Assembly (NCBI GenBank): GCA_036244855.1
Contig: BQKZ01001479.1
Coordinates: forward strand, 15,421-79,420
Direction: 5' to 3'
Length of the DNA: 64,000 bases
From: Temnopleurus reevesii
Lineage: Eukaryota > Echinodermata > Echinoidea > Temnopleuroida > Temnopleuridae
Under the pieces are notes generated by a model. It did no database searches. It was not told where the DNA came from and saw nothing but the letters and a program-made list of their open reading frames with translations. The first letter of the stretch is position 1. Each line of letters starts with the position of its first letter. Of this stretch, positions 1 to 64,000 are shown piece by piece. The translations under genes and the position numbers were made by a program.

Positions 1-1494
1 GTAGTATGATGTTATTTCTTTACATTTCTAATTCCATATTGCCCACATAATGCAGTATAACTTGTCACTGAGCTGTTTGATTTAGGAATCCCCTCCCGCG
101 GCCGTCCTGCCCAATAGTATACTGTATGTGGTTTATTACACGCTCAAACGATGTTTTCTCCATGACGTCACCGAGTGTGTTCAATTTATCTCACGACTCG
201 TGTATTTCTCAATACATCTGACCAGGATTTTCAAAATTGTTTTTCTCCTAAACGCTAGTTCTAAATGTGATGAACTAAAAAATATTCTGTTTGGGAAGAA
301 CAAAATTCCCTAATGGCATAAAACTTAATTTCTTAGGCCTTTTCTCCCTTTTTCCACTTTAAGTATTAAGTACATATCAAGGTAACTCAAGTACAGACAG
401 ATCATATTACCTGCATGTACCCTAATGCAATATATATGTAGGCCTATACCCAAATGCTCTGTAGTGCTCAGTAGTGAAAGTGAAAGATATGGGTCGGAAC
501 ACTAGCTAGTCGACCCCTCCACCACTGTCCACCGACCCCTCCCGGACCATATATCCCCGACCCCTACTCCAAGAAGATGCATCATATATTGAACCCTAAA
601 CTTTGTCATTGACAGTCTATGCACGTGCAGACAGTGACCACAGATCAGATCCGGGGATGGGGGTTGACGGAACTCTGCACTTTTTTTTTAATTCCTACTT
701 GCAAACCTATGGGAGTCTTCAAAATGGTGATCCACAGCCCCAAACACCCCCACCCTCACACATAGGAGTGGCACATACTCACTATACCGTACTCAATTAA
801 TTGTCCCCCCCCCCCCCCGTTATTTATGCATATTAGATTTTTCTTGATTTTTTTTTTCTGTTTTGAACTTCAATTCATAGCCCGAATTGTATAATTGGTG
901 GATTAATCACGCATCATACTTATGAAAATAAGATGTCTAGCCTATTTCATGCATTGTTCATCCAGGTGTTTCCCATCTAGCTCTGGGTCGAATGACAAGA
1001 AGAAAACTCTCAGCGACTTGTAGAAGACCAACCACAAGCGGCTTGCCGTTGTTATGAACAACGGGAGAGGTAAATATAATGATTTTGTCAATTTCTATCG
1101 TAGATAATGTCAATTTTACTGAATATATGAAATGTATATTACTTTCATTAAAATATTTTGCAAGTTGGAACGAATTTAGAATGCACAATAAAGCTTTATT
1201 TTGGCACCTGAACGTGCCTATGACAAAATGATTAAGACATTGACCCACGTATTAAGATTTATGTCCCGTTATTGCAGCCTATTTCTAAAATATATGATGG
1301 GGTCACAATAATTCGGATAGTTTTTCTTGATCATTTTTAGATTTTTTTTAAGATTATTTAACACAATATATCTCTTCAAATGCACAATTATTTTTAAAAT
1401 TTTTGGCATGAAATGAAAATAGAGATTGTAGGCTTCAAATATTTTTAAAAGAACAATTAAATCACGAAGGATGGGAATTTCCAGTTGGGAAGTT
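1..1494. other. Non-coding upstream region, nothing assigned
   Basis: I see no supported gene here. The stretch is AT-rich with short low-complexity runs: a few CGACCCCT-like units around 510-565 and a poly-C run at about 805-821. Open stretches on either strand are short, lack convincing splice sites and look like chance. A promoter or 5-prime untranslated exon of the WD40 gene could lie here but I cannot point to one. Confidence 0.5.
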
Positions 1495-1499
1495 GGAAA

Positions 1500-1735
1500 T
1501 TTCCAGTGAACTGTTCTTCACACCTGCAATACACTCTGCAACAAGAGGTCACAAATACAAACTCTTTACGCACTGATCATGATTGGACATCTATAAAAAG
1601 TTTTTCAGCCAGAGGATTGTATCTGACTGGAATAATCTGCCTGATCACGTTACGTTGTTGAGGCCATATCGAAAGACAAATTTAAAGAACTACTGCCTGG
1701 ATAAACACTGGTGGGGGGAAAGATTTAAAACCTTC
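1500..1735 (+). mobile_element. Decayed 3-prime end of a CR1-like LINE
   Basis: Translated on the plus strand, this fragment gives pieces typical of the extreme C-terminus of CR1/L2-group reverse transcriptases: an RGHKYKLF-like stretch near 1545, then RIVSDWNNLPDHV at about 1612-1650, then a KFKELL and DKHW-like ending. At least two frameshifts and an in-frame stop separate the pieces, so this is a dead fragment. The family assignment rests on motif memory (R-V-x-x-W-N-x-L-P), not on an alignment. Confidence 0.55.
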
Positions 1736-2300
1736 GATCCTCATCGCACGTGAAGTTCTGTTAAATAGTTCAACAGTAAATCTCGTATTAGCAAACTGAC
1801 GTCGAGACTGGAATTACCACAGGAGAGATCCTTCTATATCTGTACCAGATGTGATGTAATGTGATGTGAAGGAATTACAGAGATAATCGCGATATACAAA
1901 TTCGATTGACGGAACGATCGCATCGGTCAATGCAAGAAAATAGCAAAAATTGTCAACAGAATGTGTCCTATAAATTTTTTTGCACTAGAATTATTGTAAA
2001 TTCGATTCCATCAAAGATCCAAGAGTTACAGTAGTTTGAAGGCAAAATATCAAGGAATCTAATGGTATGACTTTTTAATTACAATTTTGATTATTTACTG
2101 TATAAGCTCCAGTTTCCGGCCCCTTCAGCAGTTTTGTTCTTCTACAAGCCACAAAATCTATCATTTCAAGTTCATTTTAACATCATTATGTAGCTGAAAT
2201 TATGAGCTTTCAATCGATGTGCATAACTTGATGAAGAGCGCCTGCATATTTGCGTAACATTCAATGATTGCCAAGGGACACTGGGCCTAGAAACCGGCCA

Positions 2301-2477
2301 CCTGGGTGGTGTTTCACCAAGATAAGAAAGACTTTACGCACGACTTTACGTTCGACTGGTACCAGTTCTTGCGCTGAGTATGAGTAATGCTATTCATTAT
2401 TTGTCATTAGAACTGATACCAGTCGACCTTACAGTCGTGCGTAAATTCTTTCTTATCTTGGTGGACCACCACCCTGG
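2301..2477. mobile_element. MITE-like hairpin
   Basis: The two ends are inverted copies of each other over about 75 bases: the left arm begins CTGGGTGGTGTTTCACCAAG and the right arm, read in reverse complement, begins CAGGGTGGTGGTCCACCAAG. Both continue through GATAAGAAAG and a TTTACGCACGACT-type segment. Length and structure fit a non-autonomous DNA transposon. There is no coding potential. Confidence 0.7.
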
Positions 2478-3483
2478 CAACCTCAATAGAGATTGTGTTG
2501 AAGCGTATATGAGCTCCAGGGTACAGATGCTCATACAGTACTTTAAAAAATTAGCAGCATCCAGACCAGTGTCGCAAGACCAGTGTTTTCCAACAAACGG
2601 AAACAAATCTGTCAATATTTTGGCGATATTCCCATTATTTCTTGCCCAGTCATGAAAATGATCAGATTTGGGAAATAAATGTCCCTCTTCAAGGTGGTGA
2701 TATTAGATTTTAATATCTCATCATTTTTGGGTAGATTAATATGATGTGCGAATTAACATGACAGCGCCATAGGTTATCAAGCAACTTCAGGTCAGTAATA
2801 CGATTTCATTTAGTCTGTAGTAAAAGTTGTTTCACAATTTAATCTTGAAGTAATTAAGGCATCATGCTACCTCTCACTAGTCCATGCACTACAGCCTATT
2901 GTTTAGGTATTGCTGGTGTCATGACAGATTTCCACTCCAAAGGAGAATATCTAGTATGGCCAGGAAATCTTTTTTTCACACACATCTTATAGCCACAAAA
3001 CTTGTCTCATTTGAATATCCAGTTGACCAAAGAAATTGACGATACACACATTTTTCCAAAAGCTTTAAGAAAAGATTTTTACTGGAAATCTAGATAAGTG
3101 CCTGTGTTATAATATAAGGTATGCTATCTTTTCTACACAATTCTTTGTGCACTCCCTACACAGGTCTGACATTACAAAAGAACGTGAGCACCTGTACCCA
3201 AAAGGATTCCTGTTACAACGATAGGTCTCCATATTGGAAGAAATCAACTAAATAAAGGAGAAGAAGTTTCAACCATTACCCTGCTATTTACCTGTGCTCT
3301 CTTATCAAAATGAATGTTCAAACCAATGGTTTAGTTCCCTCATCATATTCCTATTTTTTTTTTCAAATACCTCACACAAATCTGGAGTAGTCTTTTACTA
3401 TAGACTCTTCTATTTCATGTAGTGGGGTTTGAGTTACATAAATTTTATTCTTCCGTTCTTGCAGTTTGGTTTTGAAGTGGACC

Positions 3484-6400
3484 ATGCTAGCAGCACAGTT
3501 GGAGCTTGAAGGTACATTTGATGCCATAAAAGAGACAAGATATGAAAAGCATAAAGATGAGGTGAGCTAGTTCAAATTAATTTTTGTTATCAAATGCTTC
3601 CTAATCCTGCTGTAATTTCCCCCCAAAAAGTGTGTATGAGATATTGTACTTGTAGTTTCCTTCAAATTAAGTAAAGGGAAAATTCATTTTACTGTCAATC
3701 TATATCAGCACGCAAAGGGTATGAGAATTAATTAGTTTAATTAATTCTCAAAGTTTTATAAAGATATATTATATTGATCTCAGATTTTTTCACTGCCGTA
3801 GTGTACTGTGAAACTATAATGCTACTGATGTTAAAAAAAGAATTAAAGTTACAGTAAAAATTGCATTGTTCATCCGTGTATAGGGACAACCTTTCTATAA
3901 TGTCAATTATAGACCGGTTTGTTTGTATTGTACATAGATAAATAAATTATAATTCAAACACATGGCGATGATATATGCAATTTTAAGTATATACAAGAAA
4001 TCTCCAAAATGAGTTACACTGCAGTTTATACATTTTTAAATCAGATTCTACAATTTTGTTGGAATTTAAACAGCGCTTTTTAAACCTGATTGACCATCTG
4101 TAAAATGGGATCAAATAGATTACGTATAAAAGATAAATTAAATGGATGATTCTATAAGTATAAGTGAGGGGACCAGTTTGCAACATGTTGGTGTCAATGT
4201 TACGTTGTGAACCTTCACCTTTTTCATTACCCTGTGGACTTGGTGAAGAAACAATTAATGGAATGAGATTGTAAGCTGATATTGCATACTTGATTGAAAG
4301 GTCACATTCATATCTCCACCAAGCCCACAGGCCATGAGAAAGGTCACAAGCTGATCCCCTCATTTATAGAAAGACCCAATTTCTAATTTAATGTCATTTG
4401 TTTTATCTTGATACCCGCTTCTTTTCAGATCAACTGTGTTGCATTCTCCCGTGACCTGGAGATGATGGTGACTGGTTCTGACGATGGCAGGGTGCGAGTT
4501 TGGAACAGACCGAAGAACGTTCTCGTTTGCAGGTTTTTCGGACATGAAGGTAAGATGGATACGTTTTTGTGTCCTCTCTCTCGAGGATCACTATCGTACT
4601 AGAAATCTTCAAAATTGCATTTATCTTCTTTTTTTTCCTTCTTTTTTTTTCCTAGGTAGAAAACGCAATGTCAACTTTTTGTGCACGGTTAAAAAAAAGG
4701 AAAGATAGTGAATATTGACCGTTTCAATCTTGCTTTGATTTTTAGGGAAGTTAAATGATAAATGTTTTTGTTAAAAAGTCAGGGTTTCCATGGTCATTGA
4801 AAATCCTGTCAGGTCAGGTACTTTTTTGAAAATTTATGAAATGTCATAAATTGCCAATCAGACATTTTTAGTGATTTATTCTGATTTCAAAAACTGAAAT
4901 GACACTCAGAATTTTCGTCATGCTAATCTTGTAAATTTTGTGTATTTCCAAAGGTGCCATAAAAGGAATAGCAGTTTCTCCTAATAGAAGTTTTATAGCG
5001 AGTGCATCCTACGACAGAACAGTGATTTTGTGGCGAACAAGGAATTGTGAAAAGTCATAAGTTGCCAATCAAACAGTTTTAGTGATTAATTCTGCTTTTA
5101 AAAAACAGAAAAAGAATCTTGAATAGCACACTGGATTTGCTTTCTGCTAATATTGTTAAATTTGTATATTTCCAAAGGTGCAATAAAGGGAATAGCAGTG
5201 TCTCCTGACAGTAGTATTATAGCGAGTGCATCCTACGACAGAACAATAATTGTATGGCGGACAAGGAATTCAGAAGTCGTTTACAAATTTACAGGTGAGT
5301 TGAGAATGCCATAATAAAATGCCACGGATAAGATATTGTATAAGCTGCAATCTTCACAAATTTCCGCAAATTTCTCGGTCTTAGCCTTGGAAAAAATTTC
5401 CATGCCTCATGATGCTCATTCATATGTGTAGAAATACTGACCAAAATGTGAAAATACAACATGCCAATGTGTCAAACTGGTCTGAAATTGTGAAAATATC
5501 TGTACGCTAAATTGTTGGCTTTTACAGTATCTAAAACCTTTTTAGACTAGGTACGAGAATAAGTAATAAAGTATACCCCGAAGTACTTTATCAATATCAA
5601 TATTAATATTAATTTAAGATCTTAATCTTAATTTTCCCTTGTTGTAGGTCATTCTAGGTGTGTTTAGACGGTTGCGTTATCGAGCATGGAATACGACAAT
5701 CCAAGAACTTGATGTTAATCTTAATCTCCATGATACAAGATTTTGATCTTGATCTTAATCTTTATCTCCATGTTACAGGTCATTCCAGGTGTGTCGAGAC
5801 GGTTGCGTTCTCTAATGACGGCAAGCTGCTTTGCTCGGGGGCATGGGATAACACTGCCATCGTCTGGAATCTCAAGGTACGTACAGACAATGCTTGGAGT
5901 TTCAATCTGAGAGCAGAGATGCCAACTGTTCAGGAATATGCATGAGACAAAATTAGAATGTGAACAACTGGACAGCTAAACAAAAGTGAGAGCAAGCATG
6001 ACAACAATAACCACACTCTCAGCCAATCACTTGTGATGAAAGCATTGAATTCATATGAAAATAAACCTGATGTATATTCCGAATAACCGAACAGCTGTAG
6101 AAAAGTGATAGAAAACATGACAACAATAACCATGCTCTCTGTCATTCACTTGTGCTGAAAGCCTTGAATTCATGTGAAAATGAACCTAATGCACCTAATG
6201 CATATTGTGGAATAGCTGGCATCTCCTCTGAATATAGATATGCCCATGAACTATTTACCTGTTTTTATTTGTGTCTCTTCCAAGTTGTGAGCTTTGTTTG
6301 TTTTAGATCATTCCATTTCCAACAAGGTTCATCTTTGTTTTAATGAATGATGTTTAGAGTTGAAAAAATGTACCTAATTATATACACTAGAAATTTATTA

Positions 6401-9400
6401 TGAAGACACCTAATATAAAAATATTCCGTATATAACAAGGTAGTTTTCTCATTCCCAGATCTTAATTATAATCTTCAATTATATAAGAACATTCTTAGAT
6501 TTCCTAAGGACTGTGACATTGCAGAGATACCAACCGTTACGGAATATTCATGAGTCCAAAAGAATGACACAATATAAATTTAAATGATAGTATAAGGAAG
6601 AAAACACAACTTTTTGAAAAGAACATAGATAGATAGATAGATAGATAGATAAGTCAGCACACTCCAAATTTTATATAAACCTTAACTTTATGTAGTTTCT
6701 TTAGCTGAAGATGAAGTGTGCTCAATTCGAAACATATTCAGTTTAGAAAAATTGTGATTTCTTTGTTATACTATTATTTAAATATACATGACATTTATCT
6801 GCATATAAATGGATGAGAGTATGGTTATAGTTATCTTGATCTCATAAATATTCTGGAATGGTTGGCATCCCATGATATGGTGTATTTAATGATATTTGTG
6901 TAATGGTTCTTGTTCGTTGCCTTCAAACAGACTGGAACAGCCAGGAACATCCTTACTGGACATAAGAACTTAGTGCAGTGCTGTGCCTTTAGCGCCAATG
7001 ATCGTTTACTTGTAAGTACTCATTTCTCATAACTCCAGACTATTGTTAACTCCTTAGCCCTGTCATACATTTTTGCTTTTCTCACATAAACTCTGAGAAA
7101 AAATTCTTTTTGACAATGTTTTTTTTTTTTTTTTTACTCTTGATGATTGTTCAAAAAGGTATTGAGGATGTCCAAATCATGAAAAAGGACCAGGATTTTT
7201 AGGAAGGAAAATGATAGTCTAGAAATGTCCTCCTTGAACAAAGCCAGCTTAGCTTGTTTTCTCAAGGTGCTATTGTCGCAGGTGGTCGTTGGGCAAGTCG
7301 ATGGGCAGATATTCACAAAAGTGATTAAAACAATACTGGTCATATAGCATTCTTCAAAATTGCTAAAATAGTATCATATTTTAGTCAAATGTTATACTAG
7401 CGGGTTTCGAAGTTGGTGGACGATGGCTCGTGGATGGTAGAAGACGGTGTGCACTTGATCTGCACCTCTTTAAATTCACACTCCAGGGGCCTGCAGTATA
7501 AAAGAGGTAAGATAAATTGAAAATTAATCTTACCTGTGCGGTACATGTATTTACGTAGACTTACGATTAATATTTATTTAACTCCATTTTTTATGTTAAA
7601 GTCAGTCTCTCATGATCGACATGACTTCCAGTTGCGTGCCAAACTGTCCGCAGCCATTTTGATTGCGAAGATTGCCGAACAGAAAATCACATAATTATTT
7701 ATCTGGAATACCGATTGAGCAAGCTTTATTTTGCTAGCTCACAGCTCGGGAGTCGCAAACGTATGCATTCCGCACGTTTTTAGAAAAGAAAATTGAAGCC
7801 AAAGAGGAGACGAGTCAAAGTTATACGCAACAACAACAAGGATCGAAAAGTACGAAATGTTCCGAGGTTCTGAGCTTGGCAAGGTGCGTAAGCAAGGAAC
7901 ATCGTTGTTAATGTTGCCAATACGAAAGACGCCGTCCGTGCGCGCTCGCAACCGGAAGTCATGTCGATCATGACGGACTGACTTTAAAGGCTCCATAGGT
8001 GCACTTGTTTTCAACCGTCCAGCTATTTCAAAAACCCAGTATTATTTTTACCTTTGAGCAAACATGATAAATGGCCAGCCTTGTGTTATTTCCTGCAGGC
8101 GACAGGGTCTTGGGATCACACCGTTCGTCTGTGGGCGATGTGTCGTGAGGCGGGTATGGACCAAGTCAGAGGTCCTTAGACCTCTCATCATACCCTATTC
8201 ATGTGTAATATTATTTTTTACCTTTGAGCAGATATGATGAATGACCCGCATTGTTTTATTTCCTCCAGGCAACAGGGTCTTGGGATCATACAGTGCGTCT
8301 GTGGGCGATGTGTCGTGAGGCGGGTATGGACCAAGTCAGAGTCCTGACAGGGCATTCAGGAAACGTACATGCTGTAGCATTCTCTAAGATGGGGATGCTG
8401 GTGAGTGATCCACACTACTTTATTAATTTCAGGGTGTGTCTCTGGAGATTTGTATTACATGTCAAAGAACCTGCTTTCCTGTTTGAAAAGAGTAGGGTAT
8501 TTTCCTGAGAAAGTATTTACCTGAATTTTACAATCTCATTAATGTACATCCTTATCATCAGATTGACACTTCCATCATAATGACACATTGTGTTGGTAGT
8601 GATGTTAAGCTCTAATCAATCAATAAATAAATCTAGAAATTTGTAATTGATTTAAATTTGAAGCAGATCAGCTCTGGCCAATCAGAATGCACATTTCAAT
8701 TTGCAATTAATTGCAACTTTAGAGCCTACCTTCTAATTCACCTTTAGGTCTGTGGAAAAAACATATGCAAGAAAAGGATGACTGATGTCACTAATGATTA
8801 TGTTTTTAATGTTATATGCCCTTGTAGAACATTAGAGTAAAGATCCATTCACAAAATGTTGGCTTTTTTTTAGATGTTTGATGATTCCAGAGCTTACTTA
8901 AAAGACCAAAGAGATAAATTGTTGCAAATACAATGCCAAAGTTTTGTTATGATATATTCAGAATATTTCATCTTTAATATGGAGAGATATAGAAGTTCTC
9001 ATTAATGAAACGTTCATGTAAGACGTTTTTCAAATTTTAAAGTTGAACATTTTTTGCGCTCTTCATAATGAAAACAAATATTGCAATGCTAGCCCCCTTC
9101 AAAATTAATTATTTTGAAGGACATAATCAAAATCAACAATACAGCTGCTCATATTATGAATTTCATTCCTACCATCAAATCACTCCTTTTTTTTTTGACA
9201 GGCAACTGGTTCATGGGATAAGACTGTTCGGTTATGGAGTTCACGTGACGCTCGTCTTCTAGCGGTTCTCTCTGAGCATACGGGATGGGTGCGAGCATTG
9301 GCCTTCTCTACTGATAGTAACATGTTAGCTAGTGCTAGTGATGATGAAACGGTAAGGAGACGCTTTTATCTTTGCCCCTAGACTCTTGATTCCAGATCTT

Positions 9401-11160
9401 GGTTGCTTAGCCGACCTGGTATTGCTTTATTTTATTTGATGCTTGTGTCCTAGCGGTTTTCTCTGAACACACGGGATGGGTGCAAGCATTGGCTTTCTCT
9501 ACAGATAGCAACATGTTAGCCAGTGCTAGTGATGATGAAACGGTAAGGTGAGGCTTTTATCTTTGCCCTTTTAATCACGATTCAATATCTCGGTTGCTTA
9601 GCCGACCTGGTAGGAGGGTACTCCTTTATTTCATGTGATGCTTGCCTCCTAGTGGTTCCCTCAGAGCACACAGGGTGGGTGCAAACATTGGCCTTCTCTA
9701 CAGATAGCAACATGTTAGCCAGTGCTAGTGATGAAGAGACGGTAAGGAAACACTTTAGTCTGTCTGTCCTGAAAGATGTAGATGTATTAAAATCTGTAGT
9801 GATTAATTGTCGCCAGAGGAAATGTTTGATTCCCATTTGTGCTTTTATTTCCTATTGGTTTGACTCTATCATATTTCTTTACCTTTAAATGTCAACTATT
9901 GTATGCAATCCAAATGCAAGTTTAATAATTTTTTTCAAGTTTCATTATTTGAACAACCTGATTTCCCTGACCAATCCTATGGGAAACATTCTTTTTGGAG
10001 CAGTTCATCCCAATTTTTCTGTCAGAAAATTTTGGAGGTCTGCATATTGTTTGGAACCAGTCTCGGTATTTCCTAATGATGGACTGTTTTGCTGTTACAT
10101 GTCTGATACAAAGAACGCCTGTAATATTTTACCATCAAAAGTTGTTTACCTGAACACCTCTTGTATTAATGTACAGGTCAAAGTCTGGGATGTGAGGACT
10201 GGGGAATGTGCCAAGACTCTTGAGGTAAGCATTCGAGTCAAATCTAATTCATCTTGTGTTATAAAATTGTAATCAAATGCACTCTACAATGCACTGACCA
10301 GTCGAGACCCATTGTACATGCTCATATTCTAAAAATAACCCACCCAGATCCTGAGCTTGTCGAAATGCGTGTTTCATTGTACAATTTGTACTTTATCTGT
10401 AATTGGTTGCATTTTCATGTAACAATCCTTTAATCATGTTTTATTAAAAAACAAAAGGTTTGAAAGTACAAACCTTGATGACGTATTAGTGTGTGTGTTT
10501 TTTTCATAAGGATGATTTTTTTTACAAACACTGATGCATCTGTGTTTTATGAAAAGGGGGTAAAATAACTTAAAAGAATATTTTTGGAGGGCTATCCCTG
10601 AAAGTGTATTTTCATTTAAGGTTTCTAACTTAAAATAATAATTGATTCAGAGATTATATTTCTGGCTTCTTTACTCATAGTGTAGTTACGGCAAAATTTA
10701 TTTGTTTAGTTCTTTAACCTTTGTAATTCATTAATAAATGAACATACCAGCTATATTAGATGAAAACAGAAAACATTTTCTTCAAACTCATTTGGGGGAA
10801 ATGCCCAGTGCCGAATTTTGATATTATTGTTATAGTTTTGAAAAACAGTTTTGGTTGACGTATACAAACTTCTAATAACTTTTGACCCAACTTTAAATCA
10901 TTTTACATTATATTGAGAATCTTATTTATCCTATTGTTTCTTTTCAGAGTGATTTGGAGCAGCTTCAGACATGTGTCTTTTCATCAGAGGGGGCGCTGTT
11001 CGCTTCGGGGGCTGCAGCAATGGCTATAGCAGAGAAAGAGGGTAGACCTAAGACTGCACAGATGAATGGTCATGAGGCGGGGAAGGTCGCATTAGGAGAG
11101 GAAGATGAGATGTCATCAATTTCAGATGATGTAGACGATGGTGGAGGCAGCTGCGGCTAG
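3484..11160 (+). CDS. WDR38: WDR38-like seven-bladed WD40 repeat protein (nine coding exons)
   Basis: The coding exons are 3484-3561, 4429-4549, 5178-5294, 5779-5876, 6931-7011, 8269-8400, 9202-9351, 10177-10224 and 10948-11160. They total 1038 bases and 345 residues, and every junction is GT-AG with matching phase. The protein has seven WD repeats at about residues 27-52, 69-93, 112-136, 152-179, 195-221, 239-267 and 280-296. Repeats 4 and 5 carry the motif ATGSWDxTVRLW. The tail after about residue 297 is acidic and glycine-rich. Order and wording of the repeats (VETVAFS, LATGSWD, VKVWD, then a final degenerate blade ending SGAA) match vertebrate WDR38 as I recall it, which is about 314 residues long and a WD40 protein linked to ciliated cells. 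WD40 propellers act as protein-binding platforms, and a specific partner cannot be read from sequence. The start is the first methionine in an exon with acceptor TTCTTGCAG at 3464. Upstream untranslated exons are not identified. Several exons have decayed duplicate copies in the introns, described separately. Confidence 0.85.
4843..5045 (+). pseudogene. Decayed upstream copy of exon 3 of the WD40 gene
   Basis: This block repeats the end of intron 2 and the first three quarters of exon 3 about 211-224 bases upstream of the real exon. The shared intron segment (GTCATAAATTGCCAATCA here, GTCATAAGTTGCCAATC at 5054) and the acceptor TTTCCAAAG are kept. The exon copy reads GAIKGIAVSPNRS and continues through DRTVILW, but runs into a TAA at about 5057-5059 because the duplication junction cuts it off. 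It lacks the donor of the true exon, so it is unlikely to be used. Confidence 0.8.
5590..5715 (+). pseudogene. Decayed upstream copy of exon 4 of the WD40 gene
   Basis: The sequence from about 5648, AGGTCATTCTAGGTGTGTTT, is a mutated version of the true exon 4 start at 5779 (GTCATTCCAGGTGTGTCGAG). It continues GACGGTTGCGTT as in the real exon, then decays within about 60 bases. The copy has an in-frame TAG in place of the arginine codon. Preceding AATCTTAATCTT-type intron sequence is also duplicated. It looks like a short tandem duplication about 130 bases upstream of the functional exon. Confidence 0.75.
5985..6190 (+). repeat. Tandem duplication (about 118 bp) in intron 4
   Basis: Two adjacent copies share CATGACAACAATAACCA and ATTGAATTCAT-type segments followed by GTGAAAATGAACCT or its variant. 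The first copy is centred near 6030 and the second near 6150, an offset of about 118 bases. Divergence is roughly 10-15 percent by eye. It is intronic and has no coding role. Confidence 0.75.
6624..6651 (+). repeat. (GATA)n microsatellite
   Basis: A short pure GATA tetranucleotide run of about seven units, inside intron 4 of the WD40 gene. Confidence 0.9.
7398..8040. mobile_element. Foldback element in intron 5
   Basis: A nested inverted repeat. The inner arms are 7598-7636 (AAAGTCAGTCTCTCATGATC...) and about 7947-7985, which reads in reverse complement AAAGTCAGTCCGTCATGATC. The outer arms start near 7401 with CGGGTTTCGAAGTTGGTGGA, and end near 8038 with the reverse complement of CTGGGTTTTTGAAATAGCTG. 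The roughly 640-bp unit carries no recognisable protein. It resembles a foldback or long MITE. Its right end directly abuts the start of the duplicated exon 6 block. Confidence 0.65.
8041..8175 (+). pseudogene. Decayed upstream copy of exon 6 of the WD40 gene
   Basis: This is a head-to-tail copy of the end of intron 5 plus the first half of exon 6, about 170 bases upstream of the real exon. It keeps the acceptor CTGCAG at 8098 and reads ATGSWDHTVRLWAMCREAG in frame. After GMDQVR the sequence diverges to GP and a TAG stop, at the duplication junction. It has no donor. If spliced in it would truncate the protein after the fourth WD repeat. Confidence 0.85.
9420..9550 (+). pseudogene. First extra copy of the 3-prime part of exon 7
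   Basis: The segment from about 9441 to 9542 repeats the second half of exon 7 (GWVQALAFSTDSNMLASAS in the copy, GWVRALAFSTDS in the original), including the donor ACG-GTAAGG. The 5-prime half of the exon is missing, and an AG falls at 9451-9452 (TCCTAG). Use of that AG after exon 7 would shift the reading frame, so I do not treat it as an alternative exon. The downstream intron sequence (CTTTTATCTTTGCCC) is also copied. Confidence 0.8.
9600..9750 (+). pseudogene. Second extra copy of the 3-prime part of exon 7
   Basis: A third tandem unit about 198 bases after the previous one. It reads SEHTGWVQTLAFSTDSNML and keeps the GTAAGG donor at 9742. Like the first copy it lacks the start of the exon. 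The three units share the intron words GGTTGCTTAGCCGACCTGGT. Together they form a 195-200 bp array in which only the first unit is a complete exon. Confidence 0.8.
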
Positions 11161-11353
11161 GTATTGCATGAGGTTTCCTGATACAGCAGCACCTGTAAGG
11201 TTATGAGGCAGGGAAGGTTGACAGAGAAGTGGAGGAGGAGGGGAGGGAGGAAAAGGAATGTGGTCAATTTCAGATGATGTAGACGATGGTGGAGGTAGCT
11301 GCGGATAGGTGTTGCATGAGGTCTTCTCATATAGCAGCAGATAGAAGGTTATG
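11074..11353 (+). repeat. Tandem duplication of the last coding segment of the WD40 gene
   Basis: The stretch 11074-11200, which includes the final codons and stop of the WD40 gene, is repeated at about 11203-11353. The second unit keeps TTTCAGATGATGTAGACGAT and GGTGGAGGTAGCTGCGG, then GTTGCATGAGG and GGTTATG, but its middle part has decayed. It lies downstream of the functional stop, so it is presumably in the 3-prime untranslated region or just beyond. Confidence 0.8.
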
Positions 11354-11730
11354 TTATACAGCGTTCACCCAACTCCTGGGTGCATCTCCCGATCGCTGAG
11401 AAATAGATGAGAGATTCTTATTTCTCCTATAGGCGACCAGACACACTTGAGGGTACTTTGCCCTAGGAGAACAAGAGATTTTTTGGTCGGGAACTGCATT
11501 TGGTCAACGTAAAAACACCTGTAATGTATTGCGCAGTGGGGGTTAACAATCGAAATTGCTCTCCAGCCAAAGGCCAAAGACATAATTACACTTGGAGATT
11601 GGTGTCTCTGGAGAGTATTTTACGACTGTTTACCTCCCAGCGGAGGGATCCCTAATCACCGGGGGATGTGTGAACAGGCTATGACTTTGAGTAAACAGGC
11701 TTACACTGCAAGCCATCTTTGAACTAAGAC

Positions 11731-11856
11731 AGGGGGCAGTGCTAGAAAGTTGCAATCATCACAAGTTACAGTATTTAGCATAGCTGATCCAAATCATTGT
11801 TTAATGTGTGTCTTGTGAGAGGATTTAATTTGCAACTTTCTAGCAACTCCCCTTAG
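11731..11856. mobile_element. Short MITE-like hairpin
   Basis: The left end GGGGGCAGTGCTAGAAAGTT is matched by the right end read in reverse complement, GGGGAGTTGCTAGAAAGTTG. The unit is about 125 bases with no coding content, and the right end is followed by TTA. The copy at 26558-26731 has related terminal words (GGTGTTG, CAACTTTTGAGCAACACC). Confidence 0.6.
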
Positions 11857-12276
11857 AGAGGGACAATTGTTTGGTTGCCATCCAATGACATTTTTTTTTA
11901 AAGATGTCAGCCAGTCGTACAAAATTTACATGATTCTTGAGGGAAATAAGGCTTAGAGGGGAGTAAAAAGCCAAAGTACATCTGAAAATGGCTCTTTAAG
12001 TTTTCATTCCACATTTGTATGTATAATTTTACAGTGTTTTCTTCTATTTTGATGAAAAGTAAAGAAAAAAAATCACATCTGGCCATTTGCAAATTTTTCT
12101 TGCCCAATGAAGAGACTGATGGATTTAGCCATCTACAAGTATCAAATAACATATAAGGCCTACCATCTATAACGTTGCCTATGCTGTTAGGACCTGGTAT
12201 GGAGCCACCAGTTGCTCCTGTCCATTAGATGGCAAACAAATCTTTTGGTTGCCCTCAGATGCTTTTTTTTGCAAAA

Positions 12277-12439
12277 TACAATCAACCTTGCATAAGTCTA
12301 ATAATCGCCTAAGTCGAAGGTCTCGTCTAGTCCCTTCTCTTTATATTCTATTGTTTTTACCTCTCATAAGTCAAATTTTCTTTAAGTCGAAGCTATTTAT
12401 GCAGTCCCAACAGATTCGACTTATGCAAGATTGATTGTA
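12277..12439. mobile_element. Tc1/mariner- or pogo-type MITE
   Basis: The terminal inverted repeats are about 22 bases, starting TACAATCAACCTTGCATAAG on the left and TACAATCAATCTTGCATAAG on the right arm in reverse complement. Both ends are TA, which fits the TA target duplication of the Tc1/mariner superfamily. The interior also shows AAGTCGAA and its complement. It is non-coding. Confidence 0.75.
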
Positions 12440-13795
12440 GTGCTTTTCATACTGTTAACACAATGCTCACAAATCATGAGAAAAAAAGAACATCCGAAAA
12501 TGACTTCTCAGGTTGTATTTCACCTGATTATCTATGACCGTCATTTTTCAATTTGAGTGAAGAGTAGAAAAAAATAATAACAAAAATAAAAAGAATCAGT
12601 TGGGCCATTGTCAGAGGGTCGGATGGTTGGGGCAACCAAACAATTTTTGCATCATGTTTCAACCTCTACGGTGTCATCTTTCAGAATGTGAACATAAGTA
12701 TTGTGCGCATGCAGTGGCTCCAATCAAGTGAGACCACCTGCAGCTGTCTCCGGGTGTTGGTAGCAGTGTTCAGCAAGTTGCATCCTTCTTCTTACAAAAA
12801 AAAAAATGAATAAATGGTAAGTTTGTTGTTTGCAGATGTCAAACAACATTGCCAAACAAGAATTAAGTTTTACAATCATTTCTACCCATGCAAATTTTGC
12901 ATTGTATTCTCATCCTCTTCTCCTCACTCTCCATTCCCAATTTTGTTCATCAAAATTGTTATTCTTGTATCTCAGGATTTTTATTCTAATAGTTTTACGT
13001 GCATTTGCCATTCAGTTCTGAATATTTATGCCTTTAAATTTATTCATTTTATTTTCATTAGTCATCTGATCTAAAAGGAAAAAAAAGAGAAGAGATAAAA
13101 AGATTTAGGTTTAGTAGTGTTTCTCATTTAATTCTAAATGTTAACTGAATGCATTTATGGAAATAAATAAGTCTACTTTCATTAATCATTTGATCGATTA
13201 AAAGAAGGAGAAAAAGGGAAAGAAGAAGGAAAAATAATGAATAAGGTGCATTCTAATGTTTTAAAAATTTTGCGATTTCAAATTCGGAGAGATAAGTTGG
13301 AGCGAAAATTCAGGCTCTTCATTGAGAACACTATTTTTACCATTTTATTGTATTCCTAATGTATTGATAAATTTGCATGTTTTAAAGTTTAGCGCTCTGT
13401 TCATATCTATAGTCTCTCATAAGAAGTACAGGTATTCAACCTAAGAAATAGATTTTCCTTGTCAAATGAAGCAAATACAATATGCCAATTTTTCATGAAT
13501 ACTGCCAAACTTTGATTTCAAATATATTTTTAACAAAAAATATGAATTTGCTGATTGTTTAGTAATACTATGGAAGCGTCTTCCTTTCCTATTTTGCATA
13601 AAATACCTTTTATATTTTGCAGTGTGAACAAATTTTCTATTCGAATTGGTTTTTGAAGTACTTTGCATTACAATACCTCATTTTTCATACATATTTTCTA
13701 CGACAGATTTCATATATATTTTCTAGCTTTGTATTTCATGTATATAGATATTTTACTTTAGAATGCATATATCATATTTATATTTTTCTGTGTGT
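12440..13795. other. Intergenic, nothing supported
   Basis: AT-rich unique-looking sequence without splice-bounded open segments or recognisable repeats that I could support. A pair of similar phrases at 13081-13260 (AAAAGGAAAAAAAAGAG and AAAGAAGGAGAAAAAGG) suggests a short local duplication. Confidence 0.4.
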
Positions 13796-14665
13796 TCGTC
13801 TGTGAATCTATCCTTGCGTCCGTCAGTCTGTTCGGAACTCATTACCGTGATAACTTAAGAACTACTGAACAGATTTTTTACCAAACATGGGTCAGATATG
13901 TAAAAGCAAGTGATGGTTAACTGATTGTTGTTTGGGGTCAGGAGGTCAAAGGTCTTAGGTCACAGGGCCCCCAAAAATTGTTAAGAATCACCTAAAAATA
14001 TTGTTACCTTATAACTTCAGAACCACTGAATGGATTTTTGGTTGTGTATAAGAATGTTAGGATATTAAGCTGATTAGGTTAGGGCTAAACAAAAATTAAA
14101 AGGTTACATGGCCAACAAACTTGTAAAAAAACATCCTAGATAGTTTGTTTAAGTGAGAAACTCAGACCACTTTAATTATTTTTTTTACCAAACACGGGTC
14201 AGTTATGTATATCCATGTGAGGATTTGGGATTCAGTGTGTCAAAGGTCAGAGGGCCAAAAAAAACAAATCACCCAAAATGGCTTCTTAACCCATTGACTA
14301 TTGAATTCTGTAATTTCCATAGACTTTGTGTAGGGACTACCCGGCTCCAGTAGTGAAAGGGTTAACGTAATAACTTAAAAAAACGAGCAAATATCTTACC
14401 AAACCTGTCTCAAGTATGTATAAAGACCCGGGCACACCAAACACGGCACGGCATTACGGCACGGTATTTACGCGATTTCTTCCCTGTGATTGGTCAATTG
14501 TGAAGCAGCCTTTGCGTGGAGGAGCGCGACGGCCAATAACAACCAAGATAGCGCATAAATACCGTGCCGTTATGCCGTGTCATGTTTTGTATGCACGGGC
14601 CTTAAGCCTAGCTAGATTAATTTTCATTTCAGGATCAAAAGGTCAAAGATCACAGAGCCGAAAAT
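13796..14665 (+). repeat. Degenerate tandem repeat of about 200 bp
   Basis: A recurring theme is seen three or four times: a phrase like AATAACTTAAGAACTACTGA, then ATTTTTTACCAAACATGGGT, a TATGTA word, then AGGTCAAAGGTC and an AGGGCC/AAAA segment. Examples start near 13850, 14010, 14160 and 14370. Units are heavily diverged. A hairpin MITE (14424-14602) has inserted into the last unit. The pattern resembles diverged tandem repeats common in marine invertebrates, but I cannot name a family. Confidence 0.6.
14424..14602. mobile_element. Hairpin MITE with TAA target duplication
   Basis: The left end AGACCCGGGCACACCAAAC and the right end in reverse complement AGGCCCGTGCATACAAAAC are inverted repeats. 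The arms continue through ACGGCACGG and GGTATTTACGCG. The element is flanked on both sides by TAA (14421-14423 and 14603-14605). A three-base TWA duplication and GGCC-like tips fit the PIF/Harbinger superfamily, which is inference. Confidence 0.7.
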
Positions 14666-15935
14666 ATTTGTTAAAGTTACCCAAAATATTCCTGATTTTT
14701 TTTTTATCATGTGATATATGGGGTAATATCTTCCTGATCGTGTGATGGCAAAGGCATAAATCTTGACTGGGTGCGGTCGAGAATTTATCTTGTTAAAACA
14801 TGTTAATCATTCTCATATTTTTGAAACTTGATATTCTTGTAAATCTGTCACTTGAATATAAAAATCTGAGTAAGATGAATAAGATCTACATCAGTGGAAC
14901 TGACAACAATTAATGCACAAAATGCATATTTCATTGTCACTATCAAGATACATATACATGTACTTTTCTTATTACATTTATTCACAACAATCTGCCAAAT
15001 AAATCTGAAAATTTGCTGGTATCAATTCTTGCTCTTTATATTCAGGCTGTGCATGGGGGCATGCTTAAATTCTTTTAATCTTTACCCAACACATCCTGAA
15101 ACCTATATTGTACTGAAAAAAATTATATGTTAGTGAAATAATTTTAATGGATAAATGCCTTTTCTGTGTTATTATGAATAAGATTATATTTCCAATCCAT
15201 TTTGGCAATTTAGAGATCTAAATGTAAATAGTTATCAGTGGTGTCAGAATGTTCTAATCCAGCGAAGTTTTTGTTCAAGAGTAATAGTTCATCTTCCTCC
15301 AGATCACTTTGTCTGCTCGCATTCTGTTTTAGCAGGCTACACGCTCATGCCTATTTTTGGATGAAGTCATATACTAGACTATAAATGGACCTTACATCAC
15401 ATTTGTGTTCTTCTTGGAATAAACAATTTTGTTAATTTTTTGTGTGGGCAATTCCACGAATTATGTAGTCTATGTTCCCTCCACATGGGAGCTGTCACAT
15501 TTAAAGCACAGTTTGAGTTCAAGTAAATTATCCACAAATCAAAATACAATGCCAATACAATTTTTACATCCTATCTCTAGCTCTTATGAGAAGGTATAAT
15601 GATATCAAATGATTATGGGTCAAGTGGACCACAAACTGAGGTAAAATAGGACATATATACGGGTCTGAATGTCAAAAGATTTACTAATACATGGAATTAC
15701 CAATTCATAGATGTATATCATTATACAATTCAACTGTACTTATATGAATTATTGATAATTTACGAGAAAAAAACTTTTTTATATTTTGATATATCTGTAA
15801 ATTTGTTTTATTATTTATTGTGAACATATACATTTCATTCCTATCTTTTACCATTCCTTGTGATTTATGAATCTTTTATTTGATATACCTAGTTTTTGTG
15901 TGACTGAGGAGATGTTGATGCACAGTGTGAACAAG
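14666..15935. other. Intergenic, nothing supported
   Basis: AT-rich sequence with no supported gene, hairpin or tandem repeat. Confidence 0.4.
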
Positions 15936-16055
15936 TGAGAAGTGGGAGGGAATGAGAAAGAGGGAGAGAGATGAAGTGAGGGATATAGAGAGAAAGGGAG
16001 GGACAGAGAGAAAGAGAGGGGGAGATAGAGTGATATGGGAAGGGTGAGAGAGAGT

Positions 16056-16113
<58 letters not shown>

Positions 16114-16560
16114 GAAATAGAGCGAAGGAAGGGAGAGAAGGAGGGATGGGGAGAAAGAGAGAGAGAGAGAGAGGAAGGAGAGAGCGAGGGAAGGGAAAGC
16201 GAGAGAGAGAGAGAGAGAGAGAGAAAGAAAGAGAGAGGAATGGAAAGAAGGAGAAATGGAGAGGAAAGAGAGACAAAAGAAATAAGAGCGAGGGAGGGGA
16301 AGAGGGAAAGAGAGATAGAAGGAGGGGGAGGAGAAAAGAGGGAGATAGAAGAGAAGAAATTAATATAGCGGGAAATAGATATATATATATAGAGAGAGAG
16401 AGAGAGGGATATGGAGTGTGGGCATAACTGTAGAGTTAGGTTGTGAAGGGGAAGGGATCGTCAAGAACAAGAAGAGAAAGAAGAAGGAGAAAAAGGAGGA
16501 CGAGGAAGTGAGGAATAGGAAAACAAAGAAGGTGAGAGGGGGAGAATGAGGGCAAATATA
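15936..16560 (+). repeat. Polypurine tract with (GA)n core
   Basis: Nearly all bases are A or G on the plus strand, with a pure (GA)n core around 16048-16110 and a short (TA)(GA) run at about 16378-16406. Long open frames in this stretch on either strand encode only Arg/Glu or Ser/Leu simple repeats and are not genes. Confidence 0.9.
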
Positions 16561-16706
16561 GAACCAAAGGAAAATTAAGACACAGATGGATGAAGAAGTG
16601 AAACTTTGGAAAGGCTGACATGGGACAGACCAGGGTGTGGGAGAGACTATTCTAATTACAATCATTATTGTCATGATCCTCCTCCTGCTTCTCCTCATCC
16701 TTTTTA

Positions 16707-16786
16707 CAATTATCATCATCAGCATCATAACGATCTTCCCCATCAACACCATCATCATAATTATCATCATCACCACCACCACCATT

Positions 16787-16838
<52 letters not shown>

Positions 16839-17032
16839 CCATCAACACCATCATCATCTTCATCATCATCATCATCATCGTCATCATCATCGTCATCGTC
16901 ATCATCATCATCATCATCATCATCATCACCATCATCATCATTACCATCATCTTCATCCCCATCAACACCATCATCATCATCACCATCATCATCATCACCA
17001 CCACCATCATCATCATCACCACCACCTCCACC

Positions 17033-17066
<34 letters not shown>

Positions 17067-17178
17067 TCGTAATCATTATCATTATCCTCATCATCATCAT
17101 CATCTTCATCCCCATGAACACCATCATCATCATCATCATCATCATCACCATCGTTATGATCATCATCATCATCATCAA

Positions 17179-17216
<38 letters not shown>

Positions 17217-17293
17217 TCATAACCACCACCACCATCATAATCATCATCATCATCATCGTCATCATCACCATCATCATCATCGTCATCATCGTC

Positions 17294-17324
<31 letters not shown>

Positions 17325-17769
17325 ATCATCATCATCATCACCATCATCATCATCACCATCATCATCATCACCATCATCATCATTAACATCACCATCATCA
17401 TCACCATCATCATCATCATCAATCATCACCATCATCACCATCATCATCATCACCATCATCATCATCACCATCATCATCATTACCATCACCATCATCATCA
17501 TCATCACCATCATCACCATCATCACTATCATCATCATCCCCATCATCATCATCACCATCATCATCATCACCGTCATCATCGTCGTCATCATCATCATCAT
17601 CATATCATCATAATCACCATCACCACCGTCATCATCAACATCATCATCCTCATCATCACCATCATCATCATCACCGTCATCATCGTCGTCATCATCATCA
17701 TCATATCATCATAACCACCATCACCACCGTCATCATCTTCCCCATCAACATCATCATCATCATCATCAG

Positions 17770-17806
<37 letters not shown>

Positions 17807-17894
17807 TTCATCATCATCATCGCCACCGCTACCACCACCAGCACCACAATCATCATCACCATCATCATAATCACCATCATCATCATCATCATTA
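16707..17894 (+). repeat. (CAT)n trinucleotide repeat array, about 1.2 kb
   Basis: An imperfect array of CAT units with scattered CAC, CGT, CTT and CCC variants. Words such as CCCCATCAACACCATCATCA recur at about 16738, 16837 and 16957, which shows expansion by higher-order duplication. All six frames are open for hundreds of codons but encode only His, Ile, Ser, Met, Asp or Val runs, so these are not proteins. Confidence 0.95.
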
Positions 17895-18108
17895 AATCAT
17901 GGCCTCACAGATGCAACCAACTTATCAACGTACCAAATTACTCACACAACAATTATCACTACACCACCGTTTAGATATCTGTTATATCATTCTCTGTCAT
18001 CTTATAATGAAAGGCAAAAAAAATCATAATTAGCGGGAAGATCAAATTTTGCTCGTGTTTGACTTTCACGCTCCAATAGGGGGTCCATGTCTTTATTAAC
18101 CTGTCTTA

Positions 18109-18230
18109 TCAACCTCCTTCTTCCTCATCTATCTTCGAGAGATCAGCGTATATCTGAAGGTAGATTTGAAGCTTGTAATATGAGAAGTAGAGGAACGCTT
18201 GGCTGGCCTTCCATTGCTTGCGATAAGACT
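18109..18230 (-). CDS. Possible terminal exon of an unrecognised gene
   Basis: On the minus strand, an acceptor (TTATCCTTCAATGTAG) is followed by 39 sense codons and a TGA. The translation is rich in aromatic residues (QAFLYFSYYKLQIYLQIYAD) and ends in DEEEGG. The codons favour C in the third position, which is why it caught my eye. All three minus frames are fairly open here, no upstream exon of matching phase 1 was found, and I do not recognise the protein. It may be chance. Confidence 0.25.
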
Positions 18231-18712
18231 CTACATTGAAGGATAATTATACAGTCATATTTTACAAATATCAGCTTTCAGGCCTGGTAATATCTTTTAT
18301 TTTCTGCAGTTTGTAAATTGATGCGCCATAATATCGACGATCCCGTGTAGATCTCGTGCTGATCACGCTAAAGATCTTATGTTTCTAAAGAGGTATAGAT
18401 TGAATAACCATCTTTTACGTTAGTAATTACATTGTGATATATGGCTGAAATATATCGTCAATTTTTATAACATGAATTTTACTTGACAAACGTCACACCC
18501 ATATTGTATAGATTACATGATTATGTTGCAAAGTATAATCTATAAGCGTTGAGAAATAATGTCGTATTTCTGATGTCAAAATAATATGATTTCCTTTTGC
18601 TGGCATTTCATGAAATTATTTGGTTTTTTTTTGCCGAGGACAAATACCATATGAAATCGGATTAATTATTGTTAAGGATTGATTTTCAAGATTTATGTGA
18701 TAATTCTTTCAG

Positions 18713-19686
18713 GGTGTGTTCTATCGTACGGAAGTGCGCTATATGCAGTTGTCATTGGATAAATTCAATACCTTTTTCACAAAGCGGTGAGCACTGCTTG
18801 ATGAAGCGCATAAACTATAAATCCAGTCTAAAAGTTCTAAATTCATAAATAAACACAAAAAAGTAACTCGCCACTTTTAATTTAGAAAATATTGCATGAG
18901 TGAGCACCCATGAATTCGAAATGGAAAATGATTTTTGTCAAGGGTCACATAGGGGCAATTCTTGACCTGTTGATGGAAGTACCTGAAATTAGATACGTGT
19001 GTCACAGATACAATCTGCAGTTTAAAACGCAAACAGTAAGATGTTGATTAATTTCCTTGAAATATTTGAAATATATAAACATAGTTTAGAAATCTCTCTT
19101 TAGAAAAGTGCTAAATATAACTTTTCAAATTTTATTGACTGTTTGACGACCAAAACAGGTAAACTCCCTCATGTAATTCCGTTACCAATATTCTTCATAC
19201 CTTAGAGACATCCATGTAGACAATGTAAATGTTTCTTCCTTCCAATATGCTCACAGTTGCTTTATACTACATTTTAAAAATTTGAACGGTCTCTGACAGT
19301 GTGTCGCTGAGCGATGTATTGTCAGACAAAAAATGTATCTCTAATGTTATGTAATTCCGTTACCACACATGAGGAATTTCCCAGTTATGTCACATTATAA
19401 GGGGGTGGGCTTTTTTGTAGCGATATTAAATGACATTTTGATTAATATGATTGGATCTGACGTTGCCATACACACACCGTAGGAGGCCCATTCCCACGCA
19501 AATAATCTCCACAGAATATTGAAAGAAATCATCATTCACTCGGAAACTACCGACAAAAGGAAAATATTGCAGACGGATTATGGAAACTCCTTGACAAAAC
19601 TTATATGGCGGGTTCCAGCTTTCGAGGTTGAATGGGCTATTTCCAAAAGAATTAACATTCACCCACCTTTGCCTATAGAGATATAA
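18713..19686 (+). CDS. Possible two-exon 3-prime end of an unrecognised gene
   Basis: Candidate exon 18713-18786 lies between AATTCTTTCAG and GTGAGC and reads GVFYRTEVRYMQLSLDKFNT and on to FFTK, ending in phase 2. Candidate exon 19515-19686 follows acceptor ATCTCCACAG, restores the codon as CGA and stays open for 56 codons (starting RILKEIIIHSETTDKRK) to a TAA. Phases agree, but no earlier exon was found and no family was recognised. Another frame of the second segment is also open, so the coding status is uncertain. Confidence 0.3.
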
Positions 19687-19889
19687 TTTTTATAAATAGA
19701 ATAATATTTCAATAACTTTTTGCTCGGTTCCGCCATATTATGAGATTGTAATTGGCAGCTCAGTATCATGATACCGTATGATATCCTAAAGTCCTTAATT
19801 CAAATACAACGGGAATAATATTTTCCTCTATTGAGAGAAACATGTTTAAACAATAACTGTTTGAAAAAGAAATCACATTACTGTACCAT

Positions 19890-21269
19890 ATTTGCCCCAA
19901 AATGCAGTTAACATTTTTGCCCGAATTAATTTATAATTTATAATTATCACGGGACGACTTAGTTGTGTTGCAATGTTTCATTTCCTAGATGATTACACAT
20001 GGGCATAATCATTGTTATAGTAATGTCCAATTCTACTTTAAAATTTGGTTTGTAAATTGTATTGATTTATAATTTTGTTAACCTTTTGTTTATGTTGTAA
20101 ATGAATAAGACGAGATGAACAAAGTATCTGATCATGTGGGTAGGATCTAATAGTGGACTGTAACTCACGACCCCCCCCTTCTCCTCCTAAAAAAGCCCCA
20201 CAAAAACTTATTATGTATGAGTAAAATTCATGATAATCATTATAGTAGAGCCTGCTTATGCTTATATTGCCCACTTCGCAAACTTTTTGTTTATGTCGTT
20301 GGAAGGGGAAATAAATGAATTGATCGAAGAAAATATCTGATCATGAGGGTAGCATCTATTTGTAGACTGTAAACAAATCTTGAATATATAAGCGATAAGC
20401 AAAATTCATGATAATCATTCTTTTAAGTGCATGTTTATAATTATATCACCTCCTCGTTATTTATCACAACTCTGTGTTCTCAAATACGCAGGCTTTCACC
20501 AATGGGATAGAAATCCGATGCTCTCCTTTCACAGTGAAGATGTGAGGTGTTTCTGTGTTTCAAGGAATGGATTCTTGCCCGGTTAGNCCCCCCCCCCCAA
20601 ATAAAAAAAACTGCAGTTAACATTGCAGACCAAATTAAATCATAATTTTTAATCATTATAGGAGGACTTATATTCAGTTGTCTCATTTCTGATGCGCTTA
20701 CACGTGGACATAATAGTAATGTTCTATACTACTTTCAAAATTGATTTATAATGTTGTATTGTTGTAATATTGTTAGAAGTGGTGAATAAATGAAACAAGA
20801 TGACGAAAATGTCTGGTGATGGGGATAGGAATGGTGGACCGTAAACAAACACCAACCTCTATACATGCATAGACTACAATTACAATTCATGATAATCATT
20901 ATTGATTGATTGATTGATTGATTTTATTCGTCATAATGCAAGAAAATAACATGCAGCAAAGTGCGCTGCATGGTGGCTGCCGGACTAAAGCTAGGGTAAT
21001 AATGCTGCAATAGAGCGCTTAGGGAATTCTTATGAAGAGTTGATAAGGGCTATATAAAAGCCGTTCATTATTATTATTATTATTAGGATATCCCACATCA
21101 TTTTTATGAGTGCATGTTTATAATTATATCTCCCGCCTCGTCATTTTACACAAGTCCGAGTTCTTCAATACCCTGGCTTTCACCAATGGGATAGAAATCC
21201 GATGCTCTCCTTTCACAGTGAAGATGTGAGGTGTTTCTGTGTTTCAAGGAATGGATTCTTGCCCGGTTA
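19890..21269 (+). repeat. Direct duplication of about 0.7 kb, split by a single n
   Basis: The block 19890-20586 is repeated at about 20600-21269. Shared landmarks include ATGCAGTTAACATT / CTGCAGTTAACATT, AATTCATGATAATCATT and TTTCACCAATGGGATAGAAA. A shorter third echo of part of the unit (CTGATCATG, AATTCATGATAATCATT) lies at 20145-20240. The left copy stops at the n at 20587, exactly where a hairpin MITE starts in the right copy. The right copy also carries an insertion of a repeat tail (20904-21087). Confidence 0.75.
20904..21087. mobile_element. Retroposon tail inserted in one copy of a duplication
   Basis: The insert starts with a (GATT)n run and ends with GGGCTATATAAAAGCCGTTC followed by (ATT)n. 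It is absent from the corresponding place (about 20420) in the left copy. The GCTATATAAA-(ATT)n ending recurs elsewhere in the window (36815, 47370, 54770) and looks like the 3-prime tail of a SINE or LINE. Confidence 0.55.
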
Positions 21270-21379
21270 GGCCCCAGTCACACAGAAGCCCCGATTTAAC
21301 AGTTCAGCAGTGCAGCTGCCCTTGAACTAAGTCACATTGAGTCACTGCTCATCGGTCGGGGCTTCTATGTGACTGGGCC
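21270..21379. mobile_element. Palindromic MITE, family A, divergent member
   Basis: The inverted ends are GGCCCCAGTCACACAGAAGC and, in reverse complement, GGCCCAGTCACATAGAAGC. A TTA precedes the left end. The interior differs from other family A copies. Confidence 0.7.
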
Positions 21380-21554
21380 TGTCTTGGGTATATAAGTTTA
21401 GCGCAATGTGGATTAATTTCTGGAGAATATTGTTGATATGGATGACATTAAAACTTGCGATTCTATGGTTGAGATTAGGCAGGAATCAGAACCAATATCC
21501 TGTATATTATTCTCGAAAAAGTGGTCATCGGAAAATTCCTGTGATCTTTTGGAA

Positions 21555-21650
21555 AGCAACATAATAATAATGATAATAATAATAGTAGATGTAATTTATA
21601 TAGCGCACGTATCCACTCTGTTGAGTGCTCCCTTTGACTATAATGTTCAT
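21555..21650. mobile_element. Short retroposon tail
   Basis: An (AATAATA)n run is followed by ATTTATATAGCGCACGTATC and CACTCTGTTGAGTGCTC. This word combination is a familiar 3-prime retroposon tail in invertebrate genomes. No coding sequence. Confidence 0.4.
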
Positions 21651-21884
21651 CCATATTGTTATCTATTGATCTTATTTTTCAAACATCATCTAGTCCGAAA
21701 TATGCTTTTACTTGATTGATTGATTTAAAATGTTTTTTTGTGTGTGTTTTTTGTAATATTGTGGTGTATATCAGCTTCGCGCTTCTTGCAACGCTATATA
21801 TGTTTCAATTTTTAAAAAGTCTACTTACGCACTCGACAAGAATGTCGCTCTGTGCATAAAATTCTGCCCCTATTACATCGAGGC

Positions 21885-21994
21885 ACTGAACACGACTGAA
21901 CACAATTTTTTTTGTGTTCGCAGGTAGCTAACTGTGAACTGAACAAAGAGTCGAGTTGAATCGTGTTGCTTCCGGGCGTCTATGTGAATGGGAC
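21885..21994. mobile_element. Palindromic MITE, family A, degraded copy
   Basis: The right arm is clear: AAAGAGTCGAGTTGAATCGT, then GTTGCTTCCGGGCGTCTATG and GTGAATGGGACC followed by TTA. The left arm has decayed to AACACGACTGAACACAA. Confidence 0.65.
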
Positions 21995-22170
21995 CTTACA
22001 TCAAATTTGAGGCGGCATTCAAATCCAGATCACAGTTTACCACGAATTGATATAATAGCTACAACGTCGATGTTCATACCACAATAATGGATTTTTTTTT
22101 AATCTCAACTTCTCAGATGAGTGTCACGTCCTGTAATGAAATAAATAATGAAGTGTTATATTTGAATAAG

Positions 22171-22174
<4 letters not shown>

Positions 22175-22206
<32 letters not shown>
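22175..22206 (+). repeat. Poly-A run
   Basis: A 32-base A homopolymer, possibly the tail of a retroposon. The surrounding sequence was not identified. Confidence 0.85.
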
Positions 22207-22208
<2 letters not shown>

Positions 22209-23268
22209 TTGCTCAAATTTAGTGACACAACGACCGTGGCTTCGATGTTTATGACTTTATTTTCACTCTTTCGAATGAGATAAATACATTATACATTAAT
22301 TCATGAATATAAATATTACAAATCCTTAATCCACCAATTGATAAAGACATAAAAGTTCTGACAAGGGTATGAGTGCATGGGAGTGGTGTAACGGACTTCG
22401 GGTTACAAACATAGAATTATTCAAGAGTAAAATGAAGTGGAATGACATTAATATGATGACAATTAATATATAATATATACAAAATAGATAGAATGCATGC
22501 TTGAGGCACATCAATATCATGAATAAATAAAGGATAGCTAAGTTTGTAAACCTTGACCAGTGTGTTAGAATATCATAAATCTACAAAATTAAACAAAATA
22601 ATGTTATACTTGTGACAGTAAAATATGGGTAATCAAATTCGAAGTTAAATAATATATTGCATGTTATCCACATCCTGCCGAAATATTCTCAATTTTCTTT
22701 GAATCCTCTTTGTTTTTTTTTATAAAGGTATTTGATTAATTTTGATTTGATTTTGATTTGATTTATTTGTGAAGATAGAAATTCAACATAAATATGAACA
22801 AAGTAAAGACATATGAAAATTGTTGACATGATTAGCCCTTCAACTTATTAATTTCAGTTATCTTTAATCAAAAAATGATTTACACCTTGAGAGAGCACCA
22901 ACTTGCCAATAACATGCATAACCAAGAAAATATTATAAATTTTAAATCTCAAAGTCTGGTACAGTGTTTTATTTTCAAAATGGTATACTTTCGTGACCAA
23001 TTTATGTATTAGAGTAGTACTATCGACAATACTTGGCTGGTTTTTAAACATAAAATTGTGTGGAATTAGATGTTAGTTTTGGTAAGTTGGAGGTAATGGA
23101 TTTCCTCATTATTTGATTATATAGTGGATTAACGGTCGACTCTTTTAAATGGTACTTTGTTAGTATTCGAGAACACCGGGTACACATTAGAGTAAGCAGG
23201 GCATGATTCAGGCCGTCCCCATTCAATTGCCGCTGAGCATGTTGAACGCTTTCGTTAAACATGCATGT

Positions 23269-23270
<2 letters not shown>
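22207..23270. other. Intergenic, nothing supported
   Basis: AT-rich sequence. A (GATTT)n run at about 22738-22770 resembles the reversed end of a LINE tail like that at 31090. No gene is supported. Confidence 0.4.

Positions 23271-23271
<1 letters not shown>

Positions 23272-23352
<81 letters not shown>
23272..23352 (+). repeat. (TA)n microsatellite
   Basis: An uninterrupted TA dinucleotide run of about 40 units. Confidence 0.98.
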
Positions 23353-23353
<1 letters not shown>

Positions 23354-23488
23354 TGTTGTCGAAACTCTTCGTTCTTCTATGTGCTTTTGATAAATGTAAT
23401 TAAATAAGTGGCGCCAAAAAGCTTTTGGATGAAAATGTAATGACTACTGGCATCATATGTCATTTTGTGAAATAAAACAAAACTCGCA

Positions 23489-23735
23489 AGGCTCGACCAC
23501 ACCTTTGCGTTTGTGGCCAACGTCAGTCAAGCGTTCAAGAATTTGAAAGACGCTCCGTGAAAACAGAAAAACAGATGGAAGACGCTTGGCCGACATTAGA
23601 GGCTTTCAGATGGCGCTCAGCGTACGCAAGCGTTATCGTCAGCTAGCAGTATTTCCTGTATCGGTGTTCACGGAATTTCATTAACGTTGGGCAGACGTTG
23701 GGAATAAACGGAAAGGTTCTGTGTGACGAAGCTTA
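23489..23735. mobile_element. MITE, family C, divergent copy
   Basis: It starts GGCTCGACCACACCTTTGCG, similar to the family C end GGCCGACTCACACCTTTGCG seen at 37230, and closes with GGTTCTGTGTGACGAAGC followed by TTA. The interior has ACGCTTGGCC and CAGCGTACGC words like the other copies. Confidence 0.55.
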
Positions 23736-24107
23736 AAGAAAGGACGATTTTGGTGGTATTCCACAGGTTTGCATGGTACAGGACATGATTTTCTGTCCTA
23801 CACAATTAGATTTACTACTTTAACAAAAGAAATGATCAGCAACAAGGGCGTAGACAGGTTTTCATGGAGGAGTCTCGAATACCCTAGGCACCCCTGTGTA
23901 GCAACAGAGATATTAAACTTTTTTTTTCTGGCATCATAAAGGGGAGGGGGCTCGTTCGAAACCCCTCCACCGCCTACACCCTCGAGTTAGCCCACTTCGC
24001 ACCAGGGAACAACGCGATGAAACATCACGAATTATTACTTATGTCATTATATTTTTACATCTATGAGTGAACTCATGTCACATTTTTATTGATGCACATC
24101 TTTTTAG

Positions 24108-24276
24108 AAAGGGACAGTGGGTGGAATGTCGATTAAAACAAACCGCATCGGAGATCTTTGTTCAAGTTCATTATGAGGTGAAGCATCACGGATACAGTGT
24201 GTGGTCTCCAGATAACAGGGATCATTATGGCGTAACAAAATGTGACGGCACATTAACTAGGTTACATCGCCTACAG
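24108..24276 (+). CDS. Possible internal exon of an unrecognised gene or element
   Basis: After acceptor CATCTTTTTAG the segment is open for 56 codons in one frame, giving KGQWVECRLKQTASEIFVQV near the start and TKCDGTLTRLHRLQ at the end. It is then followed by GTTCAT as a possible donor. Base composition is more coding-like than the surroundings. No family recognised and no neighbouring exon found. It could equally be a remnant of a transposable-element protein. Confidence 0.25.
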
Positions 24277-24297
24277 GTTCATTGACTGAGGGTATAA

Positions 24298-24426
24298 GGC
24301 CCCGGTGACATAGGACACCGGAAGCAACAAGATTCAACACGACTCTTTCTTAATTCACAGTTAACTACCTCAGAACAAAGAGTCGGGGTGAATCGTGTTG
24401 CTTCCGGGGTCCTATGTGAACGGGGC
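24298..24426. mobile_element. Palindromic MITE, family A, intact
   Basis: The ends are GGCCCCGGTGACATAGGA and, in reverse complement, GCCCCGTTCACATAGGAC. Inside them are GAAGCAACAAGATTCAAC and its inverted partner TTGAATCG/GGTGAATCGTGTTGCTTC. Both flanks are TAA (24295-24297, 24427-24429), a three-base target duplication. The whole unit can fold into one hairpin. Confidence 0.85.
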
Positions 24427-24865
24427 TAAAGAAAGGAACTCTATCTTGAAGACATTGTCACACGTTTAGATTTTGTTATTTTAAAAATGTCAAAGCAAGC
24501 CGTCTGACCTATGTTATCACATTCAGATTGATGAAAACAAAACAACCAAAATGTAAAAAGGAGGAAATCATACATGTACTATAAGGATATCTATGAAGAA
24601 TTAAAAAACTGTTCACTGGCATTTTATTACTGCACAGGGTGTCTATGTAGGGGATACTTTTAACAATCCTTTTTAATGCTCTAAACGTTGATTTTGAAGC
24701 GTAATATACAGCATAAACTGTTCTGGTAGCATTCAGAATCTGACAGTTGAGAATATTTTTAAACAAAAACAATTTCTTTAAGTGGAATGCACCTTTAAAA
24801 TCCCCCTTACACCTAAACATGCTAAATGCAAATTAAGGTAAACGAAGGCTAATGAATTTGGAAGA

Positions 24866-25060
24866 AATACGGAAGGTTATACGTACAGCACGAAGGCCAG
24901 TTGTTCAATTTCTCACTTTCTCGTCCAATGTAGAAGGCGCCTTGGCGAGTTGAGCAAGTCGCCTTCGCGCTGCACTTATAAGCTTCCGTAATTTTCCAAT
25001 TCGCCAGCCTTCGTCCGCCTCAATTTGCATAGCTATGAAAGGCTTCAAACAGTTCAGGCA
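24866..25060. repeat. Dispersed repeat D (CGAAGGC / GCCTTCG type)
   Basis: Contains ATACGGAAGGTT, GTTCAATTTCTCACTTTCTC, GCCTTGGCGAGTTGAGCAAG and CGCCTTCGCGCTGCAC. The same words occur at 28766-28990, and the GCGCCTTCGCGC piece also at about 29850. Probably a non-autonomous transposon, with the ends not clearly defined. Confidence 0.5.
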
Positions 25061-25805
25061 AGGTTCCATTACAATATAGACTATGCCCAACGTATATGCA
25101 CATAATGCACTGAGCAACATACTGGCCCAACTATTGGCAAGGGACGCACATGACTAACGCTTAATCAAGTTGCATCGTATTTGCATCAGCCAAGCGTACC
25201 CCCTGCCAAATTTCTGCACATAGTTATACACGAACATTGAACATGTTAAAATATACACTGGACATTTACGCAGGCTTTTGACACAACTGCGAGACTGGGC
25301 CATAGCTGTTTTTACACAATGGGGCCGATTGCTCGAAATTGCTTTAGCCACCCCCCTTCTTGCTACGACGTCTTAACTTCCTGTGCTACTCTCTTAACAT
25401 AGTTGTATTAACGCTAGTGTCTATGTTAAGAGGTTGGAACAAGAAGTCAATACGTCCTAGCAAGAAGAGTATAGCTGAGGCCTCTGCAGGCTCGCCATCT
25501 ACCATGATAATGACAACCTGATGAATATGACGTCAAAATTCGGCACAACATTAGTTCGTCTTAAATTCTGTCAGCCCGCTCTTTGGATGAACCATTAGCA
25601 ATTCTGATCCAAGAATTGTCGATTGTTTAGAACCAGTAGATCCCACTGTGTCCAAAGATTACGTAACTTTCAGTGTTCAATTTAAACACAAAGGCCCTCC
25701 TCCAATGATGAACAACCACAATCGGTGTGATTCGGGGGAATTCCAAATAAATAATTTTATCAACATTTATAAGGTGCACCATGTTTGAAATCGAAAGACA
25801 TTGTG

Positions 25806-26414
25806 CTATAGTTCTCCCACTTTGGATCCACGGTCCGCCTCGATTTTCGCTCGTAAAATAGCATCATCTAAAGATTTATCCTTCTTCATACGACCTGTAA
25901 AGGAATGCATTAAAAAAGGAAAATCTATGAAAAGTAGAACGAAATCTGATCGGAACGTTTTAAATTAGAAAATAAGTGATGAATTTTTTTTATAGGCACG
26001 TGCTATAATTGACACATAGTCATTAAAACGAAAGTTAGAAAAAAATTATTTCAAAACATTTTTATAATAATAACCAGAATACGAACATATATTCAAATAC
26101 ATTTGAAATGAAATTTCGTGGACTCATGAAAAACTGAAGAAAAAAAAATCTTAATACCAATTAGCCCAACCAAGCTTTTTGCCGAGTGAGAAACAAAAAG
26201 AAGGAGAATTATTATGGATGGATGATGGTGGAAGTGTGTGATTGCATGGGTGTGTAGTGGTGTGCTTACGCGATCGCATGCGTTTGTGACGGTGTGGGTG
26301 TGTGATGGTGTGGGTGTGAGGTAGTGTGATATGAGTGTGTGATGACATGGGTGTGTGATGGTATGTGTGTGTAGGCAGGTAGGAGTGGGAGAAAGAAAGC
26401 GAGCAGTATGGAAG

Positions 26415-26495
<81 letters not shown>

Positions 26496-28412
26496 GACAT
26501 ATGAAGAGGAGCACAGATATGTAATGATATATGTGATATCATCCATCAAACCATTATGGGGTGTTGTTCAAAATCAACTGCAAATCAACTGCAACTTTGC
26601 AAATTGTAACGCACATTTTCATTCGCGCACGGTATGCGCATTTAACAAGACGCGCATGAATTAATGGTTTTACTTGGCCTGTTCCGATCAACTGCATCTT
26701 GCAATCAATGGCAACTTTTGAGCAACACCCCCTTAGAGGCTGGATGACTTACCATTGCGATCTGGTACTGATCTCCGTCGTCGGGCGAATTCAGCATCTG
26801 TTAAAATATATCGATACAAACTTATTAATATAGGACAAAAATAATGTCACCTGAATGTGAAGTTTGCAAGAAATAATTTGTTACAACTTCTATGTTCCAT
26901 TAAAAAGGAAATAGATTTATGTTCCGACCCCATATTAAGGCAATTAAATTAAGATCCGGTCAAAACCGGATTCTGATAAATGCAATATTGTAGGAAATTT
27001 AATTATCTGTAATTTGAGACCAAAATCATAAACATTTAGTGACTCTCGATTATCTAAAGTCGTATAATTTTTAGTGGAACCTGACCGTTTAAATATTCAT
27101 TTCTGAATTCTACATCCAAAACTGGGAAAAGTAGGCTACATTAAAAATGTGATATTNATACAAACTTATAAATATAGGACAAAAAGAATGTCACCCGAAT
27201 GTGAAGCTTGCAATCAGTAATTTGTTACAACTTCTATGTTCCATTAAAAAGAAAATAGATTTATGTTCCGACCCCATATTAAGGCAATTAAATTAAGATC
27301 CGGTCAAAACCGGATTCTGAAAAATGCAATATTGTAAGAAATTTAATTATCTGTAATTTGAAACCAAAATAATAAAAATTTAGTAACTCTAGATTATCTA
27401 AAGTCATATAATTTTTAGTGGAACCTGACCGTTTAACGTGTTTAAGATAATATTCATTTCTGAATTCTACATCCAAAAATGGGAAAAGTAGGCTACATTA
27501 AAAATGTGATATTCGGGTCCTCGTAGAAACCTCTCACAGACTAGACTGGTGGTTGTTCACCCGTTCCTTCCAATATTGGTAAAAGTAATTCTAAACTTAG
27601 ACATTTTAACTTATATTGTATTCAAATTAACGTACATATCGTCATTGGCCTATAATAACAAACAACTTTCTTATTATGCGTTCTCCTTACTTGTTAAGAA
27701 TTTTTGTTTTCCAGGTTATATTCCAATACTTTGTATTTTGTATTTTGAATTTATCTCTAGACGCTAATACCATACCACATCCTCCACCACATTCACTACC
27801 ACCACCACCGTCTCAACTAGTGCAGCTCTCATCCCCACTACTCATACCACACCTCCATTATCGACTTCCACCATCATCATCCACACAGCCACTTTCCTCA
27901 TCACCAGCGCAACCATCATCATCAATAACAATATACTACCACCTTCTCCTCCACAACTATTACCACTATCACTACCTCAAGTATGATAGCACAACTACCG
28001 TCACCACTATTAAAACCACACTTCCATTATCAACCGCCACCACCATCATCACCCCTCCACCACTCTCATCCCCACCACCACTACCATGACAACTACCACC
28101 ATCACCATCATCATCATTATCATTGCTATCTCATACATCACCATCATCATCATCATCATCATCATTGATCATTGATGATCATGATCATCGTGATTATCAT
28201 CCTCGTGACCATCATCACCATCACCACCATCATCATCACTAACAACTGCACAAACATCATTGTCGTCATCATCATGATCATCATCATCCCCACCACCACC
28301 GCTACCACCATCACCAACATCATGATCCTGCTCATGATGATGATGATGATGATGATCATAAACATCATCATCACCCCCATCACCATTACCACCATCACCA
28401 ACGTCATAACTG

Positions 28413-28452
<40 letters not shown>

Positions 28453-28580
28453 TATCATCATCACCACCACCATCATCATCATTTCTATCTCCATCCACGA
28501 ATTTCATATTCACCTGTTCCTTCCAAGAACGCGGCCGCCAAAACCATCGAAATGACAAGAACCACTAACAGCCTCCGCAT
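25806..28580 (-). CDS. Secreted peptide precursor of unknown family (three exons, 66 residues)
   Basis: The minus-strand coding exons are 28514-28580, 26753-26797 and 25806-25894, with introns GT-AG and all in phase 1 (67+45+89 = 201 bases). Exon 1 encodes a classic signal peptide (MRRLLVVLVISMVLAAAF). Exon 2 carries RRRR at residues 28-31, and exon 3 ends KVGEL at a TAG. A Gly-Arg at 38-39 and Lys-Lys at 41-42 are further prohormone-type sites, so a short amidated peptide (residues 32-37, SVPDRN) or a 24-residue C-terminal peptide (43-66, predicted helical by eye) could be released. There is no cysteine, so the mature product would be linear. The 5-prime acceptor TTTTTCTCCTCAG at about 28623 suggests an untranslated first exon further upstream. 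Intron 1 contains a (CAT)n array and a duplicated block with one n, intron 2 a (GT)n run. I do not recognise the family. A neuropeptide-like or antimicrobial precursor is inference. Confidence 0.72.
26417..26490 (+). repeat. (GT)n microsatellite
   Basis: A pure TG dinucleotide run of about 37 units, preceded by diverged GTGTGTGATGG-type sequence from 26222. It lies in intron 2 of the secreted peptide gene. Open frames through it encode only His-Thr or Cys-Val repeats. Confidence 0.97.
26558..26731. mobile_element. MITE-like element
   Basis: The left end GGGGTGTTGTTCAAAATCAA is mirrored by the right end GCAACTTTTGAGCAACACCC. Both flanks show TTA (CATTATGG and CCCTTAG). It lies in intron 2 next to exon 2 of the secreted peptide gene. 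Confidence 0.6.
26812..27513 (+). repeat. Direct duplication of about 345 bp split by a single n
   Basis: 26812-27156 and 27158-27513 are about 95 percent identical by eye, sharing GATTTATGTTCCGACCCCAT, AGATCCGGTCAAAACCGGAT and AAAAGTAGGCTACATTAAAA. The single n at 27157 sits exactly at the junction. It is intronic in the secreted peptide gene. Unmerged alleles are more likely than a real tandem duplication. Confidence 0.85.
27770..28492 (+). repeat. CCA-rich and (CAT)n low-complexity region
   Basis: A CCACCACC-type stretch (27770-28090) passes into (CAT)n with inverted TGATGATG patches around 28160-28360. It lies in intron 1 of the secreted peptide gene, ending only about 20 bases from exon 1. 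Long open frames here are simple repeats, not genes. Confidence 0.9.
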
Positions 28581-28765
28581 GTTGTTATATGTGTATGTAT
28601 TATGAAAGACAATATCCAGCACCTGAGGAGAAAAATAAATATATAATGAGATCACAAATAAATAAGAAATATAACGTGAGCGAGAAAAGAATTGCTCTCT
28701 CAAAAGTAAGGTTCACATTTGGAGCGGAAACATTAAGGTTTTAGAAACTACGACAGTCCTACGGA

Positions 28766-28990
28766 AGCTCGTATGTTCACTCACCACGAAGGCGAGTTTG
28801 TACAAGTCACTTTCTCGCTTTCTCGTCCTATACTAGGCGCAAAGGCGAGCTTGTACAGGTCGTCTTCCCGCCTTCTCATCATAGACAAGGCACTTTGTAG
28901 ATTTTGTTTCGAGTCGCCTTCTCGCATTTACTCCCCAAACAAGGCACCGTGGCGAGTTGAACAACTAGCCTTCGCGCTGCACATGTACGT
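28766..28990. repeat. Dispersed repeat D, second copy
   Basis: Shares ACGGAAGCT, GAAGGCGAGTTTGTACAAGT, CTTTCTCGCTTTCTCGTCCT, GCGAGTTGAACAACTAGCCT and TTCGCGCTGCACATGTACG with the region at 24866-25060. Confidence 0.5.
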
Positions 28991-29639
28991 AGAACTGCCG
29001 CAGTTTCTGAAAACTTAAGGTTTCTGTGTATAGACGTGAAAAATGACGGCGGAGTTGTGAATTATTCCATGTGTATGGTAAAGAGCGAATGAGACGGCAT
29101 TCGACACGTGCATTCAACATGGATCAAATTTGAAAAGAACATAGCTCAGTTTCAAAAGAAACAAATTTGTAACTAAGCTTCACACTTTACTGTCAGGTCA
29201 TAATGCATGCTTTCGAGAGAATGGTAAGAAATGCACTATACATTCATTTTCACGTAAATAATAAACGCCATTGGCAAAATTACAATTTCATTTCTATTGC
29301 ATTATCATTGTTATGAAGAAAGAATCGCACCGTCCCAATCTCTTCTAAATACAAAACACACTCAATTTTGCGAAAATGTAATGTAGCTCTTCGTGTAAGA
29401 TATATATATATAAAAAAAACATGAATTGCAAGATGTATATCATTGATGCTATAATGTGCAAGCCATTCATATCTTTCTTTCCTGGAAATGACTTGAATAT
29501 TATAAAAAGGTTAAAATTTGAACAAAGATTTGAACTTAATTGACTCCAATATGATGTTTTAAAAACATTTGTGCATTTTTGCCTTATGTATTCACGGTGA
29601 TGTCGTAGCACGACTGCCTCCATTAGATTGAATGACATT

Positions 29640-29803
29640 ACGAAGCTTTAGCTAACAGTACGGTAGGGCCGATCAGAACGTTATTTCTCAAGCGCGGGAT
29701 AATCTAGCGGGCCGCTAAGGTTGAGAACGCCCGCTAGATTATCCCGCGCTGGAGAAATAACGTCCTGATTGCCTTACCGTACTGTGAGCTAAAGCTCCGT
29801 ATT
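29640..29803. mobile_element. Long palindrome, family B, copy 1
   Basis: The arms run CGAAGCTTTAGCTAACAGTA on the left and TACTGTGAGCTAAAGCTCCG on the right. They continue through CGGTAGGGCCGATCAGAACG and the ATTTCTCAAGCGCGGGATAA segment to a small loop near 29715. The arms are nearly perfectly complementary. No coding sequence. Confidence 0.85.
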
Positions 29804-30249
29804 ATTACACCAACACGGATAGAGGTAGACGTAGGTTGACGAATTGTAAAATGCGCCTTCGCGCGGGGGTACGTAAACGCTTCCGTATTGTTCCAATTCG
29901 TCAGCATTCGTCCACTTCAATTCGCAAAAAAAATCACACACGAGTAACTTGAACCATGCTATGGAGTTTTGTTGGATAATAGGAAGGGATTGAAATATCA
30001 AGTGACTTTGGAATATTTGCCCTTAAGGGGTACTTTTTCTACTCAAGGAAAAGCTTTGGCTGCTGAAATGAGACCAATTTACCACCACAACTACTACAAA
30101 TCTCGGAAATGGACTTGGGATATAAACGATTTAAAAAACATTGTGAAATTCCCCAGACTGAAAAGAAAAAGAATTAGAGAAAATAACTTCCCACATCATT
30201 TCATTACATTTACCTTGACCTCAGATAATATTCTCTTATTAAAATGATT

Positions 30250-31080
30250 AATATGACATTCGGATGAAATATTTACTTCTCATGCAAGTTATTATTCTAC
30301 GCCTTTCCAAAATCCATTATAAAATGACGTATTTACTCATGTAAAACTTAATGTGTGGGGCTTTTAACAGTTAGAAGGTCGATGGTAGGCGTTCAGAAAG
30401 TGGAAAAGTGGAAGCAAGTATCGGTATACTGTCTATCTAATTCTTTAAGTTTGATTTCTTCATTTTTAGGTAAATAAATTATCATAACTGTGTGGGTTCC
30501 TTTCATAGATTTACACGCATAATTGGAAACATTATTTCTACAAGTTCAAGGTTTAAATTCCTAGACAGAAGTAACAATGCTTTGTGTAGGAAATGCGTTT
30601 GTGATTTTCAAAACAGCAATTATAAATGCATCGTTGAATGTTGTATTTAAGATTCCGCTCCTTTTTAAACATGAATGAAAATGGAATTACATTCGGAAAT
30701 TGTTTACGAATAAGGAGATCGTTGGCAAAAATAAGATTATCTTAAACTAAAAGGCTAAAATGTCGTAAATATACATGTCAATCATTTGAACTTTTTTAAT
30801 GACATTTCTGATTCAATATGCACAACGCAAACAATTATCTTTTTTTTCTTCTTTTTTCTTTTACAATTAGTAATAAAGCATTTTGATTGTAATGAATTGT
30901 CTTATGGCGGCAGGAGTGACAGCTAAAAGTGTCTTATGTCTGACGAATTTTATAACATTCAAATTGGTAAAAACAAAACAAAGGAATGCAAAAATGAAGG
31001 AAATTTAATTTTAAAGTACTGTGTATTGATATTCGTTATGGCGTATAAAACGATGGCAATATACCGTTGTCTGGTTGTTC
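30250..31080. other. Intergenic, nothing supported
   Basis: AT-rich sequence without recognised elements. An open stretch on the plus strand just before it (29969-30247, 92 codons) has no recognisable domain and no convincing splice sites. Confidence 0.4.
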
Positions 31081-31087
31081 AGAATTC

Positions 31088-31300
31088 AGCACTGATTTGA
31101 TTTGATTTGATTTGATTTATTTTATTTTCCATTTCAATATCATTTTCACAATTTCAACAACAAATTATAATCATTTGCAAGAGAAACAAAAATATTTACA
31201 ATGACAAGTCATGATACACAATGTTTGAAAAGCAGGTGATAGAGAGATGGAGGGGCATGCCGAAAAAGCGAGGCTTGTAGAACGCATGCCCCTTCTTACA
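31088..31300 (-). mobile_element. Reversed LINE or SINE 3-prime tail
   Basis: A (GATTT)n run is followed by TTTTATTTTCCATTTCAATA and unique AT-rich sequence ending near GGCATGCCGAAAAAGCGAGG and GCATGCCCC. In reverse orientation this looks like a retroposon 3-prime end with a pentanucleotide tail. Family not identified. Confidence 0.4.
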
Positions 31301-32071
31301 TTAAGATTACTAAGAGTAAATCTGTTCTCCGATTAGATGATTATGCTGATAGCAAGCTAGCTTTACAAGTTGTTGCCACTCCTTCCCCATTGACAGATGA
31401 ATGAAACGCACTTGTGTGAATACCTATTTTTCGTTGTTGAAAAAAAATCATTCAGTTTCGTAATCTTTCGCCGAGAAAGAGTGTATAGATGAATAGAGAA
31501 GAATAAAAGATCTCCACAGCAACCTTGTCATGTATACCCGTTCTATTTATTTATTCATTTATTATTTCCCACTTCTGTTGAAGAAAGCTATTTTCAAAAG
31601 GGTTAAACCTGTAGCTTCTATTCACAAAATAAGGAATTTATTATCTAAAAATCCATCGTTGTAAAAATATAGACCTATGAATATAAGCATAAAATATAAT
31701 CACTTACACAGAATCGAGCTTTGAATTTGCAAAAAACTTTAATGGCAGCCTAGACTACCTTGCCCAGAATTGGAATGAAACATTTCTACATCAGCCAATA
31801 ATCATAACTTAAAACAATTGACTTAAACGGCGATTATAACAATTTCATGAGTTTATTGGTCTTGTATATCTTAAAGATAAAATCAATTGGGCATTTGCGA
31901 TCTGTTAGTGTGAGACCGCACGATAACCTCCCAGAACATCACGCGAAAAACCCTTTAGGGGCAAGCATAGACAATATAACTGCACTCCATGATGAACGAG
32001 GAGCTAATTGACTCCTTTGGGATTAGATAGCATCAATGTATTCATATTTGCAGATATTGTTCACAAAGATA

Positions 32072-32207
32072 CCACACTGCAAAAAAAAAACCACGCCTGT
32101 GTTTAATTAGAATAGTATTGATACCATGCACGTTAGCGTTAAGTTAGAACATTTGGTTGTATAACACCTCATAAATTTAACACCGGTGTTTTTGCAGAGC
32201 AGTAGAT
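32072..32207. mobile_element. Small MITE
   Basis: The left end CACTGCAAAAAAAAAACCAC with GTGTTTAATT is mirrored by the right end AACACCGGTGTTTTTGCAG. About 135 bases, non-coding. Confidence 0.55.
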
Positions 32208-32660
32208 AATTTGGTGTTATTCACAAGTGCCTGTATTCGTACGTGGAATACACAGTGTTTGTGTCTAAAAATGGGGGTGCTTCCTCTCAGTCTGAAGCTC
32301 ACACATTGGCAAAGGAAAAGAACCCTTCAGCTAAGCTTTTCATTGGTCAATGAGTTTCAGAGGGGAATGAAACATTGCTTTTGATTGGTTGTGTGAGATA
32401 AGATAGGCGGGTCCTAAGAAAGATAAGGCAGAGAAAAGAGAGTTTTCAGAATACCGATTTAAGACTGTCTTAGCACTGTCCTATCTTATGGAGATAAGAC
32501 ACTGAGATAAGACAGCTACCATAATACCGCCCCCGGCTTCAAAGTATAGAGAGTAAATTCTTGAAATGAATTACTGCAATGCATTCCAGGATTGCCACGA
32601 AGTCATGCATAAACTTTTATTTGAATCTAGATGAAGTGCAATCCTTTCTGTCATTGTCAA

Positions 32661-32824
32661 TACGGAGCTTTAGCAAAGAATACGGTAGGGCCGATCAGGA
32701 CGTTATTTCTCAAGCGCGGGATAATCTAGCGGGCCGCTTCGGTTGAGATCGCCCGCTAGATTATCCCGCGCTTGAGAAATAACGTCCTGATCGGCCCTAC
32801 CGTATTCTTTGCTAAAGCTCCGTA
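32661..32824. mobile_element. Long near-perfect palindrome, family B, copy 2
   Basis: Left end TACGGAGCTTTAGCAAAGAA, right end TTCTTTGCTAAAGCTCCGTA. The arms are complementary over about 70 bases each (through ACGGTAGGGCCGATCAGGAC and TTATTTCTCAAGCGCGGGAT), with a loop around TCGGTTGAGATC. It is younger-looking than copy 1 at 29640. Confidence 0.9.
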
Positions 32825-33597
32825 GTATTATGAATCTTATCAAAACAACATCGTTACTTTTGCAGGATTGAACACTTTGATAGAAACCGTGATTGTAAGT
32901 TCTGCCCTATTGACGATTCGTCCTACTTTCACATAATGGTTATTACTTTATGATATAGGTTTAGCGTCCAGCTTTATCCAAATTTCATTCGATTCAACGT
33001 AAAGATTTTTGACGGAACTTGAATTAAATGTGAGGTCAGCAATGATCATTTTCAGGAAAACACATGATGGGGGAGTAACATTTATTAATAGAAATATAAT
33101 AAATGTCACCTGTGCACTTATGACGTCATTTGTTACCAATTTTTCTAAATAATTTAACACTATTAACTTTCTTATTGGTTGTCGGATTGTTCTCATTTTC
33201 TGTTCAGTTCATTTGATTTTTTGCTTCTTTGAAAAAAAAAAGAATCAGAATCCTCAGGGAACAGAGGTCTGTAACATAAAACAAGTTTATAATCATTCGC
33301 AAAATTTAGCACAGAATGTCCCATAGACTTGGGATTGATATCAATCGTACGATCGATTGGAAAGCTTTATGTTATGCGGCCCACGTCCTACGTTGTTCCC
33401 TATTTTGGATTTCTAGAACGTGTTGGAGGACATTAAAAGTTATACGGAGGAAAATATAAAATCCTTGAAGAATAATATAGCGGTATGAGTTTTGCGAGGT
33501 TGTCAGCATGGTTTTGTAAAATTCACCTTCGTGTGCAATTGTCATTAAGACAATTTGGTATATGTACATGGTTGTATATTCATATACCTTTCCAGAT

Positions 33598-33613
33598 TGT
33601 GTGTGTGTGTGTG

Positions 33614-33657
<44 letters not shown>
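33598..33657 (+). repeat. (GT)n microsatellite
   Basis: A TG run of about 29 units with a single interruption near 33614. Confidence 0.97.
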
Positions 33658-33658
<1 letters not shown>

Positions 33659-34995
33659 GGGCGGGGGTCGCCTCCGTCAAATTAAATTTGATAAAGATAA
33701 AAAAATAAGTGTTGTTTTTTTTGCTTGTCAGCCCATATGATTCCCCCTTTTTTGCTTTTCAGATATTTTTTGCACCCGTTTAGATGCAAATTTAGCCATA
33801 CGCCCCTGCATAAAGTTTTTTTCCTTGGGGAGGGGGGGGGGGGGGTAAATTGGTAAATTAGAGGACAGTATGTTGCCCGTTTCTTTGAACATGTTGGATG
33901 TTTCGACACATCTGATTTTACAAAAATCCATTTCACCCCTCCCTCTCCCGAGAGTCACTTCCTTTCCAAAAAAAAAAAAAAATACCTCCCCGCTTAGGTA
34001 GAATCTGTGACTTTTTTTTCTGATTAATGTATTGACGGTTCTCAACCTTGCCAACACTACTGGGAAACGCTGATGACTGATCTCTACGCTTTGATAAATT
34101 CTGATATCCCAAACCACTCTTCCGTTTAACTGAGTGATAGATTATTGCTTTATAGCACTTGTTACTTCCCAAATAATGATGGTTCTCCCGAGGAAATATG
34201 ACCCAATGTCTATTCATCAACACAAATGATATCAAAATATGTCTTTTGAGATTGCACTTAATGTAAGAGGTAATTAATCGTAATATCAATTCATCATCTA
34301 GGATACTAGTCGGTTTATTGTAGAGAAGGCATAAATTATCCTTATTCATATGAAATAAAGTATGTTTATGTGTATATGAGGTTATGTGTTATAAAATTTG
34401 AATTAAGGTATTCTTCGTTTTCATTCATTTCATTGTTCTTTTTAATTTTCTTTAATTAGCTTTTATATGATTTTATGATCATTTAATTAATCATGTCATC
34501 TTGTATGCGTTCTTAGTTTAAAGTTGCTTTTGAAAATATATACTTCTAAAATTCGAAAAAAAAACCCACTAAGGCGATTAGCATGAGTGTGTGACTTTTC
34601 AGTAGATAGATTTATACATACTTGACCAATAGTTTTGTGGACAGTAGGCTTATGTTGCCCAGTTTGGGGTGAAATTTAACTAAACGTTCTAAGAGTGCAT
34701 GTATCGTCGATGAGCACCATAATAACTTCAGATTACAAAATAAACAAATGAATATAATTTATGAATAAATGAATAGATGAATATATAACTAAATGAATGA
34801 ATACAAACGGTAAGTAATTAACATTAATAATTAAGCATAACAATTATCAGCCTTAAATCATTCTTGCAAAGCCGATCAGCGTAAAATGCGAATAATTTGA
34901 GGATGTGGCCTGCTTGTGAAACTTTAAGATAATCAAAGTAATTCCAAGCATGTCGAACTCAATGTGGAGCTCCCATGAGTATAAGTGTTCCTATA

Positions 34996-35247
34996 GGCCG
35001 ACTCATACCTTTGCGTTTTTAGCCTGCGTCGGCCCAGCGTTTTTGAAAATTAAGAAATGCTCCCGAGACGCACTGTATACGCTGGTCAGACGGTGAACTG
35101 ACGTTCGGCTTGCGTTTAATTTAAGGAACGTACACTGAACGTCAGCCCACCATATGCCATGCGTTTTTGCGCGTCCAGGAAGAATTTCTTAGTTTAAAAC
35201 CGCTGGGCCGACGCTGCAGGCTAAAGTCGCAACGGTGTGAGTCAGCC
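34996..35247. mobile_element. MITE, family C, copy 1
   Basis: Starts GGCCGACTCATACCTTTGCG and ends with AACGGTGTGAGTCAGCC followed by TTA, the two being inverted repeats. The interior carries GCGTCGGCCCAGCG and its inverse CGCTGGGCCGACGC. Confidence 0.75.
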
Positions 35248-36971
35248 TTAAAGGGCAATCTTACCCTTTATTTACTCTTACCCGTTAGACATTGTTATTC
35301 AGAGCGTGACAAAAGCAGAATAATGATTTCAATTCACAAATTATTATCCTTTCTTGGATGGCCTGCTAAAANTATCGATAATATCGATAACTATCGATAC
35401 CGAACAGAAAATTCCCGGATGGAGGGATATAAAAGCCAAAAGCCGCCCTTCGAGAATGCGTGTAATTCCTATGGGATTTTTTCGGGGAGGGATCTATGGC
35501 CAATAAATCCCTCGATCGTTTCTCCTATCGATAATGTGTGAAATTGCGGTCGCTATGATTTTGTAAAAGCCCAGTGGAGACGCCTTATAAGGGTAATAAT
35601 ACCTTATATTCAAAGACAGGCGTGTATCCAGATGGGCGGTATGGTTGTCTTCCCCGTCAAATTGTAATTACCCAAAAATGAGTAGAAAATAAGTGAGGGC
35701 CCTGTTATCTTTTTAATTGATATTCTATTATTATTTTTGGCTTATCAGCCCATTTGCGATTGCCCCTTTTTTCCTTTTTAGGATTTGTCACCCGTTTATG
35801 CGCAATTTTAGCTTCGCTCCTGCATAGAGCTTTGGGGTGTAAATTACTAGATTAGAGAAATATTCCAGAATTAGCAGCATATCGCCCACACAACTATTGG
35901 CTGGAATCTAATGACGAATTTTTCCCCTTAGGTTGGAAGAAGGGGATTTTTTTTACGAAAAGCTGTCTTTCTTAACAGTATGTTGCCCGTTTCTTTGAAC
36001 ATGTTGAATGTTTCGACACATCTGATTTTACACAAATCCATTTCACCCCTCCCTCTTTCGAGAGTCACTTCCTTTCCAACAAATATCTCCCCGCTTACGT
36101 AGAATCTGTGATTTTTTTCTGATTAATGTAATGATGGTTCTAAACCTTGCCAACCCTACTGGGAAACGCTGACGACCGGCCTATACGCTATGATAGATTT
36201 TGATATCCCAAACTACTCTTCCATTTAACTGAGTGATCGATATTGCTTTTTAGCACTTGTTTCTTCCAAAATAATGATGGTTCTCCCGAGGAAATGTGAC
36301 CCAATATATATTCATCAACACAAATGATATCAAAATATGTCTTTTGAGATTGCACTTAATGTAAGAGGTAATTAATCGTAATATCAATTCATCATCTAGG
36401 ATACTAGTCGGTTTATTGTAGAGAAGGCATAAATTATCCTTATTCATATGAAATGAAGTATGTATGTGTGTATATGAAGTTCTGTGTTATGAAATTTGAA
36501 TTAAGGTATTCTTCGTTTTCATTCATTTCATTTTTTTTTTAATTTTCTTTAATTAGCTTTTATATGATTTTATGATCACTGAATTTATCATGTCATCTTA
36601 TAGGTATTCTTGATGTAATTTATTATTGAAAATTCAAAGGAAGGTATTTGTCTTTTCACAAATTTATTATTTCTTTTTGTTAATCATCATTGTTTTATTT
36701 TTTTCACTAGATATAGTCTAGTAACTAAGTTTGTAGAAAATGTTAAGTTATGTTATTTGTAAATTGCAAATTGTTAAAATTGTACAGCGCATAGAGAATT
36801 CCTATGTTTTATTATGCGCTTTATAAATATTGAATTATTATATATTAAGCATGAGTGTGTGTGTGAGACTATTCATAAGATAATATACACTCTTGGAAAA
36901 ATTGGGTAAATATTAACTCTATACTGGCCAACATACTGCCCACACAACCATTGGTTGAATTTAATTAACAT

Positions 36972-37203
36972 GAGCCGTACAGGAAGACTCACACTTTAAG
37001 AAATATAAAAACGCTCCCTTGACGCACAAAGACGTAGGTCGTACGGTAGACTGACGTTCAGCGCACGCTCCTTGAGGCGCAAGCCGTACGTCAGTCCAAC
37101 GTCTGATCAGCGTATATTGTGTGCCCATGAAGTGTTTTTAATTTTAAAAAAAGCAAGAAACTCTGGGCCGACGCAGACTAGACTGCAAAGGTGTGAGTCG
37201 GCC
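36972..37203. mobile_element. MITE, family C, divergent copy
   Basis: The right end is clear (AAAGGTGTGAGTCGGCC then TTA). The left end GAGCCGTACAGGAAGACTCA is degraded. The interior has GGTCGTACGGTAGACTGACG and inverted GCCGTACGTCAGTCCAACG. Confidence 0.6.
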
Positions 37204-37229
37204 TTATATACGGTATACATGTTCATATA

Positions 37230-37483
37230 GGCCGACTCACACCTTTGTGTTTTTAACCTGCGTCGGCCCAGCGTTTTTTGAAAATTAAGAAATGCTCCCG
37301 AGACACACTGTATACGCTGGTCAGACGGTGGACTGACGTTCGGCTTGCGTTTAATTTAATGAACGTGCGCTGAACGTCAGCCCACCATATGCCATGCGTC
37401 TTTCCGCGTCCAGGAAGAATTTCTAAAATAAAAAACGCCTGAGCCAACGCTGCAGGCTAAAATCATAACGGTGTGAGTGAGCC
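37230..37483. mobile_element. MITE, family C, copy 2
   Basis: Starts GGCCGACTCACACCTTTGTG and ends AACGGTGTGAGTGAGCC followed by TTA. It is about 95 percent similar to the copy at 34996 and lies at the same position in the duplicated block. Confidence 0.75.
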
Positions 37484-38729
37484 TTAAAGGGCAATCTTAC
37501 CCGTTATTTACCCTTACCCGTTAGACATTGTTATTCAGAGCGTGACAAAAGTAGAATAATGATTTCAGTTCGCAAATTATTTTCTTTTCTTGGATGGCCT
37601 GCTAAAATGAGAAGAATAACGAATCCCATTTCATGGCAAATATCGTTCATTCAAGGAATGAAGGTCGTTGACAGGTTGTGCGCCTACGCTATATGACGTC
37701 ATGCATAATTCATTTCCATGTGAGTTCATTTTGATACGACAATCTTCATATGCTTTGTACAAATTGCATGTGGGCACTTCCCATTTGACAACCCTGCCGA
37801 GAGTGGAGGGGGTCTCAAATGTTCGCTACCTCCCCCCTTTCATGACGGGTTGACAAAATAATCCCCCCCCCAAAAACAAATCAAAACAAATTAAAAAAAA
37901 TAGTAGCCCCCTCCCACCCCCAAATAAAAATGACCCACACACGTTCCAATATCCTCCCACATAGCTATATTTTATGTTAATTTTAGGGTCTTTGACTAAA
38001 CAAATGTTATGATGGCAATATTGGATTAAATAAGTAGCCTAAAATGAACATACAATTATTATTTCAAATATACCCGCTTTCGACTACAAAACCGACGCCC
38101 TCTCTAATCTCTCTTTCTTCAAATTCTTCTAATATTTTATTATTATACTCTTCTTTAGAACTCTAAGGCTTTTTTTAGTAATCATTGTTGAGTTTGCAAT
38201 TTTAGTTTTAATTTCATAAAGTCAGTGTGTAAATTGGTTTTTAGGAAGTAAATCATGATTTGATATGGAGATTAACAATTACAATCTGGCAAATTTGATT
38301 CTTCGAAGTAGTAATAAGACTTGATCTGTACCTTTTTATTCCCCTTCCATACACGATCCATTGGACTTAGTTGGACTAATCGAATCTCATTCAAATGTAA
38401 CAAATCTAATATCCGCCCATTAATAATTCAGAAAGATAATTTTTGTGAGGCCCCTGAATCCTTCATGAGAGGGTTATTTTTGCGTTGTATAATGAACACC
38501 CGGAAAGTAGATCTTCATTTTCGCATCAAAATATTTATCTATTTCTTTGATTTAAGTATTCCTCTCTTTCGTTAGTTTGTTATCCGTCCGGTCTTCAAAC
38601 GCTGTCATTGCGATTGATGTCTATCTATCATGGTTAATCCTATATATGTTTATGTTTTGTATTCAATGTAAAAGTTTCTGTCATATAATTATGTGTTTGT
38701 TAATATGTAATCGATGTATTTTGTATTAT

Positions 38730-38821
38730 GCAGGGCCTTCAGGAAGAACAGTACTGCGATTACTGATGAGGCTACCCTGTTGAAATAAAACGTAATAAAT
38801 AAATAAATAAATAAATAAATA
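38730..38821 (+). mobile_element. LINE 3-prime tail with (AAAT)n
   Basis: GGGCCTTCAGGAAGAACAGT, then GATGAGGCTACCCTGTTG and AAATAAA repeats. This wording is typical of the 3-prime untranslated end and tail of CR1-type LINEs. No coding part is visible directly upstream. Confidence 0.5.
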
Positions 38822-39171
38822 TGTCGACATTGATTTTGTTTTCACTAATTGTCCAACTTTCTGTGCAATGATATCATTGTCGATGACGAGTTTTCCTACG
38901 TTTTAAATAAAAAATAGATAAAATATTTGTACATTGCTTTTTCTTTCAATTCTTTGATATTGATATGTCATTTCAAACGAAATATGAATATATTTTTTCT
39001 AATTTTATTATCTAACTGTTTTACTCATTCATTGCTATCTTTTCTGACGGAATAGAAAAATAACGTTGACATCGAAAATTGACATTGAAATATCACTGTC
39101 CTTGTCAATCAATAATCCTCTTTTCTATCTTTTTACAAATGTACACTGAAAAAAGCACTATGGTGAAATAT

Positions 39172-39232
39172 TTATTCACGTGATATCAAATAATCTTATT
39201 TCTGAAATAAGATTATATGATATCACATGAAT
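39172..39232. repeat. Short perfect-looking hairpin
   Basis: TTCACGTGATATCAAATAAT and the inverted partner ATTATATGATATCACATGAA flank CTTATTTCTGAAATAAG, giving a hairpin of about 60 bases. It may be the core of a small MITE, or an isolated palindrome. Confidence 0.6.
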
Positions 39233-39934
39233 ACTTAGTAGAAGGATAAGCATCGTATGCAACGGTTGTTGCTAGGTTGGGCAAGCTACACTGTTTGTCC
39301 AACCTTAAATTGTAAGTTGCATTCTAACTATTGTATTATCATTATATTGAACAGCTGAATATATTTTTAATGATTAAATTTGGTTGGTAAACTTATCTTT
39401 TGTTAGCAAATCATAAATAATGAGTAAACAACTACAATCTTGCAGACTTTTTCAGTGTACCAATGATTATTCACAAATTGGATATTTGTTCCAAATGCAT
39501 TTGGCGCCTTATAAATCACTCTTAACTGTTCAATCACTAGATAGAAGAGGGGAAACTGCAAGGTCTAATGCAGTATCAAATTCACTAAAATCCATCTTTT
39601 CATGTCATAAATTTACTGACCAGTAATCGGTGAAAATTCGATTAGCAAGAGGCCCGTCAACTGCTTTTTCAAAGCCCAAGGGAAATCAGATAACACTCTA
39701 AGTAGGTGTCGGTAGTAATTAGGATACAGAGAAAGGTTCCGTATTTATGAATTATGATCTTCGTTATTCTTTAATCTTGAAAGATTATATGCTTTCAATT
39801 ACATCACTGGAGTCCGTTTACATGAGAAGTGTTCTATGATACTGGGGTACACTTGTTACATATCAGGGTTTGTAGCTGGGGTCATACAGTGTTCAGGCGC
39901 GTAGGCAGAATTACAATCGAACGGGGGGGGGGGG

Positions 39935-39959
39935 NNNNNNNNNNNNNNNNNNNNNNNNN
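39935..39959. other. Assembly gap (25 n)
   Basis: A run of 25 unknown bases between a poly-G and a poly-A stretch, probably a homopolymer that defeated assembly. Confidence 0.95.
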
Positions 39960-40234
39960 AAAAAAAAAGGGGGAGGGGGAAACTGTCCTTAATTCATTTT
40001 GTTCCTTAAGTTTTCTTCATACTTAAAAAGAATCAAACTGTTTTTTTTTACGGGGCCGACGACCCATCAGCCCCTCCCGGACGCTCAACTAACATAAGGC
40101 GTATCTATATGGGGTTCGTCGAATTGATGATTCCCGTGCGACTATACCAGACTACACGCAAGAAACACATGTAATTTATCTTCGAAGAACTCGCAGAGTG
40201 ACTACACGTCTTGCGCTAATTTTTATTCTCTGAA

Positions 40235-40449
40235 GGCTGACTCACGCATTAGCGTTTATAATAAGGTCTTCTCAGAAATACGAAGCGAAGACGTTTGACC
40301 AACGTTGAAGATGCTTGTCTAGCACTAGATGTATGCACGCGGTAGCGTCAGCTAAGCGTCGTTCCTCCGTATTACTGTATTTACGGAGCGCTATGAACAC
40401 TGGGCAGACTGCTTGGCAATTAATGCAAAGGTGTCAGTCGATCAACGCC
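40235..40449. mobile_element. MITE, family C, diverged copy
   Basis: Starts GGCTGACTCACGCATTAGCG and ends CAAAGGTGTCAGTCGATCAA-CGCC followed by TTA. The interior has ACGCGGTAGCGTCAGCTAAG, similar to the member at 23489. Confidence 0.5.
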
Positions 40450-41736
40450 TTAGAGAGCCATTTCAGAATGTAGTACTGTACAAGCTATTTCAGCGCTTTG
40501 TGTGCACTTGCTCAAACGAAAACTGTTCTTCCAAATAATTTGTGGTAATAAGTGCTCGGAAATAGCTCTTTAAGAGCGTAGAAAATGACACTATTTGTCA
40601 CTTTGAAAATCATTTCTGATAACAAGAAATAGCATTAAGGGGTTTTGGGCGTGCACATGCCGTATAAGAAGAAATTGCCATGAAATATGTAAACGGGTTA
40701 AATACATCTAATTTTTGGAACGTGTTGGATATTAATGGACATCTACAACCATCTTGAGAAAGATAGTCAGGAACACAAACTCAAGATACCATATCAGACG
40801 GAAAATGAGATAAAATCCTTCTTTTCTGAGACATTTAGGTTTATGATGAATAGCTCCAAGCGTTTTAACATTTTATGGAGCAAGAAGGGAAATTTTGATT
40901 GCTACAGATCGGTGAATCAACCCCTTGGAAGCTTTAGACGATCATAATCATTTTTAGAAAGTTGTCGAAATTCCAGTTTTGAAATTGTATCCGATATATC
41001 TGCTACTTCCATATTCGCCAATATTCTAAAGATTTCTATAAACAGATTTCAAACTAATATACAATGACATAACTTTGCACCTTTTGGGCGCAAAATGGTA
41101 CAACACCATGGTCACCTTTCCAAAATCCATTACCATGATTACTACCAGCATTTCTCTAACCTTGACTGAATCTTGACAGTAATGAGAACGATATAACGAT
41201 ATCCACTTAACTCATTTGAGACCTTTTTCTGATTTTTTTTACCACTGCTGTAAATATACAACCCACTATAGACTACGGGCTTTTTGAAAATGGGTAATGC
41301 TACACTCAACATGGTAAAGTTGCTTGTTCCAATTATTATCTTAATTTCAACTCGGTGTGTGATTAAGCTTTGTTTAATTTTGTCATGGAAATGTCAAAAT
41401 CTGCATGAAGGTTTCGAAATTTTAACGAATATTTTTGCCAATACATCTACAGATATGTAAAATTCGACGTTCGCTATCTCATTTAATTGATTGATTAATA
41501 TTCTGATTGAATTTATTTCCGTATTAAAATCATTCACAGTTTACAATAATATGACACATTGTCAACATTTAGTTATTCTCCCAGACCCCTCCCCTTCTAC
41601 CTTGTTTATTGGGAGCCCAAATTTGGTATATTATATGAGACTACACTTTCATTAATAATTACAAGAAAGAAAACTGTTTACACATTGAACAATTCGAAGT
41701 CAGAAATTAAAATTTCAGAAAATTTCGTTTTGCACA

Positions 41737-42665
41737 CACACTAAGAAATTAGGGTACAAATTTGCACCCCTAGGGGTACAATCCCATGTAACACCGGGTG
41801 AACCCTATGGGGTACAAGTTTGAACCCTAAATAGTAGGTGCAATTTTGTACCCCAACCAAGGGTACCAGTTTGTACCCTATTGGAACACATTTGTACCCC
41901 AGGGATGCAAAATTGTACCATTAGGGTACAAAATGAGATCTTTGGCGTTTGGCAAAAAAAGAAAGGAAAGGATGTAGTTTAGAGTCGTGTATCATTCAAT
42001 TCTGAATATTTACGTCCGAAGAAGAAGAGAGAAAGAGGGTCGCCATCTTAACGTCTCCACCCGAAAGACGGTATGCGACCTGGTTTTGAACCCACAGGCA
42101 GGAACGAACCCAAGTCTTTATGACTGTCCCGAACAGATGGACTTCAGGCGCACGCCACGGCGCCTCAGTCAATATCGACCCTCGATATCGACTCTCGATA
42201 CCGACCCTCTTTGTACGTGAAATAGTGCCACCTGATTGGTCAGCCACTGTCGCCTCGCTCGCTCGCCATTGGTTAAGACGTGTTCCTTTTCTAGTCTGCT
42301 ATTTATAAACTTTATTCAAAACATCCATGTATTAATGTGTTTTTTTCTTCCGAATCTTGTAAGGATCAACGGAATAAAAAACATAGTAATAAATTAAATC
42401 TATTACGTATGAAATAGAGTTCCTAAAGGTAAAATAAGAACAAAATCAGCATTCATTTCCGATCACGTATAGAGAGTGGGGTCTGCATTCTGAACTAGTT
42501 TCAAATCGGGAGGGTACAACGTTGTACCCTTCGTACCAGCTTTCATCACATTGGATTAATTTTAAACCTCATAGGGTATAATGAGGATGCCGGCGGGATG
42601 CCGGGGTTCAAATTAGTGACTTTGCGTGATTGTGGACCCTAACTGTACCCTAATTTCTTAGTGTG
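41737..42665. mobile_element. Non-autonomous DNA transposon with GTACCC-rich ends (about 0.93 kb)
   Basis: The terminal inverted repeat CACTAAGAAATTAGGGTAC (from 41739) is matched perfectly by GTACCCTAATTTCTTAGTG at the right end. The first 200 bases contain about ten GGGTAC/GTACCC words in both orientations. The interior has a SINE-like insert. No transposase is visible, so it would depend on an enzyme elsewhere. A related fragment with the same GTACCC words lies at 57845-58020. Confidence 0.8.
41990..42300 (-). mobile_element. tRNA-like (SINE-type) insert
   Basis: On the minus strand there is a good RNA polymerase III B box, GGTTCAAAACC (about 42085-42100), preceded by CGTGGCGTGCGCCTGAAGTC as a possible A-box region. 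It lies within the GTACCC transposon. A complete tRNA fold is not evident, so I call it SINE-like rather than a tRNA gene. Confidence 0.4.
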
Positions 42666-42669
42666 CATC

Positions 42670-44070
42670 AGTTCTGCACATGGGCAACAACAGAGCATCT
42701 CCCAAATTTGCGGCTTTCTCAGAAAACGTCTTAAACATTTCCCTTGCGTTTTTAGGCCAATTTCCGCCCGTATGGGCAGGGTATCAATGTCACCACTTAA
42801 TGACGTGTATGATAAAATTGATGGTGATATCTACACCGGTCTCCATCAGCGTGTAATAAAACACGGGTTCTGTAACTACGTGTCTCGAAAGATTAAAAAT
42901 AAAACAGATTTTTAACCGAAAATGACGGTTAAATGGGAGAGCTGTATTTATGGGAGTTTTAAGTCTAATGGAGGGTGAGATGAATTACGAAACTTTGGAT
43001 TTTTTTCTTCATGACCTGTACACCTTTCACTCTCTTTTTTCCATTGGTAGTTGCTTCATCCGCCTGGATTTTAAATGGTCGCCTAATCATTTTGACGAGG
43101 CTTCCATTAGGACGTTCGTGAAACCAATCTTCCCAACATCATGAGTCTTTTTTAGAATGATGGGGCTAGGGGGAGGTAAAGGATTTTGACGACCCCTATC
43201 CCGACTATCCCACAAGAAAAAACAGCAACGAAGCCTCCCCCTCCCCCTTCTCAAAAGAAAAGATGAAAGTAGATCTTATAGAAATTTTGCACCCCCTAAC
43301 GGAGATTTGCACCTCTTTCAACTTCAATTAGGCTCATTTTCCCTGGGGGTAGAGCTGGAGCTATCAGAGCCCCTCCTTACAATCTGAATACCCCTAAAGT
43401 CCCTACATATACCCACAGTCAGCTGAAAGTTTCAAAATTAAGTCTTATCGACTTGAATTTAAAAGAAGAGTCTACCCAAAAATGATTCTTTAACAGAAGC
43501 AGAAAAAATTGGTTAGTAAAACAAAAATCGAACAAGAAATTAAAAAAAAGTTATGAATTTTTTAAGATTTGAAAAAATGGGCAAATCAGTGAATATTTCC
43601 AAAGATGTCGCCAATTTGATGACATCATGGGTGCACAACTAACCATAGCTCTCGTTATAAATATGTTGGAAATTTCATTATTCTTACAGAAAGTTGCAAA
43701 GTTTGTATTAATGTAAACATGCAAATAGTGGATCTACATATTTATCATAAAGATATCATAAGGGTTAAAGTTTTGAGGAAATCATATTTTAGGGGAAAAA
43801 GTAACATTTTATGACATTGATATGAATGTAATGAATTGTCAGTTGTGCACCTATGACGTCATCAGTTGCCAATTTGTCTAAATGTATAAACATTCATAAC
43901 TTTCTTATTAGTTGTCCAATTTTTCGCGAACTTTTTTGGTTCTGTTAATCTAATTTTTCTGCTCCTGTTTAAGAAATATTATTTTTAGGTAGACTGTTCT
44001 TTTAAGATTTTGTAATGTTAAGTGTGTGGTGTGCCTATACTGCAACATCAGAAAAGCACCAGCGATGAGC
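42670..44070. other. Intergenic, nothing supported
   Basis: No gene or clear element. A phrase near 43830-43930 (GTCAGTTGTGCACCTATGACG, then TCATCAGTTGCCAATTTG) resembles sequence at 33100-33190 and at about 45950-46020, suggesting an old dispersed repeat. Confidence 0.4.
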
Positions 44071-44076
44071 AACTCA

Positions 44077-44193
44077 GGCCCCGGTCACATAGAGGCCCGG
44101 AAGCAGCACGATTCAGCACGACTCTTTGTAAATTCAAAGTTAACTGCATCAGAACAAAGAGTCGTGTTGAATCGTGTTGTTTCCGGGACTCTA
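44077..44193. mobile_element. Palindromic MITE, family A
   Basis: Left GGCCCCGGTCACATAGAGGC, arms GAAGCAGCACGATTCAGCAC and AGTCGTGTTGAATCGTGTTG, and a loop around AAAGTTAACTGCATCAG. The right end is truncated after TTCCGGGACTCTAAT. Confidence 0.8.
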
Positions 44194-44375
44194 ATCTTAA
44201 TACAATATATACTTGGATTTCACTCCACATTAGTTGTTGCTATGTCGAACAAGCCTCGAGCAAGCTTTTGGGTTGTCAAAAACGACATTGTGTTAGGGGC
44301 ATGCATAACGTTTTCCTAAATCAGTGAAGATCTCGTGATGCTAACACTTTAACAGAATAAAAAAATTGGCTTTTA

Positions 44376-44697
44376 CCAGTTTACTAAGAATACTAGTAAA
44401 TGGAAAGCTGTCTAAGGAATCTTTATCCACCATTATCATCACTTAACCATTTTACCACATGATGGGGTTTTATAATAGCGTACCATATTGTGCTGATAGA
44501 TTGTGGCGTATACAATTGAAATGGGCGTTTACCAGTTTAATGATAATACTAGTATGTGGAAAGTAATTTGTCCAGCGAATATTCATCCACCCTCATCTCT
44601 TAACCATTTTACCACATAATAGGGTTCTATAATAGCGTACTATATTGGGCTGATAGATTGTGGCGTATACAATTAAAATTGTGGCGTATACAATTAA
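44376..44697 (+). repeat. Tandem duplication of about 150 bp
   Basis: Two adjacent units share CTTAACCATTTTACCACAT, TATAATAGCGTAC and GCTGATAGATTGTGGCGTAT. The last 20 bases of the unit (TTGTGGCGTATACAATTAAA) occur once more at the end. Confidence 0.8.
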
Positions 44698-44699
44698 AA

Positions 44700-47330
44700 G
44701 TTGGATGAATTATTTCCCCGCAGAATTTAATCGCTTTGAAAAAAAAAATCAGAACTGCACGAAAATAGTTTAATTTCCTAAAGATTCAAGTTTGTCATTG
44801 AAGTTAACTGGGTCAATAAAAAGTGAAGAGCGCTATTGTGGGTCATATTATACTGGGCCCCAATAAAGTGTAAAGGACTTAAAGATGACCTTGTCGCTCG
44901 AGCGGATAAAATTACAATGGCGTTTTTTCTTTTTATAATGCATATCTAAAATCTACATTGCATTATCTTCGACTAGCCATCAATATTACAAGCTGAGCTT
45001 TTTAGCGATTCTTTCTATTTCCTAAAAATGCACATTTACACTGTTGATCATTACAGTAATCTTAATGTTATCAATTGATTCTTAGTATAATTTATGAGCT
45101 ACTTATCAAATGATGCTTGACTAATGCGTGTCATATTTACTTTTTGTCATATGTTGTATTATACGTCATTATGTGTGTTGTTGTGAAAGAAATTCATGAA
45201 AATTAAATGAAATTAAATGAAATTGAGGTGAAACTCAGCCTTCCCATTTTTGGAAATTGTACCGGTTGGCAAATATATCTTACATCGTCTTAATCTATTA
45301 ACTACTGAATGTGTATAGGTAATGCTTTCACTATATGAATTACAAAATTTTGTATTAAATTGTTTACATTTGGCAAACTGCATTGACAGATTTTAGTCGA
45401 TTGATCATGTTAAGATTTAAATAAAAATGTCTTATTTCCTTTTATTTTTTGTGGTGGTGCTATATATAAACAGGTTTGACTTGGTTAGAAATATGCGAAG
45501 TCAGGGAAGAGCTGATTTGTCAACAGGAGCAGAAAATTCAGACAATTAATAAAGATAAATTCTATTAACTCTTAGCAACATGTAAAACTTGTGAAAATGA
45601 TAAAATACCTAATCAAATTGACAACTTTCATGACTTTCATAATGTCATGGTGTCACTTTTATCCATTTATTTTTCAAATCAAATTCTACATAATAGATTA
45701 TTTGTCAATTTTTGTCCAGTCTCAAACCAAGCTTATATTTTTTACATGCTCGTATGCACACCTGTAGAAGATATTTCCAAAAATTTTCAATTTCGAAGAA
45801 ATAACTCCAATCGATAAATTCCTCAATACATGAAATTAAAGATCTCGCAGAGAACTCTTCAGTCAGAATCGATGAAAGTATGTAAAATTATTATGTCCTC
45901 TTTGAAAAATCTAGGAAATTATATTTTTGGAGAAAAGTAAGTTTTCAGTGTTGATGCACACATATTAGTCGGTTAGAAAACCTAACACGACGTCATTAAG
46001 TTGCCAATTTGTTGTTTTTCACAAATTTGTCATTAAAATTCATGCATTTCGTAATAATTGGACGAAATTGTTGAAACTTTTTGTATTCTGTGTGGTTGCT
46101 TCCAATGACAAAAAAAAGGAATAAATTTATCGCTAGGAATTCCCTTTTAGCTCATGCACAATTGAATTTACTGAATTGGTTCACCCAGTCAAAGAGCGTG
46201 CTATATATAGCAGCGTTGTGACATATCATGCACATCGTCAAAGGCAAAAGCCGAAAATCAAAATGCGTCTTTCAATTAAAAAAATGAAAATTGCGATAGA
46301 TTCTGAAGTTTATTTGTAATCAATCGCAAGTATCTTTCTATATTTTCCCCGCACAATCTGGATACTGAGCTATGTTTATGTTTACCTTTTTCCCCCTTTC
46401 TTTGTATATGTCTGCGTAATCTTCTGCTGTAAAAGTCTGAAAGGCCATACTGCCAATTTAGATTTACAGTGCTTTAATATGCATTCGACTGTATATACAA
46501 ATACATCCAACTGCGAAATATGACGGTATTCATGGGGTTTAATTCAAGTTTATGATCGTTTTTTGTTAATAATAACTCCGCGGTTTTCGCCGCATGTAGC
46601 CCCTCAAAGGAAAACAATTGTGAACTATATACGTCCTCTGTATAGATGTTCTGAAACGATAAAAATCGTGTTTTTCCCTATCTCGCTCTTTTGTCCTCAA
46701 TTCTAAAAGATGCCTGCGTTGAATTCTTTGCATATTTCTATTGTATTCTCCATGATCTTTTTGGCCCATGAAGTATATTGATAACATGATACGAGTCTTT
46801 CAAGCATATTTTAGTTTTATCAATGAAAATGCAATTACGTTGCGGTGATGTGTAAGCCATACATTGCAAAAGCAATATTGTTGAATAAACATCGACTGAG
46901 TTATCATTATATGGTGCACCACCAAAGTGTTAGAGAAACACTGGTGATGAATTACACAAATCAGGCATCGAAATGGAATTATATGTATTGTATATATTAC
47001 ATAGGAACATTATTATAAACTTTGAAATCAGCACTGCATAGTGCTGCATATTGAAACATAGTTTTTAAATGTACCATATAAAGCGGGATACTAAATCCTG
47101 TAACATGTGTAAATGGCAAAATGTTATGGAACTCAGCCCAAATTACCTGAGAAATATTTCCGATTTAGATAAGTATAAGGCTATGCTTAAGAATTATTTA
47201 TTTAACAAATAATTTGCATGTAAATGTACATGAGTCCAGTGCACAATATCAGATGTGCGTTGTTTTCTTGCTTTTTAAAGCAGATCTATATATATTCTCC
47301 ACTCTCCATTCTGTTATTTCTTTTTCTGCT
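44700..47330. other. Intergenic, nothing supported
   Basis: AT-rich sequence without a supported gene. A minus-strand open stretch at 46566-46787 is rich in Arg and Lys (QRIQRRHLLELRTKERDREK). It has no recognised domain or clear splice sites, so I leave it out as a gene. Confidence 0.4.
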
Positions 47331-47334
47331 CTGT

Positions 47335-47400
47335 AAGCGCATAGGGACATGCTATGTCTATGTGTTATGCGCTATAAAAGAACTGAATATTATTATTATT
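47335..47400 (+). mobile_element. Retroposon 3-prime tail
   Basis: GCGCATAGGGACATGCTATG, then TATGCGCTATAAAAGAACTG and a (TTA)n run. The same type of ending is seen at 36786-36845 and 54755-54810. Confidence 0.5.
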
Positions 47401-48184
47401 AAGAGTGAGTCGTAGTTGATGGAATACAGGGGGTGTATATCCCATCATAATAATAGGTTAACTCATATGATAATCAGACATTTCTTTAAAAATTTGCAAT
47501 GTATTGCATCAATATTTTGGATTAAAAGCCTCGGTATGTCCTTCATAAAAAAAAATTATTGAATGAATACAAATGAGACAAAACAAGAAAATACCAAATT
47601 ATGAATCCCTTTAAACGGACAAAATTATATTATTTCCAAAAATAAACTTTCATATCTAAGACATTTTTTGTAGGAAGGGGTTCGAAAAAGAATGACTTCG
47701 TGAACGTTTATGACAAACAAAGCGAATGTTAAAACTGTGTCAAATTTAAAACAACGGATAATGAAGTACGAAATAAGCTACTAATATGGTCTGTTGCCAG
47801 GCCAGGTAAATGTTCATTCGATATTAACATGATGAAAGTGTTAAACTAGATCTACAGATTCAGTAATTGCATATCATGTTATAATAGTTCAGCCAGATTC
47901 TGATGATGTCGAAAAATCCTTCTGGCAAATGTCCATCATTCACTTGCATTGAAAAAAAATGAGGAACAAAATAAACAACAAGCAACATTTTTTTTCCCGT
48001 TGGAATCTTCTTATACAGTCTTTATAAGTTCATAGACAAAAAAGATGAAAAACAGGGATGCATGCATTTGCACAAATACATATTCCAGTACATATTTAGC
48101 TGCATAAAATAGTATTTCAAAGCAAACATGTTGATCATTTCCCTTGTGGAATAACATAACTATAACAAGTTTTGTCTATTCTTA

Positions 48185-48366
48185 CCTTGGATTTCTTTTA
48201 TTGAAGAAAGGTGTATCGAGAGCGTGACTGTATGGTCTACTGCTAAAGCTGAATAAGTGAGAATGACGGAAACACGATCCATTTTATGCGATTTTTCGCC
48301 CAAATTCTTCGTACTGGCATGATCTGATGATAGGGGTTCAGGCATGAGTGAATTTTCACCAAACAT
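48185..48366 (-). CDS. Possible first exon of an unrecognised gene
   Basis: A minus-strand open frame starts with Met at 48366 (a second Met at 48282 begins MDRVSVILTYSALAVDHTVT) and runs into a textbook donor, CCAAG-GTAAGAAT, at 48184. It has no signal peptide or known domain, and no downstream exon of matching phase 1 was convincing. It may be chance. Confidence 0.2.
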
Positions 48367-49440
48367 TCGAAAGAAGCCACAAATCTGCAGAGGTAGATTT
48401 GTATGTTTTCTGTTGTTCGGAATCCAACGACAACACGTATGAATACATCTTACTGTATATTGATTTCATTACTGTCATGTAATTCAAATAATTGGAAGTA
48501 ATATTGTTTCATTTATGTTATGATTTCTAGCGTGGAAAAATTAATACAATATTGACCTGACGTCACAATGGAGTAACTGAAGTAGTTTCCCTACGGAAAT
48601 AAATATGTAGATGTATAAATATATTTAAACAAACTTATCTAATAAATGAATATATGAACATATGAATTGATCAATGAGTGTTAAATTTGAATCGCTTGGT
48701 TGATTGATTAATGATACATAGTTGATGTGCAGATTAAAAGATATGAAACTTTCAATTACATTTATGGAGGCTTAATTGAACGAAGATTAGATGCAAAAAT
48801 TTCATATTTGATTATTTGAAAACTATCCTACATTCTAAGGCAACAATATGTTTTCAGTCAGTCTTGGAAAAAAATTCCGGGTTTTCCGCAACTTAAACGA
48901 ATTTTTCGACAAACAAACTGACTTTGGAAGCAGTAAATTTACATTTTCTTAATGTGATTTTCTCGGAAATATAAAATAAAAATCAGTGGATGTATAAGTA
49001 ATAAATGAGATTCAAAATCTCTCAAAATCAAGGAAAATCATGAGTCAAATCCTTTTCCTGCATATTTTTTTTTACATACTGACAATCATGCACAATAGGA
49101 AAAATGTACAATTCAGCACCTCTTTAGGGTGCAAACTAGTGCAAAACAAAAACTTGGAGCACTTTTTACATGATGGTGTAATCTTGCATCTTTTTATGAA
49201 GTTTTGAGTGTCATCACTTAATGCGTTTCAAACGTTTACGTATTAATGAATGTATGTTTGATGACTTAGTTATCGAGCTTCAACCTGGGTAAGAATCCCA
49301 AAGAAGCCGCGCTGTGGTGTAAATATGGCGCCCTAAAGAAACTGGTACAATGGGAAGGGGGGGGGTAGCCCTTCTAGCCACACATCCCATTTCTGTGGTT
49401 CTTGAATACGCCGCCGGTTTACTATTAGATTCATGTTTAA

Positions 49441-49745
49441 TCACTGGTCACATAGGGCTCCGGAAGCAACACGATTCAACACGACTCTTAGTTCTGAGGC
49501 AGTTAACTTTGAATTAGCAAAGAGTCGTGTTGAATCGTGATGCTTCCGGGGCCCTATGCAACCGGGGCTGTAATCACTGGTCACATAGAACACCTGAAGC
49601 AACACGATTCAACACGACTCTTTGTTCTGAGGCAGTTAACTGTGAATTAGCAAAGAGTCGTGTTGAATCGTGTTGCTTCCGGGGCTTTAATCACTGGTCA
49701 CATAGAACACCGGAAGCAACACGATTCAACACGACTCCTTGTAAT
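49441..49745. mobile_element. Tandem array of family A palindromic MITEs (left copy)
   Basis: Three units lie head to tail (49441-49570, 49574-49687, 49691-49745), each starting TCACTGGTCACATAG and separated by TAA. The first two are full hairpins with arms GGAAGCAACACGATTCAACA and TGTTGAATCGTGTTGCTTCC. The third is truncated after its left arm. Confidence 0.85.
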
Positions 49746-50139
49746 CCCCAGGATAGCTTTTGAGCAGTCAACAACAAAATTTGTGTACAGACAACGCTTA
49801 ATATTTACATCTATTTGAAAATTCTCTTGTTCAATTTTGATCGATTTGTATCACGCTGAGCTGTGGCCCATTTCTAAATACATGGAGAAATCGAGCAGAC
49901 CAAATGCAACGAGAGAGGGCAGTGCTTCTTTTACTGAGTATTTCCACATTGGCCAATGTGTGAAATTACTACAAAGTATGCCGCTTCGTATTCTCAGCTT
50001 TTATCACGATATATTCTATCTCCGAAAAATTAAGTCGAACGCCAATGCAATGCTCCTTTGTAATGCTATTCAAATCGGAACGGCTTGTTATTGTTGTGTC
50101 CGCACAGTTCAATACACGGCGTACGGTTCTATTTGTCCA

Positions 50140-51465
50140 TGACCGATTTTATTGCAATAGATAAATAGTTTATATCGTGTTTTTTGCAGATAAAACATAA
50201 TTATAAAATATGCACTGTTAGAATTGCACTTTCACTTTTGAATTCCTATTCGACCTGCGTATTTTGGCAATTTGGGGGAGCCCCTATTTCAATATTCAGA
50301 ATATTTAACGGAAACTTCCCCAAAACACATTATACACAGAATTTCACATTTCCCAATTTTTCAAGAAAAAGATACATTTTTTTTTCGTTTAATTGTGACA
50401 GCCACATTAATTCTACAAGCGTTTAAAAAGGATAGTGTTGATTCCTCATTTGAAATATGACATTGATTAATCAAAACAAATCTATGTACAAGGAAAATGG
50501 GGAGTTCTCCATAATGGCATCACTTACTTTGCCAAAGTTGCCAACCCCAGGATGCCAATTCATGCATTTATGTATTTATGGTGAAAATAAAATAAATTTC
50601 GAAGGGACTTCACTGTACTCAAACTTTTACAGTTTTTTTATCTTATTTTTTTTTATTCACCGACAGCGCATCCATTTCCAGGGGGAAGTTACCTTTAAAG
50701 GTCACCCTCCTGTAGATACAGAATATACCGTCTTTTAAATTTGCATGAATGTTTTAAATGAATATCCACAGTAAATCAAGCATACAGGCTAACATTTAAT
50801 CATATAAGCTCTTCTTTTATCAAAATTGTTGCAATGAGATTCTACGGATACATCAACAAGGGTCTAAAAATGATACACTGAACGAGGTTCACAGCAGCAG
50901 TGTGGTTACGAGAGATTGAGTCGCAGTCTTGACCTTTATTTTGAAAAATATCTTTGTAATAGAAAACTAATTGATCTACAATTGTGAAAAATATGAGGAT
51001 TTCTACAAAATTGTATTGATCGCATATACTGTATTATGTAAATGTACCAAATACTTGTTTGATAATGGCAGCTTTTTTTTAAGGTGCTTTGTTTGATTCC
51101 TCGTCTTTGTCTTCACGATCGTATGTATTTCATATTGCTTTGTGCATTTGCATATTTCTTTGTTAAAATGGATGGAGATAAAAATGAAATGAATAAATAT
51201 ACCATGTGTGATGATATACCTTTCCCAATTCATTTTCATGAGTGAGACGATCACATAGCCTTAGCGCGGACTTAACTCAATTAACCGCCACCCAAAAAAT
51301 TGAATTAAATTCAAATCTTTTTATTTTTCAGTTCTTTTGCTATTTCAAATATATACAGTAAAAAAAAATGGTAATGTGACAAAAGAAATGGAAAATTCAT
51401 GAAAAATCTATCTAAAAAATGCAAATATCACCAAGAATGATGAAACAAGTTATAGTTCATTCCGC
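50140..51465. other. Intergenic, nothing supported
   Basis: AT-rich sequence. The open stretches present have no recognisable domains or splice context. Confidence 0.4.
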
Positions 51466-51471
51466 GGGCGA

Positions 51472-51740
51472 GATTTATTTATTTATTTATTTATTTCTGA
51501 TATTTAGACAGGGTGGCTCATTTCACCAATTTGGTGGTCTTCCATGAGGCCCTGTTTGTAAACAACAACTATAACAATATATACAAATATACAAATGTAC
51601 AACAATATCCATATAGGCTACTATAGGCTACATAAATCAAATACTAATAGCATTGAAAACTGTTAAATACACAAATTGAAAAAGTAGAAATAATAATAAT
51701 ATGGACATTGACAAGAGGGGAAGTTATGAATTATTAATTT
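51472..51740 (-). mobile_element. LINE 3-prime end, reverse orientation
   Basis: Read on the minus strand this ends ACAGGGCCTCATGGAAGACC, then CACCCTGTCTAAATATC and (AAATA)n, a typical CR1-type 3-prime end with simple tail. Confidence 0.5.
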
Positions 51741-52044
51741 TGCTGGAATTAATAGATTTGATAAAATGTNATCAGCGGAGGTATAAGTAATAAATGAGAT
51801 TCAAAATCTCTCAAAATCAAGGAAAATCATGAGTCAAACCCTTTTCCAGCATATTCTTTACATACTGACAATCATGCATAGTAGGAAAAGTGTACAATTC
51901 AGCACCTCTTTAGGGTGCAAACTAGTGCAACATAAAAACTTGGAGCACTTTTTACGTGATGGTGTAATCTTGCATCTTTTTATGAAGTTTTGAGTGTCAC
52001 CACTAAACGCGTTTCAAACGTTTATGTATTACTGAGTGTATTAC

Positions 52045-52118
52045 TGAGCTTCAGCACAATCGGTAGATCATTCGGCTTGGAATGAAGCGATCCATCATCA
52101 TGGCCTGGGTAAGAATGC
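52045..52118 (+). mobile_element. tRNA-derived SINE head
   Basis: CAGCACAATCGGTAGATCAT, GGCTTGGAATGAAGCG and GGCCTGGGTAAGAATGCC have the spacing of an A box and a mutated B box of a tRNA-derived sequence. The allelic block at 49270-49310 has lost most of the middle. No acceptor-stem pairing, so it is not a functional tRNA. Confidence 0.45.
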
Positions 52119-52260
52119 CAAAGAAGCCGCGCTGTGGTGTAAATATGGCGCCCTAAAGAAACTGGTACAATGGGAAGGGGGGGGGTAGCCCTTCTAGCCA
52201 CACATCCCATTTCCGTGGTTCTTGAATACGCCGCCGGTTTACTATTAGATTCATGTTTAA

Positions 52261-52520
52261 TCACTGGTCACATAGGGCCCCGGAAGCAACATGATTCAAC
52301 ACGACTCTTTGTTCTGAGGCAGTTAACTGTGAATTAGCAAAGAGTCGTGTTGAATCGTGTTGCTTCCGGGGCTCTATGTGACCGGGGCATTAATCACTGG
52401 TCACATAGGGCACCGGAAGCAACAGGATTCAACACGACTCTTTGTTCTGAGGCAGTTAACTGGGAATTAGCAAAGAGTCGTGTTGAATCGTGTTGCTTCC
52501 GGGGCTCTATGTGACTGGGG
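52261..52520. mobile_element. Tandem array of family A palindromic MITEs (right copy)
   Basis: Two complete units (52261-52390 and 52394-52520), both with ends TCACTGGTCACATAGGG and GTGAC(C/T)GGGG and a loop TTCTGAGGCAGTTAACTG. The TAA spacer is present between them. Same position as the array at 49441 in the duplicated block, but better preserved. Confidence 0.85.
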
Positions 52521-52739
52521 TATTATCTGCGTTTCTTGACAAAGAACATTGTAATGTGCGATTCCTTACACCGGTTAGTATTAGGAATCCGGTTTGCATA
52601 CATCGCTTGGCGTTGTTGCTATGTATAAGGTCATCCCCAGGATAGCTTTTGAGCAGTCAACAACAAAATTTGTGTACAGACAACGCTTAATATTTACATC
52701 TATTTGTAAATTCTCCTGTTCAATATTTATCGATTTGTA

Positions 52740-52790
52740 TCATTGTCATTGTCATTGTCATTGTCATTGTCATTGTCATTGTCATTGTCA
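52740..52790 (+). repeat. (CATTGT)n hexanucleotide repeat
   Basis: About eight units of CATTGT. The homologous site at about 49848 in the other copy has no such expansion. Confidence 0.95.
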
Positions 52791-53504
52791 TCACGCTGAG
52801 CTGTGGCCCATTTCTAAATACATGGAGAAATCGAGCAGACCAAATGCACGAGAGAGGGCAGTGCTTCTTTTACTGAGTATTTCCACATTGGTCAATGTGT
52901 GAAATTTATTCAAGGTGGGCCTATTCATATTCTCATTTCCGAAAAATTAAGTCTAACGCCAATTCAATGCTCCTTTGTAATGCTATTCAAATCGGAACGG
53001 NCTTTGCGTCATGGTGTCTCAATGTACTCTCCCATGACTCATCGATGTGTGTTTCATACAGCAAACAGTACGTCACGAGAGGACACACTTTGGTCGAAGC
53101 ACCGTTATCTCTCCCTTATCCCTGTTCACACTGGAATAATAAACTCAAGCCGATATATATCATTTGTCAAGTATTAAAGATTTGGGGTTAAAATTTTGCT
53201 TTGATAGTGCAGCTGAATACGTTCGGTTTTCCCAATTCTTCATTTATTATACGACATGACTGCGATTGTTGTATAACACTAAGCAGGCGAAAATCCTGGG
53301 GGCGGGGACCCCTGTTTAAATGAAAAGAAAAATTATCAGAAGAAAAGGGGAGGAAAAAAGTGAAGACCTTTTCTTTTTGCTTATCAAGAAATGTTTTAAA
53401 AAAACCACCCCCACCTCCTCGGTCACGTACAATCATGGAGACGCACCAATCAAGACAGCAAACTTTAGCATTACTTGAATTTTTATAGATCACTAGTGGG
53501 AGTG

Positions 53505-53765
53505 GAAAATGGATAAGAGAATAAAACGAAAAAAGAAAGGAGGAAAACAGAAGAATGAAAGCAACAACGAAAGGAGGAAAAGATAATAGGAGATAAGAAG
53601 AAAAAAGGAATAAAAAGAGAAAAAGAACAAGAAAAGAAATGATAGGAGAAAAGATGAGTATGAAAAAGGAAAAAAAATGATCTAAGACGAAGAAGAGGAA
53701 GAGCAGCAAGAAAACGAAAAAGAAAAAAGAAGGAAAAGAAAAGGAAGAAAAAGAAGAAGAAGAAA
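53505..53765 (+). repeat. Polypurine (GAAAA-rich) tract
   Basis: A long A/G-rich stretch with AAGAAAAAG variants. An identical copy lies at 55510-55770. Confidence 0.85.
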
Positions 53766-54493
53766 GTGCAAATAAAATCTCAGACCTTCACAACCTCTCC
53801 GTCTTTGAAGTTGTTGTTGTTGTTTTTATTTTCCATATAAAAATAACAAATTAAGTACAAACACAAAATCAATATACAAAATCAAATGAGAAAGAAAATA
53901 ATCATAATACATATTGATGAACAAATAATAGTAATTGGCTGGAAACTCTACTCAGAGCTTTGGTGTTCCTAGATGTCCAGATTGATTGATTCGAGATAAA
54001 GTATTAAGTAAACATAACTAATATAAACATTAAAACTAAAAAACAAGAAAAAGAGTTAACAATAGGAGATATATTATATTGATGATAATCTTATTTGTTT
54101 CAATGTATCTTTTTACAATATGTAATTAATATCAATGTCATGTATTATGTATATTATTTTGTAGTTTATTATGTATTTATGTTTTTAATTTATATACATT
54201 CCAATGCTCTTGCTCTTCTATGTTCATGTTTTTAATCTCAGGACCATGATGCAAAACAGTTTTTAACTGATCTTGTTATCCTGAATAAATAAGATTGAAT
54301 GAATAAATAAATAAATTGAATGAAATTAATTTTAACAAACAAAAATTAGTAGTTCGATTAGTAATTCAAAGTAATAGGATAAGATGTTATAATCTTTCAA
54401 GTGTGAAAGGGGACCTAGACCAACATCGTATCGAGGAATGCCCTAGTAAACAAACTTGTTTGCACTCGATATTTATTCTTTTAGTGATACCAN

Positions 54494-54660
54494 AACTAGA
54501 CGGTTTTTCGTTACCCATGAAAGAATATTTTCCACTCCTTTGGTTAGCTTTCTCTCTACTTCTGCAACGGTTCTTCCGTTAACCGTTAGAGTGGTGTCAT
54601 CGGCATACATGTCAACAATGCCATCTTCAATACATTTTGGTAAGATGACAGGGGTTGGGG
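54494..54660 (-). mobile_element. Reverse transcriptase fragment of a non-LTR retrotransposon
   Basis: The minus-strand translation reads CIEDGIVDMYADDTTLTVNG followed by TVAEVERKLTKGVENILSWV and TKNRL. YADD is the catalytic motif of the RT palm, and the surrounding words fit CR1/Jockey-group LINEs. The expected upstream PQGSVLGPLLF block is absent, and the fragment is cut at the n at 54493. A dead fragment. Confidence 0.8.
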
Positions 54661-54843
54661 AAGAAATGATGTCTACATTTTTATTAATTATGTAATAATT
54701 TGTGTATTGATTTTTTACCGGTATTATGATTAGACAGACCACCTGTGCGCTTTGAAACACCCGTGTAAAGCGCCTTATAAATGTAATAATTAATATTATT
54801 ATCATTATTACATTTAGAACAATGGTTGCTTTGGCGCTAATAG

Positions 54844-54900
54844 TGGGGGAGGGGGGGGGGGGGGGGGGGGGGGGCCCCCCCCCCCCCCCCCCCCCCCCCC
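54844..54900. repeat. Poly-G directly followed by poly-C
   Basis: About 30 G (one A interruption) are followed immediately by about 26 C. This is either an unusual perfect hairpin or, more likely, a misjoin of two contig ends that both stop in the same homopolymer. Confidence 0.85.
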
Positions 54901-56639
54901 GATATCCACGTACGTGCAGATGATGTACCCTGTGTGCAACGTCCTCAGTTTGTGACGCCGTGACGTAATTAACTGCATGACCTAGTTCCCAATGATTTTC
55001 GCACATCTTTGCGTCATGGTGTCTCAATGTACTCTCCCATGACTCATCGATGTGTGTTTCATACAGCAAACAGTACGTCACGAGAGGACACACTTTGGTC
55101 GAAGCACCGTTATCTCTCCCTTATCCCTGTTCACACTGGAATAATAAACTCAAGCCGATATATATCATTTGTCAAGTATTAAAGATTTGGGGTTAAAATT
55201 TTGCTTTGATAGTGCAGCTGAATACGTTCGGTTTTCCCAATTCTTCATTTATTATACGACATGACTGCGATTGTTGTATAACACTAAGCAGGCGAAAATC
55301 CTGGGGGCGGGGACCCCTGTTTAAATGAAAAGAAAAATTATCAGAAGAAAAGGGGAGGAAAAAAGTGAAGACCTTTTCTTTTTGCTTATCAAGAAATGTT
55401 TTAAAAAAACCACCCCCACCTCCTCGGTCACGTACAATCATGGAGACGCACCAATCAAGACAGCAAACTTTAGCATTACTTGAATTTTTATAGATCACTA
55501 GTGGGAGTGGAAAATGGATAAGAGAATAAAACGAAAAAAGAAAGGAGGAAAACAGAAGAATGAAAGCAACAACGAAAGGAGGAAAAGATAATAGGAGATA
55601 AGAAGAAAAAAGGAATAAAAAGAGAAAAAGAACAAGAAAAGAAATGATAGGAGAAAAGATGAGTATGAAAAAGGAAAAAAAATGATCTAAGACGAAGAAG
55701 AGGAAGAGCAGCAAGAAAACGAAAAAGAAAAAAGAAGGAAAAGAAAAGGAAGAAAAAGAAGAAGAAGAAAGTGCAAATAAAATCTCAGACCTTCACAACC
55801 TCTCCGTCTTTGAAGTTGTTGTTGTTGTTTTTATTTTCCATATAAAAATAACAAATTAAGTACAAACACAAAATCAATATACAAAATCAAATGAGAAAGA
55901 AAATAATCATAATACATATTGATGAACAAATAATAGTAATTGGCTGGAAACTCTACTCAGAGCTTTGGTGTTCCTAGATGTCCAGATTGATTGATTCGAG
56001 ATAAAGTATTAAGTAAACATAACTAATATAAACATTAAAACTAAAAAACAAGAAAAAGAGTTAACAATAGGAGATATATTATATTGATGATAATCTTATT
56101 TGTTTCAATGTATCTTTTTACAATATGTAATTAATATCAATGTCATGTATTATGTATATTATTTTGTAGTTTATTATGTATTTATGTTTTTAATTTATAT
56201 ACATTCCAATGCTCTTGCTCTTCTATGTTCATGTTTTTAATCTCAGGACCATGATGCAAAACAGTTTTTAACTGATCTTGTTATCCTGAATAAATAAGAT
56301 TGAATGAATAAATAAATAAATTGAATGAAATTAATTTTAACAAACAAAAATTAGTAGTTCGATTAGTAATTCAAAGTAATAGGATAAGATGTTATAATCT
56401 TTCAAGTGTGAAAGGGGACCTAGACCAACATCGTATCGAGGAATGCCCTAGTAAACAAACTTGTTTGCACTCGATATTTATTCTTTTAGTGATACCTGGC
56501 CCTCTATAACATGTTCGAACAAACACTGTCATCCAGCTTTTATAGACCAACTGAAACCTTATCGAGATCGGCAAATCTTGTTGCTTTATTCCATATTTTT
56601 TTAGATAACGCAAGCACTTTATGTGGATTTATGAAAAAA

Positions 56640-57840
56640 AAACTCTGATGCTGCTTTCACACAAAGAGATTATACGACGGAATTAACACTATTTGTCGTG
56701 GTTTGAAAGATATGAAATGTGCATGGTGTCGGGAAATGGACAAATTGTGAAAGATAGATAGAACCCATCGTTTTGGAATATTTTTTTCATAAATACTAAT
56801 GAGGTACGGATTAATTAGAGGATGGATAATTAGTGAAATGTGACGAAAACCAAAATGGATGATAAACGGAGGATACGATTATGTTCGTGACGTCGTTGGC
56901 AGATGGAATTAATTTTGGATTTACATCATCATTCATCAATCTATGGAACTGCAGTTTGCCTAATAAGGTAATATATTTTTTTGTTCATGATTTGACTTGT
57001 ATTTTATATTGTATTCTTTTTCAGCTCGTGCATATAGAAAGTAAACAAGTGTAAAATTGAATAAGAGACTTGGATAATCATTTTAAACGATGTTCAAAGA
57101 CGTTTTAATTGGCGTTTGATTTTGTCCACTTAAAACTTTTATATTACTCATGTTAGTAGTATATAATTAGTTTTTAGCAGAAGCAACGACTTGAAACTTG
57201 ATTGCATTTTCTTGTATTTTATTTTGTTAATTATCATCATTATTAAAACATACAGAAGTAATTAAATTTTAATTATGTTCCCGAAAGTTTTCATACATTT
57301 CAAATCATCAATTACAACAAATGAAACACAGGAAACCAATAAAGGAAATCAAATGAAATTGGACTAAATTACAAAAAAGCATTTTACGGAAATGTGTAGT
57401 TTCTTTCAAACACCGATGCATAGAATTAATTGCAATCTTTACATCAAGAGCATTTCTGTTTCGACCATAAATGATTCAAGGAATTATTTTTTCTTTTACC
57501 ATATTTACGGAAAAAGTTGGGTGATAAATCGAGTTATTTAGGACCGGTTTCGCAAAGGCTTTGCATCTTAGATTCTCATATTGGTGCGTCGGATCAAGAA
57601 GTATGTGACATGTATCTCTCGATTTGGACATTGAAGACATAAATACTGTAAGTAATTTCTTTTTATATATATGAAATATTGCCACTTTTGTCTCGCTTTT
57701 TGTTTGTTTCTTGTTTGTTGTCTAGGTGTGGTTCTAATTGAGGATTATTAATGGGAAAAATCGAAGCGTTGTAAGAAAATCATTTTCAGAACTTGTTTTA
57801 AGGTTGAATGCAGAAAAAAATAGATACATACCGTATTTGT
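56640..57840. other. Intergenic, nothing supported
   Basis: AT-rich sequence with no supported gene or repeat. Confidence 0.4.
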
Positions 57841-57844
57841 GCTT

Positions 57845-58020
57845 CTATAGCATGTCTAGGGGTAAAATCGATGCAACACCGGGCTGTACTATAACCTCTA
57901 TGGGTTGTACCCCAAAATATCAAAATTCTAGCTTACAGCTTACAGGAACCACTTTGTACTACAGCATGGGTAAAATTTTGTACCCCTTATGAATATGAAC
58001 TAGGGGTACACTTTGAACTT
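57845..58020. mobile_element. Fragment of the GTACCC-rich transposon family
   Basis: Shares GATGCAACACCGGGCTGTAC / ATGTAACACCGGGTGAACCC wording and several GTACCCC and GGGGTACA words with 41750-41950. The terminal repeats are not found, so it is truncated or diverged. Confidence 0.5.
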
Positions 58021-58193
58021 TACGGGAGCGAAATTCTATCCTATGTTAGAGCACAATATAGGATTTCCCGGCCAAAATCGAAATAATAGCATTGGATTTA
58101 ATTTTCTTTTATTTCAAATTCGTCATATTCCGTGAACTCGGAGATATCCCTGGTTTAAATTCCTTTTTCTTGCTTATGAATTCATGATGTTTT

Positions 58194-58414
58194 NNNNNNN
58201 NNNNNNNNNNNNNNNNNNNNNNNNNNNNNNNNNNNNNNNNNNNNNNNNNNNNNNNNNNNNNNNNNNNNNNNNNNNNNNNNNNNNNNNNNNNNNNNNNNNN
58301 NNNNNNNNNNNNNNNNNNNNNNNNNNNNNNNNNNNNNNNNNNNNNNNNNNNNNNNNNNNNNNNNNNNNNNNNNNNNNNNNNNNNNNNNNNNNNNNNNNNN
58401 NNNNNNNNNNNNNN
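58194..58414. other. Assembly gap (221 n)
   Basis: A run of unknown bases. Confidence 0.98.
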
Positions 58415-59509
58415 GTATAGAATTATTAACCAGCATTAAGATTCTTAGAAATATTTGAACAAAAACTTCAGATACTCTTTTTTTTTACCTCGTATATTCA
58501 TGTTTGTTACTGATACATCTTTTTTTTTAGATTCAGAACCTGCATCTGTATTTCTTACAAGAAAAACGCAAATCAGTCCAAAACGTTTCATAACATTTTT
58601 GGATTTATTCATGCTTTCAAACTTTATTTTGATAATACTTAAAAAATATATATATCAGTGAAATGTTTGACGGATAGATTAGACTCGCAATTGGACTCGT
58701 ACTTGAGCAAAATATTTTAAAGTGTGTTCATTTAGAGTGATTTTTTTTACGGACTGAGGTTTTAAGCATTGATTCTGCAATATTGTCAAATGCGTGTTTT
58801 GCAAGTACGCCATCTCGAATTTGTCCCACGTACCCCTGTTCAAGAGCGTTCTCAGATATAGTATCAAACGCACACTGCGAACTGTTAAAAGGAGGGGAAA
58901 AAGAGTTTGGACCTTAGAAATTAGCTTTTCACCATAACACAAAGTTTCCAGCATATTGATGAATAGAATAATTCATTAATCATTAGAATTCTCTTTCTTT
59001 CTCCACGCTCCGTATTTGTTATCTCAGACCTCCTCCCCTTTTTTCCTTTTCCTCTTCTTTCCTACACTATCCTTCTATTTCCTTCTCCTGTACATTCCGT
59101 ATTCTTTCCCCTCCTCCTCTTTCTTCATCTCCTTCTTCTTCTTCTTAACAGGGTATAAACTATTTCCGAAAAATAAAATGCGTCATTGGACTTGGGAACT
59201 ATGCGGACACAACAATCACAAGCCGGTTGTGATTTGAATAGCATTACAAAGGAGCATTGGATTAGCGTTCCTCTTAATTTTACGGAAATAGATTGTATCA
59301 TGTTTTATTTTACTTCTTCGCCTTTTCTTCTCCTTTTGTTCTCCTTTTTTTCTCCTTTTCCTTCTTTTATACTTCCACGCCTCCATGTATCATGTGTATA
59401 TTCATTTTAGTCTGTTGACCTTTTAGTCTAGTAGATGCCAAAGGCTTTGCCACCTCTGGAAAAAATTCTATCAGCACATTGTATCTGATTTGAGCTTAAC
59501 TCTATGCAC

Positions 59510-59585
59510 AAGGGTTTCGAACCCGACACCTGACAAGGCGGTTCCGGCTCATTAGAAGCTATCCGTTACACCAAACTGAGCAGAT
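59510..59585 (-). mobile_element. tRNA-derived SINE head
   Basis: On the minus strand there is a good A box (TTTGGTGTAACGGATAGC) and, 40-odd bases further, a perfect B box (GGTTCGAAACC) in GTGTCGGGTTCGAAACCCT. The acceptor-stem ends do not pair, so this is a SINE or tRNA relic rather than a working tRNA gene. Confidence 0.55.
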
Positions 59586-59621
59586 CGTTGACAAGGCTGT
59601 ATTACCCTCCCCCTGAAGACA

Positions 59622-59778
59622 GAACGCCTGGTCTCGTCGCACCAACAAAGTTGAAGTGCCCCCCCCCCCTCCCGTTTTTCCGGGGGGGGGGGGGGGGGGA
59701 CAGAACGCCTGGTCTCGTCGCACCAACAAAGTTGAAGTGCCCCCCCCCCCTCCCGTTTTTTTTTTGGGGGGGGGGGTT
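59622..59778 (+). repeat. Tandem repeat of about 80 bp with homopolymer runs
   Basis: The unit CAGAACGCCTGGTCTCGTCG, CACCAACAAAGTTGAAGTGC, poly-C, CTCCCGTTTTT, poly-G occurs twice back to back. Homopolymer-rich, so the copy number may be an assembly artefact. Confidence 0.75.
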
Positions 59779-60418
59779 CGCTTACTTGTCAATATTTGGG
59801 TGCAGTTGCGTCCTTCGTCTCTTAGATTTTAATTGATGTTCTGAAATGGCTTTGTCATGTATGAACCATGTTCTTAAGCCCATGCTCATTAGTCCATGGA
59901 CCAATACAACTATTAGACTCCGACGCACTGGACAAAGTGTAAGTCAAAATAGCCGACCCATCCAAACGTTAGGCAATATTTTTTTCAACTCACCCAACAT
60001 CATTGAACAATGTCTTGCCGTTGACAATACTAATGGCGAAAATCGTCCGACGGGTGAAGAGTAGCCATAAACTTAAACCAATCACCAATCATCAACCAAC
60101 TTAAGAAATGAATGAAAATTGACCAACAGTTGCTGAGGTTGACTTTTTGCCTAACACTTTTTTGCAGTGTGGCATGATCTGGGACAGACATCTCTTTGAT
60201 TTGTTTTTAAAAAAGTGACGTCATGCAAATAAAGTCTTATAGTTACGGGAAATATATATAGGTAAGCAAAAAAAAAAAACAAATAGAAATCAAGCCATCG
60301 TAAATGATTCATATAAGTTATGAAAACATCTTTCAGCACATTTCACAGCAAAATTGTGTTCGTTAGAGATTTACTATTCTTTTATCTTGGCATTTTGACA
60401 TTGACCTCCAAGACAAAT

Positions 60419-61600
60419 NTTTATTTAAATATATTTATACAGGTACAAAAGATCAGCAATCTGCTGTTTTACATCAATGTCCTGATAATACAATAAAATG
60501 ACACAGATAGTAAGAACAATATTAACAAGTAAAATGCAAAATACATATAAAATATAGAAAGAAGATATTCTAATAATTCATAATTATCTATACTGGTAAT
60601 TCAAATATCTTACAAGAAAAACAGAATGATTAAAGAAGAAAGTTAAAATATACTTCTATTTATTAAACTGATAAAAATGTAGATTAAATAAAGATTCAAG
60701 TATTAGTGAAAAATCATTTGATTAAAGGCAATATTAAATAACAGAGAGAGAGAGAGAGAAAAAAACACGTTGATATTAACATAACATGGTTGGAATTATC
60801 GTATGGAAAACTGACGAAAATACATTAACATGAAACTAAAAAGTGATATAATGGAATTAACAAGATAAACAAACGGAGAAATTAAAAAGAAAATCGGAAA
60901 CATTAAAACAATACTCGAGAGAAAATTATCATACCTTATTGTGTGCATCGTAATAATTATGTACATGTATATAAGAGAGTTATGTAAAAATGAAAGGCTT
61001 ATAAACAGTAAATACTTTCACAAAGAAAATTTCAAATCATGGGAACTGTGAGTTTTTGTATAGCGTCTTAAAAGAATTAATAGAAATGGCGTTTTGTAAC
61101 GCATCCGGTAACTGATTCCAGATTTGTGGTCCGGAATATATAAATGATTTTTGAAACATTCCAGATTAGGTCTAGGTGGAACAACATTCAGTGTATCATG
61201 ATTACGTGTTTTTACATCGTGCCTATCACAAACCATTTCAATATTGTAACATAAGCGAGATGGGGCCGATCCGTGAATACATTTATACATTAAATTTGCT
61301 AGAAAATAATTTCGTCTTTGTTCTACGGATGTCCACTTAAGGTCTTTAATAATCTGGTCACCATGACAATTAGTGAAATCGAAATTGCCAGTGACATATC
61401 TAGCAGCTCGTTTTTGAAGCCTAGTAAGTTTTAAGAGAGCTTGTTTACTTATTTTATTTCCCCAAACTGAAATTGCATAGTCCAAGCAGGGTTGTATATT
61501 AGATTTGTACATTAATGTTAATAATGATTCATGTATAAANTGGAGTTCAAAATCCCTAAGCTCACATTTTGAATAGTATAGGTTGTTTGTCAATTTTGCT
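60419..61600 (-). mobile_element. CR1-like LINE, C-terminal part of ORF2 and 3-prime region
   Basis: The minus-strand open frame from 61593 encodes the C-terminal domain of a CR1/L2-group reverse transcriptase: LTLMYKSNIQPCLDYAISVW, then LLKLTRLQKRAARYVTG and LANLMYKCIHGSAPSRL. A single frameshift near 61160 moves the ending (SGPQIWNQLPDALQNAISIN, SFKTLYKNSQFP, stop at 61037) to another frame. A further 600 bases down to about 60420 would be the 3-prime untranslated region. Single n characters at 60419 and 61540 mark contig edges. Truncated at the 5-prime end and broken, hence inactive. Confidence 0.85.
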
Positions 61601-62042
61601 TGAATATTGACGATCAGTATTTCCTATAAATGAAATTAAATGAAATATATTTAAAACAAAACGAAGCTTATTGAAATGATCTTGCGTCTTAATGAAATTG
61701 GTTGTGACAATTACATTTTATCATGCATTTAAGTAGAATCACGATGTTAGTTCACGAATTTAAATTTTCATAAATATTTGAAGATGCATGTAGATGAAAA
61801 TGGTTGAAGGAATTTCACATGTTGATGACCGATAGCGTCGGGGAAACGATACCACTCGAAATTGGCTGAACATAAATATTTGTCAGTGAACAGAGTGTGA
61901 AATTGGCCGGGAAAACCTATATTTCTATTGATGTCACAGTTTCATGGTTTAGTATCACAAACACTTATTTTAGCACAACCAGGCATATCAACAGGCTATA
62001 GATTTTGTTCTATACTCATGAGATGATTTTTAATTTCTTCAG

Positions 62043-62365
62043 GTTACCGAGAGCCATATTTATCCATGATAGAACCGTTCAATACGCTCCTGATTCGGCA
62101 AAATGCTCTAATATTACGTAGGACATTGGTACCATTTCTAAATTATACAGAACTAAATTTCAATATTTCAATCGCATTTCTCTTGAACAATTCAGAGGTT
62201 AAAAGAAGATTGACCAATCGCCCTTTTCTCACCGATCCGGGAAACAAGGTGCATGGTTACAAAATGCGCAAAATCTACCCACGCTATATTTGGCAAGAAA
62301 AGAAAGTCTTTGATATCATTTTTTTGTCGGGGATACAAAAGCGCCGAATCAAGAAAAAAATATGA
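62043..62365 (+). CDS. Possible terminal exon of an unrecognised gene
   Basis: A strong acceptor (GATTTTTAATTTCTTCAG) is followed by a frame, phase 1, open for 106 codons to a TGA. The start reads YREPYLSMIEPFNTLLIRQN and the end is basic (QKRRIKKKI). No domain recognised and no upstream exon found nearby. The length of the open frame after a good acceptor is the only support. Confidence 0.25.
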
Positions 62366-62754
62366 TATTTCACTTTCTTATATTATCCAAGAGAGATAGA
62401 TATCTGTAAGGAGGTTATCAGAATGCCTTAGGAGTTATGAGTCTTTGTGCCGAGTTTTCGGCTTTCTTCTTTTAGACCATTCTCTATCTCATTCTCTACG
62501 TATATATCGGTTTGTTTTCATTGGCTGCAAGCATTGCGTCGAGAAAATCTCATATTGGTCTCGTGAAGATAGAATTCATGGAATGAAAGTCTGCCGAGAA
62601 GTATATGTTGAAATCAATTATGGGCTTTGCAGTTATTTGCCAGTGAGAGAGTGAGAGAAGAACTGGAAGATGAGTAGCATAAGAAGGAAAATGAAAGAAG
62701 GATATTATAAAGGCAAATTTGAGATTTATAGACAGATATAGATATAAAGACAGA

Positions 62755-62776
62755 CAGATAGATAGATAGATAGATA
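62755..62776 (+). repeat. (GATA)n microsatellite
   Basis: A short GATA run of about five units, preceded by imperfect GATATAGATATAAAGACA sequence. Confidence 0.9.
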
Positions 62777-62799
62777 AGGAGAAAAAATACATCTAAATG

Positions 62800-64000
62800 T
62801 AAAATAGCACAAACACGATAAAAAAAGTGAATTATATACTTATATAGGCCAAAAGAGATATTGAGTTAAAAAGGGTATTTAAAAGTATTATACCTGGGAT
62901 GAGTGCAGCACAATGTTGATGAAAACATGCAGGAGAAAAAATAAAGTTATCACTAGATTTGGAACTGAGTATGTAATAGGAGGACGAGAAAAGTACACAA
63001 AGCTGGCGGTCTACAAAACTCATTTCAATACAATTTCATTTCGGCCTCGAGAAATTCGAAAGAGTATGATGAAAAGAAAGAAGTGAAATCAGAGATCGGG
63101 GAGCAAAAACAAAAACAAATTCAAGTGTGGTTACTGGAGAGCCGTTATTACCTAGGATCACTACATCACCTTTGGCTGAAAACGAAATATATATCCACGA
63201 TTGAAAATCGAGGAAGGGAGATTGAACAACGAGAATCTTATATCTGTATCCAATTTCGATTTAGATATCCATGTAATAAACTTGACGCACCCGACCAAAC
63301 TTTAATAAACGCGCGAAAAAAATACGAAAGCAAAACCAACAGTTCGAACATCACGTTCGCAATAGAGACCACAATATGAGAAAAGCGACCGTCGTCTGAT
63401 GTTATTGTTGTTTTTGCTTTTTTATACATTGTTTCCCACGATGGGATTTCAACGGCGGAATAGGATGATAGGGACTTGATTTATTGAATTAATTTCAGCA
63501 AGATAGTTCATTCATAGTATAAGAGGGGAGATTAGGAAACGTTGACGTAATGAGGCGAGTATTGTAAGCGATCAATGCCAAAGGAGACTATTGACTCCGA
63601 GCTATGGGGCTTGCGTGTCGGGGCAAAATTCGGCAACAAGTTCAGACTCCTTTTTTTCAGTTCTCTTCTTCAAAATTATGAAAGTCGGCTGTGTGATGAT
63701 GTAAAAAAGGGATTGATTAATATCTTGTTTGACAACATGTAGCATTGATTAAAAGATTTTTTGTCTGAGTAACCAGTCGTCTCGTATGAAAACTAGAATG
63801 ATTTAGATTATCTTTTTTATCTTCTGGTTTTACAACAATTACAAGAACAAATGAGACACAACATTGTGTGTGCAGAGAAGAAAATTGAAAAGAAATATTC
63901 TGAAACTTTTAGCTGTTGCGAAAGAATTTAATCTTCTATACTGAATGGATTAACCAAAACAACAATTTTTTCTGTCAAATGGTCGGTTGAATAATGTATT
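62800..64000. other. Intergenic, nothing supported
   Basis: No supported gene. A plus-strand open stretch at 63083-63379 has no recognised domain and no clear splice sites. Confidence 0.4.

Follow-up and report, generated by a model that had tools for sequence, protein, structure and literature searches.

A minus-strand locus of the sea urchin Temnopleurus reevesii carries three short exons that join in one open frame, and the 66-residue translation (MRRLLVVLVISMVLAAAFLEGTDAEFARRRRSVPDRNGRMKKDKSLDDAILRAKIEADRGSKVGEL) reads as the candidate precursor of a small secreted peptide. Both the sequence and above-chance statistics support a coding, secreted small precursor. A spliced chain as good as this one is uncommon by chance, and its codon content resembles that of kinase exons from the same genome. 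The best explanation is a single-copy gene, possibly lineage-restricted, for a small secreted peptide that would be cut after an RRRR motif, a reading to which we give slightly less than even weight. Peptide genes so small, with coding exons of 45-89 bases, are those most easily missed by annotation.

Gene model and locus

The window, by which we mean the whole 64,000-nt stretch analysed, lies within a 107.8-kb contig of a 558-Mb assembly in 10,433 contigs. The coding sequence is made up of 67 + 45 + 89 nt, and the locus is laid out as follows.

28581..28622, minus strand: putative 5' UTR part of exon 1, following the strong acceptor CTCCTCAG/GTG (8.1 bits)
28514..28580, minus strand: coding part of exon 1 (67 nt), MRRLLVVLVISMVLAAAFLEGT, predicted signal peptide, from translation, splice scores and hydrophobic core
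26798..28513, minus strand: intron 1, 1716 nt, phase 1, containing a CAT/ATG microsatellite and, at 27157, a contig join
26753..26797, minus strand: exon 2 (45 nt), DAEFARRRRSVPDRN, codons split at both ends, RRRR site, from translation and splice scores
25895..26752, minus strand: intron 2, 858 nt, phase 1, from splice scores
25806..25894, minus strand: exon 3 (89 nt including TAG), GRMKKDKSLDDAILRAKIEADRGSKVGEL followed by the stop TAG, predicted C-terminal helix, from translation, splice and codon scores and a structure model
26814..27513, no strand assigned: two near-copies of ~350 bp, 91.6% identical, abutting the single N at 27157 on both sides

Re-reading the minus strand returned the exons, splice coordinates, phase 1-1 joins and 66-residue product that an earlier sequence-only reading had proposed. 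The motifs it had listed (RRRR at 28-31, GR at 38-39, KK at 41-42 and zero cysteines) are all present in the joined translation, and its sequence observation as a whole is confirmed. It had also called the GT-AG sites good, which holds for three of the four sites in the coding sequence. Scored with consensus matrices, not trained on the T. reevesii genome, and ranked against 6552 GTs and 6395 AGs, donor 1 (CAG/GTGAAT, 4.9 bits) falls in the top 0.6% and donor 2 (ATG/GTAAGT, 5.8 bits) in the top 0.4% of the GTs, and the acceptor of intron 2 (5.0 bits) in the top 0.8% of the AGs. Intron 1 has a weak acceptor (0.6 bits, equalled or beaten by 11.5% of the AGs), and we count this against the gene; four exons of the neighbouring WDR38-like gene scored 4.4-9.0. 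The AG preceding the putative 5' UTR at 28622, 42 nt before the ATG, ranks in the top 0.06%, and such a strong acceptor at this position suggests that an intron interrupts the 5' UTR. Exons 1 and 2 have a GC content of 52-53% and exon 3 of 43%, with 35 and 39% in the introns; GC at first codon positions (GC1) of the coding sequence is 0.60.

The near-copies on either side of the N at 27157 are probably the overlapping, probably allelic, ends of two contigs that were joined unmerged, and a true tandem duplication is a possible alternative. Because they flank the N, the real intron 1 may be ~350 bases shorter. In that case exon 1 and exon 2 would derive from different contigs, which counts against the gene model; the overlap itself supports their adjacency. 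Near-copies lie on both sides of five of the eight single Ns in the window (20587, 27157, 35372, 51770 and 54493), which suggests that contigs were joined at all five without merging overlaps that are probably allelic; solely at 27157 do they touch the N on both sides. At 54493 (53002-56496) the similarity extends over 1490 bases at 100%, and at the other four the longest or best pieces are 89-92% identical, with some further pieces at only 68-87%. Flanking near-copies were absent at the single Ns 53001, 60419 and 61540 and at two longer N runs.

The neighbouring gene is WDR38-like, with WD40 exons on the plus strand at 4429-11160. A rough WD40 query matched 168 proteins at E <= 0.001; the best among the 120 listed, at 40% identity, was a WDR38-like protein from Acanthaster planci, and the same best 120 of 168 include a Strongylocentrotus purpuratus fragment of 127 residues, also named WDR38-like, with 45% across 64% of the query. 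The 124-residue frame P0050 is 91% identical over one WD40 exon and then runs into non-matching sequence, as expected of a near relative's DNA. Within the WDR38-like gene, exon-like sequence occurs in the units of two local tandem duplications (8040-8345 and 9240-9756). Elsewhere in the window, a 133-base unit with inverted ends, which looks like a short mobile element, is tandem in two places and was seen by eye in others (49438-49685, 52257-52525, ~24320-24440 and 43993-44327). Two minus-strand open frames (61018-61623 and 54473-55120) appear by eye to be pieces of a non-LTR retrotransposon reverse transcriptase; neither has a match in Pfam. A DNA search of phages with a repeat of the window returned nothing.

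Coding content and chance expectation

The codon model was trained on 14,136 nt in 24 kinase stretches of the same genome; 137 kinase matches were found and 30 loci fetched, of which six were dropped, five because the match contained stops and one as the neighbour of another. The candidate has a codon log-odds score of +11.4 bits. Random open composites scored -19.3 +/- 10.0, none of 5000 reaching the candidate, and only one of 236 chance chains drawn from 400 shuffled windows (mean -9.4, sd 8.6) was as high. Kinase windows of 66 codons scored 17.6 +/- 12.0 bits, with 34% of 62 at or below the candidate. A score confined to synonymous choice was -4.65 bits, a value reached by 10.9% of the composites, and is counted against the gene; synonymous choice thus gives no clear support, and the coding signal lies in amino-acid content.

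Five third exons were compared on codon content; the proposed exon 3 came first with 6.7 bits, and those at 26133, 25924, 25517 and 25456 were ruled out on these grounds. In a blind scan of the window for internal exons, a microsatellite stretch ranked first, the four WDR38-like exons came next and exon 2 was sixth. It obtained this rank in another frame, MLNSPDDGDQYQIAM, where its codon score is higher than in the proposed frame, a further point against the gene. The MLNSPDDGDQYQIAM frame was rejected, as it cannot be read past the third codon of exon 3, which is a stop.

To gauge the spliced chain as a whole, we searched for three-exon chains that encode 50-120 residues and consist of an ATG exon bearing a hydrophobic leader, one short internal exon and a terminal exon; thresholds were chosen after the candidate had been seen, and dinucleotide-shuffled windows served as the null. 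With thresholds slightly under the candidate's own, the single qualifying ATG in the real window is that of the candidate. With minimum scores of 4.8 bits for donors and 0.6 bits for acceptors, a signal-peptide three-exon chain occurred in 6 of 1000 shuffled windows, and one with at least two basic pairs in 1 of 1000. Even a first exon that combines a hydrophobic core of 3.0 or more with an upstream acceptor of 5.0 bits or more was absent from all 1000. The candidate's combined splice and codon score (27.6) was reached in 3 of 1500 shuffled windows. Strict-threshold chains were also absent from 126,001 bases at 32 other loci of the same genome, namely the two flanks of the contig and the 30 kinase loci (two overlapping), which span only 3.2-3.9 kb each and so restrict the chains they can contain.

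How rare such chains are varies with the threshold. Lowering the donor minimum to 4.5 bits yields a chain with at least two basic pairs in 2 of 40 shuffles, against 1 of 1000 at 4.8, and we count the looser result against the gene. Under relaxed thresholds some chain appeared in 166 of 400 shuffled windows, and the same 126,001 bases gave two, scoring 14.6 and 13.6. The relaxed scan of the real window produced one further chain at 48282 (score 9.7) and chains from 14 ATGs in the intron 1 microsatellite, 10 of which outscore the candidate. The microsatellite chains also count against it; low-complexity DNA evidently fools the combined score and is a harder null than the shuffles. Scaled to 558 Mb, the shuffle rates (1/1000, 3/1500 and 2/40) correspond to ~10 to several hundred chains of such quality by chance, depending on the threshold.

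Searches for relatives were negative throughout. The 66-mer query gave one word-sharing candidate in the protein collection, with nothing scoring at E <= 10, and a string of exon 1 plus exon 3 gave no candidate; this search requires exact shared 5-residue words, in a collection whose coverage of echinoid transcriptomes is not established. The 66-mer matched no Pfam family at E up to 10 (filters remove most matches above 0.1). The 35-residue segment after RRRR had no match in the PDB, and the leader had three weak matches to designed proteins (E 0.79-8.2). Among the best candidates scored in the 558-Mb genome, only the candidate's own three exons matched, with no second copy, and five of its peptide strings did not occur in the literature searched. 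The absence of relatives is weak evidence, since such searches readily overlook a peptide that is short, split between exons and possibly fast-evolving. A possible paralogue, QIEADEGWRIGKL at 25027-24989, resembles KIEADRGSKVGEL, with E = 0.66 in the window alone, and was set aside as chance or repeat; it adjoins a repeat-like block that is similar, by eye, to one at 28.8 kb.

Predicted precursor and rival readings

In a crude test the leader has the features of a signal peptide: a 12-residue core with a mean Kyte-Doolittle value of 3.28, two N-terminal Arg and small residues at the possible cut. The basic sites resemble those of neuropeptide and peptide-hormone precursors, with R-X-X-R ending at 31 and 39 and KK at 41-42. 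RRRR31 and RNGR39 each match the minimal furin motif, R-X-X-R, which makes the proposed cuts possible. In the mechanism that we infer, the leader would direct the chain into the secretory pathway and be removed after Ala17 or Ala24, leaving a very short spacer before RRRR (10 or 3 residues, respectively). A furin/proconvertase-type enzyme would then cut after Arg31, freeing a 35-residue, weakly basic, cysteine-free peptide (SVPDR...VGEL) that may act extracellularly, most probably by binding a cell-surface receptor as its ligand. Extra cuts after Arg39 or Lys42, together with amidation of SVPDRN, are possible and less likely; for the cut after Arg39 the fit of RNGR to R-X-X-R is the sole support.

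The 35-residue product contains 9 K/R and 7 D/E (net charge ~ +2). Run in single-sequence mode on the contiguous exon 3 stretch, AlphaFold places a helix at precursor residues 44-62 (mean pLDDT 75.1, pTM 0.32). The helical moment of the product is ordinary, being reached by 2170 of 5000 shuffled versions, and the idea of an antimicrobial amphipathic helix was dropped on this count. The sequence-only reading had offered a peptide hormone or a host-defence peptide, with possible amidation of residues 32-37. Its coding and secretory parts find support in the sequence and the statistics, and the hormone identity is without homology support. The near-balanced charge, ordinary amphipathicity and lack of cysteines make the host-defence or antimicrobial option less likely, and nothing beyond the motif speaks for amidation.

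Three other readings were weighed. The exons may have been drawn from noncoding DNA, with at least one of the joins never made and the peptide nonexistent. The wide freedom that very short exons leave, the weak acceptor of intron 1, the two protein searches without a homologue, the microsatellite chains that match the candidate's score and the number of such chains expected genome-wide all favour this reading; the shuffle and codon tests for the candidate's own window, the lack of strict chains in the 126,001 bases elsewhere and the strong acceptor ahead of the ATG argue against it, and we consider it unlikely. It is rather unlikely that the signal-peptide exon is real and belongs to another transcript, where exon 1, perhaps with exon 2, joins other exons and exon 3 is wrong or one alternative end. 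Exon 2 can indeed be joined in frame to five further third acceptors (donors at least 4.8, acceptors at least 0.6 bits), one of which, at 26133, beats that of exon 3 (5.8 vs 5.0 bits). Exon 2 is, however, common to all 15 relaxed chains from the candidate ATG, and exon 3 has the top codon score in the comparison above, which covers the four alternatives named there and leaves 25286 and the relaxed ones outside.

The product may also be a small secreted or signal-anchored membrane microprotein that stays uncut, with RRRR serving as a positive-charge cluster beside the hydrophobic segment. Basic residues do follow that segment, and repeated peptides, a convincing amidation site and cysteines are all lacking; against this, ~16 hydrophobic residues make a short stretch for spanning a membrane, small residues and a furin-type motif come after them, and we judge this reading quite unlikely. 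Set beside these alternatives, the secreted-precursor reading, allowing for wrong ends, is plausible and about evenly balanced between right and wrong. Should the gene be expressed, the signalling repertoire of echinoderms would gain a candidate orphan ligand, and experiments a defined peptide to work with; if it is not, the locus would be an example of how easily short-exon chains are over-read.

Comparison with known systems

Ligands of class B receptors such as parathyroid hormone (PTH) and CRH have a short pro-part, a basic site, an N-terminal segment and a C-terminal helix, and mature PTH begins with Ser-Val. The candidate resembles PTH and CRH in layout, and PTH also in the Ser-Val of its predicted mature N-terminus. 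No family profile or solved member of the class B ligands (PTH, CRF, glucagon/secretin) was matched, either by the 66-mer in Pfam or by the 35-mer in the PDB. A new echinoid peptide hormone, in the form of a 35-mer with an extended N-terminus and a C-terminal helix that is freed by furin-type cleavage, acts like a class B receptor ligand and has diverged past recognition or arisen anew in sea urchins, seems very improbable.

The sea urchin antimicrobial peptides centrocin and strongylocin, in the portion of the report drawn on here, begin with a 20-22-residue signal peptide, which precedes a pro-part and the small peptide itself; EeStrongylocin 2 is rich in cysteines, and the EeCentrocins consist of two chains, with a pI of 10.04 (PMC4805251). 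The candidate shares the order of signal peptide, pro-part and small peptide with the molecules described there and differs from them in its zero cysteines over 66 residues and the ~ +2 net charge of its 35-mer. As it lacks the cysteine-rich mature peptide, it is not a strongylocin.

Orphan neuropeptide precursors of echinoderms offer a further comparison. The part of one report consulted counts 38 neuropeptide precursor genes in S. purpuratus (PMC6209648). In the available part of another, nine starfish Arnp orphan precursors of 83-157 residues have a signal peptide and basic cleavage sites, and some are without apparent relatives in other phyla; seven of the nine have 2-9 cysteines in the candidate peptide, and Arnp11, Arnp15a and Arnp15b combine an acidic spacer with a single C-terminal candidate peptide (PMC4772807). 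The candidate differs from the Arnp precursors described there in its length (66 vs 83-157 residues), its lack of cysteines and of any sequence match, and in being known here from DNA alone. As far as these excerpts go, it is like the Spnp/Arnp series in being a small precursor in which basic cleavage sites follow a signal peptide, and like Arnp11, Arnp15a and Arnp15b in its acidic spacer and one C-terminal candidate peptide. If real, the candidate would plausibly belong to a familiar kind, that of small secreted-peptide genes, while being an orphan in sequence.
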